Assembly: GCF_900120405.1 (NCBI RefSeq)
Contig: NZ_LT635493.1
Location: 150,427-214,426 of the forward strand
Direction of reading: 5' to 3'
Source of the DNA: Urinicoccus massiliensis
Lineage (GTDB): Bacteria; Bacillota; Clostridia; Tissierellales; Peptoniphilaceae
Length of the DNA stretch: 64,000 nucleotides
Part shown: in pieces, positions 1 through 64,000 of the stretch
Layout: every line of letters begins with the position of its first letter
Position numbering within the stretch: position 1 is the first letter of the stretch
Translations under genes and position numbers: made by a program
The notes under the pieces: generated by a model
Databases searched by the model: none
Told to the model about the DNA's origin: nothing
Seen by the model: the letters and a program-made list of their open reading frames with translations, nothing else

Positions 1-257
1 TTCGCTCGCCGCTACTTGGGAAATCGAGGTTTCTTTCTTTTCCTCGGGGTACTTAGATGTTTCAGTTCCCCCGGTCTTCCTTCCATACACTATGGATTCA
101 TGCATGGATGTATGAGGTTTGCTCATACGGGTTTCCCCATTCGGACATCAACGGATTCACGTCTATTTGCGACTCCCCGTTGCTTTTCGCAGCTTATCAC
201 GTCCTTCTTCGGCTCTTGGTGCCAAGGCATCCACCTGATGCTCTTTCTAACTTGACC
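1..257 (-). rRNA. 23S ribosomal RNA, 5' portion only
   Basis: The reverse complement matches the conserved 5' domain of bacterial 23S rRNA, including the GGTGGATGCCTTGGCACC block near position 230. The mature 5' end is placed near 257 by analogy with the usual GGTNAAG start. The gene runs off the left edge of the window, so only about the first 257 nt are present. It is the third gene of the 16S-tRNA-Ala-23S operon; no tRNA-Ile is present in the spacer. Confidence 0.95.
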
Positions 258-468
258 TTTGTTTCAGTTTTCCTTAAAACTGTTTCTATCCGGTAAAAAT
301 GTCTTTTCTTTACTCTCGTTATTGAATAATTTGAAAATCTCATTCTTACTTTTAAAATTGGAGTATGTAGTTTTCATTGTGCATCTATCTCAATCATACG
401 TTGACACGTATTATTAAGATTAAATAAATACCACTTCTAACAAATCAAGGATTTATTGTCCGTGGTTG

Positions 469-544
469 TGGTGGAGATGAGGAGATTCGAACTCCTGACC
501 CCCTGCTTGCAAGGCAGGTGCTCTCCCAACTGAGCTACACCCCC
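469..544 (-). tRNA. tRNA-Ala (anticodon TGC)
   Basis: A 76-nt cloverleaf lies in the 16S-23S spacer. The acceptor stem GGGGGTG pairs with CATCTCC (two G-U pairs), the anticodon loop reads CTTGCAA giving TGC, the T arm contains GTTCGAATC, and the CCA end is encoded. A single tRNA-Ala in this spacer is common in Firmicutes. Confidence 0.97.
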
Positions 545-623
545 ACATTGGGTAAAGACCAAAAAATCCAGTGTAAGAGTTAAGAAATGACTTGATTGCT
601 CAAGGCCCACTTCTTTCTGAACT

Positions 624-2152
<1,529 letters not shown>

Positions 2153-2238
2153 AAAGTTTTTTCCATTTTATCGTCTTTAGACTGACTCCGGATTCTTCAC
2201 TGAAGTTCCGCTTTTTTGCTTTTGCTTGTGTGTTCATT

Positions 2239-2249
2239 CTCTTACACTG
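2239..2249 (-). other. 16S leader arm of the rRNA processing stem
   Basis: In transcript sense this leader segment reads CAGTGTAAGAG and is perfectly complementary (11 nt) to CTCTTACACTG at 569-579, just downstream of the 16S 3' end. Such leader/trailer helices loop out 16S rRNA and are cut by RNase III. A short extension, ATGA with TCAT beyond a small internal loop, is also possible. The pairing is seen in the sequence; the processing role is from general knowledge. Confidence 0.7.
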
Positions 2250-2301
2250 TTTAGTTTTTTTGGTTCTGTTGTAACTAATCTCTTTACGAGATAGCTTAAT
2301 T

Positions 2302-2331
2302 ATTTTACCACCGATAAAAGGTCTTTGTCAA
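2302..2331 (-). promoter_or_regulatory. rRNA operon promoter, proximal (P3)
   Basis: The -35 TTGACA (2326-2331) and -10 TAAAAT (2302-2307) are separated by 18 bp, with an extended -10 TGG directly upstream of the -10. This is the closest of three tandem promoters to 16S, about 150 bp upstream of the mature 5' end. Confidence 0.85.
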
Positions 2332-2386
2332 GAACTTTTTTGCTTTTTCTTAACGGGCTTTTTACTTGTGGAAAACAACATGTATT

Positions 2387-2415
2387 AGTTTACCAAGTCT
2401 CCCTGACTTTGTCAA
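2387..2415 (-). promoter_or_regulatory. rRNA operon promoter, middle (P2)
   Basis: The -35 TTGACA (2410-2415) and -10 TAAACT (2387-2392) are separated by exactly 17 bp. The -35 is preceded by an A-run and GGTCC, the same context as in the other two promoters. Confidence 0.85.
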
Positions 2416-2480
2416 GGACCTTTTTGGTTTTTCTTGCTACTTCTTAAAAGGCTTTTTGCCTTGTTTTGAGTAGCTTGTAT

Positions 2481-2509
2481 AGTTTACTGAAATCCATCTC
2501 TCCTGTCAA
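2481..2509 (-). promoter_or_regulatory. rRNA operon promoter, distal (P1), overlapping a coding 3' end
   Basis: The -35 TTGACA (2504-2509) and -10 TAAACT (2481-2486) are separated by exactly 17 bp. The whole promoter lies in the last eight codons of the upstream TPR gene; the -10 covers its TAA stop (2484-2486). The region between P1 and 16S (2153-2480) holds no gene, only P2, P3 and the leader. Confidence 0.8.
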
Positions 2510-3584
2510 GGTCTTTTTCATTTTTTTCTAAAGTTTTTATTAGGTCGTCAAGTTCTTGGCTGTTGTTGAGGTTATAGGCTGCCTTGGCATGGTAGAGGGC
2601 TTCCTTAGGATCTCTTTCCAGGTAGAGATAGGCCAGGTTGTGGTGGATGGTATAGGGATCACTTCCCTTTTCCAGGGCTTTTTCATAGTGGTCAATGGCC
2701 TCCTGAATCAAGCCTAATTGACTGTCTACAAAGGCTAGACGTTCATGGTAGAGGCCTTGGTCTGCTAGTTTTAAAGCCTCTTGGTAGTGGCTCTTACTTT
2801 CCTCCAGCTTATTTTCTGCCAAGGCTATGGTAGCTAGAAAGTAATGAACATGGTCTGGGTTGAGGTATTGCTGGGATACTTTTCCCAGGTGGTCTTTGGC
2901 TTTTTCCAGATTTTGAAGGTTGAGATAGGACTCCACGGCCTCCATATTGGCATAGTCTTCTAGTTCTTCAATGGCCAACCGAGCTTGGTTTTTCACTTCT
3001 TCCGGCATATCTTTTAAAAGGGCCTCCCGGGCATAGTGTCTTGCCTTGATATAGTGACCCAGGCCGGCATAGATTCCACTTAGGCGCAAAAGAGCCTGAC
3101 CAAAGAAGGGGGATTCTTCTGAAACTTTCCCATAGCTTTTGATGATGGGAATCAGGCTTTGCTCCAGGTCCTGTCCTTCTTTCTTGCCTTGGCGAATTTC
3201 TTCTTCTTTTAAGGTGGTTTTAAGATAGCTGATATCTTCTTCCTTGATATGGAGCTCTTCCAGACTGGTTAAAAAGTCCATCTTGGCCTGGCGGTCAAAG
3301 TCTCCTGTCATAATCCGGCTAATGACCTGGCCCTGGTAGGGACTTTTTTGTAAAATCTTGTCATAGCCCTGGCTTTGAGCTAGAGCAGGGTCCACTGTTT
3401 GGCAAAGGACCATCCCCAAAAGAAAGTTTATAAAAGGAATGCTTTCTTGCCAGTTTTTGTCTTTTAAGTTTTGAACCATGGAGCTTTTTACTAGGGGAAG
3501 GTCTTGACCTTCTTCTATTTCCACTCCCGCCAGGTCCAATTTACGGCTTATGGTTAAAAATACAAGTTCATCTTGGTAGTCCAT
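2484..3584 (-). CDS. TPR-repeat protein of unknown role
   Basis: A 366-residue soluble protein with no signal peptide. The first 160 residues match nothing I recognise. Residues about 165-350 form helical pairs typical of tetratricopeptide repeats, with recurring A, L and Y/F positions such as HYKARHYAREALL, YFLATIALAENKL, AIDHYEKALEKG and NLAYLYLERDPKEALYHAKAAY. TPR arrays mediate protein-protein contacts. The start overlaps the upstream membrane-protein gene by 17 bp, so the two are probably translated together and may act together. The 3' end carries the first rRNA promoter. A specific function cannot be assigned. Confidence 0.75.
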   Translation of the reverse strand: MDYQDELVFLTISRKLDLAGVEIEEGQDLPLVKSSMVQNLKDKNWQESIPFINFLLGMVLCQTVDPALAQSQGYDKILQKSPYQGQVISRIMTGDFDRQAKMDFLTSLEELHIKEEDISYLKTTLKEEEIRQGKKEGQDLEQSLIPIIKSYGKVSEESPFFGQALLRLSGIYAGLGHYIKARHYAREALLKDMPEEVKNQARLAIEELEDYANMEAVESYLNLQNLEKAKDHLGKVSQQYLNPDHVHYFLATIALAENKLEESKSHYQEALKLADQGLYHERLAFVDSQLGLIQEAIDHYEKALEKGSDPYTIHHNLAYLYLERDPKEALYHAKAAYNLNNSQELDDLIKTLEKNEKDLDRRDGFQ

Positions 3585-4335
3585 CGTTATACTCCCTCAT
3601 ATAGGCCCGCTTCCTGGGGTTGGAATGGGCAATAATTTTATAGACCTGGCCTCGGTAGAGGAGGTAAAAGTAGTGGAAGGCCTGGCTCAAAAGGAGGACC
3701 AGGGGTTCTTCCAGGATAAATTGACTAAAGAGCCGGGCCGGCCCAAAGGCAAAATCCATGGGATTGGCTCCTATTAAGACATAGGCCATTATGGAGCTTG
3801 GGGCCAGGGCCACTAAAATCAAAAGATAGATTAGCAGGGGCAAGAGCCAATGGAGGATGTTGGTCTTGTAAAAGCTTGCCAGGTCTCCCAGGAGATGGCC
3901 CGCCGGTTTTTTATCCACATAAATCATTTCAATAAATGGATTAAAGGCAAGAAAGAGACCAATGGTTAAAAACCCTCCAGAAAGGAGGTTGCCGGCAAAG
4001 AGGTCAAATAGGGAAAAGACAAAGTAAGCTGTCCAAACATCGTTGAGAATTCTAAGGCCACTGGACTTAAAACTTGGAATGCTGATGGGGTTTCCTTCTA
4101 ATATAAGGGATAGGATTCCCAGGTAAAAAGATAAAAGAACCACATAGACTATAAAGCGGGCAACTCCCACCACGAGATTGTCATTGGCCATATAGTTTAA
4201 AGAAAAAATATAATTAACGATAAAAAAAGTTACCAGGGGAAAGAGAAAGCCCACCAGGTGGTCCAGGGGCCTTCTTTTAATATTTCCCACTAGGCCCAGC
4301 AGGGCCTCTTGGTAAACTTGGATTAGGTCAGTCAT
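3568..4335 (-). CDS. multi-pass membrane protein, function unknown
   Basis: A 255-residue protein with about five to six hydrophobic segments (roughly residues 25-47, 53-80, 97-135, 158-188 and 204-230) separated by short polar loops, so an integral membrane protein. I recognise no motif. Its ATG lies 8 bp inside the 3' end of the upstream radical SAM gene, and its own 3' end overlaps the TPR gene by 17 bp. The three genes therefore look like one translationally coupled group of unknown function downstream of argS. Confidence 0.7.
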   Translation of the reverse strand: MTDLIQVYQEALLGLVGNIKRRPLDHLVGFLFPLVTFFIVNYIFSLNYMANDNLVVGVARFIVYVVLLSFYLGILSLILEGNPISIPSFKSSGLRILNDVWTAYFVFSLFDLFAGNLLSGGFLTIGLFLAFNPFIEMIYVDKKPAGHLLGDLASFYKTNILHWLLPLLIYLLILVALAPSSIMAYVLIGANPMDFAFGPARLFSQFILEEPLVLLLSQAFHYFYLLYRGQVYKIIAHSNPRKRAYMREYNDGLPR

Positions 4336-6001
4336 GAATTTCCTCCATTTCGTATATTTTAACGGGGTTGTCCCGCCGGTCTACTAGGATTATTTTCCCA
4401 TCCAATCGGTAGGGGTGGACTTTTTTCATCAGGTCTTTGATATGGGGGTCTTGGACGCCCAAAAGGTCTTGGACCCGACTTTGCCGGAAGAGGTCATGGA
4501 TTTTACTTTTTTCCAGATAGGCCTCCTGTCTTTGGGGAAAGTAGTCCGGCAGGGGTCCCTGGTTGTTTTGGACATAGTCCAAGAAAAGGGCCCGGTAAAA
4601 ATCGGAATCTCCTTGGCCCAAGAACTGGGCATAGGAGGTCAATATTTGATAGAGTTTCTTTCTTTGGTGTTGGTCCAGGTGGAGGCCTTTCTTCTTATAA
4701 TATAGGCTGAAATTATAAAAGTAGGAAAAGGGGTCCTGGTCCAGCTTTTTCATAAGGTAGCCGTTGCTTCTTTCAAAGTAGCCTTCATTGTGAAACTTAT
4801 CTACCAGGTCTTCAAAAACTTTTAATTGCCGAATTTCCAAGGCCGACAACCAGGGGGTTTCTAAGATTTCATAGGGAGGCCTGTGGCTATAGACCAGACC
4901 ATAGTCCTGGGCCTTGTTTTTCAAAAGAGACCCCTTAAGGACTTTTAGAAAGCCCACTTGAATTTTTTCAGCCCCCAGGGAATAGGTGTCGTTAAAGCTC
5001 TTTTTTAACTGGTCCACTCCCTCATAGGGCAGGCCGATAATCAAGTCCACATGTTGGTGGGTCCGGCCCTGGCTGCGGATTCTCTCCACCACTTCTCTTA
5101 GCCGGGGCCAATCCATAGTCCGGTTGATGGCCTTGAGGGTTTTTTCATTGGTGGATTGGATGCCCAATTCCAGTTGAAAAAGCCCCCGGGGACTTTTTGA
5201 AAAATAGTCAATCATCTTCTCGCTCATAAGATGGGCTGTGGCTTCAAAGTGAAAATTAAAGTCTTTTAAGCCCAGGCTTTGGATAAAGTCCATCAGGTTG
5301 AAGGCTCTTTTTTCACTGGCATTAAAGGTCCGGTCAATAAACTTAATTTGCACCGCCCCATAGGAAAGGAGCCTTTGAATTTGGCTAAAGACCCGGTCCA
5401 TGTCTACAAAACGTACCGGCCCCAGAACGGAAGACAGGCAAAAGGCGCAGTGGAAGGGACAGCCCCGGGAAGACTCCAGATAGGCAATCTTATTGGTTAG
5501 GTCCTCTTTTTCCAAATAAGGGTCTGGCAAGTCCTTAAGGTCCAGGTAGGGAGCCAGGGGATTTTGACAAATTTGATCCCCCTGTCGGTAGACCAGGTTG
5601 GGGACATCTTTTAAGTCCCCTCCCTGGATGACTTTCTCTTGGTAGATGGGCCAGGCCCTTTCCCCCTCTCCCAGCAAAATTTCATCCACATAGGGGTGGT
5701 CTCGTAAAAAAGCTTGGGATTCATAGGAAACTTCTGGTCCCCCAAAGACAATCCGAGCCTGGGGCCGGACTGCCTTTAAGTCTCTGGCCAGGTCTAGGCA
5801 TTCTTGAATGTTCCAAATATAGGTGGAAAAGCCATAAACCTGGGCCTCCTCTTCCAGCAAAGCCCCATAGATGGTATCCAGGGGCTGGTTGATGGTAAAT
5901 TCTAAAAAAGAGGTCTCTGCCCTGGACACTTCCTTGAGATAGCGGATGGCCAGGTTGGTGTGGATAAACTTGGAATTAATCCCAACTAGGAGAAACTTCA
6001 T
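4328..6001 (-). CDS. B12-binding radical SAM protein, DUF4080 family
   Basis: A 557-residue protein. Residues about 1-140 resemble the cobalamin-binding Rossmann domain found at the front of many radical SAM enzymes. The radical SAM core follows, with SRGCPFHCAFC near residue 180, giving the CxxxCxxC [4Fe-4S] ligands, and an ELGIQS segment typical of these barrels. The last third fits the DUF4080 domain. The reaction is unknown; family members are usually annotated as methyltransferase-like B12 radical SAM enzymes. The ATG shares one base with the argS stop (TAATG), indicating tight coupling. Confidence 0.85.
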   Translation of the reverse strand: MKFLLVGINSKFIHTNLAIRYLKEVSRAETSFLEFTINQPLDTIYGALLEEEAQVYGFSTYIWNIQECLDLARDLKAVRPQARIVFGGPEVSYESQAFLRDHPYVDEILLGEGERAWPIYQEKVIQGGDLKDVPNLVYRQGDQICQNPLAPYLDLKDLPDPYLEKEDLTNKIAYLESSRGCPFHCAFCLSSVLGPVRFVDMDRVFSQIQRLLSYGAVQIKFIDRTFNASEKRAFNLMDFIQSLGLKDFNFHFEATAHLMSEKMIDYFSKSPRGLFQLELGIQSTNEKTLKAINRTMDWPRLREVVERIRSQGRTHQHVDLIIGLPYEGVDQLKKSFNDTYSLGAEKIQVGFLKVLKGSLLKNKAQDYGLVYSHRPPYEILETPWLSALEIRQLKVFEDLVDKFHNEGYFERSNGYLMKKLDQDPFSYFYNFSLYYKKKGLHLDQHQRKKLYQILTSYAQFLGQGDSDFYRALFLDYVQNNQGPLPDYFPQRQEAYLEKSKIHDLFRQSRVQDLLGVQDPHIKDLMKKVHPYRLDGKIILVDRRDNPVKIYEMEEIHD

Positions 6002-7707
6002 TACATTTTTTCCGGTGCATGGATTCCCAAGAGGTTTAAACCTTGAGCAATCACTGTCTTGATTCCGTAAGATAAAAGGAGTCTGGCTTTTTTTACCTTG
6101 GGGTCTTCTGTGTTGATTTGGTTGTGGGTATAGTACTTGTTGAAGGTCTTGGCCAGGTCTGTAATATAGCGGGTGATGAAGTAGGGCTCATGTTTTTCAT
6201 GGGCATCAATGACAACGTCTGTAAAGCGAGACAACTTCATTAGGAGCTCTTGTTCTTCGGGAAGACCCAGAGCCTTTTCATCTACAGGGTCTTGGATGGA
6301 AAATTCCCCCTTCTTTAATAGGGAGCAAATTCGAGCATGGGTATATTGGACATAGGGGCCCGTTTCTCCCTCAAAACTCAAGGTTTGGTCCCAATCAAAG
6401 ACATAGTCCTTGATCCTTTGGTTAAAGAGTTCTTGGAACTTAACGGCCCCAATACCCACTTCCCGGGCCAATTTTTCCCGGTCTTCCATTTTTTCTCCTC
6501 GAGATTCTTCTCTTTCCTTTAAGATGTCATCCACCTTGTTGATGGCCTTATTTAAGACATCTTCCAGATAGACTACCTTGCCCTTACGGGTGGACATTGT
6601 TCCTTCCTTTAGAGAAACCATTCCAAAGGCCACATGGACCATGTCTTCTTCCCAATCATAGCCCATCTTCTTTAGGATGGCCTTTAATTGTTGGAAATGG
6701 AGGCTCTGTTGGCTTCCAACAACATAGATGCTCTTGTAGAAGTCAAACTCCTTCTTCCGGTAGAGGGCTGTAGCCATATCCCGGGTCAGGTAGATGGAAG
6801 AGCCATCCTTTTTAATGATAATAGCCGGGGGAAGTTCGTCGCCAAAGTCTACAATTCTTGCCCCTTGGGAGTCTGTTAGGACGCCCTTTTCTTCCATTAA
6901 GTCCACTGTATCCTTGAGCATGGGAGAGTAAAAGGATTCTCCTGTATAGTAGTCAAAGTCAATGTCCAAGAGCTTATAAACTCTTTGGAATTCTTCCAGG
7001 CTGACCTTGCGGAACCACTCCCAAAGTTCTACTGCCTTGGGGTCTTGGTTTTCCAATTTGACAAACCAGTTTCTTGCATTGTCCAAGAGTTCTGGTTGGT
7101 CCTTGGCTTCTTCGTTGATTCGCACATAGAGCTTGACCAATTCGGGAATGGGGTTTTTTTCAATGACGTCATGGTCTCCCCATCTTAGATAGGCCTCAAT
7201 CATCATGCCGAATTGGGTCCCATAGTCTCCCAGGTGGTTGACGGCTATGGTCTTAAAACCCAGGAAGTTTGAAATTCTCTTTAGGGAATCCCCAATGACT
7301 GTGGTCCGGATATGGCCAATGTGGAAGGGCTTGGCAATATTGGGAGAGGAGTATTCCAAGACAATAGTTCTTTGGTCCCCATAGTTGGTCTTGCCAAAGT
7401 CTTCCATCTTCTCTTGAAGGTCTTGGAAGATATCCTTGGTAAAGGCTTCCTTGTTGATGAAAAAGTTTAAGTAGGGTCCCTTGTTTTCAACCTTGTCAAA
7501 AAGAGGGTTGTCAATTTTTTCTGCCATTTCTTGGGCAATCATAGCCGGGTTTTTCCGATAGGTCTTGGCCAGGGAAAAACAAGGAAAGGCAAAGTCTCCT
7601 AGGTCTGAACTTGGTGGCAGTTCAATAAGTTGGTCTATTTGGTCCAAATCTAAGTCTGGACATTGGCCATGGATGGCTTCAATAACTTCATTACGATAAT
7701 TATGCAA
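6001..7707 (-). CDS. argS: arginyl-tRNA synthetase
   Basis: A 568-residue class I synthetase that charges tRNA-Arg in the cytoplasm. The N-terminal additional domain (residues about 1-90) is followed by the catalytic HIGH at 129-132 in KPFHIGHIRTT. The KMSKS position is represented by MSTRKG, as is usual in ArgS, and the C-terminal DALR helical domain ends in the common HAPEKM tail. The start is TTG, preceded at 5 bp by a strong AGGAGG; no suitable ATG is nearby. It lies 11 bp downstream of mutS2 in the same operon. No T-box is present in front of it. Confidence 0.97.
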   Translation of the reverse strand: MHNYRNEVIEAIHGQCPDLDLDQIDQLIELPPSSDLGDFAFPCFSLAKTYRKNPAMIAQEMAEKIDNPLFDKVENKGPYLNFFINKEAFTKDIFQDLQEKMEDFGKTNYGDQRTIVLEYSSPNIAKPFHIGHIRTTVIGDSLKRISNFLGFKTIAVNHLGDYGTQFGMMIEAYLRWGDHDVIEKNPIPELVKLYVRINEEAKDQPELLDNARNWFVKLENQDPKAVELWEWFRKVSLEEFQRVYKLLDIDFDYYTGESFYSPMLKDTVDLMEEKGVLTDSQGARIVDFGDELPPAIIIKKDGSSIYLTRDMATALYRKKEFDFYKSIYVVGSQQSLHFQQLKAILKKMGYDWEEDMVHVAFGMVSLKEGTMSTRKGKVVYLEDVLNKAINKVDDILKEREESRGEKMEDREKLAREVGIGAVKFQELFNQRIKDYVFDWDQTLSFEGETGPYVQYTHARICSLLKKGEFSIQDPVDEKALGLPEEQELLMKLSRFTDVVIDAHEKHEPYFITRYITDLAKTFNKYYTHNQINTEDPKVKKARLLLSYGIKTVIAQGLNLLGIHAPEKM

Positions 7708-7718
7708 GGTATCCTCCT

Positions 7719-10079
7719 TTAATTTAAGTATGCAATGGTGACCCCATAGCCACCTTCGTTCATTTTTGCGTCTTCAATCTTCTTAACAGGTTGGTAGTGG
7801 TGTAAAAAGTTCCGCACCTTTTCCCTTAAAGCACCTGTTCCCTTCCCATGGATGATCCGCACCGAGGGCATCCCTGAGAGGTAGGCATCGTCAATATATT
7901 TTTCTAGCTGGATTTTAGCTTCTTCAAAGGTTTGTCCCCTAAGGTCCAATTCAGTTTTGAAATTCTTAGATTTTTTGGAAATCATGGACTTGGTTTGGAC
8001 CCTTCCCCTGGCTTCTTCTTGACTTTCTGCATAGGTCAAGGAATTCACAGGAAGGGACATCTTTAAGATGCCCAATTGAACCAAGACATTCCCCTGTTTA
8101 TCCGGCAGTTCCAGGACCTGGCCCTTTTGTTGCAAGCTCTTGGAAAAGACCGTGTCTCCAACTTTTACATCTTCAATGGGTCGGGCTACTTTTTCTATGA
8201 CCAGGCCCTTTTTGTTCTTCTTGGAAAGACTTCTTAGGTTTTCTCCAAGATAGTTTCGGGTTTGTTGGAGTCTTTTTTCCTCCTGGCTGGCCATGGAGGC
8301 TTGGATATCTTTTAACTCTAAAAGGGCCAGGTCTGCCTGTTCTTTAGCTTCTCTTAAAATCTTTTCCGCCTTTTCATTGGCCTGGTCTAGGATCCGGTCT
8401 CTTTGTCTTTCAGACTTGTCTACTTCCCTTTGGAGCCTAGCCTTTAGGGCCTCAATTTCTCTTTGCTTGGCTTCTTCGGCCTGGTTTTTCCGGCTCAGGT
8501 CTTGGCGTTCTCTTTCCAGTCCCTCTAGGACATCTTCAAATTTCAAAGAATCTGAATGGATAAAGGACTTGGCTGCCTGGATATAATCTTCGCCCAGGCC
8601 CAGACGTCTGGATATTTCAAAGGCATTGGACTTACCCGGCGTTCCAATCCGCAAACGATAGGTGGGGCTCAGGGTCTCTAGGTCAAATTCCATGCCGGCA
8701 TTGGCCACGCCGGGAGTTTCTAGGGCATAGACCTTGAGCTGGTTATAGTGGGTGGTGGCCATGGTTAAGATTCCCTGCTCCCTCATCTTGTCAATAATGG
8801 TCATGGCCAGGGCCGCCCCTTCTGTGGGGTCTGTCCCGGCTCCCAGTTCGTCAAAGAGGACCAGGTCCTGGTCCGTAATCTTGGACAGGATGTCTACGAT
8901 GTTGACCATGTGGGATGAAAAAGTAGACAGGTTTTGCTCAATACTCTGCTCGTCTCCAATGTCTGCATAGATTTCATGGACCAGGGGAATCACAGTATTG
9001 GGCCCCGCCGGCACAAAAAGTCCTGCTTGGGCCATGAGGATTAAGAGTCCTGTAGTCTTTAAGCTAACCGTCTTTCCTCCTGTGTTGGGGCCAGTAATAA
9101 TCAGGGAATTAAAGTCATAACCCAGGTCCAGGTCAATGGGAACCACCCTCCTGGGGTCCAGGAGGGGGTGGCGGCCCTGGTCAATCTTGAGTTTCTTTTC
9201 TTGGCTAATCCTGGGTTTGATGGCCTTTTCTTCCAGGGCCAACCGTCCCTTGGCAAAGATAAAGTCCAATTCCACCATGGCATAGTTATTTTGCTTTAGG
9301 GCTGGTAAGTTTTCCGCCAATTGATCGGACAATTCTTGAAGGATTCGATGGATTTCTTGCCTTTCCTTGTTCTCCAACTCCCTTAGCTGGTTGTTTAATT
9401 CCACCACAGCCAGGGGTTCAATAAAGACAGTGGCTCCCGAAGAGGAGGTGTCGTGGATTAAACCCTTGATAGAAGACTTGTTTTCCTGCTTAACCGGAAT
9501 AACATAGCGGCCAGCCCGGATGGTCACCAGGTTGTCTTGGAGGTACTTTTGACTATCTCCTGTTACAAAGGAGTTGAGTTTTCGTCGGACCTCCTCCTTC
9601 TTTTGGACCATGCTCTGGCGGATTTGGGCCAGGGCTGGACTGGCTTGGTCTGAAACTTCCTGGTCTGATTCAAAGGTCCGTTCAATTTTCTCCCTTAGCC
9701 CCCTTAGGGGGGTTAGCTTGTCCACCAAGGTCCCCATCAGGGCTGGTGGCGCTTCCTCAGAAAAATAATCCTTAAGATATTGGACTCCTCTAAGGCTGTC
9801 TCCCAGGTAGACGATTTGTTCAATGGTCAGGGTTCCTCCTAGGGCCAGACGCTTAAAGTCTTTTTCCTGGTCCCGAATCCCCACCAGGGCGGGCCGGGAC
9901 CTTTTGGTTAGGACTTGAACAGCCTCTTGGGTTTCTGCTAGGCCTCTTTCCACCTTGGCTTCGTGGTGGGAAGGAGTAATTTCCCTGGCCCGGGCCTTGC
10001 CGGGCTCAGAAGCAGCAAAACTAGCCAGCTTGTCCTTAATTTTTTGAAATTCTAAAATGTCTAAAACACGTTGGTTCAT
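7719..10079 (-). CDS. mutS2: endonuclease MutS2
   Basis: A 786-residue MutS2 protein. The N-terminal MutS-like core and lever region (to about residue 300) precedes the ATPase with Walker A GPNTGGKT at 330-337, Walker B LFDELGAGTDP, and a GMEFD/LRIGTPGKSNAF block. A long charged coiled coil (about 520-630) leads to the Smr nuclease domain at about 712-786 with LDLRG and HGKGTGALR. MutS2 proteins act in recombination control and in rescue of collided ribosomes, not in mismatch repair. Its ATG overlaps the U32 stop by 4 bp (ATGA). The zapA-U32-mutS2 order is typical of Firmicutes. Confidence 0.97.
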   Translation of the reverse strand: MNQRVLDILEFQKIKDKLASFAASEPGKARAREITPSHHEAKVERGLAETQEAVQVLTKRSRPALVGIRDQEKDFKRLALGGTLTIEQIVYLGDSLRGVQYLKDYFSEEAPPALMGTLVDKLTPLRGLREKIERTFESDQEVSDQASPALAQIRQSMVQKKEEVRRKLNSFVTGDSQKYLQDNLVTIRAGRYVIPVKQENKSSIKGLIHDTSSSGATVFIEPLAVVELNNQLRELENKERQEIHRILQELSDQLAENLPALKQNNYAMVELDFIFAKGRLALEEKAIKPRISQEKKLKIDQGRHPLLDPRRVVPIDLDLGYDFNSLIITGPNTGGKTVSLKTTGLLILMAQAGLFVPAGPNTVIPLVHEIYADIGDEQSIEQNLSTFSSHMVNIVDILSKITDQDLVLFDELGAGTDPTEGAALAMTIIDKMREQGILTMATTHYNQLKVYALETPGVANAGMEFDLETLSPTYRLRIGTPGKSNAFEISRRLGLGEDYIQAAKSFIHSDSLKFEDVLEGLERERQDLSRKNQAEEAKQREIEALKARLQREVDKSERQRDRILDQANEKAEKILREAKEQADLALLELKDIQASMASQEEKRLQQTRNYLGENLRSLSKKNKKGLVIEKVARPIEDVKVGDTVFSKSLQQKGQVLELPDKQGNVLVQLGILKMSLPVNSLTYAESQEEARGRVQTKSMISKKSKNFKTELDLRGQTFEEAKIQLEKYIDDAYLSGMPSVRIIHGKGTGALREKVRNFLHHYQPVKKIEDAKMNEGGYGVTIAYLN

Positions 10080-12394
10080 AGAGAATCCTTCCTTAAAATA
10101 CCCCTTTGGTAGTGACCATAGGTCCAGCCATTAAAACTTTCTTTTAAGATTTTCTTGCAATCCACATCCCTGTGGTCCAGACTTTGGATAATTTCTGAAA
10201 TGGGTTCCGAGGAAAATTGAGCATCAATCCTCAAGCCAATCTTCTCCTCCAGGTAGTTTTTCTTTTTCCCATCCAAATACAGGGGGAGGCTGTTGTAAAT
10301 TCTTGTAATCTTCCCCTGTCTCCGAAAGGGAAAGTCCATATTTTTTTCATCTCTTAGGGCAAAAACCCCATTAAGGGAGCATGTCTCACACTGGCTGGAA
10401 TCTTTACAGCCCTTCACCAGGGAGTTTGGACAATGGTCCATAATCATCCCTGTTAAAAATCCATAGTAGAGAGTGGACAGGTCTCCACCACAATTCCTGG
10501 CCATGACCTGGGCTTGCTTGTAGGTAGCCTCATAGGAAATGTCGATGGAGCTGGCTCCCAAGTCCCGGAGCATGGATATGCTTTGGCTGTTAAAGGCTCC
10601 TGTCCCCATACCGGCATGGATTTTCATGGGAGTCAAATCTTTTTGATAGGCAAAGGGCCAAAGGCTGGTGGCCTCCACTCCAGCAATCTTTCCCTGCCTA
10701 TAGAGGTCCAGGGCTCTTTGTTTTTCTTCCTGACCCAGGTCATAGTCCACAATAGGAGGCAAGACATAATAGACTTCTGGATTCAGACCCTGGAGGTCTT
10801 CGATGAGGTCCAGGTCTCTTGTCATAATCCGGTCCATGGCTTCCAGGTCTTGCCTCTTTAGACCTCTTGCAATTTCTTGGTTTTCAATATAGAGGGTTCG
10901 TTTGCCCTCTACCGGTCCTTCCATCTTCAAGGGAGGCAGCTTACCCAGCCGGTCCTCTTCCCCTTGGTAGGATTGAAAAATTTCTTCCACTAAATCCCTT
11001 CTTAGGACATTTAAGTCTTTGATGGATAAAAAGCAATTGGGATCCAGGTCCAAGTCCAGGTCTTCCCAATAAAAGGGTGTGTCCCCTAACTTGCCCATTT
11101 GACTCCGGACCCGGTCTTGGTCTAAACCTCGTTTCTGGGCTTCTTCCACCAGGGCTCCCTGGATGGAAACTTTTATGGGCTTATCCAGGGCCAAGGATGC
11201 AGGTTGGCCTTTTTTAAGGCTTAACCGTCCCCTTAGGCCGGTTTTTTCCAAGTCTTTTAATTGAAAGTTGGCCAGGCGACTGTTAAAGGTCCGGTAGATA
11301 TCCGATCCCTTCTTAGCCGGATAGGGAAAGGTTAGTTTCGATTCTCCAGGCGGCAGGTCTCGGCCTACTTCAAAGCCCCTTAAAAATCCTTCCTGGTCCA
11401 GGTAGGATATGCCGTCGCCTTCTTTTATCCCCTCTTGGAGATGGACCAGGGCCGGGTCCTTGGCATCCACCTGTCCCAGGTAGATCCCCTTATTTTTCCC
11501 ATGCCCCTGGGTGATAAAGTCTTGACCAAAGGCGCCAAAGGTCCGCCCCTGGGTAAAGCCCCGGTTAAAACTTTCCCGGGCCCTGAGTTCCAGGTCCCGG
11601 TCCCGCCGACCCTGACAGGCTTTGCTAATCATTTCCGTGACATAGGCTACATAGGAAGGTTTTTTCATCCTGCCCTCAATCTTAAAGGAATCCACCCCCA
11701 AGTCCACCAGGTCTGGGATTTGGTCCAGGGCCCAAAGGTCCTTGGGGCTTAAAAGATAGCCGGACTTTAAAAGCTCCTTGCCCCGGATAATTTGGTATTT
11801 TTTCCGACAGGGTTGGGCACAGTCTCCCCGGTTTCCCGACCGGCCACCAATATAGGAAGACATGGTACACTGGCCTGAATAGCAAACGCAAAGGGCCCCA
11901 TGGACAAAGACCTCCACTTCAATGTCCACCAGGTCCTTGATCCGTTTAATTTCTTCAAAAGGAGTTTCCCGGCTCAAGACCACCCGGGTCAGGCCCAGGT
12001 CCTTGCAAAGCTTGGCCCCTTGAACATTGTGGATGGTCATTTGGGTTGACCCATGAAGGTCCATATAGGGCAAAACGGAGCGAAGCATCCGTATCAAGCC
12101 CAGGTCTTGTACAATCAATGCATCCACTCCGATTTTTGCTAATTTTTTCGCCGTTTCCACAGCCTCCATCAACTCTTGGTCTGCCAAAAGAGTGTTTAGG
12201 GTGACGTGGACCTTGGTCCCCTGGAGGTGGGCCAGTCTCACTGCCTCTTGGACCTCCTCCAAGCTAAAGTTTTGAGCATGGGCCCGGGCTGAAAACTTTT
12301 TTTCTCCCAGGTAGATGGCCTGGGCCCCGTAGGCCAGGGCCGCCTTAAAGGCATCCATGGAACCTGCTGGAGCTAAGACTTCTACTTGCTTCAC
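10076..12394 (-). CDS. U32-family peptidase/rRNA hydroxylase-like protein with DUF3656
   Basis: A 772-residue protein. The N-terminal U32 domain begins EVLAPAGSMDAFKAALAYGAQAIYLG, and the signature cysteine cluster (CVCYSGQC, then GRSGNRGDCAQPCRKKY) is near residues 170-200. The remainder matches the long DUF3656-containing form, with a second cysteine set (CKDSSQCETC) near 670. Family members were named collagenase-like peptidases, but characterised relatives (RlhA, TrhP) hydroxylate 23S rRNA or tRNA. An RNA-hydroxylation role here is inference. The start is GTG, overlapping the zapA stop as GTGA. Confidence 0.88.
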   Translation of the reverse strand: MKQVEVLAPAGSMDAFKAALAYGAQAIYLGEKKFSARAHAQNFSLEEVQEAVRLAHLQGTKVHVTLNTLLADQELMEAVETAKKLAKIGVDALIVQDLGLIRMLRSVLPYMDLHGSTQMTIHNVQGAKLCKDLGLTRVVLSRETPFEEIKRIKDLVDIEVEVFVHGALCVCYSGQCTMSSYIGGRSGNRGDCAQPCRKKYQIIRGKELLKSGYLLSPKDLWALDQIPDLVDLGVDSFKIEGRMKKPSYVAYVTEMISKACQGRRDRDLELRARESFNRGFTQGRTFGAFGQDFITQGHGKNKGIYLGQVDAKDPALVHLQEGIKEGDGISYLDQEGFLRGFEVGRDLPPGESKLTFPYPAKKGSDIYRTFNSRLANFQLKDLEKTGLRGRLSLKKGQPASLALDKPIKVSIQGALVEEAQKRGLDQDRVRSQMGKLGDTPFYWEDLDLDLDPNCFLSIKDLNVLRRDLVEEIFQSYQGEEDRLGKLPPLKMEGPVEGKRTLYIENQEIARGLKRQDLEAMDRIMTRDLDLIEDLQGLNPEVYYVLPPIVDYDLGQEEKQRALDLYRQGKIAGVEATSLWPFAYQKDLTPMKIHAGMGTGAFNSQSISMLRDLGASSIDISYEATYKQAQVMARNCGGDLSTLYYGFLTGMIMDHCPNSLVKGCKDSSQCETCSLNGVFALRDEKNMDFPFRRQGKITRIYNSLPLYLDGKKKNYLEEKIGLRIDAQFSSEPISEIIQSLDHRDVDCKKILKESFNGWTYGHYQRGILRKDSL

Positions 12395-12939
12395 TCTTCT
12401 TCACTCCCCTTTAAGAGGGAGACTTCTTTTTGTAGGTCCACAATGGTTACTTGGTCTTGGTAGATCTTGTCCTCATAGGCCTTTTCTTTTTGGTCAAAGA
12501 GGGCCACTTGGTCTTGGGCAGACTTCAAGTCCCTCTTGGCCAGGTCCAGGTAGCCCTTTAATTCCCTTACTTCCCCTTCCAGGTCTTTTTTCTTTTGGAG
12601 CAGGTCCTGAACTTTTTCTTGGAGCCCCTTCTTTTCTTCCAGAAGTCTTTGCTCTTCCTCTTTCAGGGCTCGGTTTTCCTCTTGGGACTTTTGAATTTTT
12701 TCATTTTCAGGATTTTCAGATGCCAAATCATCTAAGTTTTCCCGGGCTTGGTAGAGGTCGTTTAAGAGGTTCAAAGCCGTTAGGACTAGGCCTTGGACTT
12801 GGTTTAAACGATAGTTGGCCTTGGCTGTTTCTTGAATTTTTTGGGTCAACTCCCCAGCCATTTTTTGAATTTTTTCCTGGTCATCACTTCCAACAACATA
12901 GAAGTTCATTCCATCAATATCAACTTTTATCCGGTCCAT
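12391..12939 (-). CDS. zapA: cell division protein ZapA with extended coiled coil
   Basis: I place the start at the ATG at 12939 (182 residues), which has GGGGGA 8 bp upstream; an in-frame ATG 15 bp further up (12954) has no ribosome binding site. Residues 1-80 fit ZapA (RIKVDIDGMNFYVVG, a helix, then the GLVLTALNLLNDLY dimer helix). The rest is a long charged coiled coil (about 85-175), making it longer than the 85-110 residues of classical ZapA. ZapA bundles FtsZ filaments at the division site. It lies between pheT and the U32 gene. Confidence 0.85.
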   Translation of the reverse strand: MDRIKVDIDGMNFYVVGSDDQEKIQKMAGELTQKIQETAKANYRLNQVQGLVLTALNLLNDLYQARENLDDLASENPENEKIQKSQEENRALKEEEQRLLEEKKGLQEKVQDLLQKKKDLEGEVRELKGYLDLAKRDLKSAQDQVALFDQKEKAYEDKIYQDQVTIVDLQKEVSLLKGSEEE

Positions 12940-12959
12940 GAGAATTTCCCCCATTTCTA

Positions 12960-15350
12960 TTATTGGTCTCTTAATTGACCCTTGAGTTCTTCTTGGATTC
13001 TTTGAATCATGCTTTCAACACTTGGGTTGATTTCTTCATCCTTCAGCGTATGGTCCTTGCTCTTGAACTGCATGTTAAAGGCCACACTCTTCTTGTCTTG
13101 GTCAATAGAGTCTCCCCGGTAGATGTCAAAGACTTCAAAATGGTCTAAAAGGTCTCCCCCTTCTTCCAAGACAATGGCCTTGACTTGGCCAATTTCTGTT
13201 TTTTCATCTAGGATAAAGGCCAGGTCTCGACCGATGCTGGGATATTTTCCAGGATCTTGGTAGAGGATGGCCGTCTTTTCTGCTTCCACCATCTTTTGGA
13301 AGTCCACTTCGGCCACATAGGCCCTCTTCTTCATCTTGAAGTTACCTAAAACTCGGGGATGGACTTCTCCAAAGAAACCATAGGATTGGCCATCTACAAA
13401 AATTTCTGCACTCCGGCCCGGGTGGAGGTAGCCTTGGCTGGCCCTCTTCAGGGTGATTTCCCCAATTCCTGCCCGGTCAAAGAGTCTTTGGATGGTGTGC
13501 TTTAAGAAATAAAAATCTTGGTCTCCGTAAAAACCAATGGCCAATCTCTTGTGTTCTGTTGGCAGGTGGTCTTGGTCTTGGTCCAGGCTAAAGGTGTTGC
13601 CGAACTCATAACCGAAGGCTTCTGGATTTTTCCGATTCATATTTTTAGATAAAACTTCCAGGCTGTCTGCCAAAAGAGTGGTTCTCATAACAGAATATTC
13701 TTCTCCCAAGGGGTCCAGGAGCTCGACGTTTTTCCGCAGGGGAGAATCTTCTTCCAGGTTGAGACGGTCATAGGCCTTAGGACTCATAAAGGAAAAAGTC
13801 ATCCATTCGTTGTAGCCCAGGGCAGCCAGAACTTCCTTCAGCTTGGCTTCCAGGTTCCGACTGGCTGGCTTGCCCCCTCTGGTTAATTTTCCCTTAAGAG
13901 GTTGGGGGGTGATGTTGTGGAAGCCGAAAAGCCGTCCCACTTCTTCAACCAAGTCCTCTTCAATAGTTAGGTCTTGGCGGAAGGATGGAATCTTGGCCTC
14001 AAGTCCTCCTGATTTTTCTTTTGTTTCGATACCCAGGCCTTTTAAGTAGTGGCCCATTTGGTCCAAGCTAAGGTCGGTCCCCAAGAGATCATTGGCCTTT
14101 TCTTGCCGCAAGTGGATGGTCTTTTCCGGGAAGTCTTTTGTCTTTTGGTCATAGGATCCCTTGGCCACCTTGGCAGCTCCCAGGTCCTTGGCCAAAACGC
14201 AAAGACGGTCTACAGCTTCCTTGCAGGAATTGGGGTCCATTCCCTTTTCAAAACGGGTAGAAGCTTCCGTTCTCAGGGCAAACTTTTTGGACGTTTGGCG
14301 GACAGTGTAGGCGTCAAAAAGAGCCCCTTCCAAAAGGATGGTCTTGGTGGATTCTGTTACTTCACTATCTAGACCCCCCATAACTCCCGCCAGACCAATG
14401 GCTTCTTGGCCGTCGCAAATCAGGATGTCTTTTTCATTGACCCTTCTTTCTTGCTTGTCCAGGGTTGTCAGGACTTCCCCTTCCCGTCCGTTTCGGACAA
14501 TAATTTTCTTGTCCTTGACCTTGTCTAGGTCAAAGGCATGGAGGGGTTGCCCCAGTTCCAACATGACAAAGTTGGTCAGGTCTACGATATTGTTAATGGG
14601 CCGAACGCCACTTTGCATCAGGGCATTTTGCATCCATTGGGGAGATGGTTGAATTTTTACATCATAAAGAACCCTGGAATAGTAGCGGTGACAATCTGGA
14701 CTTTGAATGTCAATCCCTTGGGCAAAGTCTTGGATGGGCTTTTCATCTTCTTCAACCTCCAACTTGGGAAGGTCCAAGTCCAGGTCAAAAGTTGCCGCTG
14801 TTTCCCGGGCCATGCCCAAAACACTTAAGCAGTCGGGACGGTTGGGGGTGATTTCCAATTCCAAAACAGCCTGGTCCATGTCCAATACTTCTTGGATGGG
14901 CCGGCCAACTTCTACGGATTCATCTAAAATCAAGACCCCGTCTCGAAAGGCCATGGGGATGACAGAAACATCATAGCCCAATTCTTGGTAGGAACAAAAC
15001 ATTCCTTGGGATAAGACCCCTCTAAGTTTGGACTTCTTAATTTTTTCTCCTCCAGCCAGGCTGGACTTGTCCAAGGCCACAGGCAGGTGGGCCCCTTCAA
15101 AGACATTGGGGGCTCCTGTTACAATTTGGATTTTTTCTTGACCCACATCTACCTGACAAACCACTAGCTTGTCGGCATCAGGGTGCTTTTCAATGGACAA
15201 GATCTTCCCCACTACAACCCGGTCAATGTCTTGGCCGCTTTTGAAGATGGATTCAACATGAGATCCTGTCAGGGTAATTTTATCAGCAAGTTCTTTTACA
15301 TCTTTATCGATTGGGCAATATTGCTTCAACCAAGCAATTGGTAAATACAT
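12960..15350 (-). CDS. pheT: phenylalanyl-tRNA synthetase beta subunit
   Basis: A 796-residue beta subunit of the alpha2-beta2 enzyme. It shows the N-terminal EMAP/OB tRNA-binding domain (about 40-150; KHPDADKL, VTGAPNV), the B3/B4 editing domain, the B5 domain, the inactive synthetase core, and the C-terminal ferredoxin-fold anticodon-binding domain (YPSIGRDLAFI to the end). It follows pheS by 13 bp with AGGAGG upstream of the ATG. Length is normal for the family. Confidence 0.97.
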   Translation of the reverse strand: MYLPIAWLKQYCPIDKDVKELADKITLTGSHVESIFKSGQDIDRVVVGKILSIEKHPDADKLVVCQVDVGQEKIQIVTGAPNVFEGAHLPVALDKSSLAGGEKIKKSKLRGVLSQGMFCSYQELGYDVSVIPMAFRDGVLILDESVEVGRPIQEVLDMDQAVLELEITPNRPDCLSVLGMARETAATFDLDLDLPKLEVEEDEKPIQDFAQGIDIQSPDCHRYYSRVLYDVKIQPSPQWMQNALMQSGVRPINNIVDLTNFVMLELGQPLHAFDLDKVKDKKIIVRNGREGEVLTTLDKQERRVNEKDILICDGQEAIGLAGVMGGLDSEVTESTKTILLEGALFDAYTVRQTSKKFALRTEASTRFEKGMDPNSCKEAVDRLCVLAKDLGAAKVAKGSYDQKTKDFPEKTIHLRQEKANDLLGTDLSLDQMGHYLKGLGIETKEKSGGLEAKIPSFRQDLTIEEDLVEEVGRLFGFHNITPQPLKGKLTRGGKPASRNLEAKLKEVLAALGYNEWMTFSFMSPKAYDRLNLEEDSPLRKNVELLDPLGEEYSVMRTTLLADSLEVLSKNMNRKNPEAFGYEFGNTFSLDQDQDHLPTEHKRLAIGFYGDQDFYFLKHTIQRLFDRAGIGEITLKRASQGYLHPGRSAEIFVDGQSYGFFGEVHPRVLGNFKMKKRAYVAEVDFQKMVEAEKTAILYQDPGKYPSIGRDLAFILDEKTEIGQVKAIVLEEGGDLLDHFEVFDIYRGDSIDQDKKSVAFNMQFKSKDHTLKDEEINPSVESMIQRIQEELKGQLRDQ

Positions 15351-15363
15351 GGGCTAGGACCTC

Positions 15364-16386
15364 CTAAAATTGATTCAAGAAACGTTCATCGTTGTCAAAG
15401 AGTAGGCGGATGTCGGAAATGCCATATTTAACCATGGCAATCCGGTCAATCCCCATACCAAAGGCAAAGCCGGAATATTTTTCAGGGTCAATGCCACAGT
15501 TTCTTAAAACATTGGGGTGGACCATGCCGGCCCCTAATAATTCCATGGACCAGCCGGTTCCATGGCAGGCCTTACAACCAGTCCCATGACAGGCATGGCA
15601 GGTTACGTCCACTTCAGTACTTGGCTCCGTAAAGGGGAAGTAGTGGGGACGGTAACGGGTTTCCATGTCTTGTCCGAACATTTCGTGGATAAAAACATCC
15701 AGGGTATGGATGAGGTTGGCCATGGAGACTTTTTCATCCACAACCAGGCCTTCCAATTGGTGGAACATGGGGCTGTGGGTGTCATCTACATCGTCAGGAC
15801 GAAAAACCCGTCCACTACAAACCATCCGAAGAGGGGCTCCCAATTCCTTCATGGCCCGGATTTGCACCGGAGAAGTTTGGGTCCTTAAAAGGGTAGTATC
15901 ATCGATATAAAAAGTATCCGTCTTATCTCGAGAGGGATGGCTCATAGGCGCATTTAGGGCGTCAAAGTTGTTGGCCACAGACTCAATTTCAGGTCCCTCA
16001 TAGACGATAAAGCCCATTTGAACAAAGAGGTCTTCCAATTCTTCCTTGGTTTGACTCAAGGGGTGGATGTGGCCTCGACGGGCCTGTTTTTTGTCCAGGC
16101 TGATGTCAATCCATTCCTTGTCCAATTGTTGGTTTAACTTGTCTCTTTCCAACTTTTCCTTTTTGTCGGCCAGGGCCCCTTCAATTCTTTCCCGAACTTC
16201 ATTGGCCAAGGCTCCCATCTTGGGCCTTTCTTCCGGACTGAGTTTCCCCATGCCCTTTAAAATCCCTGTCAATTGGCCTTTTTTACCCAGGCTGGCCACC
16301 CGTATTTTATCTAGGGCCTCTAAGGACTGGCAGTCTGCAATTTGGTCCAAAGATTCCCTTTCAATCAATTCCAGTTTTTCTCTCAT
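15364..16386 (-). CDS. pheS: phenylalanyl-tRNA synthetase alpha subunit
   Basis: A 340-residue class II catalytic subunit. The N-terminal coiled coil (about 1-85) precedes the core with RTQTSPVQIRAM, VFRPDDVDDTH, FHQLEGLVVD and the motif 3 sequence AFGMGIDRIAM, which binds ATP. A CHACHGTGCKACHGTG segment near residues 245-262 is a zinc-binding-like insertion known in some PheS. The start ATG is preceded by GGGGAG. The gene has its own promoter at 16423-16451, downstream of the tRNA terminator. Confidence 0.97.
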   Translation of the reverse strand: MREKLELIERESLDQIADCQSLEALDKIRVASLGKKGQLTGILKGMGKLSPEERPKMGALANEVRERIEGALADKKEKLERDKLNQQLDKEWIDISLDKKQARRGHIHPLSQTKEELEDLFVQMGFIVYEGPEIESVANNFDALNAPMSHPSRDKTDTFYIDDTTLLRTQTSPVQIRAMKELGAPLRMVCSGRVFRPDDVDDTHSPMFHQLEGLVVDEKVSMANLIHTLDVFIHEMFGQDMETRYRPHYFPFTEPSTEVDVTCHACHGTGCKACHGTGWSMELLGAGMVHPNVLRNCGIDPEKYSGFAFGMGIDRIAMVKYGISDIRLLFDNDERFLNQF

Positions 16387-16422
16387 GGTTCTCCCCTTTA
16401 ACTAAGTAATTTCAATTCTTTT

Positions 16423-16451
16423 ATTATACCATTTAAGTGGCTTTATTTCAA
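16423..16451 (-). promoter_or_regulatory. promoter of the pheST operon
   Basis: The -35 TTGAAA (16446-16451) and -10 TATAAT (16423-16428) are separated by 17 bp, with a TGG extended -10. It lies 37 bp upstream of pheS and just past the tRNA terminator. There is no T-box leader, unlike valS in this window. Confidence 0.85.
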
Positions 16452-16463
16452 TGAAGGCAAGCT

Positions 16464-16492
16464 AAAAAGCCCTCCGGTTTCCCGAAGAGCTT
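16464..16492 (-). terminator. terminator of the tRNA cluster
   Basis: An 11-bp stem (AAGCTCTTCGG with CCGGAGGGCTT, three G-U pairs) closes a GAAA tetraloop and is followed by a T-run. It sits 8 bp after tRNA-Cys. Confidence 0.85.
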
Positions 16493-16499
16493 TTGATTT

Positions 16500-16573
16500 T
16501 GGAGGCGACACCCAGACTTGAACTGGGGGTGAGGGTGTTGCAGACCCGTGCCTTACCACTTGGCTATGTCGCC
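16500..16573 (-). tRNA. tRNA-Cys (anticodon GCA)
   Basis: A 74-nt cloverleaf with acceptor GGCGAC pairing with GTCGCC, discriminator T and encoded CCA. The anticodon loop CTGCAAC gives GCA. The first anticodon-stem pair is a C-T mismatch. It is last in the Phe-Ser-Cys cluster. Confidence 0.95.
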
Positions 16574-16584
16574 CTATTGAATTT

Positions 16585-16675
16585 TGGCGGAGAGGGTGGG
16601 ATTTGAACCCACGTGGGCCCGAAGACCCGAACGGTTTTCGAGACCGCCTCGTTATGACCACTTCGATACCCCTCC
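16585..16675 (-). tRNA. tRNA-Ser (anticodon CGA)
   Basis: A 91-nt class II tRNA with acceptor GGAGGGG pairing with CCTCTCC, discriminator G, encoded CCA, and a variable arm GTTCGGGTCTTCGGGCCCAC. The anticodon loop CTCGAAA gives CGA, reading UCG codons. Confidence 0.95.
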
Positions 16676-16724
16676 ATTATTTCGGATCAAAGAATAACAT
16701 GTCCGGCGATACTCATAGTAAAGA

Positions 16725-16800
16725 TGGTGCCCAGAGCCGGAATCGAACCAGCGACACGTGGATTTTCAGTCCACTGCTCTACCGACTGAGCTATCTGGGC
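16725..16800 (-). tRNA. tRNA-Phe (anticodon GAA)
   Basis: A 76-nt cloverleaf with acceptor GCCCAGA pairing with TCTGGGC, anticodon loop CTGAAAA (GAA), T arm GTTCGATTC and encoded CCA. It is first in the cluster, which lies immediately upstream of the synthetase genes pheST. Confidence 0.97.
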
Positions 16801-16826
16801 CAGTATTCCCACTCGTTACTTTTACT

Positions 16827-16855
16827 ATCTTAACGGATTTTAAAATAAAAGTCAA
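16827..16855 (-). promoter_or_regulatory. promoter of the tRNA-Phe-Ser-Cys cluster
   Basis: The -35 TTGACT (16850-16855) and -10 TAAGAT (16827-16832) are separated by 17 bp. The -10 lies 26 bp upstream of tRNA-Phe. Confidence 0.8.
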
Positions 16856-16870
16856 GACGATTTTCAAAAC

Positions 16871-16905
16871 TTCCCCCTGGGGAAATAGGGTCCAAGGACC
16901 CTATT
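16871..16905 (-). terminator. two adjacent hairpins at the hslO 3' end
   Basis: A 10-bp perfect stem (AATAGGGTCC/GGACCCTATT, 16884-16905) includes the hslO TAG stop. It is followed by TTCCCC/GGGGAA (16871-16884), whose downstream strand is GTTTTGAAAA. The arrangement could end hslO transcription, but the T-tracts are poor. Confidence 0.5.
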
Positions 16906-17797
16906 CTTGATCAATTTTTTTCGATTTTTCAATTAAGGCCTTTAAATCTTCCCCATCAAAGTGGTAGGCTTCATTGCAAAAATAGCAGGTGATTTCAGCC
17001 TGGCCGTCTTGGTCTTGGATTTCTTCCAATTCCTTGTAGCCCAGGGACAAGAGGGAGTCTGCCACCTTTTCCTTGGAACAGTCACAAGCATAGGCAATGG
17101 GACGACTTTCTAAAATTTCCGGGTCTTGCCCCTCTAAAAGGTCCCGGATCAAGTCTTCCGGCCCCTTGCCAGTCTTAAAGTAGTCTGTTACAGACCCAAT
17201 TTTTTTCACCGCTTCTTCCACCTGGTCCACTTCTTGGTCCGACACTCCCGGCATCATTTGCACAATAAAGCCTCCGGCGGTTTTTACCGTCCGGTCTCTT
17301 TCCACCAGGACCCCCAAGGCTACAGCCGAGGGAACTTGGTCAGATTGGACAAAGTAGTTGGCAAAGTCATCGGCAATTTCTCCCGACAAGAGGGAAACCC
17401 GGCCTACATAGGGTTCCTTGAGGCCCAGGTCCATGACCACCGTCATGACCCCCTGGGATCCTACAATCCCTGACACATCCAATTTTCCATTGGCCTTGAG
17501 GTCGTGGTCGGCTTGGGGGTTTTGGACATAGCCCTTGATATGGCCATCGTTTTTCCCTGTTACCAGGATTTTTCCCAAGGGACCGTCTCCATCAATGTGG
17601 ATGGTCAGGGAATCTTTTTGGTTTTTCATGCCGGCAGCCATCATAAGGCCTGCCATTAGGGTCCGACCCAGAGCTGCTGTGGCCGTTGGGGTGGTTTGGT
17701 GGATCCTCCTGGCCTCTTCCACCACCTCTGGGGCATAAACCGCCGCAACTTTTATGGTTTTATTTCCATTGATTCCTCGAACTAATTTATTTTCCAT
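16901..17797 (-). CDS. hslO: Hsp33 redox-regulated chaperone
   Basis: The start is set at the ATG at 17797 (298 residues), with AAGGAGAG upstream; longer in-frame starts lack support. The N-terminal domain is followed by the C-terminal zinc-binding redox switch, with CDC near residue 240 and CYFC about 30 residues on (CxC and CxxC). Under oxidative stress these cysteines form disulfides, release zinc and activate holdase activity. It overlaps the methyltransferase gene by 11 bp and ends the hpt operon. Confidence 0.95.
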   Translation of the reverse strand: MENKLVRGINGNKTIKVAAVYAPEVVEEARRIHQTTPTATAALGRTLMAGLMMAAGMKNQKDSLTIHIDGDGPLGKILVTGKNDGHIKGYVQNPQADHDLKANGKLDVSGIVGSQGVMTVVMDLGLKEPYVGRVSLLSGEIADDFANYFVQSDQVPSAVALGVLVERDRTVKTAGGFIVQMMPGVSDQEVDQVEEAVKKIGSVTDYFKTGKGPEDLIRDLLEGQDPEILESRPIAYACDCSKEKVADSLLSLGYKELEEIQDQDGQAEITCYFCNEAYHFDGEDLKALIEKSKKIDQE

Positions 17798-18527
17798 TCT
17801 CTCTCCTTTTTGCCTTAACCACCAATCTTTGGGTTTGAGGTCCTGCCGGGGTCTGGCTATAGCCATGGTAAAAGGCCAGGTCCTTAAAGCCCAGGTCCCT
17901 TAAGAGGGCCTCCAAGTCCTCCCGGTCATAGGCCCTTTGCTTGTGAATTTCATCAAAGCGCTGGTAGAGATCCTCCTGGTGAGACGTTTCCCGAAAGATG
18001 GTCAGGTTGTAGTCATTTATTTTATCTTCTTTAGAATAATTATTTTGCCACAGGGCCAGGGCCCCAGGACTTTCCTGCATAAATAAGTTTGCCCCCATTT
18101 CCTCATACTTGTAAGAGGTGTTGACATCAAAGTAAAAGGCCCCTCCTGGACTTAAAACTTGAGCCACCCGGCTAAAACAAGCCTCCAGGTCTTGGGGGTC
18201 CAAGAGGTAGTTTAGGCTGTCGCAAAAGCAGACAATGGTGTCGTAGCTTTCCGGCAATTGAAAAGAGGTTAGGTCCTGGCGCAAGAGCCGGACCCGAGGA
18301 TTGTAACCAATCTTTTTCTGGGCCCATTCCAACATGGCCTCAGACCCGTCAAAGGCTGTTACCGGTCCCTTCTTGGCCAATTTTCCCGTCAAGGTCCCTG
18401 TGCCACAGGCCATTTCTAAGATATTTCTATAGCCTGGCTCCTGGGACTCCAACCAGGCCAGACAGGCATTGTAGTCGTAGTCTGTCATTAAATCGTCGTA
18501 GACAGAGGCTAAATACTCATAGGTCAC
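17787..18527 (-). CDS. class I SAM-dependent methyltransferase
   Basis: A 246-residue enzyme with the SAM-binding glycine motif LEMACGTGTLTGKLA near residue 40, an acidic FDGSEAML strand and an IVCFCDSLNYL segment, typical of the methyltransferase-25 group. The substrate is unknown. The GTG start overlaps the sirtuin stop (GTGA), and hslO overlaps its end by 11 bp. Confidence 0.88.
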   Translation of the reverse strand: MTYEYLASVYDDLMTDYDYNACLAWLESQEPGYRNILEMACGTGTLTGKLAKKGPVTAFDGSEAMLEWAQKKIGYNPRVRLLRQDLTSFQLPESYDTIVCFCDSLNYLLDPQDLEACFSRVAQVLSPGGAFYFDVNTSYKYEEMGANLFMQESPGALALWQNNYSKEDKINDYNLTIFRETSHQEDLYQRFDEIHKQRAYDREDLEALLRDLGFKDLAFYHGYSQTPAGPQTQRLVVKAKRRENGK

Positions 18528-19267
18528 CGGCTCGCTCCTTCTTCCACCAGGCTTAAAATTTTTGTCAGGGCTTGGCCAATCCCCTCATGGATCACCACAT
18601 CAGCCTTGTAGTCATAGGGGGTTGCTTCCTTGTTGATGATAATCAACTTCTTGGCCATACCCGGCAGGTAGCTTACAGGAGCCACCGCCAGGGAAGACCC
18701 TGCCACCAAAAGCAGGTCGCAAGTTTCCATAGCCTCATAGGCATCCTGGAAGTCTTGGGGCATCATGTCCCCAAACATGACCACATCAGGTCTCAAAACT
18801 CCCTGGCAGGCTGGACAGCGGGGTGGAATTTCTTCCTCCACAGTAACCAGGTCCACATAGTCTTGGAAGGGATAGGTCTTGTGGCAGGACATGCAGTGGA
18901 CTGTCCGGGTGTGGCCATGGACTTCAAAAACCTTCTTGGACCCAGCCAGAGTATGGAGGTTGTCAATATTTTGGGTGATGACTCCCTTTAAGTAGCCCAG
19001 GTCTTCTAATTTTTTCAAGGCCTTGTGGCCGGCATTGGGTTTTTTAGCAAAAAGGTCTTTGAGCATGACAAAGCCCTCATGGTAAAAGCGGTCCGGGTCC
19101 CCTAAGAGGACATCCCTGGAAAGGGCTGTCGCCCCATCAAACTCCTTGTAATAGCCGGTGTCCGACCGGAAGTCCGGAATGCCGGATTCCGTAGAAATCC
19201 CCGCTCCCGTTAAAGCATACATATTTTTTGCTTGAAGAATTAAATTTGCAGCTTCTTGGTATTCCAT
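18524..19267 (-). CDS. NAD-dependent protein deacylase (sirtuin)
   Basis: A 247-residue Sir2 protein. It shows GAGISTESGIPDFRS near residues 20-34, the QNIDNLH substrate/NAD loop with the catalytic histidine in VHGHT, and a four-cysteine zinc site (CMSC and CPAC). It removes acyl groups from lysines and consumes NAD. It is in the middle of the hpt operon, 10 bp downstream of the CPBP protease gene. Confidence 0.95.
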   Translation of the reverse strand: MEYQEAANLILQAKNMYALTGAGISTESGIPDFRSDTGYYKEFDGATALSRDVLLGDPDRFYHEGFVMLKDLFAKKPNAGHKALKKLEDLGYLKGVITQNIDNLHTLAGSKKVFEVHGHTRTVHCMSCHKTYPFQDYVDLVTVEEEIPPRCPACQGVLRPDVVMFGDMMPQDFQDAYEAMETCDLLLVAGSSLAVAPVSYLPGMAKKLIIINKEATPYDYKADVVIHEGIGQALTKILSLVEEGASR

Positions 19268-19276
19268 CTTTTCCTC

Positions 19277-20143
19277 CTAAAAAACTTTTATACAATAAAA
19301 AACCACAACCACTAACAAGGGCAAGGACCCAAAGAGGAGGACCTCCCGGTTTCCCCTTCCCACGACTCTTTCCGTTCGAGCCTGGCGCCCCAGCCAAAGC
19401 CTTAAGACCACCAGGGACAGGATACTGGCCAGGACCAAGACAAGGATCAGGCTCTTTTCGAAAGATCCTATGGCTTGGACCAGGCCCAAGGACCTGAGCC
19501 AGGCAATGTTTTCCGTCGACAGGCTCCGACGAAAGAGGATTCCCGCCGTATTTGCTACAAAATGTCCAATCATGGCATACATGACCTTGCCAGTCCGCAG
19601 GACCAAAAGCCCCAGGCCCAATCCCAATAAAAAAGGAACCACAAAATTTTGAATGTGAAAGTGGAAGAGGGCAAAAAGAAGGCTGGTCATCCACAAACTA
19701 TATCTTTCGTCAAATTGCCGGTAGTAGGAAAAAAGCCCACCCCGGAAAAAGGCCTCTTCACAAATTGCCGGTAGGAGGCCATAAAAAAAGTAGACCGAAA
19801 GCCCCATGCCATTGCCCACAAAGCCTGCCGAGGCATCCTCCAGGTCAATAAACTTACTCAAAAGGCTTAAAAAGAGACCGTTGCACAGGAGGAGGATGGG
19901 GTAGATTAAAAGTGGAACTAAGACAGCCAAGGCCAGGTCCTGCTTTTGATAGGGGTGGCCCAACTGACCCGGTCCCCCACAAGCCAAGTAGATACTTCCT
20001 CCAATAATCAAGAGGGCCAGTTCCATCAAAGTCAAGCCCACCATGGCCCAGGAGTCAATGGCCTGGGTGAAGTAGTAAAAAATGAAATAAAAAATACACA
20101 GGCCCAATTGAAAGAGCCCCAAGGGCAACTTCTTAATCGTCAT
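19277..20143 (-). CDS. CPBP family intramembrane metalloprotease
   Basis: An integral membrane protein with about eight hydrophobic segments and the CPBP (Abi) motifs EEAFFRG near residue 150, FALFHF near 180 and a further polar residue in HFVAN near 220. These proteins are CAAX-protease or bacteriocin-immunity relatives. The start is uncertain: the ATG at 20143 (288 residues) overlaps hpt by 11 bp and begins just before the first membrane segment; an ATG at 20182 would add 13 residues. Neither has a clear ribosome binding site. Confidence 0.85.
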   Translation of the reverse strand: MTIKKLPLGLFQLGLCIFYFIFYYFTQAIDSWAMVGLTLMELALLIIGGSIYLACGGPGQLGHPYQKQDLALAVLVPLLIYPILLLCNGLFLSLLSKFIDLEDASAGFVGNGMGLSVYFFYGLLPAICEEAFFRGGLFSYYRQFDERYSLWMTSLLFALFHFHIQNFVVPFLLGLGLGLLVLRTGKVMYAMIGHFVANTAGILFRRSLSTENIAWLRSLGLVQAIGSFEKSLILVLVLASILSLVVLRLWLGRQARTERVVGRGNREVLLFGSLPLLVVVVFYCIKVF

Positions 20144-20651
20144 AGGTATAGATATAGGGAACATTCCGGCAGTAGTCCCCATAATTTAAGCCACAGCCCA
20201 CGATAAAGACATCTGGAATCTCAAAGGCCACATAGTCCGGAGTGAAGTCCACTTCCCTCCTGGATGGCTTGTCCAACATGAGGCAAGTCTTGATACTGGC
20301 AGGTTCTTCCTTTTTCAAAAGGTCCACAACAGTAGAAATAGTCCGGCCGGAATCGATAATATCATCCACCAAAAGGACCTCCTTGCCCCGGATATCCACC
20401 TTGTGGCGGTCTAAAATCTCCACAATCCCCGAGGACTTTTCCCCATGTCCATAGGAAGCTGTCCGCAAAAAGTCCACATCCATTTCCAGGGGAATTTCCC
20501 GGATCAAGTCCGCCAGAAAAATAAAGCCTCCCCTAAGTAGGCCAATACAGACCAGGTCCTTGCCCTGGTAGTCCCGGGTGATTTGTTTTCCCAATTCTTC
20601 TATTCTTTCTCTTAGTTCTTCACGACTAATAAGTACACGTTCTTTTGCCAT
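20133..20651 (-). CDS. hpt: hypoxanthine phosphoribosyltransferase
   Basis: A 172-residue purine salvage enzyme. The PRPP-binding motif VLLVDDIIDSGRT is near residues 95-107, with the LLRGG loop near 40 and FIVGCGLNYGDYCRNVPYI at the C-terminus, diagnostic of HPRT. It makes IMP/GMP from hypoxanthine/guanine. It is first in an operon with the CPBP protease, sirtuin, methyltransferase and hslO genes. Confidence 0.96.
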   Translation of the reverse strand: MAKERVLISREELRERIEELGKQITRDYQGKDLVCIGLLRGGFIFLADLIREIPLEMDVDFLRTASYGHGEKSSGIVEILDRHKVDIRGKEVLLVDDIIDSGRTISTVVDLLKKEEPASIKTCLMLDKPSRREVDFTPDYVAFEIPDVFIVGCGLNYGDYCRNVPYIYTYDD

Positions 20652-20680
20652 CTAGGTCCTCCTTCTTAAAACTTATCCCT

Positions 20681-20709
20681 ATTATACCATGGATGGGCCC
20701 TTTACCCAA
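20681..20709 (-). promoter_or_regulatory. promoter of the hpt operon
   Basis: The -10 TATAAT (20681-20686) has an extended TGG, and the -35 TTGGGT (20704-20709) lies 17 bp upstream. The divergent DUF4364 gene has an extended -10 (TGG then TATACT) at about 20748-20756, but no clear -35. Confidence 0.75.
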
Positions 20710-20775
20710 TTTTATTTCCAGACAACTACCATCTTTTCCCCAGACCTGGTATACTATAGGAAAAAGAGGTGAAAA

Positions 20776-21291
20776 ATGGATAACAAGGCATGGTCAAACC
20801 TACTGAATCAAAAATTAATTCTACTCTATATTATTCATAAGCTCCCGGGAAAATTCACAAAAACAAGCCTGGTGGACTTTGTCCTTTCCCATGGCCTGAT
20901 GAACTACTTCCTAGTCAACCAATACAGCCTGGAACTGGTTCGGGTGGGGCTTGTCTACGAGCAAAATAACTTCCTCTACCCCTCCCAGGCCGGCGACCAA
21001 GCCTTCCACTTGTTTTTGGAAAGCTTGAGCCAGGAAACAACCCAAACCCTGGATAGTCTCCTGGAGGATGCCAAGACCCTGGTCCAAGAGGAAAACTCCA
21101 TCCTGGCCAACCTCCTTCCCAACCCCAATGGCACCTACAACATTGTCCTGCAAATTATCGAACACCAGGCCCCCATTTTAAACATCGAGCTTACGGTTTC
21201 TTCCGTGGAAGAAGGGAAGAAAATGATGGAGACCTTTAAGGCAAACCCCTCCCAAGTCTACCAGGACCTTTTAAACTCCCTACAAAAATAA
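20776..21291 (+). CDS. DUF4364 family protein
   Basis: A 171-residue cytoplasmic protein resembling DUF4364, a Clostridia family. The first 80 residues (LNQKLILLYIIHKLPGKFT, FVLSHGLMNYF) look like a winged-helix domain, and the rest is an alpha/beta domain with IELTVSS. A regulatory role is plausible but unproven. The ATG is preceded by GAGGTG. It is a single gene, divergent from hpt and convergent with the first sortase gene. Confidence 0.8.
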   Translation: MDNKAWSNLLNQKLILLYIIHKLPGKFTKTSLVDFVLSHGLMNYFLVNQYSLELVRVGLVYEQNNFLYPSQAGDQAFHLFLESLSQETTQTLDSLLEDAKTLVQEENSILANLLPNPNGTYNIVLQIIEHQAPILNIELTVSSVEEGKKMMETFKANPSQVYQDLLNSLQK

Positions 21292-21315
21292 AACTCCCTT
21301 GAGGGAGTTTTTTTA
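21291..21315. terminator. bidirectional terminator between convergent genes
   Basis: The stem AAACTCCC/GGGAGTTT with loop TTGA is flanked by A- and T-runs, so it can stop both the DUF4364 gene (plus) and the sortase gene ending at 21313 (minus). Confidence 0.85.
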
Positions 21316-22041
21316 TTGGGCTTGGACGGCCTGGATAACTAAACGTGTGTCGCCTGGAGAGCAGGTTTGGAGGGTGATAAAGTGGTCCAGCTTTTCCGGC
21401 AGGGGTCTTTTGAGGATGTTTCTTTTTTGGACATAGGCCCGGAAGTTTTCCAGGTCCTGGCCCTGGTAGCTGGTATGGCGGAAGGGGTCCCTGGGGTCTG
21501 CCTTGTAGACGGCAAAAATTTCATAGCGCTTGTGGCCCGCCAGGCTATCAATTTCTATATAGGGGGCCTGGCTGACAAAGTCTGGGTTTTCGTATTGGTG
21601 GAGGTCCTTGAAGCAGCCTCCCCTCTTGGCATTGTGGCCATAGATAATGGTGTTTTGGTCGGAAAAATCGGCCTGGTTGCGGTAGTCCATAAAGATGGCT
21701 CCAAAGGGGTTGGATTCTTTTTCATAGCTGTGGTAGAGGTAGTAGTCATTGTCCTTTCCTTGGACCACAGGATAGTTGATCTCGGTTTGGTCCAGGAAGA
21801 TCCAGGCCTTAATTTCAGGATAGGTCTTTTCCAGGGCCTGGATTTTTTCTATGGATTCTTGGTCCGGAGACTGGTTGGGAGCCTGGTCCTCTTTTTCCTG
21901 GTCCTGGACCTGGGCTTGGATTTTTTGAACTCCCCGGTCATAGGCTCCACCGGCCTGGTAGTAGGCCCCAATCTTGTAGAGGTTAAAGAGCAAAATCAAA
22001 AGTAAAATAACTTGTATAAGCTTTCTTGTTTTATCTTTCAT
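21313..22041 (-). CDS. srtB: class B sortase (first copy)
   Basis: A 242-residue membrane-anchored transpeptidase with an N-terminal membrane segment (about 8-25). The class B core shows INYPVVQGKDNDYYL, GAIFMDYRN, the catalytic His136 in IIYGHN, Cys227 in TLQTC and Arg233. It would join a sorting-motif protein to the cell wall. It is third in an operon after the MBOAT and SGNH genes, 22 bp downstream of the latter. No obvious substrate gene is adjacent, and it differs strongly from the second sortase at 42289. Confidence 0.92.
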   Translation of the reverse strand: MKDKTRKLIQVILLLILLFNLYKIGAYYQAGGAYDRGVQKIQAQVQDQEKEDQAPNQSPDQESIEKIQALEKTYPEIKAWIFLDQTEINYPVVQGKDNDYYLYHSYEKESNPFGAIFMDYRNQADFSDQNTIIYGHNAKRGGCFKDLHQYENPDFVSQAPYIEIDSLAGHKRYEIFAVYKADPRDPFRHTSYQGQDLENFRAYVQKRNILKRPLPEKLDHFITLQTCSPGDTRLVIQAVQAQ

Positions 22042-22050
22042 GTCTTCTCC

Positions 22051-23064
22051 CTATCCCTTGTCTTTCTCAAGCAAGGCCAGGTCCCGGACCCAATGGGGAT
22101 CTTGAGCCTGGTCCTTTTTAAGGTCTACAAACTTTTCTAAGTCCCCAACCAGGACCTTGGTAAATTTTTTCACCCCCTGCCGGTTCATATGGTAGCCGTC
22201 ATAGTAGTCTTGGGCAGACAGGCCCATGGCTTCTTTTTCTAGGTTGTAATTGATGTAGTCCATGCCCTCTACTTGCATAAATTTTTCCAAATCATCCAAG
22301 GCTTTTGCATAGCTTTGGTCTTCAAAAGTGGGCGTCTTGACCAAAACCAGGTCAATCCCCCTCTTTGCACAATAGTTCCCAATCCGTAAGAGGGTTTCCT
22401 TGTTTTTAGGGGAGACTTTTGTAGCAATTTTTCCCCTTAAGCCCCCCTCCAGGTCTGTCTTAAACTTTTGACTTTGTCCCTCCAAGGCCACATAGCCCCG
22501 GTAGGGATCATGGTAGTCCCGGTACTTGACCTGGTAGTCTCTTTCTTCCAGGTCAGGCCAACGGTCATGGTACTTAATCAGAGGAAAAACCACCTGGGCC
22601 TTCATATCCTTGGGCACGACCCGGTAGACCATCTCCAACTTGTTTAAGCTCATGGGCATGTCGTCGCTGTAGGAATGGACAATCCCCGGGTCTCTCGCAT
22701 CTTCCTGGAGAAGGCAGGAAAAAACATCCAGGACAATTGCCTGGGGCTTGTGTTTTTTCACAGCATCCTTCATATAATAGTAGGTCACATCCAGGGGCTG
22801 CTGCTGGCTGGCCAGGACATAGGACTTGAGGCCTGTTTGCCTATAAATTTCCAGGGGCGAAAAGGAACAATAACTGTGACTGGTCCCTAGAAAATACAGG
22901 TCATAGTCCTCTTGGCTATTGTAAAAACCCCCGATTTTATTGGACATATCCCAGGGCTTATCCAAGGACTTGCGAATAAAAATTTGATTTAACTGGGACA
23001 GGGTCCAGAGGACCAGGACCAGGAAGACCAAGACCTTCCCTGCCCTAAGACATTTTTTCCCCAT
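22051..23064 (-). CDS. SGNH/AlgJ-DltD-like extracytoplasmic protein
   Basis: The start is set at the ATG at 23064 (337 residues), which has TAGGAG upstream; a much longer open frame runs back into the MBOAT gene but is not protein-like. An N-terminal membrane segment (about 8-28) is followed by an exposed domain with YFLGTSHS at residues 57-64 (the nucleophile block) and YDGYHMNRQG near the C-terminus (Asp and His). This is the pattern of DltD, AlgJ and PatB-type acetyl-transfer partners. It lies 11 bp downstream of the MBOAT gene. I infer it completes O-acylation of a cell-surface polymer. Confidence 0.82.
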   Translation of the reverse strand: MGKKCLRAGKVLVFLVLVLWTLSQLNQIFIRKSLDKPWDMSNKIGGFYNSQEDYDLYFLGTSHSYCSFSPLEIYRQTGLKSYVLASQQQPLDVTYYYMKDAVKKHKPQAIVLDVFSCLLQEDARDPGIVHSYSDDMPMSLNKLEMVYRVVPKDMKAQVVFPLIKYHDRWPDLEERDYQVKYRDYHDPYRGYVALEGQSQKFKTDLEGGLRGKIATKVSPKNKETLLRIGNYCAKRGIDLVLVKTPTFEDQSYAKALDDLEKFMQVEGMDYINYNLEKEAMGLSAQDYYDGYHMNRQGVKKFTKVLVGDLEKFVDLKKDQAQDPHWVRDLALLEKDKG

Positions 23065-23075
23065 GACAACAACTC

Positions 23076-24542
23076 CTAAAATTGAAAATAAATAAATTGA
23101 GATTCCGAATATCCCGGGCCATAGACTCCGAAAATCAAGGTGGCCACAATTAAGAGCAAGACCAGGACCCAGCGGAGGACAAAGGGCCCCTTGGCCAAAG
23201 ATTCTCTCAAGGGATAGCCCCGGTACTTGATTCCATCTACCAGGGTCAAGACCAGCAAGCTCCCTAGGATGGGATAGAGCCCCGTCATACCCAATTGACT
23301 GGCAGAAACTTCCCCAAGCCAGGTCCGGATCCCCCAATGGGCCCGGAAAAATTGACCAATATAGGCCAGGCCCTGGGAGATATTATCTGCCCTGAAAAAA
23401 ACAAAGGCCAGGACGACAATGGTAAAAGTATAGACCCTTTTGAGACCCGACAGGATAAAAGATCCTCCTTCTGTTTGAGTCTTTTTAGCCGGTCTTGTCT
23501 TTTTCAACCAAACTTCCAGACTGTTAAAAAATCCATGGATGAGCCCCCATAGGACAAAACTCATCTCTGCCCCGTGCCAAAGGCCCGAAACTCCAAAGAC
23601 AATGAGGATGTTGGCCAGGTTCCTTCCCAGGCTCACCCGGCTGCCTCCCAGGGGGATGTAGAGATAGTCTCGAAACCAGCTGGATAGAGAAATATGCCAG
23701 CGCCGCCAAAATTCCACAATGGACTTGGACAAAAGAGGCTCCTTAAAGTTATCCATCAAGTCGATACCCAGAATCTTGGCCGACCCCTTGGCTATAAGGG
23801 AGTAGGAATAAAAATCGCAATAGATTTGCAGGGTAAAAAAGACCGCCCCCATCAAGAGGCTAAAGCCCGAAAAACTTTCCAGGTTGCCAAAAACTTCGTT
23901 GACAAAAATCGCCACCCGGTCAGCCAGGACCAATTTAAGAAAATAGCCCCAGGCCAGGTCCAGACCTCCCAAGACCAAGTTTTCATAGGCAAAGGTCCCT
24001 CCCCTTTTTAATTGGGGCAAGAGGTTTACAGACCGCTCAATGGGCCCTGCCACCAATTGGGGGAAAAAGGACACAAAAAGACCGTATTGGATGAGGTTTT
24101 TCTCTGCCGGCAGTTCTCTGCGGTAGACATCCAGAGTATAGCCCAGGGCCTGGAAGGTATAAAAAGAAATCCCCACAGGTAAGAGAAAGTCCACTGTCCT
24201 CTTTAAGGGACTCATGTGGAAGACCCCAGCAAAAAAGTTTAGGCTCTGGATGGCAAAATTGGCATATTTAAAAAGAAATAAAATCCCCAGGTTAATGAGA
24301 AAACAAAAAAAGACAAAGACCTTCCTCCGGGTCTCATCCTGACTCTTATCCAGCAAGAGTCCCGTGACATAGGTCACCAAAATCGACAGGACCATCAGGA
24401 GGGTGTATTTTACATTCCAGCAAGAATAGAAAAATAAGCTGGCTGCCAGTAAAAAAGGTTTTTTTAGTTTTCCCGGCAAGAGGAAGTAAAAAACCACTAC
24501 CATGGGAAAGAAAAGCAAATAAGAAATGGAATTAAAAAGCAT
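23076..24542 (-). CDS. MBOAT family O-acyltransferase
   Basis: A 488-residue multi-pass protein. It has the MBOAT motifs GISFYTFQALGY near residue 125, EFWRRWHISLSSWFRDYLYIPLGG near 275-300, and the catalytic histidine in GLWHGAEMSFVLWG near 320. Relatives are AlgI, DltB and PatA, which move acyl groups across the membrane. The SGNH protein and sortase follow. No dltA/dltC is present, so D-alanylation is less likely than acetylation of a wall polysaccharide; that is inference. Confidence 0.93.
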   Translation of the reverse strand: MLFNSISYLLFFPMVVVFYFLLPGKLKKPFLLAASLFFYSCWNVKYTLLMVLSILVTYVTGLLLDKSQDETRRKVFVFFCFLINLGILFLFKYANFAIQSLNFFAGVFHMSPLKRTVDFLLPVGISFYTFQALGYTLDVYRRELPAEKNLIQYGLFVSFFPQLVAGPIERSVNLLPQLKRGGTFAYENLVLGGLDLAWGYFLKLVLADRVAIFVNEVFGNLESFSGFSLLMGAVFFTLQIYCDFYSYSLIAKGSAKILGIDLMDNFKEPLLSKSIVEFWRRWHISLSSWFRDYLYIPLGGSRVSLGRNLANILIVFGVSGLWHGAEMSFVLWGLIHGFFNSLEVWLKKTRPAKKTQTEGGSFILSGLKRVYTFTIVVLAFVFFRADNISQGLAYIGQFFRAHWGIRTWLGEVSASQLGMTGLYPILGSLLVLTLVDGIKYRGYPLRESLAKGPFVLRWVLVLLLIVATLIFGVYGPGYSESQFIYFQF

Positions 24543-24684
24543 AGGTCCTCCCTGAAATCTTTACTTCTATCATAGTATATCACGAAAGAGATTTCAAAAG
24601 ATATTTGCAGAAGAGCCATGGCTTTTGTCCTTCACTTTTTTAAAAATTCTAGCCAATGATCCTGGTGAAAGAGACAAGTCTTTT

Positions 24685-24722
24685 AAAAAAGCGACTAGGA
24701 ATCTTTTATCCCTAATCGCTTC
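24685..24722 (-). terminator. terminator after the lipoprotein gene
   Basis: The stem AGCGATTAGGGA/TTCCTAGTCGCT with a 7-nt loop is followed by six T. It lies 13 bp after the lipoprotein stop codon and separates it from the MBOAT operon. Confidence 0.8.
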
Positions 24723-24734
24723 TTAATCTATTTT

Positions 24735-25262
24735 TTAGTCTCGCAGGATGATCTTCAAGAGATAATCTTCCTGCTTGTCCTTAAAGAGCTTGTCGGCTTC
24801 ATTGACATTGGCCCACTTAAAGACTAGCTCTGTCCCTTCCCCCTCTGGCAACTGGATCTTGAAATTCTGCACATTTGGCGATATCCCTTCCAGCATGTTT
24901 TCTTTCTTTATGGGATAGGCTATCTTGTTATAGGAAGTTAGGTCCAAATAAGCCCCTTCCTCAAGACTCCAGGTATTTATAGGGAGGTACTGGGGAAGAC
25001 TAATTTCAAGGTCATCCCTTCCCTTGTCTATTTTTACCTCTATTTCAGAGCCTGTGTGGACTCCCCCTACTAGGTCCATGGGGTAGGTCTTACCGTTTAC
25101 CAAGGCTAGATTATTTTTGGGATAGCCCTTGTCATCTAGGGGAAAGTCTAGGACTTCCCCTGAAGCTGGGCTATTTTTATTGCTACAAGCACTTAGCAAA
25201 AATATGGACAAGACCAAGACTGGGAAAAGTTTACTCAATAAGGTCTTTTTGTAGCTGGCCAT
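24735..25262 (-). CDS. lipoprotein of unknown function
   Basis: The start is the ATG at 25262 (175 residues), with AAGGAG 7 bp upstream. A lipoprotein signal peptide has a basic start, a hydrophobic stretch (about 13-24) and the lipobox LSAC, so the mature protein begins at the lipid-modified cysteine. The rest is beta-rich with WSLEEGAYLDL and ELVFKWANVN; I do not recognise the fold. It lies 55 bp downstream of valS. Confidence 0.75.
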   Translation of the reverse strand: MASYKKTLLSKLFPVLVLSIFLLSACSNKNSPASGEVLDFPLDDKGYPKNNLALVNGKTYPMDLVGGVHTGSEIEVKIDKGRDDLEISLPQYLPINTWSLEEGAYLDLTSYNKIAYPIKKENMLEGISPNVQNFKIQLPEGEGTELVFKWANVNEADKLFKDKQEDYLLKIILRD

Positions 25263-25280
25263 GGCTTGGCTCCTTTCCAA

Positions 25281-25297
25281 AAGGGCTCTATGCCCTT
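25281..25297 (-). terminator. weak hairpin after valS
   Basis: AAGGGC/GCCCTT with a 5-nt loop and a short T-stretch lies between valS and the lipoprotein gene. It is weak, so read-through into the lipoprotein gene is likely. Confidence 0.4.
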
Positions 25298-25316
25298 GTC
25301 TTAGGATCAGTTCTTT

Positions 25317-27956
25317 TTAACGGTTTTCAATGCTCTCAATCCGTTTTTTCAATTGGTCGATTTGGGTCTTAAACTGCCCTTCTTTTTCTCTTTCCTTGGC
25401 TACTAGAGCTTCGGGTGCTTTACTTACAAAGCCTTGGTTGGCTAATTTTTTCACCACCCGGTCTAATTCGGACTCGGCCGTGGCCAATTCTTTCTTCAAT
25501 CTTTGGACTTCTTTTTCATAGTCTACCAGGTCTTCCAGGGGCATGTAGTATTCTACCCCTTGGGATACAACAGATAGGTGGTCTCCTTCCAGGTCTTTGG
25601 GATTTTCAATCCATTCAAAACCTGTGGAGAAGCCTTGGGTTTTAAAGAATCCTTCAGTCCCTTCCAGGGCTTCTTTAGCCTTGGTGTCTTGGCTGTAAAG
25701 GAGGGTCTTGGATTTTTTGTTGGGGGCAATGTTCATTTCTGCCCGGGCATTCCGGATGGCCCGAATGGCTTCTTGGACCCTTCCCAACTTGTCTTCTGCC
25801 TCAGGATCCAGGTAGCTGTCGTCTTCTTCTGGCCAATGGTTGACCATTAAGAAGTCTTGGCTGTCAGGAAGCTTGGACCAGATTTCTTCTGTAATAAAGG
25901 GCATAAAGGGATGGAGCAGGCGGAGGATGTCTTTTAAGACAGCAGCCAAAACGCTCACAGCCACTTTCTTATCTTCTGCATCTTGGCTAAAGAGACGGGG
26001 TTTTACCAGTTCAATATACCAGTCACAGAAGTCGGACCAAATATAGTTTAAGACGGCATCGGCAGCCAGTCCCAGGTCGTAGTGGTCTAATTTTTCTGCC
26101 ACTTCCCGGGCCACTCTTTGGCCCTTGGAAAGGATCCACCGGTCTTCCAGTTGCAAGTCCTTGATGTCTTTTAGGTCATAGAGGTCGTCAGTCATGTGCA
26201 TAAAGACAAAACGAGAGGCGTTCCAAAGCTTATTGGCAAAGTTCCGGTTGGCTTCCACCCGGTCAATGGAAAACCGCATGTCGTTGCCGGGGCTATTTCC
26301 TGTAATTAGGGTAAAGCGCAGGGCATCTGCTCCGTATTGGTCGATGATTTCCAAGGGGTCAATTCCATTGCCCAAGGACTTGGACATCTTCCGTCCTTGC
26401 TCATCCAGAACCAGACCCGTTAAAAAGACATCCTTAAAGGGTAATTGGCCCGTTTGTTCCAAGGCAGAGAAAACCATCCGAACCACCCAGAAAAAGATAA
26501 TGTCATAACCTGTACAGAGGACATTGGTGGGATAAAAATAGTCCAGGTCCTGGGTCTTATTGGGCCATCCCAGGGTGGAGAAGGGCCAAAGGGCTGAGGA
26601 GAACCAGGTGTCCAGGGTGTCGGGATCCCGGTGGACCGACCCGCCACAAGCGGGGCACTTGTCAATTTCCTTGGTGGAAACCTCTACATGGTCGCAGTGG
26701 TCGCAATAGTAGACAGGCATTTGGTGGCCCCACCAAAGTTGACGAGAGATACACCAGTCCCGGATGTTTTCCAGCCAATGGCTGTAGATTTTTCCAAAAC
26801 GGTCAGGAATAAAGTGGAGGTCTCCCTTTTGGTAGGCTTCCAGGGCCGGTTTGGCCAGGGGTTCCATCTTGACAAACCATTGCTTGGAAATCAAGGGTTC
26901 AATAACTGTCTTACAGCGCTCGCAATGGCCTACTGCATTGTGGTGGTTGTCGATTTTAACTAAAAGACCCTTTTGATCAAAGTCTTCTACAATTTTCTTC
27001 CGGGCTTCAAACCGTTCCAGGCCGGCATAGGGTCCTGCATTTTCATTTAAATAACCCTTTTGGTCAATGACAATACATTGGCCCAGGTCATGACGTGCTC
27101 CAACTTCAAAGTCGTTGGGGTCATGGGAGGGGGTAATCTTTACAGCCCCAGTTCCAAAGTCCATTTCTACATAACTGTCGGCAATAATGGGAATCTCCCG
27201 GTCCATAAAGGGTAGTTGGATGGTCTTGCCTACCAGGTCTGTGTAGCGGTCATCTTCTGGATTGACGGCCACAGCCAAGTCCCCCGGAATGGTTTCGGGT
27301 CTAGTGGTGGCTACTTGTAAATAACCCGACCCGTCTGTCAAGGGGTATTTGAAGGTCCAAATCTTTCCATCATGCTCAATGTGCTCTACTTCTGCATCAG
27401 AAATAGCTGTTTGGCAGTGGGGGCACCAGTTGATAATCCGGTCTCCCCGGTAGATTAGGTCCTTTTCATAGAGTTCCATAAAGACCTCTTCCACAGCCTT
27501 GGATAGGTTGTCATCCAGGGTAAAGGCCTCCCGATCCCAGTCACAGGACACTCCCAGCTTCTTCAACTGGTTCTTGATATTGCCACCATATTCTTCTGTC
27601 CAGGCCCAGGCTTCCTTTAAAAATTCTTCCCGGCCCAGGGCTTCCTTGGACTTGCCTTGGGATTTAAGTTTTTCCACGACCTTGGCTTCGGTGGAAATAG
27701 ACGCATGGTCTGTTCCCGGCAAGAAGAGGGCTTGGTAACCCTTAAGGCGTTTGAAGCGGATTAAAATATCTTGAATGGTGTTGTTTAGGGCATGGCCCAT
27801 GTGTAAATTTCCCGTTACATTTGGCGGGGGCATGACAATGGTGTAGGGTTCCTTTGACCGGTCTACTTCCGGATGAAAGGCATGGTTCTCCATCCACTCC
27901 CCATAAATTCGATCCTCAAAATCCTTGGGATCATATGTTTTTGCTAGTTCTTTCAC
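25317..27956 (-). CDS. valS: valyl-tRNA synthetase
   Basis: An 879-residue class I synthetase. It shows PPPNVTGNLHMGHAL near residue 45 (HIGH-type), the CP1 editing domain (TTRPETIPGD), a zinc-like CPACGGSVHRDPDTLDTWFSS block, GRKMSKSLGNGIDP near 525 and a C-terminal coiled-coil tRNA-binding arm (about 815-879). The start is GTG with GGAGGT upstream. It is controlled by the T-box leader at 27981-28189, which senses uncharged tRNA-Val. Confidence 0.97.
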   Translation of the reverse strand: MKELAKTYDPKDFEDRIYGEWMENHAFHPEVDRSKEPYTIVMPPPNVTGNLHMGHALNNTIQDILIRFKRLKGYQALFLPGTDHASISTEAKVVEKLKSQGKSKEALGREEFLKEAWAWTEEYGGNIKNQLKKLGVSCDWDREAFTLDDNLSKAVEEVFMELYEKDLIYRGDRIINWCPHCQTAISDAEVEHIEHDGKIWTFKYPLTDGSGYLQVATTRPETIPGDLAVAVNPEDDRYTDLVGKTIQLPFMDREIPIIADSYVEMDFGTGAVKITPSHDPNDFEVGARHDLGQCIVIDQKGYLNENAGPYAGLERFEARKKIVEDFDQKGLLVKIDNHHNAVGHCERCKTVIEPLISKQWFVKMEPLAKPALEAYQKGDLHFIPDRFGKIYSHWLENIRDWCISRQLWWGHQMPVYYCDHCDHVEVSTKEIDKCPACGGSVHRDPDTLDTWFSSALWPFSTLGWPNKTQDLDYFYPTNVLCTGYDIIFFWVVRMVFSALEQTGQLPFKDVFLTGLVLDEQGRKMSKSLGNGIDPLEIIDQYGADALRFTLITGNSPGNDMRFSIDRVEANRNFANKLWNASRFVFMHMTDDLYDLKDIKDLQLEDRWILSKGQRVAREVAEKLDHYDLGLAADAVLNYIWSDFCDWYIELVKPRLFSQDAEDKKVAVSVLAAVLKDILRLLHPFMPFITEEIWSKLPDSQDFLMVNHWPEEDDSYLDPEAEDKLGRVQEAIRAIRNARAEMNIAPNKKSKTLLYSQDTKAKEALEGTEGFFKTQGFSTGFEWIENPKDLEGDHLSVVSQGVEYYMPLEDLVDYEKEVQRLKKELATAESELDRVVKKLANQGFVSKAPEALVAKEREKEGQFKTQIDQLKKRIESIENR

Positions 27957-27980
27957 TCTGACCTCCTCAATATATCCATA

Positions 27981-28007
27981 AAAAAATCCCCATCCAAAAG
28001 GACGAGG
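27981..28007 (-). terminator. T-box-controlled terminator of the valS leader
   Basis: The stem CCTCGTCC/GGATGGGG closes a TTTT loop and is followed by seven T. It lies directly after the T-box sequence, so antiterminator and terminator are mutually exclusive. Confidence 0.85.
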
Positions 28008-28189
28008 AACGCGGTACCACCTTAATTTCGTAATTATACGACACTTTTAACCCATAACGGAGTCACCCGAAACCCTTGGTTCCCAACAAAAAGCAACCTT
28101 CACCGGCTTCCCCTGTCAATTTCCAGCAAGCATTGACTCTCTGTAAGCTTCCACCAGCTACTCCTCTTTCTTATACGGTATATACATTC
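27981..28189 (-). promoter_or_regulatory. T-box leader upstream of valS
   Basis: The transcript contains the T-box core GGTGGTACCGCG (28010-28021), the AGTA motif of the Stem I base (near 28160), and a Stem I apical hairpin TCAAT/ATTGA around GCTTGCTGGAA (near 28115-28137). The class senses uncharged tRNA through a specifier codon and the tRNA CCA end. I could not fix the specifier codon by eye; valine is inferred from the downstream gene. Confidence 0.9.
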
Positions 28190-28218
28190 ATTATAAGAGC
28201 TGGGGCCCAGCCTGTCAA
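28190..28218 (-). promoter_or_regulatory. valS promoter
   Basis: A consensus -35 TTGACA (28213-28218) and consensus -10 TATAAT (28190-28195) are separated by 17 bp, about 230 bp upstream of the valS start. Confidence 0.9.
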
Positions 28219-28245
28219 GAAACTTCCTGCCCCTTTTCCCAAAAG

Positions 28246-28281
28246 AAAAAAAGACCCCGTCCTGGCAAACCAGGTGGGGTC
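28246..28281 (-). terminator. terminator of trpS
   Basis: The stem GACCCC-CCTGG/CCAGG-GGGGTC, with a small internal loop and a TTTG apical loop, is followed by seven T. It lies 13 bp after the trpS stop and just upstream of the valS promoter. Confidence 0.88.
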
Positions 28282-28293
28282 CAATTTTTTAAC

Positions 28294-29283
28294 CTAGCGG
28301 GGAGTAAAGCCCATTTTCTTGTAGACCTTCCGTAAAATCTTAGTCGCCCGTCTTGAGGCCTTTTCTGCCCCTTGGCGGTAGACTTCTTCCAAGTAGGCCT
28401 TGTCGCTGCGAATTTCATGGAAGCGGTCCCGGATGGGTCCAATTTCTCCAATGACAGCTTCCGCCACGTCTTCCTTTAAGACTCCATAGCCCTTGCCATC
28501 ATAGTCCTTTAAAAGGTCTTCAATGGTCCGACCGGAACAAGCAGAATAGATATCCAGGAGGTTTTTCACCCCGGCTTGCTGGTCATTGTAGGCAATATGG
28601 CCTTCTGAATCCGTCACAGCCCGTTTGAACTTCCGACGGATGACATCGTCTTGGTCCAAAATCAAGATAAAGGAGTTTTCATCCGCATCGGACTTGGACA
28701 TCTTCTTGGTGGGGTCTTGGAGGCTCATAACCCGACCTCCCACCTTGGCCTTGAGCATTTCCGGCAAGACAAAGGTTTCAGAATAGCGAGAGTTAAAACG
28801 TTCTGCCAGGTCTCTTGTAATTTCAATATGTTGCTTTTGGTCGTCTCCCACCGGGACATAGTGGGTCCCATAAAGGAGGATGTCTGCCGCCATAAGGACA
28901 GGATAGTTTAAGAGGCCGGCATTGACTTCATTGGTTTTTTCTGCCTTGGACTTAAACTGGGTCATCCTTTGCAATTGACCCAGGCCTGTCATGGTATTTA
29001 AGAGCCACATTAATTCCACATGGGCCGGAACGTGGGACTGGATATAGATGGTAGACTTGTCTGGGTCAATCCCTACAGCCAGGTAGAGGGCCAGGATGTC
29101 CAGACTATGGGCCCTTAAAACCTTGGGCTCTTGAGGGACGGTTATAGCGTGCATGTCGGCTATACAATAAATACAGTCATAGTCTTCTTGGAGGGGCGGA
29201 AAGTTCCTTAAGGCCCCTATATAATTTCCCAGGGTTAGGTTCCCTGAGGGTTGAATTCCACTATATACGATTTTTTTATCCAT
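28294..29283 (-). CDS. trpS: tryptophanyl-tRNA synthetase
   Basis: The start is the ATG at 29283 (329 residues), with AAAGGA upstream. This class I enzyme shows SGIQPSGNLTLGNYIGAL near residue 8 (TLGN as the HIGH motif) and TKKMSKSDADENSF near 195 (KMSKS). It charges tRNA-Trp. Only 87 bp separate it from the divergent aminopeptidase gene, and no T-box is present. Confidence 0.97.
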   Translation of the reverse strand: MDKKIVYSGIQPSGNLTLGNYIGALRNFPPLQEDYDCIYCIADMHAITVPQEPKVLRAHSLDILALYLAVGIDPDKSTIYIQSHVPAHVELMWLLNTMTGLGQLQRMTQFKSKAEKTNEVNAGLLNYPVLMAADILLYGTHYVPVGDDQKQHIEITRDLAERFNSRYSETFVLPEMLKAKVGGRVMSLQDPTKKMSKSDADENSFILILDQDDVIRRKFKRAVTDSEGHIAYNDQQAGVKNLLDIYSACSGRTIEDLLKDYDGKGYGVLKEDVAEAVIGEIGPIRDRFHEIRSDKAYLEEVYRQGAEKASRRATKILRKVYKKMGFTPR

Positions 29284-29369
29284 AAAATTTCCTTTCAAAC
29301 TGCTGATGGTCTTTCAAAAGAAATCTTCCCTGTGTTACAATAGAAGGCAAACACTTAAGGAGGAAATCT

Positions 29370-30365
29370 ATGTATTGGTTTTATAAAAAAGGTCCGAAAA
29401 ATAACTTGTGCGATGTCCCGGGAGTCCGGGTGGGCCACTTGACCCTGGAAGACCCTAGCCGGGGAGTCCACACGGGGATTACGGCCATCCTACCACCGGG
29501 AGACAACCCCTATCGGGATAAATTCATTGCCGCCGCCCACCGGATCAACGGCTTTGGCAAGCCCCTGGGCCTGGACCAAGTCCGGGAGCTGGGAGAGATT
29601 GAGTCCCCCATCCTCTTAACCAACACCCTATCCATTGGGGATGCCTGTCGGGGACTTTTGGACTACATGATAGACTTGGACCCAACCATTGGCCGTCCCA
29701 CCACCATCAACCCCCTGGTTTTGGAGTGTAATGATGGGAATATCAATGACATCCGCCTCATGGCCCTGGAGCCTGGACATGCCCTGGAAGCCATCCAGTC
29801 TGCCAGAGAAGATTTTGACCAGGGATCCCTAGGAGCCGGAACTGGCATGGTCTGCTATGGCCTCAAGGGAGGCATCGGGTCCGCTTCCAGGGTCCTGGAA
29901 GTCCAAGACAAGACCTACACCCTGGGAGCCCTGGTCCTAGCCAATTTTGGATCCACCCAGGACCTTTGCATCCTGGGTCAAAAGCTGGGTCCTGACCTAG
30001 TCCAAGAGGAAACGGAAGACCAGGGATCCATTGTCACCATCCTGGCCACAGACCTTCCCCTGGATTCCCGCCAGCTCCTCCGCCTTTGTAAAAGGGTCCA
30101 ATCCGGCATCGCCCGAACCGGGTCCTTTAGCGGTCACGGTAGCGGAGAATTCGCCCTGGCCTTTACTAGCTGCCCTAATCCTTCTATCAAAGATCCTGAC
30201 CTAAACCCCATCTTTCGCGCCACTGTGGAAGTGGTGGAAGAAAGCATCCTAAAGAGCCTCTACCTCAACCAATCCAAGAGGGCATATTCAGGCAAGGTCT
30301 TCCAGTCCTTACAAGACCGGGCCCGGGACCGCAGAGTCATCCTACCAGACCTAGCGACGGACTAG
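29370..30365 (+). CDS. P1 family (DmpA-like) aminopeptidase
   Basis: A 331-residue N-terminal-nucleophile enzyme of the S58/P1 family. Residues 15-25 (DVPGVRVGHLT) and SLGAGTGM(V)CYGLKGGIGSASR near 153-174 are signatures; autocleavage is expected between Gly170 and Ser171, making Ser171 the nucleophile. Family members cleave N-terminal amino acids or D-amino-acid amides. AAGGAGG lies 7 bp upstream of the ATG. Its 3' end overlaps the convergent amidohydrolase gene by 15 bp. Confidence 0.9.
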   Translation: MYWFYKKGPKNNLCDVPGVRVGHLTLEDPSRGVHTGITAILPPGDNPYRDKFIAAAHRINGFGKPLGLDQVRELGEIESPILLTNTLSIGDACRGLLDYMIDLDPTIGRPTTINPLVLECNDGNINDIRLMALEPGHALEAIQSAREDFDQGSLGAGTGMVCYGLKGGIGSASRVLEVQDKTYTLGALVLANFGSTQDLCILGQKLGPDLVQEETEDQGSIVTILATDLPLDSRQLLRLCKRVQSGIARTGSFSGHGSGEFALAFTSCPNPSIKDPDLNPIFRATVEVVEESILKSLYLNQSKRAYSGKVFQSLQDRARDRRVILPDLATD

Positions 30366-31631
30366 TTGGTCCATCCGGTCTTGAACTGTCTTTAAAAGAT
30401 TGTCATAGTCAATCTTGGTCAATTGACGGTCCTTTAAGACAAATTCCCCATCAATTAAGACCGATTCTACATCTTCTGCCTGGGCAGAATAGCAAAGGGC
30501 GGAGATTAGGTTGTTCTTGGGGGTAAAGGAGGCTGATTTCAAGTTGAAGATGGCTAAATCAGCTGCCTTACCCTCTTCAATGGATCCTACTTGGTCCTCT
30601 AGCCCCAGGGCCTTGGCCCCGTTAATGGTGGCCATCTTTAAGATTTCCATGGCCGGTAGGGCCTTGGGATCCATGCTGACAGCCTTGTTGACAATGGATC
30701 CAATGTGGATTTCTTCCAATATATTTTGATTGTTGTTGGAGGAATCTCCATCGGTTCCAATCCCCATGACAATGCCCTTGTCCAGCATCTTTTGTACCGG
30801 GGTGAAGCCTGAGGCCAATTTTAGGTTACTGGAGGGGTTGTAGATGGGATAAAAACGCCGATTCTTTACCAGGTCCATCTCTTCCTCAGTAATGTGGACA
30901 CAGTGGGCCGCAATGACATGGAGGTCCAACATACCCAAAGATTCAATATATTGGATGGGGGTCATGTAGTGGTCCCGTTTACAGTCTTCCACTTCCTTGA
31001 TGGTTTCGGACATGTGGATGTTAATAACCCCGTCCATTTCCTTGGCCAGGTCAATAATTTCCTTTAAATAGTCCTCGCCACAGGTGTAGATGGCGTGGGG
31101 AGAAGGCACCACCCGGAGACGGCCCTTGCCTTTTTTGTGGTATTTTTGATAGAGGGCCCGGGTTTGGTCCAGCTTCAAATCCTTGTCCCCGTCCTCAATC
31201 AAGCCCCGGGTCAAGATACCCCTCATCCCAATTTCCAAGGCGGCATCTCCCACCCGGTCCATTTCATAGTATTGGTCACAAAAACAAGTGGCCCCAGACC
31301 GGATCATTTCAGCCATGGACAGCAGGGACCCCCAGTAGATGTCCTCCCGGTTTAACTTGGCTTCAATGGGCCAAATGGCATCTTCCAGCCAGGTTTGCAG
31401 TTCTAAGTCGTCGGCATAGTTCCGTAAAAGACTCATGCCCAGGTGGGTGTGTCCGTTGATAAAGCCCGGGGTTACTAATTTTTCCCGACCATCCAAGACC
31501 TCGTCTGCCAGGACGTCTAAATTTTTCCCAATCTTGGCAATCCGCCCCTCCTCAATATAGAGGTCCATATCCTCCTGGATTTTTTCTTCAATTACATCTA
31601 AAAAACGTGTATTTCTAATCAATAATGACAT
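30351..31631 (-). CDS. MTA/SAH deaminase-like amidohydrolase
   Basis: The start is set at the ATG at 31631 (426 residues), because GGGGGA is correctly spaced for it and abuts the ATG six bases upstream. Metal-binding motifs are NGHTHLGMS near residue 60, NIHMSET near 215, AAHCVH near 245 and GTDGDSSNNN near 300. Such proteins deaminate methylthioadenosine or S-adenosylhomocysteine, or act as guanine-like deaminases; the exact substrate is inference. It is a single gene, convergent with the P1 peptidase. Confidence 0.88.
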   Translation of the reverse strand: MSLLIRNTRFLDVIEEKIQEDMDLYIEEGRIAKIGKNLDVLADEVLDGREKLVTPGFINGHTHLGMSLLRNYADDLELQTWLEDAIWPIEAKLNREDIYWGSLLSMAEMIRSGATCFCDQYYEMDRVGDAALEIGMRGILTRGLIEDGDKDLKLDQTRALYQKYHKKGKGRLRVVPSPHAIYTCGEDYLKEIIDLAKEMDGVINIHMSETIKEVEDCKRDHYMTPIQYIESLGMLDLHVIAAHCVHITEEEMDLVKNRRFYPIYNPSSNLKLASGFTPVQKMLDKGIVMGIGTDGDSSNNNQNILEEIHIGSIVNKAVSMDPKALPAMEILKMATINGAKALGLEDQVGSIEEGKAADLAIFNLKSASFTPKNNLISALCYSAQAEDVESVLIDGEFVLKDRQLTKIDYDNLLKTVQDRMDQLVRR

Positions 31632-31721
31632 AATCATCCCCCTTTTCTTTTAGTATATCAAAAGATGGGTCCTTTTACATAAGATTTTTCCGGTCTTTTT
31701 AGCAAAAATTTCCTTAAACCC

Positions 31722-31750
31722 TTTACCCCAGGCTCCAAATAGTGTATAAT
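31722..31750 (+). promoter_or_regulatory. rpsD promoter
   Basis: The -10 TATAAT (31745-31750) has an upstream TG. A weaker -35 TTTACC (31722-31727) lies at 17 bp. The 5' untranslated region is about 47 nt and may hold an S4 autoregulatory site, but I cannot show one. Confidence 0.75.
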
Positions 31751-31804
31751 GCTTCATGGCTTATAAATTATCGCGGCAGAAAATTTATAGGAGATGAAAA
31801 TTTA

Positions 31805-32401
31805 ATGGCAAAGATGATGGGACCCCGTTTTAAAGAATCTAGAAGATTGGGGTTAAATGTATGCGGGCATCCAAAGGCTATGAAACGTGCCGTAAAGGGA
31901 ACTGCTCGTTCAGACAAAAAATTAACTGAATATGGTAAGCAATTATTAGAAAAACAACGTCTTCGTGCTTACTACGGCGTTATGGAAAAACAATTTGTAA
32001 ACTACTTCCTAGAAGCAAAGAAATCCAAGGAACAAACAGGTCCAGCCCTAGTTAAGATTCTTGAATCTCGCTTGGACAACATGACCTACCGCATGGGATT
32101 TGCTTCTTCCATCCGTCAAGCTCGTCAAATGGTAACCCATGGACACATGCTTGTAAATGGTAAAAAAGTAGATATTCCTTCCTACCGTTTAAGCGTTGGC
32201 GACCAAGTTGCTCTAGCTCCAAGAGGAAAAAAAGTTGACTTATTTAAAGACAACTACGAAACAAACTTCGTAACTTCCTATCCTTACATCAGCAAGGACA
32301 AGGACCTAAAGGCAACCTTCTCTGCTGAAATCAACCGTGAAGATATTCCAGTAGAAATTGAAGACCAATTAATCGTTGAATTCTATTCTAAGAATATGTA
32401 A
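31805..32401 (+). CDS. rpsD: 30S ribosomal protein S4
   Basis: The start is set at the ATG at 31805 (198 residues), where the conserved S4 body begins ([12 protein letters not shown]), with GGAGAT upstream. The S4 RNA-binding domain (about 90-150; [28 protein letters not shown]) is intact. There is a single N-terminal cysteine, so it is of the zinc-free type. S4 nucleates 30S assembly. It stands alone with its own promoter, not beside rpoA. Confidence 0.97.
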
Positions 32402-32407
32402 TTCATC

Positions 32408-32433
32408 AAAGAGAGCCTCGGCTCTCTTTTTTT
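32408..32433 (+). terminator. rpsD terminator
   Basis: The stem AAAGAGAG/CTCTCTTT with loop CCTCGG is followed by a T-run, starting 6 bp after the rpsD stop. Confidence 0.88.
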
Positions 32434-32445
32434 ATGCCCTTCCAC

Positions 32446-32484
32446 AAAAAAAAGTGCTTGGATCCAAATCCAGCACTTTTTTCT
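32446..32484. terminator. bidirectional terminator interrupted by the first IS
   Basis: AAAGTGCT/AGCACTTT with an inner GGAT/ATCC stem is flanked by an A-run and by TTTTTTCT. That last 8-mer is the target duplicated by the IS. It appears to have served both rpsD (plus) and the universal stress gene (minus) before the insertion. Confidence 0.75.
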
Positions 32485-32492
32485 GGTTCTAT

Positions 32493-32534
32493 AATAAATG
32501 TTGGGGTCCCCCTAGACTCCAACATTTATTTTTT
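32493..32534 (+). terminator. left-end terminator inside the IS
   Basis: A perfect 12-bp inverted repeat (AATAAATGTTGG at 32493-32504 with CCAACATTTATT at 32519-32530), extendable inward by a few pairs, is followed by a T-run. It would block transcription entering from outside. It is present in the other copies at 40920-40961 and 56679-56720. Confidence 0.7.
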
Positions 32535-32545
32535 GCCATAAAAAA

Positions 32546-32612
32546 TGCACTTATCTCTTTTTTCCTTTACAATAAAGTTACCACAACAAAATGAAAGGGT
32601 GAGATAAGTGCA
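32546..32612 (+). promoter_or_regulatory. inverted repeat covering the transposase start
   Basis: TGCACTTATCTC (32546-32557) is perfectly complementary to GAGATAAGTGCA (32601-32612), which contains the GTG start at 32608. A transcript entering from outside would fold and hide the start; one starting between the arms would not. Equivalent positions are 40973-41039 and 56601-56667. No clear promoter was found between the arms. Confidence 0.6.
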
Positions 32613-33789
32613 AAACTATACTAACACAAATCTATTGAATTTAAAAGGTGTCTCTATTGACGAGGTGGTCTCTTTTGATGATCACATTGATGTAAAACTC
32701 CATTCTTTATACAAGGAGGGACTTTGTCCTGTTTGTGGGCATAAGACCTCTCGCATCCATGATTATCGTCTGCAAAGGATCCAACATACGCCCATTGGCT
32801 TGCGGAAGGTCTTTCTTTTTCTTCGGAAGAAGCGCTTTGTTTGTCCTCATTGTCAGAAGCGTTTTTATGAGTCTTTGGATTTCTTAGCTCCTTATTCTAG
32901 ACGGACTAAGGATCTCCACTTCTTTATCCAAGACCAATTAAAACAGGTCCGGTCTTTATCTTCTATTGCCAAGGACTTGGGTTTATCTTCCTCTTGTCTC
33001 ACAAGCTATCTAAAGTTGGCTCCAAGGAGGCGGCCAAATCTTCCTCGGGTCTTAAGTATGGATGAGTTTAAGGGAAATGCTGGTGGGGATAAATACCAAT
33101 GTATTTTAGTGGATCCAATCCATCACCAGGTACTGGATATTTTACCCTCTCGACGAAAGAAGGCTTTAATGGACTACTTTTCTTCTTTTCCCAAGGAAGA
33201 ACGAAGAAGGGTGAAGTATGTGGTTATGGATATGAGTCATCTTTTCTACGCCGTCTTAAAGGAATTCTTCCCTCAGGCAACCTTCATTGCGGATAAGTTT
33301 CATTTTGCCAGACAAGTCTTTTGGGCCTTAGAGAATGTCCGCAAGACACGACAAAAGACAAGGGATGCAAAGTATCGTCTCTACTTTAAACGGTCCAAGT
33401 CCATCCTACGGAAAAAAGGCAGTCGGCTAAGCCCCGAAGAAAAAGAAAAATTGGAGCTAATGCTTTGGCAAGACAAGGAAATCAAAGAAGCTTATCTTTT
33501 AAAAGAACGCTTTTATGACGTCTTAGATGCCTCCAGCAAAGAAGAAGCAAGACAGGCCTTAGACAAGTGGCTGTGGGTTGCTAAAGAAAGTGGATTAAAG
33601 GAATTTAAAGCCAGTATTCGGGCCTATGAAAACTGGAAAGAAGAAATCCTAAACGCCTTTTCCACAGGCATCACCAATGGACAAACAGAAGGCTTTAACA
33701 ACAAAATCAAAGTGATTAAACGGGTTTCCTATGGGTATCGGAATTTTGAGAACTTTAAGAGTCGCATTTTAATGGTCTTTCGAGCATAA
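32608..33789 (+). CDS. ISL3-family transposase, copy 1
   Basis: A 393-residue transposase with a GTG start. The N-terminal zinc-finger domain has CPVCGHK near residue 38 and CPHCQKRF near 80. A helix-turn-helix region (about 100-135) and a DDE nuclease follow: Asp in SMDEFKGN near 149, Asp in VMDMSHLF and IADKFHFA, and Glu in GQTEGFNNKIK near 365. It catalyses cut-and-paste movement of the IS. The frame is intact. Its protein is identical to copy 2 and differs from copy 3 at one residue. Confidence 0.96.
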   Translation: MQNYTNTNLLNLKGVSIDEVVSFDDHIDVKLHSLYKEGLCPVCGHKTSRIHDYRLQRIQHTPIGLRKVFLFLRKKRFVCPHCQKRFYESLDFLAPYSRRTKDLHFFIQDQLKQVRSLSSIAKDLGLSSSCLTSYLKLAPRRRPNLPRVLSMDEFKGNAGGDKYQCILVDPIHHQVLDILPSRRKKALMDYFSSFPKEERRRVKYVVMDMSHLFYAVLKEFFPQATFIADKFHFARQVFWALENVRKTRQKTRDAKYRLYFKRSKSILRKKGSRLSPEEKEKLELMLWQDKEIKEAYLLKERFYDVLDASSKEEARQALDKWLWVAKESGLKEFKASIRAYENWKEEILNAFSTGITNGQTEGFNNKIKVIKRVSYGYRNFENFKSRILMVFRA

Positions 33790-33842
33790 GAAAGGGGCGA
33801 GAATGAATCTCACCCCAACATTTGACAAAGAGCCTTTTTTCT

Positions 33843-34286
33843 TTAATCTTCTTTTGACTTAACCACCAGGACAGAAACCTTGGATTGGTTCAGGACCTTG
33901 GAGGAAACACTGCCCAGGAGGGTCCTGGAGAAGGCCCCTAGGCCCCGGTTACCCATGACAATCAAGTCCACTTCTTTTTCCAGGGCCACTTCTTCAATTT
34001 CTTGGGAGGCACTACCTGTAGTGTAGAGGGTTTCAAGACCATAGGGATAGTCCTTTAAGCTTTTTTCCACATCTTCAAGGATAAATTCCGCCCTTTCCTG
34101 GTTGGCCTTGGACACTTCCATGCTATAGGGGAAATTCGATGGATATTGCTCAAAAATACTGACTTCCGGAATAACAGTCAGGATAATAAGGTCGGATTGG
34201 AATTTTTCTCCAATTTCACAGGCCGCCTTGATAATCTTTTTCGAGGCCTTGGACCCATCGATGGGGATTAAAATACGTTTAAACAT
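33843..34286 (-). CDS. universal stress protein (UspA family)
   Basis: The start is the ATG at 34286 (147 residues), with AGAGGTG upstream. It has the Usp fold, beginning RILIPIDGSKAS, and the ATP-binding GNRGLGAFSRTLLGSVS near 120-136 (G-x2-G-x9-G-S/T type). Such proteins help survival under stress; the ligand is not known. Its stop is separated from the original terminator by the first IS copy. Confidence 0.93.
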   Translation of the reverse strand: MFKRILIPIDGSKASKKIIKAACEIGEKFQSDLIILTVIPEVSIFEQYPSNFPYSMEVSKANQERAEFILEDVEKSLKDYPYGLETLYTTGSASQEIEEVALEKEVDLIVMGNRGLGAFSRTLLGSVSSKVLNQSKVSVLVVKSKED

Positions 34287-34351
34287 AGACTCACCTCTTT
34301 CTAGTCTATTTATACCCCATTTGTCCCATTTCAACAGGAAAAATTCCCAAT

Positions 34352-34374
34352 AAAAAAACGGTGGTTTCCCACCG
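34352..34374 (-). terminator. terminator of the G5/3D protein gene
   Basis: The stem CGGTGG/CCACCG with a GAAA loop is followed by seven T, starting 4 bp after the stop codon. Confidence 0.88.
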
Positions 34375-34378
34375 CTTC

Positions 34379-35380
34379 TTAATTTTCTAATACATAGACA
34401 ACAACATTTCTACGGCCAAAGCGTCTGGCTTCAGCGCTGGACCCGTAGAAAAGGTCGATTCTTTTTCCCTTGATGGCTCCGCCGGTATCTTCTGCTACTG
34501 CATAGCCATAGGTTGGAAAACCGTCAGCACTTTCAATGTAGAGCTTGCTTCCAAGAGGAATCACTCTGGGGTCTACAGCTACGGCGCCAATTCTTGCCCG
34601 GGTTCCCAGGGCTGTCCTGGAACCGGCACTGGGGTCATAGGCTGTTGCCTGCATGACAATCTTCTTAAGAACTTGCTTGCCTTCAAAATTCACCTTGGAA
34701 TAGGTGGATGTTTGTGGTCTTTCCTTGGTTCCCACTTGGGTAATTTCCGGAAGCATTTCTTGAACCACTTGACTGGCGGTTACCATGGTTCCTGTCACTT
34801 GACCAGCAATTTTTGTCACTTCCACTTGGTCGTTGACAATTCCATTGATTCCCTTTTGGATGACCTTTCTTTGTCCCTTGTAGAGTTGGTCGGTTTCCAC
34901 CGTTTCCTTAGTGAAAGGAATTTCCCGAGTTTGGACACTCTTGCTGGTCCGGTGGGTGGTTACTTGAACTACTGTTCCCAAAGGAACCACTTGGTCTCTT
35001 GCTGGAAGGACTTGGTCTTGGTCTTCTATATAGACACCTGCCGCCCCTAGGATTCCTTGGGCCGTATCTCCAGCAACCCGAACTCGTTTGATTTGTCCGT
35101 CTACGATTAAAACCCGGTCTCTTTCTTGAGAAACCACAATTTCCTTATCCCTTAATTCATCCAGGGGGGTTGTCAATTCAGGACTTACCCAGGTCTTGTC
35201 GCTTACCAGAATTCCTTCTTCTTTTAAAGCATCTGCCAGGGTTTGTCCCTTTAGGCTGATTTCTTTTTTACTTCCGTTAAATTGTATGTTTACTTTTCCC
35301 CCAATAAAACCTGTTAACAATGGCGTAACAGTGAGTAGGCCAGCCATGGATACCAGGCTGAGTCTTTTGCGCCAATTCAT
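34379..35380 (-). CDS. secreted G5/3D-domain cell-wall protein (YabE/RpfB-like)
   Basis: A 333-residue exported protein with an N-terminal signal or membrane segment (about 5-25). Two ubiquitin-like DUF348 domains (about 28-145) are followed by a G5 domain (about 150-225) and a C-terminal 3D domain (about 240-333; TAYDPSAGSRTALGTRARIGAVAVDP, YAVAEDTGGAIKGKRIDLF) with the three aspartates typical of lytic transglycosylase-like proteins. It probably remodels peptidoglycan. It is a single gene with a strong promoter and a 5' untranslated region of about 80 nt. Confidence 0.92.
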   Translation of the reverse strand: MNWRKRLSLVSMAGLLTVTPLLTGFIGGKVNIQFNGSKKEISLKGQTLADALKEEGILVSDKTWVSPELTTPLDELRDKEIVVSQERDRVLIVDGQIKRVRVAGDTAQGILGAAGVYIEDQDQVLPARDQVVPLGTVVQVTTHRTSKSVQTREIPFTKETVETDQLYKGQRKVIQKGINGIVNDQVEVTKIAGQVTGTMVTASQVVQEMLPEITQVGTKERPQTSTYSKVNFEGKQVLKKIVMQATAYDPSAGSRTALGTRARIGAVAVDPRVIPLGSKLYIESADGFPTYGYAVAEDTGGAIKGKRIDLFYGSSAEARRFGRRNVVVYVLEN

Positions 35381-35467
35381 GTTTTACGGACACCTCCAAT
35401 AATTTTTTGATTACAATCTTGTATAATTTGTTACTAATTTGTTACTTCTGTAATTTTTACAAGTCTA

Positions 35468-35496
35468 ATTGTAACCTTTTTGTTTCTTTTTGTCAA
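35468..35496 (-). promoter_or_regulatory. promoter of the G5/3D protein gene
   Basis: A consensus -35 TTGACA (35491-35496) and -10 TACAAT (35468-35473) are separated by 17 bp. The leader includes two AGTAACAAATT direct repeats. Confidence 0.85.
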
Positions 35497-35520
35497 TGAA
35501 AGATCTCTTTTTTAGCGCAA

Positions 35521-35565
35521 AAAAATAAAAACTGCCCGGTTAAAACAAGTAACCAAGCAGTTTTT
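35521..35565. terminator. terminator of the Nudix gene
   Basis: The stem AAAACTGC-GGTT/AACC-GCAGTTTT, with a small internal loop and a nine-base loop, has T-rich flanks on both sides. In minus sense it ends the mscL-Nudix transcript, 37 bp after the Nudix stop. Confidence 0.75.
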
Positions 35566-35601
35566 CGCCTTTTTATTTAATTATTACAATTCGGTGACAG
35601 G

Positions 35602-36231
35602 TCAAGAGTTTTCACCTTTTTTAATGACTTGGACAAGACCTAGGGTTAGGCCCGCCGTCATCCCCCAGATGACATAGTCCTGCCAAGAGTAAAAATAAAT
35701 CCTCTCCTTGGTCAAGGACCAGGGGTAGTCCCTACCTCCCGGAATCAGTCCTAGGGGAAAGTTCTCCGGCAAGTCCAGGCTGGTTTTCAGGTCATAAGCC
35801 TGGGGTTCTTCTTTTAAGAAAAAATCTAGGGGCACTGCAAAGACATGGTCCACCTCTCGAGGATTGGGCCGGATGTCTTCCAGGTCAAGGCCTCGAATTT
35901 CCCCTACAAAGGCCCGGACAGCCCGGCCATCTCGCCGGATGACATAGTCCGCCTCTCCATAGATTTCAATTTGGGACTCTTCCAGGTTGAGTTCCTCCAT
36001 GGCTTCTCTTAGGGCAGCCTGGCGAGGACTCTCTCCTTCTTCAATAGACCCTCCGGGAAAGGAAATTTCCCCAGGCTGGGTCCTTAAGTCCGCCGCCCTC
36101 TTTTCAAATAAGATGCGGAGGCCTCCCTGGACCCGGATTAGGGGAATCAAAACGGCATGGCGGTTCTCTATAAAAAGGGGCCCTGCCTGCCTCTTTTGAA
36201 AAAGATCCTTAAGCTTCATGGGATTTTTCAT
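35602..36231 (-). CDS. Nudix hydrolase, CoA pyrophosphatase type
   Basis: A 209-residue protein. The Nudix box GGSIEEGESPRQAALREAMEEL lies near residues 60-82, with the G-x5-E-x7-REAMEEL pattern, preceded by QPGEISFPGG, typical of CoA-diphosphatases of the NudL/YeaB type. These cleave CoA or its derivatives to 3',5'-ADP and acyl-phosphopantetheine. The start overlaps mscL by 23 bp; an ATG at 36219 is an alternative. Confidence 0.9.
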   Translation of the reverse strand: MKNPMKLKDLFQKRQAGPLFIENRHAVLIPLIRVQGGLRILFEKRAADLRTQPGEISFPGGSIEEGESPRQAALREAMEELNLEESQIEIYGEADYVIRRDGRAVRAFVGEIRGLDLEDIRPNPREVDHVFAVPLDFFLKEEPQAYDLKTSLDLPENFPLGLIPGGRDYPWSLTKERIYFYSWQDYVIWGMTAGLTLGLVQVIKKGENS

Positions 36232-36676
36232 CCTTCAATTGGCTGGTACAGTGGGGGCAACGACTGGCCTTTAAGGGGACTTCACTTAAACAATAAGGAC
36301 AGGTTTTTGTCGTAGGCTCTGCCACTTCTTCCTTCTTAAAGAGTTTAGGTGCAGCCAGGATTTTCTTCAGAGTAATAAAGATGACAAAGGCAATAATAAG
36401 GAAGTTGACAATATTCTGGATAAAACTTCCATAGGCTAAGACTGCCGTAGCCTCCTTGGCCGCTGCAATGTTGGGGTAGGACTTGCCATCCAGGGCAATA
36501 TAGAGGTTACTAAAGTCAATCCCCCCAATAATGAGGCCCACCAGGGGCATAATGACATCGTCCACTAAAGAGGCCACAATTTTCCCGAAGGCCCCTCCAA
36601 TAATGACCCCGATGGCCATATCTATGACATTGCCCTGGGCAATAAAGTCTTTAAATTCTTGCAAGGTCTTTTTCAT
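36209..36676 (-). CDS. mscL: large-conductance mechanosensitive channel with C-terminal zinc ribbon
   Basis: A 155-residue protein. Residues 1-115 are a standard MscL: FKDFIAQGNVIDMAIGVIIGGAFGKIV, VDDVIMPLVG, two membrane helices and FLIIAFVIF. In place of the usual short tail the protein ends in a zinc-ribbon-like segment, CPYC near 133 and CPHC near 146. MscL opens under membrane tension to release osmolytes. It is first in a two-gene operon with the Nudix hydrolase. Confidence 0.93.
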   Translation of the reverse strand: MKKTLQEFKDFIAQGNVIDMAIGVIIGGAFGKIVASLVDDVIMPLVGLIIGGIDFSNLYIALDGKSYPNIAAAKEATAVLAYGSFIQNIVNFLIIAFVIFITLKKILAAPKLFKKEEVAEPTTKTCPYCLSEVPLKASRCPHCTSQLKDEKSHEA

Positions 36677-36754
36677 CTGAATCTCCTTTCTATTCTTTCT
36701 TTCTATGTAGTGATACCCCTTTTTCTGCTATAATATTCCTAAAAGGAGGATATC

Positions 36755-37192
36755 ATGCGTAAAAGTTGGAATGAATATTTTATGGAAATTACAGAAATGG
36801 TGGCCAGCCGGTCCACCTGCGACCGGGCCTTTGTGGGCTGCGTCTTAGTCAACAAGGACCACCGGATTGTCTCTACAGGCTATAACGGGTCTGTGGCTGG
36901 CAACCCCCACTGCTCTGAAGTGGGCCACACCATGCGAGATGGCCACTGTATTGCCACCATCCATGCAGAAATGAACGCCCTCTTGTATTGTGCCAAGGAG
37001 GGGATCCCCGTCAAGGGTTGCACTGCCTATGTCACCCACTTCCCCTGCCTCAACTGCTCCAAGGCCCTAATCCAGGCTGGCATCGAAAAAATCTACTATA
37101 AAAATGCCTACCGGGTGGACGACTACGCCCTGGACCTTTTTGAAAAAAACGGCGTCCATCTAGAGCAAATCAATCCTGGTCAGGAAGGATAA
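36755..37192 (+). CDS. deoxycytidylate (dCMP) deaminase family protein
   Basis: A 145-residue cytidine-deaminase-fold enzyme. The zinc ligands are in HAEMNALLYCAK near residue 70 and PCLNCSKALI near 98 (H-A-E and PCxxC). It makes dUMP from dCMP for thymidylate synthesis; ComEB-type proteins share the fold. AAAAGGAGGA precedes the ATG, and a TATAAT (36729-36734) lies just upstream. Its 3' end overlaps the convergent RNase H gene by 23 bp. Confidence 0.9.
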   Translation: MRKSWNEYFMEITEMVASRSTCDRAFVGCVLVNKDHRIVSTGYNGSVAGNPHCSEVGHTMRDGHCIATIHAEMNALLYCAKEGIPVKGCTAYVTHFPCLNCSKALIQAGIEKIYYKNAYRVDDYALDLFEKNGVHLEQINPGQEG

Positions 37193-37799
37193 AGTCCGCT
37201 TCCTTGGCCAATTGGTCAGCCTTTTCATTGCCGGCAACCCCAGTATGGGCCTCTACCTTGACAAAGTCCACCTGGACCTGGTCCTTAATGGACTGGTAAA
37301 AGTCATGGTAGGCCTGGGTTTGGACCTTGTTCCTTTTCCAGTCTCCCAGGGCCCAATGGCAAATCCCGGCATAGTCATAATGGATGATGAGTTTACTCAT
37401 CCCCTTTTTTTGTGCAAACTTCATGGCCTCCATGGCCCCGTAAATTTCTCCCGCCACATTCCGCATGGAAGATGCCTCGTCCTTGTGAAAACGCCCAGAC
37501 CACTCTGCCTGGTCCCCGTCTCCAAAAAGGCAATAGACCCCAAAAGAGTAGGAAGCATCCTCCTGGCGGTAGGACCCGTCTACATAGGCCACCAGCGTAT
37601 CGGGGTCTGGAGCCTGGGTCAAAGCCTCCCGGTCTAGACTGGCCTCAGGTCCCCCAACCAGGTAGGCCTGGGCCTCTTCTTCCGTCTTAAAACTCTTAAA
37701 CTGGGCCCCCTTAAAGCCCCGAACCTGGTCCTGGCAGTCAGGCCAGGACCTGTAAATCCCCGGGACCCGGCCCTGGCGTACTGCATAATACTTAGCCAT
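37170..37799 (-). CDS. rnhA: ribonuclease H with N-terminal viroplasmin domain
   Basis: A 209-residue protein. Residues 1-48 are the caulimovirus viroplasmin-like RNA:DNA-hybrid-binding domain (YYAVRQGRVPGIYRSW, FKSFKTEEEAQAYL). The RNase H domain follows with catalytic acidic residues in YVDGSY, GEIYGAMEAM, IHYDYAGI and EKADQLAKEA. It degrades RNA in RNA:DNA hybrids. Its start overlaps larC by 8 bp, so it belongs to the larE-larC transcript. Confidence 0.93.
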   Translation of the reverse strand: MAKYYAVRQGRVPGIYRSWPDCQDQVRGFKGAQFKSFKTEEEAQAYLVGGPEASLDREALTQAPDPDTLVAYVDGSYRQEDASYSFGVYCLFGDGDQAEWSGRFHKDEASSMRNVAGEIYGAMEAMKFAQKKGMSKLIIHYDYAGICHWALGDWKRNKVQTQAYHDFYQSIKDQVQVDFVKVEAHTGVAGNEKADQLAKEADFILPDQD

Positions 37800-38967
37800 G
37801 GTATTCCCTTTCCACTTTCTTTCGCAGGTCCAAAAGACTCATACCCTCTCGGTCTGCAATTTTTTTCAAATCTTCATACTCAAAACTATAGCCCCCGTCA
37901 AAGACCTTGACCCCTAGAGGGCCAAAAGAGCTGGTAAAAGTCTCCAGCTTCCGCTTCCTCTCATAGCGGTCCACAGGATAATAGCGTAAACCCAGGCTGG
38001 TGGTGTGGGCCCAAACCAGGTCTCGGGCCCCCTCTAAAAGGTCCTCTTCCACCAAGATGGAAAGCAGGTAGGCTGGTCGGTTTTTCTTCATATAGACGGG
38101 GCTAAACCAAACATCCAAGACCCCTAGGTCAAAGAGCTTGTCCATGCAATAGGCCAGGTCTTCTCCCAGCATATCGTCCAGGTTGCAGTCCATTTGATAG
38201 ATGGATTTTTTTCCATCCTCTTGGGTCAAGACCCCCCTTAAGACATTGGGAATGTCCAGGTCCCGACTGCCGGCCCCATAGCCCACTTTTCCTCCTTGGA
38301 AGAATCCTGAAGAATACTTGCCATAGTAGGCCAAAATACATGCTCCGGTCGGTGTCATCAGTTCCATCTCTACAGGTCCCTTTTTAAAGGGAATGCCGGC
38401 CTGTAAGAGAATATCTTGGGTCGCCGGAGCCGGCACCGGATAGAGACCATGGGCACAAGTCACAAAGCCATCCCCTACATTGGGCCTGGTAAAGTCGAAG
38501 GAATCAAGACCCAGGTCGTCCATCAAAATAGCCGCCCCAATCATGTCCACTAAGGAATCCGTAGCCCCTACCTCATGGAAGTGGACCTCTTCCAGGGGCT
38601 TGTGGTGGATCTTGGCTTCACTTTTTCCCAAAAGGATAAAGAGATTTTTCGCATCCTCCTTGACCCGGTCCTTGAGACCCGACCGGTCAATGAGGTCCAG
38701 GATGGTCTTTAGGTCCCGGTGGCCATGGTGGTGGTCATGATGGTGGTCATGATGGTGAGCATGGTCATGACCCTGGGAACAAATGACATCTACATAGCAG
38801 GAGTGGATGCCATTTTTTTCCAAATGACTGACCTGGATCTCATAGCCGGCAAAGTCCACCTTGGCCAATTCCTGCCGAAGGACCTCCTCCCGGGCTCCCA
38901 GGTCCAAGAGTAGGGCCAAAAACATATTTCCGCTAATTCCTGCAAAAGGTTCCAATTGTAAGTTCAT
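37792..38967 (-). CDS. larC: nickel pincer cofactor biosynthesis protein LarC
   Basis: A 391-residue DUF111 protein beginning LEPFAGISGNMFLALLLDLG. A histidine-rich loop at about 70-88 (alternating HH and D/G) fits nickel binding. VHFHEVGATDSLVDMIG and PTPTGA-type segments (MTPTGACILAYYG) are family hallmarks. LarC inserts nickel into the pincer nucleotide of lactate racemase. In some species larC is split by a programmed frameshift; here it is one frame. The ATG overlaps the larE stop by 4 bp. Confidence 0.93.
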   Translation of the reverse strand: MNLQLEPFAGISGNMFLALLLDLGAREEVLRQELAKVDFAGYEIQVSHLEKNGIHSCYVDVICSQGHDHAHHHDHHHDHHHGHRDLKTILDLIDRSGLKDRVKEDAKNLFILLGKSEAKIHHKPLEEVHFHEVGATDSLVDMIGAAILMDDLGLDSFDFTRPNVGDGFVTCAHGLYPVPAPATQDILLQAGIPFKKGPVEMELMTPTGACILAYYGKYSSGFFQGGKVGYGAGSRDLDIPNVLRGVLTQEDGKKSIYQMDCNLDDMLGEDLAYCMDKLFDLGVLDVWFSPVYMKKNRPAYLLSILVEEDLLEGARDLVWAHTTSLGLRYYPVDRYERKRKLETFTSSFGPLGVKVFDGGYSFEYEDLKKIADREGMSLLDLRKKVEREYHG

Positions 38968-39752
38968 TTCTTCTCCTTGTTTAAAGACCCCTGGCGGTAA
39001 CCCCTGGGGTCGATATCCACTTGGTCATATCCATACTTCTTTAACTCTTCCCGGATGGGGGCCAGCAAGTCTTGGGCCCGAGCCACCTGACTTGCCTCTA
39101 CTTCAATAGAAGTCCCCCTTCCCAGGGTCCGTAAACGGACATGGTTAAAGCCCAAAGACTTCAGATAGGCCTCGCCTGCTTCCACCCTTTTTAGGTCCTC
39201 AGCTTCAATGGCGTGGTTGGGGTAGATCCGACTGGCAAGACAGGCATCGCTGGGCCGGTTCCAGGTTGACAGTCCCCTGGCCTTGGCCTCCTGACGAATT
39301 TGGTCCTTGGTCCAATGACAGGCCAAAAAGGGGCTAACCACTCCCAGCTCTTCCAGGGCTTGGCGACCAGGCCGGTAGTCACCCAGGTCGTCCAGGTTGC
39401 TCCCGTCACAAACCACAGCCAGGCCCCTTTCCCGGGCCAGGTCCAAAAACTTCTCAAAGATCATTTTTTTACACCAATAGCAGCGGTTTTCCGGATTGGC
39501 CACAACCCGGTCCGGCAGGTCTTGAAAGTCCAGTTCAAGGATCTCCAAGGGCCACTGCCGCCTTTCCGCCTCCTCTAAAACAATCCTCTTGTCTTCTTGG
39601 GTTTGGAAAGCCATATTCATAAAAACTCCCAGGACCCGGTCCCTTCCTAGGCTTTCCACAGCCAGGTCCATTAAAAGGCTAGAATCCACTCCCCCGGAAA
39701 AAGCCACCAGGATCGAGGGATAGCCCCTTAAATAATCTCGTATATCTTCCAT
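38964..39752 (-). CDS. larE: sulfur transferase LarE
   Basis: A 262-residue PP-loop enzyme with FSGGVDSS near residue 18 that adenylates its substrate. Three cysteines stand out: two in RCYWCKK near 93-97 and one in DACLASRIYP near 170. LarE of Lactobacillus uses the single late cysteine as a sacrificial sulfur donor; forms with three cysteines bind a [4Fe-4S] cluster. The three-cysteine pattern here favours the cluster type, which is inference. It is first in the larE-larC-rnhA operon; larA and larB are not in the window. Confidence 0.92.
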   Translation of the reverse strand: MEDIRDYLRGYPSILVAFSGGVDSSLLMDLAVESLGRDRVLGVFMNMAFQTQEDKRIVLEEAERRQWPLEILELDFQDLPDRVVANPENRCYWCKKMIFEKFLDLARERGLAVVCDGSNLDDLGDYRPGRQALEELGVVSPFLACHWTKDQIRQEAKARGLSTWNRPSDACLASRIYPNHAIEAEDLKRVEAGEAYLKSLGFNHVRLRTLGRGTSIEVEASQVARAQDLLAPIREELKKYGYDQVDIDPRGYRQGSLNKEKK

Positions 39753-39773
39753 ATTACACTCTTTCTAAACAAG

Positions 39774-39804
39774 AAAAAAGGCCTTCAGAAACCTGAAAGC
39801 CTTT
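39774..39804 (-). terminator. pta terminator
   Basis: The stem AGGCTTTCAG/CTGAAGGCCT (one mismatch or bulge) with loop GTTT is followed by TTTTTTC, about 17 bp after the pta stop. Confidence 0.8.
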
Positions 39805-39821
39805 CAAATACTCACTAAAAA

Positions 39822-40793
39822 TTATAAGATAGCTTGGGCAGCTGTAATAATACTTAAGGAATAAACTTCGTCTTCGTTACATCCTCTGGACAAGTCGTTT
39901 ACAGGATGGTTCAAACCTTGAAGAATTGGCCCAATGGCTTCAAAGCCACCAAATCTTTGGGCGATTTTGTAACCGATGTTTCCGGCTGCAAGATTTGGGA
40001 AAATAAAGGTGTTAGCATGACCTGCAACTGGGCTACCAGGTGCTTTTTTCTTGGCAACTGTTTCAACAAAAGCTGCGTCGAATTGAAGTTCCCCGTCAAT
40101 TTTAATTTCAGGATGGTTTTCTTTTACCAGGGCAGTTGCCTCTTGAACCATGGTTACTTCGTCTGATTTTGCAGACCCCTTGGTGGAGAAGGACAACATG
40201 GCTACATGGGGATCCATGCCGAATTGTTTCCCGGTCATGTCTGTAATGACAGCCACTTCAGCCATGGTTGGAGCATCCATTTCCAGGTTGATGGCACAGT
40301 CACTCATAAGGTATTGTTCGTCCCCTCTAAGCATAACGAAAAGACCGCTGGTCCGTTTAAAGCCTTCCTTGGTCTTAATAATTTGAAGGGCAGGTTTTAC
40401 TGTTTCCCCAGTGGTGTGAACAGCACCGGAAACCATGCCGGCAGCCCGACCAGTGTAAACCAAAAGAGTTCCAAAATAGTTTGGATCCTTGAGCATTTCA
40501 ATGGCGCCTTCCTTGTCGATTTTTCCCTTCCGACGTTCTACAAAGGCATCTGCCAGGGCATCTGTATCATCATAATTTAATGGATCAATGACAGCAAGAT
40601 TGTCAATGTTTAAGCCCTTTGCTTGGGCTGTTTCTTTAATCTTATCAATGTTTCCCAAAACAACTGGTGCTAAAATTCTTTCTTCTTGTAGACGAACACA
40701 AGCACCTAAAATCCGTTCATCTTCCCCTTCTGGAAAGACAATGCTTGGACATTGCGCGGAAACTTTACTTTTTAATTCTTCAATAAAACCCAT
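39822..40793 (-). CDS. pta: phosphate acetyltransferase
   Basis: The start is set at the ATG at 40793 (323 residues), with GGAGGG upstream and the family start MGFIEELKSK. It shows VFPEGEDERILGA, a GRAAGMVSGAVHTTGETVKPALQIIKT block near 125, and the C-terminal TFIFPNLAAGNIGYKIAQRFGG and VNDLSRGC. It interconverts acetyl-CoA and acetyl phosphate in acetate fermentation. No ackA is in the window. Confidence 0.96.
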   Translation of the reverse strand: MGFIEELKSKVSAQCPSIVFPEGEDERILGACVRLQEERILAPVVLGNIDKIKETAQAKGLNIDNLAVIDPLNYDDTDALADAFVERRKGKIDKEGAIEMLKDPNYFGTLLVYTGRAAGMVSGAVHTTGETVKPALQIIKTKEGFKRTSGLFVMLRGDEQYLMSDCAINLEMDAPTMAEVAVITDMTGKQFGMDPHVAMLSFSTKGSAKSDEVTMVQEATALVKENHPEIKIDGELQFDAAFVETVAKKKAPGSPVAGHANTFIFPNLAAGNIGYKIAQRFGGFEAIGPILQGLNHPVNDLSRGCNEDEVYSLSIITAAQAIL

Positions 40794-40859
40794 TTTTCCC
40801 TCCATTTTTTTATATCTTTTCATTCAAGGGCCCTAGGGCCACTCTCTAAACCACTAATA

Positions 40860-40888
40860 ATACTACCACTTAATCCACATATTTTCAA
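40860..40888 (-). promoter_or_regulatory. pta promoter
   Basis: The -35 TTGAAA (40883-40888) and -10 TAGTAT (40860-40865) are separated by 17 bp. The second IS copy begins only 23 bp upstream of this -35. The leader contains the 12-bp palindrome GGCCCTAGGGCC (40829-40840). Confidence 0.65.
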
Positions 40889-40911
40889 GGCCCTCAAGGC
40901 AAAAGAAAAAA

Positions 40912-42261
40912 GGTTCTATAATAAATGTTGGGGTCCCCCTAGACTCCAACATTTATTTTTTGCCATAAAAAATGCACTTATCTCTTTTTTCCTTTACAAT
41001 AAAGTTACCACAACAAAATGAAAGGGTGAGATAAGTGCAAAACTATACTAACACAAATCTATTGAATTTAAAAGGTGTCTCTATTGACGAGGTGGTCTCT
41101 TTTGATGATCACATTGATGTAAAACTCCATTCTTTATACAAGGAGGGACTTTGTCCTGTTTGTGGTCATAAGACCTCTCGCATCCATGATTATCGTCTGC
41201 AAAGGATCCAACACACGCCTATTGGCTTGCGGAAGGTCTTTCTTTTTCTTCGGAAGAAGCGCTTTGTTTGTCCTCATTGTCAGAAGCGCTTTTATGAGTC
41301 TTTGGATTTCTTAGCTCCCTATTCTAGACGGACTAAGGATCTCCACTTCTTTATCCAAGACCAATTGAAGCAGGTCCGGTCTTTATCTTCTATTGCCAAG
41401 GACTTGGGTTTATCTTCCTCTTGTCTCACAAGCTATCTAAAGTTGGCTCCAAGGAGGCGGCCAAATCTTCCTCGGGTTTTAAGTATGGATGAGTTTAAGG
41501 GAAATGCTGGTGGGGATAAATACCAATGTATTTTAGTGGATCCAATCCATCACCAGGTACTGGATATTTTACCCTCTCGACGAAAAAAGGCTTTAATGGA
41601 CTACTTTTCTTCTTTTCCCAAGGAAGAACGAAGAAGGGTGAAGTATGTGGTTATGGATATGAGTCATCTTTTCTACGCCGTCTTAAAGGAATTCTTCCCT
41701 CAGGCAACCTTCATTGCGGATAAGTTTCATTTTGCCAGACAAGTCTTTTGGGCCTTAGAGAATGTCCGCAAGACACGACAAAAGACAAGGGATGCAAAGT
41801 ATCGTCTCTACTTTAAACGGTCCAAGTCCATCCTACGGAAAAAAGGCAGTCGGCTAAGCCCCGAAGAAAAAGAAAAGCTGGAACTAATGCTTTGGCAAGA
41901 CAAGGAAATCAAAGAAGCTTATCTCTTAAAAGAACGCTTTTATGACGTCTTAGATGCCTCCAGCAAAGAAGAAGCAAGACAGGCCTTAGATAAGTGGCTG
42001 TGGGTTGCTAAAGAAAGTGGATTAAAGGAATTTAAAGCCAGTATTCGGGCCTATGAAAACTGGAAAGAAGAAATCCTAAACGCCTTTTCCACAGGCATCA
42101 CCAATGGACAAACAGAAGGCTTTAACAACAAAATCAAAGTGATTAAACGGGTTTCCTATGGGTATCGGAATTTTGAGAACTTTAAGAGTCGCATTTTAAT
42201 GGTCTTTCGGGCATAAAGAAGGGGCGAGAATGAATCTCACCCCAACATTTGACAAAGAGCC
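40912..42261 (+). mobile_element. ISL3-family insertion sequence, copy 2
   Basis: 1350 bp, intact, with the same terminal repeats as copy 1. The 8-bp target duplication AGAAAAAA is at 40904-40911 and 42262-42269; it is the reverse complement of the copy 1 target. It is inserted at the end of the T-tract of the second sortase terminator and opposes its neighbours. It carries about a dozen mostly silent differences from copies 1 and 3, so it is the most diverged. Confidence 0.96.
41035..42216 (+). CDS. ISL3-family transposase, copy 2
   Basis: A 393-residue intact transposase with a GTG start. The protein is identical to copy 1; zinc finger, helix-turn-helix and DDE residues are all present. 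The silent differences from copy 1 (for example in the codons for HTPIGL and KQVRS) indicate purifying selection or conversion since divergence. Confidence 0.96.
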   Translation: MQNYTNTNLLNLKGVSIDEVVSFDDHIDVKLHSLYKEGLCPVCGHKTSRIHDYRLQRIQHTPIGLRKVFLFLRKKRFVCPHCQKRFYESLDFLAPYSRRTKDLHFFIQDQLKQVRSLSSIAKDLGLSSSCLTSYLKLAPRRRPNLPRVLSMDEFKGNAGGDKYQCILVDPIHHQVLDILPSRRKKALMDYFSSFPKEERRRVKYVVMDMSHLFYAVLKEFFPQATFIADKFHFARQVFWALENVRKTRQKTRDAKYRLYFKRSKSILRKKGSRLSPEEKEKLELMLWQDKEIKEAYLLKERFYDVLDASSKEEARQALDKWLWVAKESGLKEFKASIRAYENWKEEILNAFSTGITNGQTEGFNNKIKVIKRVSYGYRNFENFKSRILMVFRA

Positions 42262-42289
42262 AGAAAAAACCACCCCCTGGGGGATGGTT
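42262..42289 (-). terminator. terminator of the second sortase gene
   Basis: The stem AACCATCCCC/GGGGGTGGTT begins at the sortase stop codon and is followed by TTTTTTCT, the IS copy 2 target site. Confidence 0.8.
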
Positions 42290-43002
42290 CAAGCTTTCTC
42301 CACTACCGTCAGGACAAAAAGACGGACATTGGCCCTTTCATAAGTGCAGGTAACCAGGTTGATAATTTGGTCCTGGGGCTGCAAGTCATAGCCCGGGTCA
42401 TAGACCGCTTCTTTTTGCAAGCGCCGGTAAAAATCCAATCTTTTCTCATATGTAGAGAAATCCCTAGGGTCCAGGATGGTTTGGCCAGAAAGGATCCCAG
42501 CCAAAACCGCCCTGGTCTTGATGGTCTTTTCCCCCGTGTCCAGGTAAAATTCCAGACTCCTGGGTTGGGTCTTGAAAGACTTCAAGGACCCGAACATCAA
42601 GTCATTTTTCATCATATGGCCATAAATCAGGATAAAGGGGTCTTCTAAAGACCCATTCCGATAGTCCATAAAAATCGCCCCTAGGGCATTTCTCTCCCCA
42701 TTGGCCCCGGTGTGGAGGTAACGGTCGTTATCTCCGCCCCGGACCAGGGGATAGTCAATGGCCCCATCCTGGGACCGAATCCAGGCAAAAATGTCCGGAT
42801 TCACAGCCCGGAGCTTGGTTAAGTCCAAGCCCCCATCTTGAGACCCCGGACCCTTGGAAAAAGCCTGGGTCTCAAGACCAGAATAGGCCTCCATTGACTT
42901 TTTTTCATCCACTTGAATTCGCAGGTAGGAAAGGGTCTTGTAGGCAAAAAAGATGGCCACAAGAATAATTAAACTATTGATAAAAAGTCTCTTCCCTTTC
43001 AT
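42289..43002 (-). CDS. srtB: class B sortase (second copy), next to a giant LPKTG protein
   Basis: A 237-residue transpeptidase with an N-terminal membrane segment (about 7-24). The class B core has IDYPLVRGGDNDRYL, GAIFMDYRN, catalytic His129 in LIYGHM, Cys219 in LVTCTYE and Arg227. It is 9 bp downstream of the giant surface protein gene and shares its transcript, so that protein is its likely substrate. The LPKTG motif there is unusual for class B enzymes, which classically use NPQTN-type signals. Confidence 0.92.
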   Translation of the reverse strand: MKGKRLFINSLIILVAIFFAYKTLSYLRIQVDEKKSMEAYSGLETQAFSKGPGSQDGGLDLTKLRAVNPDIFAWIRSQDGAIDYPLVRGGDNDRYLHTGANGERNALGAIFMDYRNGSLEDPFILIYGHMMKNDLMFGSLKSFKTQPRSLEFYLDTGEKTIKTRAVLAGILSGQTILDPRDFSTYEKRLDFYRRLQKEAVYDPGYDLQPQDQIINLVTCTYERANVRLFVLTVVEKA

Positions 43003-43011
43003 AACCTGCTC

Positions 43012-46000
43012 CTAGTCTAGAAAATATTTTTTTCTCAAGAGGACCAGACCCACAAGAGCCAGTCCACTTAAATATACAAGGCCTAAGTCTTCTACAAGAC
43101 CCGTCTTTGGCAAATTGTTTGGAGTCCGTGGCTTACGCGGTTTACCCGGCGTGTCCCCAGGAATATCTTGAGGATACTTGGGTTTTTCCCCTGGAGTTTC
43201 CGGTGGTTTTCCCGGTTCTTCCGGTGGAGTTTCCGGTGGAGTTTTGGGTTCTTCCGGTGGATTGTGGGGTGGTCTTTCAGGCTTTTCAGTGTTTTCAGCC
43301 TTCCATACAAAACCAAGACCCTCATCGTCCTTCAGTTGCCAAACCTTACCTTCAAATCCAGCCATGGGAACTTCTTGAAGTTCATAGTCATACTTGACTT
43401 CTTCTACTTTAACATTACCCTTTTCATCAATGGTGGTTGTCTTCTTAAAGATGGGTAGGTGGTCCAGCATGTCGGTAAAGTCATTGGCCTTGTTGGCCGT
43501 TAATTGACCGACCTTAACCCGCTTCTTGACACCATTTTCTTCAATGATTTGGTAGATGTCAAACTTAGCTTCTAAGTTATCAAGATTCTTTAGCTTTTGG
43601 CCATGACCATCTAGGAATTCCTTGAAGACCTTGATAAAGCGTTCCTTTTCAAGGTAGACAGTAACTGTGTTGAAACCTTCTACTTTGTTTTCAAAGGCCA
43701 TTTCAGCCCCTGAATCCAATAGTTTCTTTAGGTCAAAGAAGTCTTTTGCATCACCAAGTTCATGCTTTTCTCCGTCTGTGCCAATATAGAAAACTTTTCC
43801 GTCTTCAATTTTAGCATCCAGGTTTGGAACCATCATGGGTAGGATAAATTCAGGAGCTTCACCGGCATTAACGCCGCCATCTGCTGATTTGACAAAGATA
43901 CCTGTAACATCTTTTAACTTTAAGCCTGCTTTTTCAAGCTCTTCTTGAGTGTATTGGTTTTTACCAATTTGATACTTGATGATAAATTTATCTTTGTATT
44001 TGTCTTGAACTTGGACAAAGTCATTGAGAACTGGCTTAAAGCCCTTTCTTCCTTCAAATAGGTCTTTAAGTTCAACTTTTATAAGCTTTTCACCTACACG
44101 GCTGGTATCTTCGATATCAGTCTCAGCCTTATAGACAAGCTTGTAGTCAAATTTGTCGCCAAATTTCAACTTAGCATTGCCCTTGAACCATTCCTTGGCA
44201 GTTTTTCCATTGATAATTTTTCCTTTTTCATCATAGATTCTCAGAAACTTATCAACGCTGCCTTCCTTATCCTTTTTGATGGTAATATCTGTGCTTGCAT
44301 AGTAAACTTTTCCATTGTCTTTAAAGATAGCATGGTTGGTATAAATTTCACCAATCCCATTTCCTTTACCAATATAGTCTTTAAATTCTTTCTTGTCCAC
44401 TAGGACATTGTTTAGCTTAAAGGTAAAGTGCTTTGTAGTTCCAGTAGGTGCATCAAAGGCTGGTAGCCAAGCGATAACAGCTTGAACTTTTTCGCCATCT
44501 TTAACTGCCTTATCATAGGCTTTTTGCAATAATTCTTTTTGCTTTGGATCTTTTAAGCCATCGATATAAGCTTTTAGGTCTTCAACATATTGGTACTTGA
44601 TGCCTGCTTTCCACTTATTAACGGCTTCTTCATTTTCAAATGATCCACCGCTAATTAATTTGTCAGAATGAACTTTAAGTTCAATTTTTTCACCATTAGA
44701 AAGCTTAAAGATATTTGGTAGGATGTCCATAATCAAGGTGCCATCTTGGTATCTGTAGTGACCATTGGCTGAATAGTCTCCGTCTTTGATTTGGCTCGTC
44801 TTACCAGTTTCTGCATCATAGATTTGCTTTTCTGTCTTGGTCATTTGGTTGACGCTGACACCAATGGTAAAGTTGATCTTTTGGTCTTTTTCAGAAAGAT
44901 CGATATTCTTTTTATCAGACTCTTTCTTTACCTCTGGATGTTCTTCATTCGGTTTATCGTCTGTTTCTGGATAATCGATGGTTATGTCATCGTTGGCCTT
45001 AAAGCCGTCGTCACCCTTAGCATTCTTGCCAGGTGTTGGAGGCTCTTGGTCTCCACCGGACATTTCAATACACTTGCCAATGATACCAGAATGACAGATT
45101 TTTTCCTTCCAGTTGTTGTCTTCGCCATAGATGCCAGGACCTTGCTTTTGCTTGGGTAGCTTGTATTGGGCAAAGTTTTTAAAGGTTGGTCTGTTGTAGC
45201 CATCCTTAATCATATAGTAGGCAATTAAGTCAATTGGCTTGTTGCCATACTTTTGATTGAGAGTTTCTTTTACTTCTTTATCTGTTACAAGATCAGTAAT
45301 TTTTACAAGCTTTGTCTTAGGATTTCCATCCTTATCTTTTACAGGATTTCCATCCTTATCTTTTACAGGATTTCCATCCTTATCCTTTTCTTCCGTTAGG
45401 ATATACAAAGGATTGATTCGGCCACCTTTTGGATCCATCAGTGGCTTACCATCAATGGATAAGTCTCCTGATTCAAGTTCATTGCCTTTTTTAATAGTGT
45501 ACTTGTTCCAAGCAAATTTTTCTTTTTCGCCACTTGCTGTAACAAGTGGAACAATCTTAGACTCATACTTTTCGTTCAGTCTTCTGTAGGCTTCTTCCAT
45601 AACCTTAACATAGGATTCTTCTTTTGTATTCCAGTTATCCTTATCAAATCCATCTATTGTTTTAGTGAATTTTTCATCATTTACTACTTCCTTAATAAAC
45701 TTGTTAAGGTACATATCCTTATTTGTCATTGGCTTGCCGAATTCATCGGTGTAAGGAATGTCCACATCTGGAACAATAACGGAAGTGATGCCAAACTTCT
45801 TGGTTCTTTGGGGTGTCATAGCACCACCGATAACCATGTTGGGTTTTAATTCAACCCGGATAGCGTTGAAACGCATATCGTCAAACTTGTAGTCGCCCTT
45901 GCTTGGATCAAGATACTTAAGATCCATGGTGTCCATTGCCTTAACCATGGCATTTCTGATATCTGCTAATTCTTCTGCAATTGCATCTGGAGTTTTATCC

Positions 46001-49000
46001 TTGCCATTTGCATCTTTTGTAGAAACTTTTTTAAGTCTTTCTTCAAAGAGATGGCTCAAAGTTCCAAAACAGTCACTTCTTGCATCATAGGTTTGTATTA
46101 TGAACTTTTTAAAAGATTCTTGGAAGGCTTTTTTTGTTGCTTCTGCACTATCTTTAGCTTCAGCCTTAAAGTACTTGTCAGCATGTTCAATAAAGTCGTT
46201 ACGTTGTTTTTCGTAAGCTTCTTGGACTGGACTGTAGAATTTATTATCTTTAGCTTTGTCATCTTTAGAATACTCTTTATTCTCTTGATAGAAGGCCTTG
46301 AGAACCTTAATTCTAATTTGTCCCTTTTCTGTGTCACGTGTCAGTTTAACAGTAAATGTCTTATCTTTTGGTTCTTTTGGTCCAAGTGTAAGTTCAGTTT
46401 CTGTCTTATCATCTGTAACAGCTTCTGTGTTATAACCTAGAGCATCTTCAATTTGCTTTCTTGTAATCATAAAGTCTTTTCCAACAGCTATAAAGTCGCC
46501 ATCAAGATAGCCCCTGCTTACACCAAAACGAATGTTATCGATTTGGTCTAAGAAGAAGTATTGGTCAGTGCCTTTGAAGGTTGCTTTATCAAGAGCTTCT
46601 TCTTTTTCCTTTAGAGTCTCTTTCGCTTCTTCAAGAGCTTTCTTATTAGCTTCACTATTATTAGCTTTATAGGCTTCTTCAGCTTCTTCTACTGCTTTTT
46701 TGGCAGCATCATATGCTTCTTGAGCTTGTGTTGGGTCTTTTTTATCTTTAGCCTTTTTCCAGTTTTCTTTTGTGTCATTGATGATAATTTCATCATAGAC
46801 TAGACGGTTGTCCATATTGTAGTCTTCTACTACGATGGAGGTGTCTCTGTCTTCTGGGAATAACAAGTCGCCTTTTTTCGATGTAAAGCCGATTTCCCAA
46901 AGTAGAGACCGCATTTTGTTTACTTCCTCTTCTTTGATAACTTGTTCATCTTTGTCTTGGATGACAACTTCGCCTTCATTGTTTAAGGCAAATTGTGCTC
47001 CCTCAAAGCGGTTTTTCAATTCTTTTTGGATAGTCTCAAGAAGTTTTAACTTATTTAGAGTCTCTTCATCTACCTTCTTCTTTTCGTCTTCAGTTTTTCC
47101 GTCATATACTTCTTTTTCTTTTAATAAAGGTTTCAGTAAGTTATCTCTTTGACGGTCAGTGGAATCCCTATAGAAGATATTGAAGAAGTTGTAGTTTGGA
47201 ATACCATATTTTTCAAATTCTTCTGGTTTGTTCTTAAAGAATCTAGGATTTGTAATGTCATTGGTCTTTAGTGTAAAGTACCTAGTTACTGTCTTAGAAT
47301 TTTCTTCTCCAAAAATAGAAACTTCTGTGTTGTTTTGGTTAGGATCCTTATAATAAGCTTTCACTTGAGCTTTGGCACTGTAAACAATGTCCTTACCAGC
47401 TAGGAAGCCAGGATACCTAAAGGCAAATTTTGCATTTTGCACTGCGTCAAAAATATCTGTTTCATTGGTGATAACTTTTTTAGCCTTATCTCCTTCGCCT
47501 AAAGTTTGAACAACTGCTTGACTATCGAAGCCTGCAATAATATTTGCATCTTTACCATCGGCACTTTCTAGGTAAGTTTGAGCACCTGAACCTTTTTTAA
47601 CATAAGTTCTGCGTTCAACTTCAAAGTATTCCTTGGGATCAAGGCTGCCATAGTATCTTTGAATCTTGTCATCAGTAATTACCTTGTTGCCGTTATCATA
47701 AGTTTCTATGGTTTTTCTTTCAAGCTTTTCAGACTTTTTAAGGTCTTGGTAGTACTTGTCACCAATAACGTCTTTTTTGTCTATTGATACAAATTGATCT
47801 TTTTCCTTGTCATAGTAGTAGTGACCAACTTTGGCTGTATGACCATCATTGACAATGTAGTTTGTATTGTCAACAAAGATTGTTTCTTTGTTTTGTCCAA
47901 CTGTGATGGTTCTATCACCATAGGTGACTTTGCAAACATTGCCGCTTTTTTCTTTTTTGGCTTCTATCTTTAATGCCTTCCCTTTCTCATCTTTCTTAAT
48001 AGCATGAGTAAAGGTGTAATTATCGCCATCTTTTTCAACAGTAATGTTATTCATGAGACGACCAAACTTGTCAATCAGGTTTAGACCTGATTTGTATTCT
48101 AAGCCATCAACGATATAGTATTCAACTTTACCATCTTTAGTAACTTCTTTAAATACTGCTTTTTCAACTGGTCTTGCCCCAGCAGTTCCTTCTGTAACTT
48201 CTTTCCCAGTTCCATCAACCCAAGCTTTGTCTGTTCTTTTTAAGCCGGTTTGATTGATAAGGTAGCGATATTCGTCTTTTCCAATTTTTTGGAAAATTTT
48301 ATCTTCTACGATGGTTCCACCGTAGGAAGTTTTATCTTTGCCTTTTTCTTTAACTGTAACTTGTGTTCCTTCAAAAGTTGGTGTAACAGTTGGATCTGCC
48401 TTGCCTTCTTTGTCATTAGAAACATTGCCTTCGTAAACTTCATTTTCCTTTTTATAGGAAATTAAGTCGTTACCACGGACTTCATAGGTTCTGCCGTTAG
48501 CAGTAACTTTTCCTTCTTTGAAGTCTCCAAGCTTTTCGTAAGAACCATCAGCATTCTTTTTCCAAAGGCTTTGAACCTTATGGTCCTTGTCCAGTCTAAC
48601 TTGGTAAGTTACTGCATTAGCTCCTTCACCAAGTGTACCTTCAAGAACAGTTGTTGTTGTTATATCATGTTCTTTACCATTTTCATCAAGGTATTTTTTA
48701 CCTTCAGTTGATTCTAGGATAGCATCTGTAAGTTTTTTGTTTTCAATGGGTTGCCCATCGTACATTAGATTGCCTTTTTCATCTACAGAGAAGTTTTTCT
48801 TATTAAACTTTTCTAAGTTTAATTTTAAGGTATACGTTCCATTTCCATTGTCATGGTAGTTAAGTCCTGACTTATGAATAAAGTCTGCAAAGTTTCCATT
48901 AAAGTTTTTTGGTGCAGTAATGGTAATGTCCACAGACGATAAGGGTAATGACCTTCCATTGGCTGAGTTCACTAAGACGTCGTCAATGTAGGCATTGTTC

Positions 49001-50646
49001 TTTTTGAGTTCTACAAAGAAATCATGGAGCTCTTTTGTGTTTTGGTCGACAATATTGTCCTCAGTTGCTCCTCCATCAATTTCTGGAATGTCCTCTTTTT
49101 CACCTGGTTTTTCTTTACCTGGTTTTTGGAGTCCCTTTCCGTTGAGGTTGGTGTAGTCTTCGTAGCCCTTCTTGGTAATTAAGAAGGTAGTTTCAACTTT
49201 ATTGGCACCACCAGTACCTTCAAGCGTAAGTTTAAATCCTTCGTGGAAGGATGCCCTAAAGCCAGGCATATTGAACTTCAACTGGGCAATCCCAAAGTTT
49301 TGGTTTGCTTCTGTTGTAGTAAATGAATAAGTCCCGTCACCATTGTCTTTCAGTTCAACTGGTTTTCCATTTAAAAATACCAGGCTCTTTAAATTATCCT
49401 TCTCTACTTTTGGTAGGGTTGGATTTCCTACTTTTTCCAAATTTTTAATTGTAAAAGTAAATTCTTTCGGCTGGTCATTCTTATTAACTTGGAATAAGAG
49501 GTCTAGGCCAGTATCGTCAGGAATGTAATAAGTCTCCTTATTCTTCAATGGTTCCTTATTAGCTTTTCCATTGCTGTCTAGTGGGTAAATATAAATTTCA
49601 GGATCACCTTTTGCATAATTTGGAGTGACTTTACCTGATCTAATCCCCTCAATTAAAGCTTTTTCAGCATCCTTAAAGGCTTGAACGAGTTTGTCCAAGT
49701 CTTCTTTTTTAAGTGGATCTTTACTGGGGTCAAGAGCAGCTTCTAAGGCTTTTTTTGCCTTATCATAGGTATCGTAAAGATTTCCCTCATCCTTTGTAAC
49801 TCCAGGAACATAGGGTGTTTCTTGAAGCTTGTTTACAGCGTCTTTTTCATCCCCTGTAAGGGCTCTTGGCGGTGTAAATTTTCCCAAAAGTTCATTGAAG
49901 TCATTAACATCTTTTGTTGTTAAAGTTCCTTTTTCCAACTTTTCATCAAGTTCTTTTTTCTTTTCCTTGATTTGGTTATACAGGGCAATTTGATCCTTGT
50001 CTGTTAGGCGCTTGGCTGTATCATCTGCATACTTATCGGATCCAGTTTCTTCAATCTTCTTAAAGAGCTTTTCATTGTATTCCTTTTGAAGTGCAGCTTC
50101 TGTTTTAGTGTCTTTTGCAGCGTTTGCCTTGTCAATTTGCTCTTGCAAGTCGCTTAAGCCTTTATCCCCTTTAGGGTCCACTTGTGGCTTGTCTTTTTTG
50201 TCTTCCCCTTTTGGATCAGATGCTTGCCCTTGACCTGGGTCCGGATTAGCCGGACTTGGATTCTCTTGGGAACCTGGGGCCGGGACCGGATTGGCCTGTC
50301 TACTTTGGCCAGGGGCCTTGGCTTCTTCTGAAGGTGTCGGCTGACTGCTGGCTGCTTCTACCGCTTTTGGGTTTTCCCCTTTTTCGGTCTCGTCGGGCTT
50401 ACTTACTCGATTTTCGTCAGGCTCCTTAGAAGATGGATCTGCCATGGGCTTTTGGTCTTCCGGAGTCCCTCCTAGGTCTTGCTTGTTACCAGATCCTGGC
50501 TGGGTTTGGATTGGAGAGGCTGTATGAATAGATGGACTTGTAGGCATCAGGGCCTCTTTCCCCTCTTCAGGGTTGGCATAAATGGTCCCGGCTAAGCATA
50601 GGGTTAAAAAGCTTGTCGTTAATACTTGCCTCAATTTTTTCTTCAT
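43012..50646 (-). CDS. giant LPKTG-anchored surface protein (2544 residues)
   Basis: It has a signal peptide (residues 1-24, cleavage after IYA), a Pro/Glu/Lys-rich low-complexity stretch to about 170, and a long repetitive-looking but largely unrecognised body. The body has a charged Ala/Glu/Lys helical segment near 1300-1360 and three KDKDGNPx repeats near 1755-1775. A CnaB-like domain (about 2330-2450) is followed by a proline-rich wall spanner, LPKTG at 2512-2516, a hydrophobic helix and RKK. It should be covalently wall-anchored; adhesion is inference. Four cysteines are present in the mature chain, two as CHSGIIGKC. Confidence 0.93.
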   Translation of the reverse strand: MKKKLRQVLTTSFLTLCLAGTIYANPEEGKEALMPTSPSIHTASPIQTQPGSGNKQDLGGTPEDQKPMADPSSKEPDENRVSKPDETEKGENPKAVEAASSQPTPSEEAKAPGQSRQANPVPAPGSQENPSPANPDPGQGQASDPKGEDKKDKPQVDPKGDKGLSDLQEQIDKANAAKDTKTEAALQKEYNEKLFKKIEETGSDKYADDTAKRLTDKDQIALYNQIKEKKKELDEKLEKGTLTTKDVNDFNELLGKFTPPRALTGDEKDAVNKLQETPYVPGVTKDEGNLYDTYDKAKKALEAALDPSKDPLKKEDLDKLVQAFKDAEKALIEGIRSGKVTPNYAKGDPEIYIYPLDSNGKANKEPLKNKETYYIPDDTGLDLLFQVNKNDQPKEFTFTIKNLEKVGNPTLPKVEKDNLKSLVFLNGKPVELKDNGDGTYSFTTTEANQNFGIAQLKFNMPGFRASFHEGFKLTLEGTGGANKVETTFLITKKGYEDYTNLNGKGLQKPGKEKPGEKEDIPEIDGGATEDNIVDQNTKELHDFFVELKKNNAYIDDVLVNSANGRSLPLSSVDITITAPKNFNGNFADFIHKSGLNYHDNGNGTYTLKLNLEKFNKKNFSVDEKGNLMYDGQPIENKKLTDAILESTEGKKYLDENGKEHDITTTTVLEGTLGEGANAVTYQVRLDKDHKVQSLWKKNADGSYEKLGDFKEGKVTANGRTYEVRGNDLISYKKENEVYEGNVSNDKEGKADPTVTPTFEGTQVTVKEKGKDKTSYGGTIVEDKIFQKIGKDEYRYLINQTGLKRTDKAWVDGTGKEVTEGTAGARPVEKAVFKEVTKDGKVEYYIVDGLEYKSGLNLIDKFGRLMNNITVEKDGDNYTFTHAIKKDEKGKALKIEAKKEKSGNVCKVTYGDRTITVGQNKETIFVDNTNYIVNDGHTAKVGHYYYDKEKDQFVSIDKKDVIGDKYYQDLKKSEKLERKTIETYDNGNKVITDDKIQRYYGSLDPKEYFEVERRTYVKKGSGAQTYLESADGKDANIIAGFDSQAVVQTLGEGDKAKKVITNETDIFDAVQNAKFAFRYPGFLAGKDIVYSAKAQVKAYYKDPNQNNTEVSIFGEENSKTVTRYFTLKTNDITNPRFFKNKPEEFEKYGIPNYNFFNIFYRDSTDRQRDNLLKPLLKEKEVYDGKTEDEKKKVDEETLNKLKLLETIQKELKNRFEGAQFALNNEGEVVIQDKDEQVIKEEEVNKMRSLLWEIGFTSKKGDLLFPEDRDTSIVVEDYNMDNRLVYDEIIINDTKENWKKAKDKKDPTQAQEAYDAAKKAVEEAEEAYKANNSEANKKALEEAKETLKEKEEALDKATFKGTDQYFFLDQIDNIRFGVSRGYLDGDFIAVGKDFMITRKQIEDALGYNTEAVTDDKTETELTLGPKEPKDKTFTVKLTRDTEKGQIRIKVLKAFYQENKEYSKDDKAKDNKFYSPVQEAYEKQRNDFIEHADKYFKAEAKDSAEATKKAFQESFKKFIIQTYDARSDCFGTLSHLFEERLKKVSTKDANGKDKTPDAIAEELADIRNAMVKAMDTMDLKYLDPSKGDYKFDDMRFNAIRVELKPNMVIGGAMTPQRTKKFGITSVIVPDVDIPYTDEFGKPMTNKDMYLNKFIKEVVNDEKFTKTIDGFDKDNWNTKEESYVKVMEEAYRRLNEKYESKIVPLVTASGEKEKFAWNKYTIKKGNELESGDLSIDGKPLMDPKGGRINPLYILTEEKDKDGNPVKDKDGNPVKDKDGNPKTKLVKITDLVTDKEVKETLNQKYGNKPIDLIAYYMIKDGYNRPTFKNFAQYKLPKQKQGPGIYGEDNNWKEKICHSGIIGKCIEMSGGDQEPPTPGKNAKGDDGFKANDDITIDYPETDDKPNEEHPEVKKESDKKNIDLSEKDQKINFTIGVSVNQMTKTEKQIYDAETGKTSQIKDGDYSANGHYRYQDGTLIMDILPNIFKLSNGEKIELKVHSDKLISGGSFENEEAVNKWKAGIKYQYVEDLKAYIDGLKDPKQKELLQKAYDKAVKDGEKVQAVIAWLPAFDAPTGTTKHFTFKLNNVLVDKKEFKDYIGKGNGIGEIYTNHAIFKDNGKVYYASTDITIKKDKEGSVDKFLRIYDEKGKIINGKTAKEWFKGNAKLKFGDKFDYKLVYKAETDIEDTSRVGEKLIKVELKDLFEGRKGFKPVLNDFVQVQDKYKDKFIIKYQIGKNQYTQEELEKAGLKLKDVTGIFVKSADGGVNAGEAPEFILPMMVPNLDAKIEDGKVFYIGTDGEKHELGDAKDFFDLKKLLDSGAEMAFENKVEGFNTVTVYLEKERFIKVFKEFLDGHGQKLKNLDNLEAKFDIYQIIEENGVKKRVKVGQLTANKANDFTDMLDHLPIFKKTTTIDEKGNVKVEEVKYDYELQEVPMAGFEGKVWQLKDDEGLGFVWKAENTEKPERPPHNPPEEPKTPPETPPEEPGKPPETPGEKPKYPQDIPGDTPGKPRKPRTPNNLPKTGLVEDLGLVYLSGLALVGLVLLRKKYFLD
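45320..45386 (-). repeat. three tandem 24-bp repeats inside the giant gene
   Basis: The unit encodes KDKDGNPV and is repeated three times with almost no base change. This marks a slippage-prone segment that could change protein length by eight residues per unit. Confidence 0.85.
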
Positions 50647-50672
50647 TTCTCTCCCTCCTTTCTTTTTATATT

Positions 50673-50689
50673 TAGGGTAAGATACCCTA
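50673..50689 (-). promoter_or_regulatory. palindrome at the start of the giant gene transcript
   Basis: TAGGGTA and TACCCTA form a perfect 7-bp inverted repeat with a 3-nt centre. It lies just downstream of the -10, so it would be at or very near the RNA 5' end, or act as an operator in DNA. Confidence 0.55.
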
Positions 50690-50696
50690 TCTCTAT

Positions 50697-50725
50697 ATTT
50701 TATACTTTATTGGTTCACATTACAA
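50697..50725 (-). promoter_or_regulatory. promoter of the giant surface protein-sortase operon
   Basis: The -35 TTGTAA (50720-50725) and -10 TAAAAT (50697-50702) are separated by 17 bp. A strong AAAGGAGGGAG ribosome binding site precedes the ATG at 50646. Confidence 0.7.
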
Positions 50726-50784
50726 TTCTTTTAGGAAAATTGTTTGCTTTTATGAAAAATTGTTCTTTTTTTGACTTGGGTCAT

Positions 50785-50817
50785 AAAAAAACTCCGGAGC
50801 CTCAGGGGCTTCGGAGC
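50785..50817 (-). terminator. terminator of the CmpB-like gene
   Basis: The stem CTCCG-AGCC/GGCT-CGGAG with single-base internal mismatches and a loop CCTGA is followed by seven T. It isolates the giant-protein operon from upstream transcription. Confidence 0.85.
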
Positions 50818-50835
50818 TTGCTTCCTATCCAATTT

Positions 50836-51765
50836 TTAATGGATTTCTTCCAAGTGGAGCCGGCGACGTCGGCGGTTGAGGATTTCTTTTTTGTCTTGGA
50901 TTTCTTCCTTCAAGGCCTGGATGGCTTCCGGATCTTGTCCTTCCTCCAAGAGCTGAATCAGGTCTCCTTGCCTTTGGATGATTTGGGTTTTTAAGAGGTT
51001 GGTAGGTTCCAGGTCGGCCTTGAGTTGGGCTTTTTCAAGGTCGATGTTTTCTTCAATGGCCTCTTTAATCCGCTTGCTTTCCAGGTCAAATTCTCTGAGT
51101 TTGGCCTTAATCCGGTCTGTCCGGTATTTTACATCGGGATAGGCGTTGATAAAGCGCCGGTAAAGGATGTTTTTATTGGTTACCAGGACCTTCATTTCTT
51201 GCCGGATGGCCTGGGTGTTGTCGGCCTTGGATCCTTCTACATTGACCTTGACCAGCTTCATGACGAAGTAGGACATCAAGAGGTCCACCAGCATAACCAG
51301 GACAATGGCAAGGGCCAGGCCTTGTTTCCAAACTAAGGGCATCAAGGCCAGCCCGTCCATAATCCAGGGTTCAAAGACTCGGTCTATGGCCAGACCTCCC
51401 AGGCCGAATAGGACCAGGTTGCCAATCCAAATTCTCCCGTTGAGGTTCATGGGCCGGTTGCTATAGTCCCACCACCTGGCATGGTATCTTGCCTCCAAAA
51501 AGTAAGAAACCAGGTATTCCACCAGGCCGCAAACCAGGAGGGAAATTAAAAAGACCAGGGCTGGGGAATGTTCTCGGAAGTTTTGGGTCACCAGGATGAT
51601 GAGGATGGACCCCAGGCCGTAGATGGGACAATAGGGGCCAATGAAAAAGCCCCGGTTGATAAAGCGGCCAAAGTCTATGAATTTTAAGCTAACTTCTATC
51701 ATCCAACCCAGGACTGAAAAGCTAAAAAAGAGGATGATGAGGTTGGTGAGATTTTCAGATGGCAT
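50836..51765 (-). CDS. CmpB-like putative ABC transporter permease
   Basis: The start is set at the ATG at 51765 (309 residues), preceded by AAGGAGG. Five or so membrane helices fill residues 1-180, with [25 protein letters not shown] and the [16 protein letters not shown] signature of the ABC_trans_CmpB family. The last 120 residues are a cytoplasmic charged coiled coil. Function is unproven; no ATPase gene is adjacent. Confidence 0.85.
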
Positions 51766-51795
51766 GTTTTCCTCCTTGGGATTCGGGAATAGAAG

Positions 51796-51826
51796 AATCG
51801 ACATGGGCCTAGGCTCCATGTCGATT
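51796..51826. terminator. strong hairpin between hppA and the CmpB-like gene
   Basis: AATCGACATGG/CCATGTCGATT with a CCTAGG core gives an almost perfect 31-base hairpin. T-rich sequence follows on both sides. It probably terminates hppA transcription. Confidence 0.7.
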
Positions 51827-51855
51827 TTAATTTTCTTATGGTCTTGGGGTCTTTC

Positions 51856-53853
51856 TTATAAGAGAATTCCTCCAAAGTGGATGAATAGGGGTGCAAAGAC
51901 CAAGGATACAACAGTGATTAATTTAATCAAGATATTCAAGGATGGGCCAGAGGTATCTTTAAAGGGGTCACCTACTGTATCGCCTGTTACGGCTGCCTTG
52001 TGGGCTACAGTTCCTTTTCCTCCATGGGCTCCACCTTCGATGTATTTCTTTGCATTATCCCAAGCTCCACCGGCATTGGACATAAAGATGGCCATAAGAA
52101 CCCCTGTAATGAGGGCTCCTGCTTGGAGACCACCCAGGGCTTCTGTACCGATTAAAACGCCAACTAGGATTGGAACGATTACGGCAATCATTCCGGGAAC
52201 GATCATTTCTTTCAGGGCTGCTCCTGTGGAAATGTCTACGCATTTTGCGTATTCCGGTGCTGCTTTTCCTTCCATAATGCCGGGAATTTCTTTGAATTGA
52301 CGACGAACTTCGTCAATCATGGCTCCGGCAGCATTTCCTACTGCTGACATGGTTAGGGCTGAGAAGGCAAAGGGAAGCATCCCTCCGATGAAGGTCCCAG
52401 CGATAACGGCGGGTTTAGAAATATCGATTCCTGTCAAGCCTGTGGTTTGAATATAGGATACGAAAAGGGATAGGGCTGTCAGGGCTGCGGACCCAATGGC
52501 AAATCCCTTACCAATGGCTGCTGTGGTGTTTCCAACAGAGTCTAGGGAGTCTGTAATTTCCCGTACTTCTTCTGGTAGTTCACACATTTCGGCAATCCCA
52601 CCGGCATTGTCGGCAATGGGGCCGTAGGCATCTACAGCAATGGTGGATGCGGTGGTGGCCAACATTCCTACTGCAGCCAGGGAAATCCCGTAAAGGCCGT
52701 CAATGGCTTCTGTTGTTCCACCAGACAGGTTGTAGGCCAGGATGATTCCAATGGCCAGGACAATGATGGGTCCAACAGTGGACATCATCCCAACGGATAG
52801 GCCGGCAATGATGTTGGTAGAGTCTCCAGTAACGGATTCTTTGGCAATGTGACGAACGGGTTTGTATTGGTCTGCTGTGTAGTATTCTGTAATTTTAGAA
52901 ATAATCAAGCCTACGCAAACTCCTACGATAACGGGAATAAAGAATTTTAAGTCCCCGAAGAAGTGGTTGGCCAAGATGGCAGATACGATAATGGTGATGA
53001 TACTGGCAATATAGGTTCCCATGTTCAGGGCTTTTTGTGGGTTTTTGTCTCCACGAACGAAGAACATGGATACAACAGAGGCCAGGATCCCTACTGCTGC
53101 AATGCCGATTCCGTAAGATACGCCGGCTTCAGCATGGGATACAACTCCCAGGGTAATCACGGACAAAAGGGCTCCTACATAGGATTCGAATAAGTCGGCT
53201 CCCATTCCGGCAACGTCCCCTACGTTGTCTCCAACGTTATCGGCAATAACAGCCGGGTTTCTTGGGTCGTCTTCTGGGATTCCTGCTTCAACCTTTCCTA
53301 CCAGGTCAGCTCCAACGTCGGCTGCCTTGGTGTAGATTCCTCCACCTACCCGGGCAAAAAGGGCGATGGATGAAGCTCCTAGGGAAAATCCGGTGATGAT
53401 ATTTGCATCTTGGAAGATATAATATAAGATACTAATTCCGATAATTCCAAGTCCAACAACGCAAAGTCCCATAACCGCACCACCTGAAAAGGCAATGTCT
53501 AGGGCTTTTCCCATTCCATGTTGGTAGGCTGCATTGGCTGTCCGAACGTTGGCCTTTGTGGCTACGTTCATGCCGATATAACCTGCACAAACACTAAATA
53601 GGGCTCCGATTAAAAAGCAAACGGCTGTTTTAAATGAAATGCCGATACCTAGGATAATAAATAAAGCGACAACAAAAATAATAAGAGATCGGTATTCTCT
53701 CTTTAAGAATGCCATTGCCCCATCGTGGATATGACCGGCAATTTCCTTCATCCGGTCGCTGCCTTCGTCTTGCTTGCCTACAAAGGATGCCTTGTATAGA
53801 GCAAAAACGAGAGCAAGTACACCCACTATGGCTGCAATAATTAAAATGTTCAT
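51856..53853 (-). CDS. hppA: membrane-bound ion-translocating pyrophosphatase, K+-dependent
   Basis: A 665-residue protein with about 15-16 membrane helices. The pyrophosphate site is in [49 protein letters not shown] near 180-230. [21 protein letters not shown] near 450 has alanine where K+-independent enzymes carry lysine, so K+ dependence is expected. Glu in DLFESY is the position seen in Na+-pumping members; Na+ rather than H+ transport is inference. It follows secG by 27 bp. Confidence 0.95.
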
Positions 53854-53880
53854 AGTTTACTCCCCTCTAAAAATATTTAC

Positions 53881-54105
53881 TTACAGTGCTGCAACTGCAA
53901 TGAGCGCAACAATCATCACAATGGATGCGATCAAGGTTGTTTTTTCAAGCATTTGCTTGCGGCTTGTCCCTGCATAGGACCCCCAAGATGAATCGGCGGA
54001 CCCGTCCAAGGTACCTAGACCCGCTTGCTTGGATTCTTGCAGCATGACGGCTACAATAACAACTAAACATGCAATTGCAATGATAACGGATAAAAGTGTA
54101 CGCAT
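53881..54105 (-). CDS. secG: preprotein translocase subunit SecG
   Basis: The start is set at the ATG at 54105 (74 residues), with GGAGGT upstream. Two membrane helices (about 3-22 and 52-73) flank the conserved MLQESKQAGLGT-type loop. SecG supports SecYE protein export; secY is at 60146. Confidence 0.92.
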   Translation of the reverse strand: MRTLLSVIIAIACLVVIVAVMLQESKQAGLGTLDGSADSSWGSYAGTSRKQMLEKTTLIASIVMIVALIAVAAL

Positions 54106-54137
54106 AGTGACCTCCTCTACTACTTCATAATATATTG

Positions 54138-54166
54138 ATTTTATCATATTTATACGGCTAATTCAA
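54138..54166 (-). promoter_or_regulatory. secG-hppA promoter
   Basis: The -35 TTGAAT (54161-54166) and -10 TAAAAT (54138-54143) are separated by 17 bp, between the DMT transporter stop and secG. Confidence 0.7.
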
Positions 54167-54178
54167 CAAAAAGCTGGC

Positions 54179-55135
54179 CTAGCCTGTGGATTTTCTTGGA
54201 TTCTTTTCTGCCGGCAAGACCTTCCCGGACAGGCGGGGTTTTTGCCAAAATTCGTCTGGCAAGCTCATGAGAACGACCCCAATAAAGATTAGGGTCATGC
54301 CCAAGAGGTCTGTCAGGGAAAAGACTTCCTTGAGCCAAAAAATACTAAAGATTGTGGAAAAAACGGACTCGGTTAGGCCCAACAGGGATGCAATGGTGGG
54401 GCCTACGACCCTTTGGCTGGCCAGGTATAGGCTAAAGGGTACCACTGTGCCAAAGATAACACAATAGAGGGCCGCCAAGAGGGAAAATCCACCCAGGTCC
54501 GGCAGGGCTTCTTGCCTTAAGATGCAGACCAGGACCATAAAGAGGCCCCCAATAACCATGGCCCAGCCGGCCACAATTTTTGTGGGATAGCGCAGGGTTA
54601 ATTGCAGGGGGACAATATTGCTGACGGTGTAGCCCAACATGGCGATAAAGCCTGTCAAGAGGGTGATTCCTGAAATATGGAGCTGGTTAAAGTCCCCCTT
54701 GGTTAGGAGGAGGACCACTCCAACCACTGTCAGGACCAGGGCGATCCAGGTCATTTTTTGGGGCGGCACCTTCATAAAGACGGCGGAATAAAAAATCACC
54801 AGGAAGATTCCGCAGTATTGCAAGAGACAGGCTGTAGGGGCATTGGAATAAAAGATACAGGCATAGAGGGCAAATTGCATGACAAAGAGGCCGAAAATCC
54901 CGTAGAGAGCCAGCCAAACCAGGTTGGACTTGGTCTTTAGGATGTCGAAAATGTCCTGGCCAGAGGCCCGGGTTAATCCCAGGAGTAGGGCCCCACCAAA
55001 AAGAAGCCGCATGGCGGTAAGGCCTGCTGGGCTGAGGTTGGTGGTCCGGAAAAGATAGGCTCCCATGTTTCCATTTAACCCCCACAAGAGGGAGGTAAAG
55101 AGGATATAGAGGATGTTTTTTTGTTTAAGGGTCAT
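54179..55135 (-). CDS. DMT superfamily (EamA) transporter
   Basis: A 318-residue protein with ten predicted membrane helices in two EamA repeats (about 8-140 and 150-290), including LLWGLNGNMGAYLF and LLGLTESVFSTIFSIFWLKEVFSLTDLLGM. Members export amino acids or other metabolites; the substrate is unknown. The ATG overlaps the stop of a 44-codon upstream ORF (ATGA), and GGGAGG lies 9 bp upstream. Confidence 0.9.
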   Translation of the reverse strand: MTLKQKNILYILFTSLLWGLNGNMGAYLFRTTNLSPAGLTAMRLLFGGALLLGLTRASGQDIFDILKTKSNLVWLALYGIFGLFVMQFALYACIFYSNAPTACLLQYCGIFLVIFYSAVFMKVPPQKMTWIALVLTVVGVVLLLTKGDFNQLHISGITLLTGFIAMLGYTVSNIVPLQLTLRYPTKIVAGWAMVIGGLFMVLVCILRQEALPDLGGFSLLAALYCVIFGTVVPFSLYLASQRVVGPTIASLLGLTESVFSTIFSIFWLKEVFSLTDLLGMTLIFIGVVLMSLPDEFWQKPRLSGKVLPAEKNPRKSTG

Positions 55136-55266
55136 GGCTGCCTACCTCCCGGGGACCTTTCTTCCCCAAGGAGCTTCCATGGCTTTCTTGCTTTATGTAA
55201 GGAGTCAGTCCTTGTCCGGGCTAGGGCCACTGGGCCCGGGGCGGATAAACTTTTTTTATCGTCCAT
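55132..55266 (-). CDS. possible 44-residue upstream ORF coupled to the DMT transporter
   Basis: ATG at 55266 with GGAAAAGGA upstream, ending in TGA that overlaps the transporter ATG. The peptide (MDDKKSLSAPGPVALARTR...) is basic, without membrane segment or recognised domain. It starts 30 bp downstream of a good promoter. The RNA can form CCGGGC/GCCCGG (55216-55239) and GGGGA/TCCCC (55151-55167), the latter touching the transporter ribosome binding site. It may be a leader peptide, a small protein, or chance. Confidence 0.4.
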   Translation of the reverse strand: MDDKKSLSAPGPVALARTRTDSLHKARKPWKLLGEERSPGGRQP

Positions 55267-55295
55267 GTCCTTTTCCTTTCTCTTTTGCTTCTTTT

Positions 55296-55324
55296 ATTGT
55301 AGTGGTTTTTTCTGCCTATTACAA
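55296..55324 (-). promoter_or_regulatory. promoter of the small ORF-DMT transporter unit
   Basis: The -35 TTGTAA (55319-55324) and -10 TACAAT (55296-55301) are separated by 17 bp. The leader to the transporter start is about 155 nt. Confidence 0.75.
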
Positions 55325-55340
55325 TACTTTATCTGGATTG

Positions 55341-55364
55341 AAAAAAAGAACCTGCCAGGCAGGT
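55341..55364 (-). terminator. terminator stranded downstream of IS copy 3
   Basis: ACCTGC/GCAGGT with a short loop is followed by TTCTTTTTTT in minus sense. Removing IS copy 3 places it about 40 bp after the rplQ stop, so it was probably the ribosomal operon terminator. Confidence 0.75.
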
Positions 55365-55378
55365 CCCTTATCTTTTCT

Positions 55379-56728
55379 GGCTCTTTGTCAAATGTTGGGG
55401 TGAGATTCATTCTCGCCCCTTTCTTATGCTCGAAAGACCATTAAAATGCGACTCTTAAAGTTCTCAAAATTCCGATACCCATAGGAAACCCGTTTAATCA
55501 CTTTGATTTTGTTGTTAAAGCCTTCTGTTTGTCCATTGGTGATGCCTGTGGAAAAGGCGTTTAGGATTTCTTCTTTCCAGTTTTCATAGGCCCGAATACT
55601 GGCTTTAAATTCCTTTAATCCACTTTCTTTAGCAACCCACAGCCACTTGTCTAAGGCCTGTCTTGCTTCTTCTTTGCTGGAGGCATCTAAGACGTCATAA
55701 AAGCGTTCTTTTAAGAGATAAGCTTCTTTGATTTCCTTGTCTTGCCAAAGCATTAGCTCCAATTTTTCTTTTTCTTCGGGGCTTAGCCGACTGCCTTTTT
55801 TCCGTAGGATGGACTTGGACCGTTTAAAGTAGAGACGATACTTTGCATCCCTTGCCTTTTGTCGTGTCTTGCGGACATTCTCTAAGGCCCAAAAGACTTG
55901 TCTGGCAAAATGAAACTTATCCGCAATGAAGGTTGCCTGAGGGAAGAATTCCTTTAAGACGGCGTAGAAAAGATGACTCATATCCATAACCACATACTTC
56001 ACCCTTCTTCGTTCTTCCTTGGGAAAAGAAGAAAAGTAGTCCATTAAAGCCTTCTTTCGTCGAGAGGGTAAAATATCCAGTACCTGGTGATGGATTGGAT
56101 CCACTAAAATACATTGGTATTTATCCCCACCAGCATTTCCCTTAAACTCATCCATACTTAAGACCCGAGGAAGATTTGGCCGCCTCCTTGGAGCCAACTT
56201 TAGATAGCTTGTGAGACAAGAGGAAGATAAACCCAAGTCCTTGGCAATAGAAGATAAAGACCGGACCTGTTTTAATTGGTCTTGGATAAAGAAGTGGAGA
56301 TCCTTAGTCCGTCTAGAATAAGGAGCTAAGAAATCCAAAGACTCATAAAAACGCTTCTGACAATGAGGACAAACAAAGCGCTTCTTCCGAAGAAAAAGAA
56401 AGACCTTCCGCAAGCCAATGGGCGTATGTTGGATCCTTTGCAGACGATAATCATGGATGCGAGAGGTCTTATGCCCACAAACAGGACAAAGTCCCTCCTT
56501 GTATAAAGAATGGAGTTTTACATCAATGTGATCATCAAAAGAGACCACCTCGTCAATAGAGACACCTTTTAAATTCAATAGATTTGTGTTAGTATAGTTT
56601 TGCACTTATCTCACCCTTTCATTTTGTTGTGGTAACTTTATTGTAAAGGAAAAAAGAGATAAGTGCATTTTTTATGGCAAAAAATAAATGTTGGAGTCTA
56701 GGGGGACCCCAACATTTATTATAGAACC
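55379..56728 (-). mobile_element. ISL3-family insertion sequence, copy 3
   Basis: 1350 bp, intact, inverted relative to copies 1 and 2. The 8-bp target duplication TCTTTTCT is at 55371-55378 and 56729-56736. It is inserted 11 bp past the rplQ stop region and before the likely operon terminator. It is nearly identical to copy 1. Confidence 0.96.
55424..56605 (-). CDS. ISL3-family transposase, copy 3
   Basis: A 393-residue intact transposase with a GTG start, differing from copies 1 and 2 by one residue (RQKARD instead of RQKTRD near residue 252). It is in the same direction as the ribosomal operon, so read-through could reach it, though the left-end terminator and start-site hairpin would oppose that. 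Confidence 0.96.
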   Translation of the reverse strand: MQNYTNTNLLNLKGVSIDEVVSFDDHIDVKLHSLYKEGLCPVCGHKTSRIHDYRLQRIQHTPIGLRKVFLFLRKKRFVCPHCQKRFYESLDFLAPYSRRTKDLHFFIQDQLKQVRSLSSIAKDLGLSSSCLTSYLKLAPRRRPNLPRVLSMDEFKGNAGGDKYQCILVDPIHHQVLDILPSRRKKALMDYFSSFPKEERRRVKYVVMDMSHLFYAVLKEFFPQATFIADKFHFARQVFWALENVRKTRQKARDAKYRLYFKRSKSILRKKGSRLSPEEKEKLELMLWQDKEIKEAYLLKERFYDVLDASSKEEARQALDKWLWVAKESGLKEFKASIRAYENWKEEILNAFSTGITNGQTEGFNNKIKVIKRVSYGYRNFENFKSRILMVFRA

Positions 56729-56747
56729 TCTTTTCTATGAATGGATC

Positions 56748-57089
56748 TTAAACTAATTCGATAATTGCCATTTCAGCAGAGTCTCCGCGGCGTGGTCCCA
56801 TTTTTAAGACCCGGGTGTATCCACCATTGCGGTCTGCGTATTTTGGTGCAATTTCTTCAAAAAGTTTTGTCACAACATCTTCATCATAAATGTATGCCAA
56901 GGCTTGGCGTCTTGCATGTAAGTCACCACGTTTGCCTAAGGTAATCATTTTATCAACAAGACGACGTGTTTCTTTGGCCCGGGTTACGGTTGTTGTAATC
57001 CGTCCTTCTGCAAGTACGTCTGTTGTTAGGTTCCGAAGCATAGCTTTACGATGGGCTGTTGGACGACCTAGTTTTCTAAGTGTTGCCAT
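56748..57089 (-). CDS. rplQ: 50S ribosomal protein L17
   Basis: A 113-residue protein beginning [20 protein letters not shown] and ending [11 protein letters not shown], full-length L17. It is the last gene of the ribosomal operon, 11 bp after rpoA, and is followed by IS copy 3. Confidence 0.97.
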
Positions 57090-57099
57090 GATTTCCCCC

Positions 57100-58047
57100 T
57101 TACTCTTCCGATTCTTTTAAGGATAGTCCTAAATCTTCTAGTTTATTTTGGACTTCTTCTAGGGATTTTTTCCCCAGGTTTCTGACCTTCATCATATCTT
57201 CTTCTGTTTTTTGTGTAAGTTCTTCTACAGTATTGATGTTTGCTCTTTTTAAGCAATTGAAACTACGCACAGAAAGGTCCAGTTCTTCTACAGTCATTTC
57301 CAGAACTTTTTCTTTTTGGTCTTCTTCTTTTTCCACCATAATGTTGACGTCACTGACATGGTCCGTTAGGCCTATAAAGAGGTTTAGATGTTCTGTCAGA
57401 ATCTTGGCGGCCAAGGATACTGCCTCATCGGCAGGCATGGATCCGTCGGTTTCTACATCTAAAATTAAACGGTCATAGTCTGTTCTTTGTCCAACTCTTG
57501 TGTTTTCTACCTTCCAGTTGACTCTGCGAATTGGGGTGTAGTTGGAGTCAATGGGGATGACCCCAATTTGTGTGACTTCATCTTTTTTCAATTCGCTGGG
57601 TTCGTATCCACGACCTCTTTCAACGGTTAGGTCGATAAAGACGTTGGCGTCTTCGTTTAAGGTTGCAATATGGTGGTCCGGATTGATAATTTCAACATCA
57701 ATACCCGTTTGAATATCTCCTGCCAGCAGTTCGCCTTCCCCTGTCTTTTCAATGGTGATATGGACGGGTTCGTCGATATGAGATTTTAAGACAATTTCTT
57801 TAATGTTTAGAATTAATTCCGGTACGTCTTCTAATACTCCTGGAATTGTAGCAAATTCATGTTCAACGCCTCGGATGTTCACAAAAGAAACTGCGGCTCC
57901 TGGCAATGAGGACAAGAGGACCCTTCTTAAGGAATTTCCAATGGTGATTCCGTAGCCGCTTTCTAAGGGTTCTACGACGAACCGACCCATTTTTCCATCT
58001 TCACTTAAGCTTTGTATTTCAATGTCCGGTTTTTCAATCTCTAACAC
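57100..58047 (-). CDS. rpoA: RNA polymerase alpha subunit
   Basis: A 315-residue subunit. The N-terminal assembly domain (about 1-230; [20 protein letters not shown]) and C-terminal DNA- and activator-binding domain (about 250-310; [34 protein letters not shown]) are intact. The start is GTG. Gene order rpsM-rpsK-rpoA-rplQ lacks rpsD, which is at 31805. Confidence 0.98.
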
Positions 58048-58085
58048 TATTGCTCGCCCTCCTTTACGGGTATTCTACAACACAA

Positions 58086-58478
58086 TTAAACGCGACGACG
58101 TTTTGGTGGTCTACAACCATTGTGTGGAATCGGTGTGACATCTTTAATCATGGTTACTTCAAGTCCTGAGGCTTGAAGTGAACGGATTGCTGCTTCACGT
58201 CCAGATCCAGGTCCTTTTACGAAGACTTCTACGGATTTTAATCCATGTTCTTTTGCTTTTTCAGCTGCTTCTTGGGCTGCTTCTTGGGCTGCAAATGGAG
58301 TGGACTTACGTGATCCACGGAAGCCTAATTGTCCTGCAGATGCCCAGGAAATAACATTACCGCTAACATCGGTTAGGGTAACCATTGTATTGTTGAAAGT
58401 CGAAGCAATATGAGCTTGACCTTTTTCGATATTTTTACGAGCACGACGACGTGTTCTTGTGGTTTTTTGTTTAGCCAA
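58086..58478 (-). CDS. rpsK: 30S ribosomal protein S11
   Basis: A 130-residue S11 with [16 protein letters not shown] and the C-terminal [12 protein letters not shown]. The start is TTG with GGAGAA upstream. It lines the 30S platform at the E site. Confidence 0.97.
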
Positions 58479-58493
58479 TCTTACTTCTCCTTC

Positions 58494-58856
58494 CTATTTT
58501 TTCTTGGATACTAATTTCTTAGGACCCTTACGAGTTCTAGCGTTGGTTTTGGTCTTTTGTCCACGTACCGGAAGTCCACGACGGTGACGAATTCCACGGT
58601 AGCAGTTGATTTCACGTAGACGTTTGATGTTCATTGCAACATCGCGACGTAAATCCCCTTCTACGGTGTAATGATCGATTTCATCACGTAAAGCTGCTTC
58701 TTCAGCTTCTGTCAAATCTTTTACACGTGTGTTGTAGTCAATTCCAGTTTTATCCAGAATTTTTTGTGCTGTGGAGCGTCCAATCCCGAAGATATAGGTT
58801 AGGCCAATTTCCACTCTTTTTTCTCTGGGTAAGTCAATACCTGCAATTCTTGCCAT
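58494..58856 (-). CDS. rpsM: 30S ribosomal protein S13
   Basis: A 120-residue S13 beginning [25 protein letters not shown] and ending with the basic tail [14 protein letters not shown]. It contacts the 50S subunit and P-site tRNA. AAGGAGGTG lies upstream of the ATG. Confidence 0.97.
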
Positions 58857-58871
58857 GAGTGTTACACCTCC

Positions 58872-58985
58872 TTAACCTTGTCTTTGTTTATGTTTTGGGT
58901 TCTCACAGATAACCATGATGCGACCCTTTCTCTTAATAATCTTACATTTTTCACACATCTTTTTTACAGATGGTCTTACCTTCAT
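58872..58985 (-). CDS. rpmJ: 50S ribosomal protein L36
   Basis: A 37-residue protein, [20 protein letters not shown] followed by [17 protein letters not shown]. It keeps the zinc ligands (CxxC, C, H), so it is the zinc-binding form. AGGAGG precedes the ATG. It lies between infA and rpsM, the normal order. Confidence 0.96.
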
Positions 58986-58999
58986 TGTATCCCTCCTTG

Positions 59000-59218
59000 T
59001 TACTTGTTACGCCAAGTAATTCTACCTCTGCTTAAATCATAAGGAGATAACTCTACGGTTACACGATCTCCTGGTAGAATACGGATATAGTTCATACGTA
59101 GTTTCCCGGAGATATGTGCCAGAATTTCATGTCCATTTTCCAACTCTACTTTAAAGTTGGTGTTGGGTAGGGCATCGGTTACGATCCCTTCCACTTCTAT
59201 GACATCATCTTTTGCCAA
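59000..59218 (-). CDS. infA: translation initiation factor IF-1
   Basis: A 72-residue OB-fold factor ([41 protein letters not shown]). It binds the 30S A site. The start is TTG, with AAGGAGGG overlapping the end of the upstream KOW gene. Confidence 0.97.
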
Positions 59219-59220
59219 AT

Positions 59221-59490
59221 TTAAACCCTCCTTGGTTCATTGAATGCTTTTAATGCTTTACGAATCTTGCTATCGTTTAATCCTTCTTGGTCTAGGTCCA
59301 GGTCTTGCTTTAAAATTTGCACGTGTTGGACCTTCTTTTTCTTGGGCCTGGCCAGTTTTCTCAACTTGCCGTCCACTAGAAGGAGATAGGTCTGGTCCAC
59401 AACTTCCAGAACAAGAAAGTAGCGATCTTTATCTCTTCCGGCTAAAGACCGTACTACTTGTCCTTGCTGAATCTCACTTGTGGTTCGCAT
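59221..59490 (-). CDS. KOW-domain RNA-binding protein
   Basis: An 89-residue basic protein. Residues 8-40 ([25 protein letters not shown]) are a KOW motif as in L24/L14e-like proteins, followed by a Lys-rich stretch. Such small genes sit between adk or map and infA in many Clostridia. The function is unknown, probably ribosome-linked. Confidence 0.85.
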
Positions 59491-59494
59491 TGGC

Positions 59495-60136
59495 TTAAGC
59501 CAATCCCTTTACAATTTGATCAAATACTTGGTCAATGTCTTGGGACCCATCGATGTTTAAAAGTAATCCTTGGGCTCTGTAGTAGTCAATAAGAGGTGAT
59601 GTTTGTTCCTTATAGACCTTGATGCGGTTTGCTACGGTTTCTTCCGTATCGTCCGCTCTTTGGATCAATTGGCCTCCATCGACATCACAGGTGCCTTCTT
59701 TTTTGGGAGGGTTGTTTTTAACATGGTAGGTTGCTCCGCAGGATTTACAAATTCTACGGCCGACTGCCCGTTCAACTAAGAGCTTTTCGTCTACTTCCAT
59801 GTTGACAACTCGATCTAATTTAATGCCCATTTTTTTCAGTTGTGCATCTAGGGAAACTGCTTGGGCTACTGTTCTTGGAAATCCGTCTAGCAAAAATCCA
59901 TTTTCACAGTCTTTACGAGTTAAACGATCTTGAACTAGGGCCACAACTAAATGGTCCGGTACCAAGTCTCCTTGGTCCATGTATTTTTTTGCTTCCAGTC
60001 CTAAATCCGTTTCTTCTTTAATGTTTTCTCTTAAAATATCTCCTGTTGAGATATGTGGAATTTGATATTTTTTAATAATTGATTCTGCTTGGGTGCCCTT
60101 CCCAGCTCCTGGTGGGCCTACGATAATAAGTCGCAT
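59495..60136 (-). CDS. adk: adenylate kinase, zinc-lid form
   Basis: A 213-residue enzyme with P-loop GPPGAGKGTQA at 7-17, DGFPRTVAQA near 85 and a lid containing CKSC, C and D (near residues 130-153), the Gram-positive zinc-binding lid. It interconverts AMP, ADP and ATP. It follows secY by 9 bp. Confidence 0.97.
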   Translation of the reverse strand: MRLIIVGPPGAGKGTQAESIIKKYQIPHISTGDILRENIKEETDLGLEAKKYMDQGDLVPDHLVVALVQDRLTRKDCENGFLLDGFPRTVAQAVSLDAQLKKMGIKLDRVVNMEVDEKLLVERAVGRRICKSCGATYHVKNNPPKKEGTCDVDGGQLIQRADDTEETVANRIKVYKEQTSPLIDYYRAQGLLLNIDGSQDIDQVFDQIVKGLA

Positions 60137-60145
60137 GACTTCCTC

Positions 60146-61426
60146 CTATTTTAAAAATCCTCGATAGTGTCTCATTAGCATTTGTTGTTCGATAACTCGA
60201 CCTGTTTCAAGAATAACTCCCACTACGATGATCATGCTTGTTCCACCGAAGTTAAAGCTCATTCCACTGGATTTTGTTAAAAAGTAGGGAAGAACGGCTA
60301 GGATGGATAAGGCAATCCCGCCTGGGAAGACTAAGCGGTTTACTGTCCGACTTAAATAATCACTGGTAGACCGTCCGGGACGGATGCCTGGAATAAATCC
60401 ACCATTTTGTTGTAAGTTTTTGGAATATTCCACTGTATTGAATTGGATAGTGGTATAGAAGAAAGTAAAGAAGACAATCAAGATAATGGTCAAGGCTGAA
60501 TAGATGCTGATACCCAACCAATTTCCTCCTGGTGAGAACCACTTGGTTACAAAGGCTGCAAAACCGGAATTCGGTCTAAAGAGCGCAATGGTTTGTGGCA
60601 TGGCCATGATGGAATTGGCAAAGATAATGGGCATAACCCCACTCATAAGAACCTTGATGGGAATATGGGTAGATTGTCCGCCATACATTTTCCGACCTAC
60701 AACACGCTTTGCATATTGAACTGGAATCCGACGTTCTCCTTCGTTTAAGGTTACAACGAAAACGACGATAGCCAGGGCAATGATTATAAATAGAATCAAA
60801 AAGACAACGGATGCTCGACCTGCAACAACGGCTGCAGCAGATCTGAAAATATCTGCTGGGAATCGAGATACGATACCGGCAAAGATAATTAAGGAAATTC
60901 CGTTTCCTATGCCTCGTTCTGTAATTAATTCGCCAATCCAAATTAAGAAACAAGAACCGGCTACGATAGATAATACAACGACTAAGTTTTCTAAGAATCC
61001 ATTTGCTAAGACAGCTTTAGAGAAAGCACCATAAACATAACCCAATGCTGTAACTAAGGCTAGAACTACAGATAGATATCTTGTGTATTTTGCAATTTTT
61101 TTACGGCCTGTTTCACCTTCCTTAGAAAGTGCTTCCAGGCTTGGAATTGCAATGGTCAAAAGTTGCAGAACAATTGATGCGGTAATGTAGGGATAGATGT
61201 TTGCAGCAAAAATCGTAAACCGACTCACTGCTCCCCCTGCCATTAAATCTAAAAATCCGAACAAACTACTTTGTCCATGAGATAATAATTTTGCAATATA
61301 TGCTCTATCTACAAAGGGCACCGGAATATTTGCGCCAATGCGATAGACTACCAGCATTAAAAGAGTAAAGATCATCTTTTTTCGAATTTCCGGTACTTTC
61401 CACGCATCTCTGATAGTCTGCAACAT
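60146..61426 (-). CDS. secY: protein translocase channel SecY
   Basis: A 426-residue protein with ten membrane helices, the plug region after helix 1 (GANIPVPFVD), and cytoplasmic loops with NEGERRIPVQYAKR and FIPGIRPGRSTSDYL. It forms the Sec export pore with SecE and SecG. The ATG overlaps the rplO stop as TAATG. Confidence 0.98.
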   Translation of the reverse strand: MLQTIRDAWKVPEIRKKMIFTLLMLVVYRIGANIPVPFVDRAYIAKLLSHGQSSLFGFLDLMAGGAVSRFTIFAANIYPYITASIVLQLLTIAIPSLEALSKEGETGRKKIAKYTRYLSVVLALVTALGYVYGAFSKAVLANGFLENLVVVLSIVAGSCFLIWIGELITERGIGNGISLIIFAGIVSRFPADIFRSAAAVVAGRASVVFLILFIIIALAIVVFVVTLNEGERRIPVQYAKRVVGRKMYGGQSTHIPIKVLMSGVMPIIFANSIMAMPQTIALFRPNSGFAAFVTKWFSPGGNWLGISIYSALTIILIVFFTFFYTTIQFNTVEYSKNLQQNGGFIPGIRPGRSTSDYLSRTVNRLVFPGGIALSILAVLPYFLTKSSGMSFNFGGTSMIIVVGVILETGRVIEQQMLMRHYRGFLK

Positions 61427-61875
61427 TAGATCACCTCAGCCTTTCCTCCAGCCGCTTCAATCTTTTCACTTGCAGATTTTGTAAAGTGGGCTGCTTGAAC
61501 AGTTACTTTTACAGTTAAGTCTCCATTTCCTAAGACTCTTAAACCGTCTTTGGCCTTGTTTTTGTTGACAAGTCCTCTTTCAGCCAGGCTGTCCAGGTTC
61601 ACTGTATCTCCATCTTTGAAGCAATTTAATGCAGAAACATTAATTTGTGCAAATTGTTTGCTAAAGTTATTTGTAAAACCGCGTTTTGGCAAACGACGGA
61701 ACAATGGCATTTGGCCCCCTTCAAATCCAGGGCGTACGCCACCACCGGAGCGTGCATTTTGACCCTTGTGACCACGTCCTGATGTCTTTCCTGTACCAGA
61801 TCCGGGTCCTCGGCCTACACGTTTTTTTGCCTTGACACCGCCACCTTCTGCTGGGTGTAAGTCATGTAATTTCAT
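61426..61875 (-). CDS. rplO: 50S ribosomal protein L15
   Basis: A 149-residue L15 ([58 protein letters not shown]). The second of two adjacent ATGs (61875) is better spaced from GGAGG than the first (61878). Confidence 0.97.
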
Positions 61876-61886
61876 CATGCACCTCC

Positions 61887-62063
61887 TTAATCTACGATTT
61901 CAACCATATAGTCAATGGCGCTGATCATTCCTCGAATTTGAGGAGTGTCTTGTTTTTCTACAACTTGGCCTACTTTTGAAAAGCCAAGGGCCTTGACTGT
62001 TTTTTTATGCTTGCTTGTGCGTCCAATAGGGCTTTTAATCAATTTAATTTTAATTGTTTCCAT
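61887..62063 (-). CDS. rpmD: 50S ribosomal protein L30
   Basis: A 58-residue L30 ([20 protein letters not shown], then [20 protein letters not shown]). It lies in the normal place between rpsE and rplO, with AAGGGGG upstream of the ATG. Confidence 0.96.
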
Positions 62064-62075
62064 TGATGAACCCCC

Positions 62076-62582
62076 TTATCCTAAAATTTCTTCTACACTC
62101 TTGCCACGAAGTTTTGCTACATTTTCTGCAGTTTTTAACCGGGTAAGAGCATCCATTGTTGCATTAACGGTATTTCTAGGATTGTTTGAACCAATGTTTT
62201 TGGTACGAATATCTGAAATTCCAGCTAGTTCGCACACAGCCCGCACTGGTCCACCGGCAATAACCCCGGTACCAGGTGCTGCTGGTTTTAAAAATACTTT
62301 TCCAGCTCCAGACACTCCATAAATTTCGTGAGGAATTGATGAGTCTAGTAAGCTTACTGAAACAAGATTTTTACGAGCGTTTTGTGCTGCCTTGCGAATT
62401 GCTTCAGGAACTTCTAAGGCTTTTCCTGTACCAATGCCCACATGACCATTGTGGTCACCCACTGCCACTAAGGCGCTGAAACGGAAGTTCCGTCCACCTT
62501 TTACAACCTTAGCTACACGGCTAATGGACACAACGCGTTCTTCTAAATCTAATTCACCTGCGTCTATTTTAGTACGTCTCAA
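62076..62582 (-). CDS. rpsE: 30S ribosomal protein S5
   Basis: The start is set at TTG 62582 (168 residues), because AAAGGAGG lies 7 bp upstream and the S5 core ([39 protein letters not shown]) begins there. A longer ATG frame (62636) would overlap rplR by 38 bp. S5 keeps the mRNA entry and decoding fidelity region. Confidence 0.95.
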
Positions 62583-62598
62583 GAATTTCCCTCCTTTA

Positions 62599-62961
62599 TT
62601 AGAATTTAAGTCCGGCTTCTCTTGCTGCTTCAGCAAGGGCTGCTATACGTCCGTGATAAATGTAACCTGACCGGTCGAAAACTGCTTCTTCGATTCCCTT
62701 TTCTTTAGCACGTTCTGCGATTAGGGTTCCAACTGCCTTTGCAGCCTCCATATTCTTTGTGCTATCAAGCTTTAAAGACCCATCTAAGGTCGATGCTTGG
62801 GCCAGTGTGTTGCCGGCTACATCATCAATTAATTGCGCATAGATGTGTGCATCGGAACGATAAACAGAAAGTCTTGGCTTTTCGCTTGTTCCTGAGACTT
62901 TATTTCTAACTCGGGCATGGCGTTTTTTACGGTTCGCATTCCGATCTATCTTTTTAATCAT
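62599..62961 (-). CDS. rplR: 50S ribosomal protein L18
   Basis: A 120-residue L18 ([25 protein letters not shown], ending [17 protein letters not shown]). It binds 5S rRNA. Its position between rplF and rpsE is standard. Confidence 0.97.
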
Positions 62962-62975
62962 AAAATCTCTCCTTT

Positions 62976-63515
62976 CTATTTACCTGTTTTACCAACTTTA
63001 CGACGGATGTGTTCGTCTACATACTTAACTCCCTTGCCCTTGTAGGGTTCTGGGCTACGGAAGCTACGAACATAGGCTGCATAAGCGCCGACTTTTTGCT
63101 TGTCTGCTCCGAAAATGGTAATTTTGTTTGCAGATGGAACTTCTACAGTAATTCCTTCCGGTGCATCTAATTCTAAAGGATGTGAAAATCCTAATGTTAA
63201 GGATAACTTGTTGCCGTTTTTCGCAGCACGGTATCCAGTTCCAACGATTTCAAGTTCTTTTTGATATCCATTGGCTACACCCTCAACCATGTTCGCTACT
63301 AGGGAGCGACTTAGGCCGTGGCTTGCTCTGGTCTTCTTTTTATCGTCACTTCTTTGAATGATGATTTGACCATCTTCTTGGCTAATCTCCATGTGTGGAT
63401 CGATGGCTTGTGTTAAAGTACCCTTTGGACCCTTGACTTCAACCACATTGTCTGGAGAAATAGTGACGGTTACACCGCTTGGAATATCAATTGGTTTTTT
63501 TCCAATTCTAGACAT
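62976..63515 (-). CDS. rplF: 50S ribosomal protein L6
   Basis: A 179-residue L6 ([16 protein letters not shown], and the C-terminal [27 protein letters not shown] signature). Full length, with normal spacing to its neighbours. Confidence 0.98.
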
Positions 63516-63531
63516 ATCTACACCTCCTAGA

Positions 63532-63927
63532 CTACCATACGTAACATACTACTTCGCCACCAATGCCTTCTTTGCGACATTCCTTGTCTGTTAAAAGACC
63601 CTTTGATGTTGAAATAATTGCTGTTCCTAAACCACCCAGTACCTTGGGCACTTCATTTGCTTGAGCGTAAACACGTAAGCCCGGTTTAGAGATTCTTTTG
63701 ATGCCGGAGATTACTTTTTCTCCTTCATCGCTGTATTTTAAAGTTATTCTTAAAACATTTTGCTTGTTATCTTCGATAACTTCAACGTTTTTGATATAAC
63801 CTTCTCTTAATAAAATATCCGAAATTCCTTTTTTCACATTTGAGCTTGGTACATCCACTGTTGCGTGTTTTGCATGGGCTCCATTGCGAATTCTTGTAAG
63901 CATATCTGCTATAGGATCTGTCATCAT
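63532..63927 (-). CDS. rpsH: 30S ribosomal protein S8
   Basis: A 131-residue S8 ([27 protein letters not shown], ending [15 protein letters not shown]). The first of two adjacent ATGs is used, 7 bp from AGGAGG. Confidence 0.98.
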
Positions 63928-63945
63928 AGAACTTCCTCCTTTCGG

Positions 63946-64000
63946 TTACCAGCTGGCCTTACGAACGCCAGGGATTTCCCCGCGGTAGGCCAACTTTCTG
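63946..64000 (-). CDS. rpsN: 30S ribosomal protein S14, C-terminal end only
   Basis: The last 17 codons (RKLAYRGEIPGVRKASW then TAA) match the C-terminus of type Z S14. The gene runs off the right edge. It precedes rpsH, as expected in the spc operon. Confidence 0.9.
   Translation of the reverse strand, partial: RKLAYRGEIPGVRKASW

Follow-up and report, generated by a model that had tools for sequence, protein, structure and literature searches.

A giant LPKTG surface protein and an adjacent class B-type sortase encoded as a conserved gene pair in the Peptoniphilaceae

The class of a sortase is commonly used to predict which enzyme and substrate are paired at the cell surface, and LPxTG-like signals are usually assigned to class A sortases. 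For class B, the motif is given as (N/S/P)PXTG in the introduction of one paper (PMC13257024). In the AbpA-SrtB system of oral streptococci (NF040525, SrtB_LPKTxSAVK), a class B gene lies downstream of one adhesin gene, the motif is LP-type (LPKTS) with three residues after it, and anchoring of AbpA was demonstrated (PMC4974636). SrtB of C. difficile, a class B enzyme and the only sortase of its genome, has several predicted substrates and recognises (S/P)PXTG, with LPXTG and NPQTN apparently uncleaved in vitro (PMC4155245). In isd-type loci of Staphylococcus aureus and Bacillus anthracis the class B gene lies near its substrate, and the signal of B. anthracis IsdC is NPKTG (PMC3208642). The class B enzyme Spy0129 of Streptococcus pyogenes (3psq) has as its substrate a surface protein encoded at the same locus and polymerises EVPTG pilins (PMC3019223). 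Tandem Ig-like domains precede the wall anchor in the C-terminal stalk of antigen I/II and in Enterococcus PrgB. In the antigen I/II family these C-terminal domains have isopeptide Lys/Asn/Asp residues, and A and P repeats occur together with a V domain.

The window, a stretch of 64,000 nucleotides from Urinicoccus massiliensis, was analysed by sequence searches, trees and structure prediction; coordinates are window positions and all features described are on the (-) strand. The gene of a giant surface protein (43012..50646; ATG start, 2544 aa, precursor of 287.5 kDa, homologs in 11 other genomes of the family) was followed after 9 bp by that of a class B-type sortase (42289..43002; ATG start, 237 aa), and ORF reading confirmed the initial annotation in this. 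A Shine-Dalgarno-like AGGAG for the sortase was read by eye at 43009..43013, overlapping the TAG stop of the giant gene, and AAGGAGGG (50653..50660), read from the sequence, is Shine-Dalgarno-like for the giant. Downstream (3') of the sortase lies a terminator-like hairpin with a T run (42260..42288; hairpin by eye, 42280-42260 in the terminator scan), the scan having returned 21 candidates in the window against 15.2 expected. One promoter candidate, a weak sigma-70-like TTGTAA-17-TAAAAT (50697..50725), has 9/12 matches and is not above background, with 26 sigma-70-like sites in the window against 21.3 expected in shuffles, so the shared promoter proposed earlier was not established. Because the intergenic gap is short, the two genes would be transcribed as one unit.

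This pair is a variant of a kind already known from AbpA-SrtB. As there, a class B-type gene lies downstream of a single surface protein gene and the motif is LP-type, whereas in the giant a complete tail, hydrophobic and then charged, follows the motif; against the NF040525 model the window sortase reached 42.4 bits (cut-off 200). The position of the sortase gene near its putative substrate is that of isd-type loci, but the neighbouring ORFs have no haem-uptake look (by eye) and the motif here starts with Leu, Ile or Val. As with Spy0129, the locus of the sortase also encodes the surface protein on which it would act. The surprise first expressed at the motif was fair, since LPKTG rather than (N/S/P)PXTG ends the neighbouring putative substrate and C. 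difficile SrtB apparently left LPXTG uncleaved; yet AbpA/SrtB, with LPKTS, is a precedent in print for a class B enzyme beside an LP-type substrate (PMC4974636).

The giant begins with a signal-peptide-like stretch (residues 1-24; 50575..50646; cleavage site by eye, hydropathy 1.18). Its single LPKTG (residues 2512-2516; 43099..43113) follows a proline-rich stretch (43114..43281) and precedes a hydrophobic stretch and charged tail (43015..43098) that ends in RKKYFLD, the best 19-residue mean hydropathy within the last 45 residues being 1.84. The features of an LPXTG wall protein, namely signal peptide (by eye and hydropathy), LPXTG, hydrophobic stretch and charged tail, are therefore all present. 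Pfam Gram_pos_anchor (PF00746) scored the giant at 12.4 bits against a cut-off of 20, which none of its four matches in the same genome reached. The DNA pattern for [LF]PKTG had 6 occurrences in the genome of 2.09 Mb, compared with 11 for a reversed control pattern, and only the giant's occurrence lies at a protein end shaped like a sorting signal. A misread frame was ruled out as the source of the motif, as the tail of the giant is [LIV]P[KQ]TG in all 11 pairs.

That most of the protein matches nothing recognisable held up: the whole giant had no match above cut-off in Pfam, NCBIfam or PDB sequences, and profiles of residues 335-1305 and 1893-2128 found none among PDB sequences. A profile of residues 2315-2458 returned C5a peptidase entries (E 0.0022-0.023) and one riboflavin synthase (0.55) from the same database. 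Over ten full-length or partial giants, Pfam reported Invasin_D3 in two (best 0.0011), DUF1090, DUF3253 and Gram_pos_anchor (0.085) in one each, and a clear Cna_B in one (2.6e-13), taken to be the giant of F. timonensis, in which that region contains an extra domain.

Structure models were middling (mean pLDDT 69.2 and 69.8, pTM 0.45 and 0.40). The domain search and structure prediction suggested at the outset yielded a predicted Ig-like stalk at the C-terminus, with no trusted match elsewhere in the protein; Foldseek matches of the N-terminal model were generic strings of Ig domains (led by complement, E 3.4e-5) and p53-like folds with a best VIA Z of 7.9, from which nothing was drawn. Predicted Ig-like domain 1 (residues 1901-2125; 44272..44946; conserved K1908, D1974 and N2104; pLDDT mostly 70-85) had its closest fold matches in the C-terminal domains of antigen I/II and in pilin domains (VIA-align Z 10-11, rmsd 2.8-3.6 Å). 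With predicted domain 2 (residues 2126-2333, limits approximate; 43648..44271; conserved K2133, D2164, D2195 and N2326), the two-domain match to the antigen I/II C-terminus had Z of about 11 but an rmsd of about 10 Å. Part of this match may be generic, because integrin Ig-like regions reached Z 9.6 in the same list. For the CnaB-like domain claimed near the end (residues 2330-2455; 43282..43659), Pfam gave no match in the giant of the window; Cna_B (PF05738) matched five of nine homologous segments weakly (best E 0.0067), and K2342, E2425 and N2452 are invariant in all nine sequences covering them, the window's among them. The predictions thus liken the C-terminal stalk to domains of antigen I/II and of pilins, with Ig-like domains in tandem ahead of the anchor as in antigen I/II and PrgB, though neither gave a sequence match to the giant in Pfam or PDB sequences. 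From this fold similarity, the giant is probably a long, adhesin-like multi-domain stalk, whose domains may carry isopeptide bonds.

The paired sortase matched TIGR03064 (class B) at E 7.5e-38 and 130.2 bits, under the NCBI equivalog cut-off of 153.75; its similarity makes it class B-type, short of the equivalog level. All 23 scanned sortases matched the same model at E 1e-5 or better, and the catalytic H129, C219 and R227 (numbering of the paired enzyme) were invariant across the 23 when aligned, with LVTC at 216-219 as a TLXTC-type signature. Against the PDB, 15 hits were obtained, sortase B structures first (E 3.8e-26) and 3psq eighth. In the tree, for which window sortases were reread from DNA, ten paired sortases formed one clade (support 100/100), and the only other sortase detected in the genome by the sortase searches (21313..22041), also class B-type, fell in a different one.

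The pair was found in relatives, as had been proposed for a check, and is conserved in eight genera. Among 130 genomes of the family the giant was present in 12 and the paired sortase clade in 11, the same 11 holding both, which rules out adjacency by chance; Fisher's test gave p 4e-15 for co-occurrence, not corrected for ancestry, which the counts track (eight genera, not 130 independent trials). In the profile search, clade members scored 312-391 bits and the next best match 151.5. The profiles of both proteins were built with 8 of the 11 paired genomes, and the three outside profile building (G103, G144 and G076) have adjacent pairs too. In all 11 the sortase lies immediately 3' of the giant (about 2400-2600 aa in relatives) with gaps of 1-19 bp, and the outer genes differ; in G010 the giant is split by a contig break and the tail before the sortase was assigned to it by inference. 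Two giants have no sortase gene next to them; their tails are NPSTG and NPKTG, and the one with NPSTG, the twelfth giant, belongs to a genome without a paired-clade sortase. A third Fenollaria (G108) has lost giant and sortase jointly, with short pieces of both left and no PF04203 match.

In 10/10 pairs the giant had a lower fourfold-site GC than its sortase, and in codon use the giant was nearer to EF-Tu than the sortase was in 3/4 genomes (opposite in G076). Because of these patterns, expression-linked codon use fits the low GC as well as transfer does, and a foreign origin of the giant was set aside. F. timonensis groups with G076 in the giant tree (100/98) and with F. massiliensis in the sortase tree (100/99), deep nodes being open in both. 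Plasmid records gave no match to window positions 45000-53000, and no paper on the pair was found by title in the open literature, which omits most subscription journals.

Sorting signals were collected with a profile (A8) of 19 tails, 11 of which carry a Leu, Ile or Val in front of the Pro (nine taken from paired genomes and two from G034); because of this composition other signals may be missed. Of the 39 matches with E 1e-3 or better, one could not be read as a tail. Class B with LPxTG, the textbook mismatch, looks like a clade-specific signal in these tails, with one exception in G005a, a sortase outside the paired clade with an IPKTG neighbour. The paired sortase is very probably the anchoring enzyme of the giant. 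The best reading, to which we give a probability of roughly 0.78, is that the operon-like pair serves wall anchoring: the giant would be secreted, the co-encoded membrane sortase would cut LPKTG between Thr and Gly and join the product to peptidoglycan, and the giant, probably an adhesin, would project from the cell surface as a long stalk of several domains. Gene order, conservation, co-occurrence, the joint loss, the match of clade and motif and the predicted Ig-like stalk domains all point this way. The paired sortases would then be a branch, within this bacterial family, of class B-type enzymes with the signal [LIV]P[KQ]TG, other class B signals starting with a small or polar residue.

How exclusive the enzyme is appears to vary, and a dedicated sortase, as first annotated, agrees with the conserved pair but not with the same signal on other proteins of Fenollaria and Ezakiella. 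It is possible, if clearly less probable, that a general [LIV]PxTG sortase merely sits beside one large substrate, which differs from the anchoring reading on exclusivity alone. In each of Fenollaria G016 and G107 the paired sortase is the single PF04203 match, and 5/5 of their sorting tails (E 1e-3 or better) are [LI]PKTG, two being the giants'; there the enzyme seems to serve every detected wall protein, much as the single class B sortase of C. difficile has several predicted substrates. In Ezakiella G104, 4/4 tails are IPKTG, and the IPKTG proteins of G103 and G104 cannot be assigned to one sortase because both have a second, untyped one. Against a general enzyme, the giant carries the only [LIV]P tail read in G000, G002, G062, G063, G076 and G144, genomes with other sortases (0/15 of the other tails). 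In U. massiliensis the giant is the only recognised substrate of the paired sortase, the second sortase probably taking APQT[GY] proteins. That second enzyme, together with the apparently uncleaved LPXTG of C. difficile SrtB (PMC4155245), speaks for a non-functional adjacency, in which another sortase anchors the giant and the neighbour acts elsewhere or on nothing; the shared 11 genomes, the two Fenollaria species with [LI]PKTG giants and no other detected sortase, and the joint loss in the third make this the least credible reading.

Scarcely more probable is a polymerase that links giant monomers head to tail into a covalent fibre, like Spy0129 with streptococcal pilins, and anchors the fibre. 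Pilin lysine motifs are of the type YPK, although other kinds of pilin may be without it; [YF]PK is absent from 13 giants (two incomplete). The subunits of nearly 290 kDa would, to our knowledge, be several times larger than any known pilin, and the giants are unlike small pilins. A second pilin subunit with the same signal was not found in the own genome, which has one LPKTG sorting-signal protein, and no second sorting-signal protein lies next to the pair in the inspected loci, Ezakiella peruensis excepted. The fibre first suggested is therefore unsupported, even though the adjacent class B pair AbpA-SrtB yields ladders (PMC4974636), and the midpoint-rooted tree joins the paired clade and G034b (96/91) to a clade whose neighbours are VPTG/IPTG proteins resembling pilins. 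One member of the latter is nearest to Spy0129 (3psq, PMC3019223), and the window sortase falls outside that clade. If a fibre were nonetheless built, [LIV]P[KQ]TG would mark a fibre-building class B branch beside the Spy0129-like one.

The giant represents a conserved surface protein family without a whole-protein match above cut-off in Pfam, NCBIfam or PDB sequences. Fenollaria would offer a clean test case: two of its species have a single detected sortase, and in the third none was detected. One family of anaerobes seems to have class B-type branches with different signals, one of them LPxTG-like, and the conservation of the pair suggests that this sortase branch takes a signal usually handled by another class.

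The giant surface protein gene (window 43012-50646, - strand, 2544 residues) and the sortase gene that follows it after 9 bp (window 42289-43002, - strand, 237 residues) were delimited by ORF listing and translation. At its N terminus the giant has a signal-peptide-like stretch; its C-terminal end consists, in order, of a proline-rich stretch, LPKTG at residues 2512-2516, a hydrophobic stretch and RKKYFLD. The AGGAG of the sortase overlaps the stop codon of the giant, which suggests that translation of the two may be coupled. The shared promoter proposed in the initial annotation is something we only infer, and the candidate site upstream of the giant was no better than background. Fourfold-site GC was 0.29 in the giant versus 0.71 in the sortase, only 9 bp apart, and was lower in the giant than in its sortase in 10/10 pairs. 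Two near-identical transposase genes of 393 aa, in inverted relative orientation (window 41035-42216, + strand, and 55424-56605, - strand; 1167/1182 bases identical), flank the pair region, and a third copy (locus L029 2599-3780) adjoins an APQTG surface protein.

The paired sortase barely passed the Pfam Sortase cut-off (27.5 bits, cut-off 26.6) and matched the NCBI class B model strongly, at 130.2 bits, yet under its curated line of 153.75. Its best matches among PDB entries were class B structures, and H129, C219 and R227 were invariant among 23 aligned sortases. The PF04203 search of the organism's own genome (98.98% complete) detected no class A sortase; its two matches were the paired sortase and a second one (window 21313-22041, - strand), both of which matched the class B model. 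The second sortase adjoins, by eye, an MBOAT acyltransferase-like gene and not a sorting-signal protein.

In a scan of named genomes, relatives of the giant turned up at nine loci. A sortase directly follows a giant with an [LI]PKTG tail in Fenollaria timonensis, F. massiliensis, P. nemausensis, A. coxii, Ezakiella peruensis and one Tissierellia MAG. Another MAG (G010) has a contig end within the giant; a different contig starts with an LPQTG tail followed directly by the sortase, and this tail was taken to belong to the same giant gene. Two distant giants, one from Khoudiadiopia and one from an Eubacteriales MAG (best segment 28% identical), stand without an adjacent sortase and have the tails NPSTG and NPKTG, respectively. 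The frame of the F. massiliensis giant is interrupted at L036 16120-16195, by decay or sequencing error.

A family scan covered 130 genomes, own genome included, of a family that we take to be Peptoniphilaceae and that includes F. timonensis (NCBI taxonomy places Fenollaria in Eubacteriales incertae sedis). The giant profile matched 12/130 genomes. The paired-sortase profile matched 11/130, with scores of 312-391 bits as against 151.5 for the match ranked next. Both were common to the same 11 genomes, from eight genera, and the twelfth giant, without a paired sortase, was that of Khoudiadiopia (G035). Fisher's p for co-occurrence was 4e-15, although the genomes are related and 8/11 were used in building the profiles; the three from outside profile building (G103, G144 and G076) all had adjacent pairs, with tails IPKTG, VPKTG and LPQTG.

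Paired sortases grouped together in a tree of 27 sortases (eight paired, support 100/99) and in one of 37 rows (ten paired, 100/100), and their neighbour in the tree was G034b, beside IPRTG. The second window sortase grouped (91/83, 37-row tree) with sortases beside APQTF, PPKTF, APKTY and APQTY proteins, the G003 frame ending nine residues past APQTF, while sortases beside NPKTL and near NPPTL formed a separate group (100/99). A clade of genus g25 holds class B-type sortases that follow VPTG or IPTG pilin-like proteins (L117, L120, L121, L126 and others; the frames in L117 and L126 are complete, at 344 and 353 aa), and the one member tested was nearest to Spy0129 (3psq, E 1e-50). Judged from sequence, class B pilus-like systems are probably present in the same family. 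Sortase clade and neighbour motif mostly agree, with the exception of G005a, where an IPKTG protein adjoins a sortase outside the paired clade.

Sorting signals were searched in 13 genomes with a profile of 19 tails. Of the 39 matches with an E-value no higher than 1e-3, 38 were read (one G076 match was unreadable as a tail). All 11 paired giants had [LIV]P[KQ]TG tails. Non-giant proteins carried [LI]PKTG in 6/6 cases in Fenollaria G016 and G107 and Ezakiella G104, and 0/15 other tails were [LIV]P-type in G000, G002, G062, G063, G076 and G144 (APQTG, APQTY, SPQTG, PPQTG, PPKTG, NPKTY, NPKTG or NPKTL). At this threshold G103 and G010 had no tail beyond that of the paired giant, and G108, a third Fenollaria, had none (best E 0.003). 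In G001, which is of the same genus as the window's organism but lacks the pair, 0/6 tails were [LIV]P-type, all being APQT[GYF]. G016 and G107 each had a single PF04203 match and G108 had none; there were two each in G000, G103, G104, G062, G063 and G144, and at least three in G002, G010, G001, G035 and G076, leaving out one extra match each in G001 and G063 (E 0.04-0.05). Just upstream of the E. peruensis giant lies a 942-aa IPKTG protein (L037 6136-8964), CnaB-like near its end by eye, which is likely a second substrate.

The giant was modelled over residues 335-1305 (mean pLDDT 69.8, pTM 0.40) and 1250-2449 (69.2, 0.45). Modelled residues 1901-2276 resembled antigen I/II C-terminal domains, with Z about 11 and, over the two domains, an rmsd of about 10 A. 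Residues 1901-2125 resembled domains of pilins and of antigen I/II, with an rmsd of 2.8-3.6 A and Z 10-11. Since integrin Ig-like regions reached Z 9.6 in the same list, this predicted likeness appears partly generic. The best Foldseek match was to PrgB Ig-like domains (E 8e-6), with low TM-scores of 0.11 and 0.18. No trusted match came from structure searches with the model of the N-terminal half. K1908, D1974 and N2104, and K2342, E2425 and N2452, form Lys/Asp/Asn and Lys/Glu/Asn sets at positions that we take to be those of isopeptide-domain residues, and we infer that isopeptide bonds may form in the stalk domains.

The pair was lost in G108, where a short giant-like N-terminal piece adjoins the C-terminal 54 residues of the sortase (L150 12708-12940). 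This arrangement is what a single deletion would produce, and the genome has no PF04203 match left. The sortases of two Fenollaria (L036 10001-18744, L033 10001-18601) are 80% identical, their giants only 46%. The F. timonensis giant is nearer to that of G076 (49% identity), and such divergence suggests that the giant changes rapidly, or has been exchanged, next to a stable sortase.

Among known systems, a class B sortase gene follows an LP-motif adhesin gene in AbpA-SrtB (PMC4974636), C. difficile has a lone class B sortase (PMC4155245) and S. pyogenes a class B pilus enzyme (PMC3019223). What is new, as far as literature searches show, is a conserved sortase clade that goes with a family of very large surface proteins bearing a complete [LIV]P[KQ]TG signal, and that apparently supplies the sole sortase of two species.
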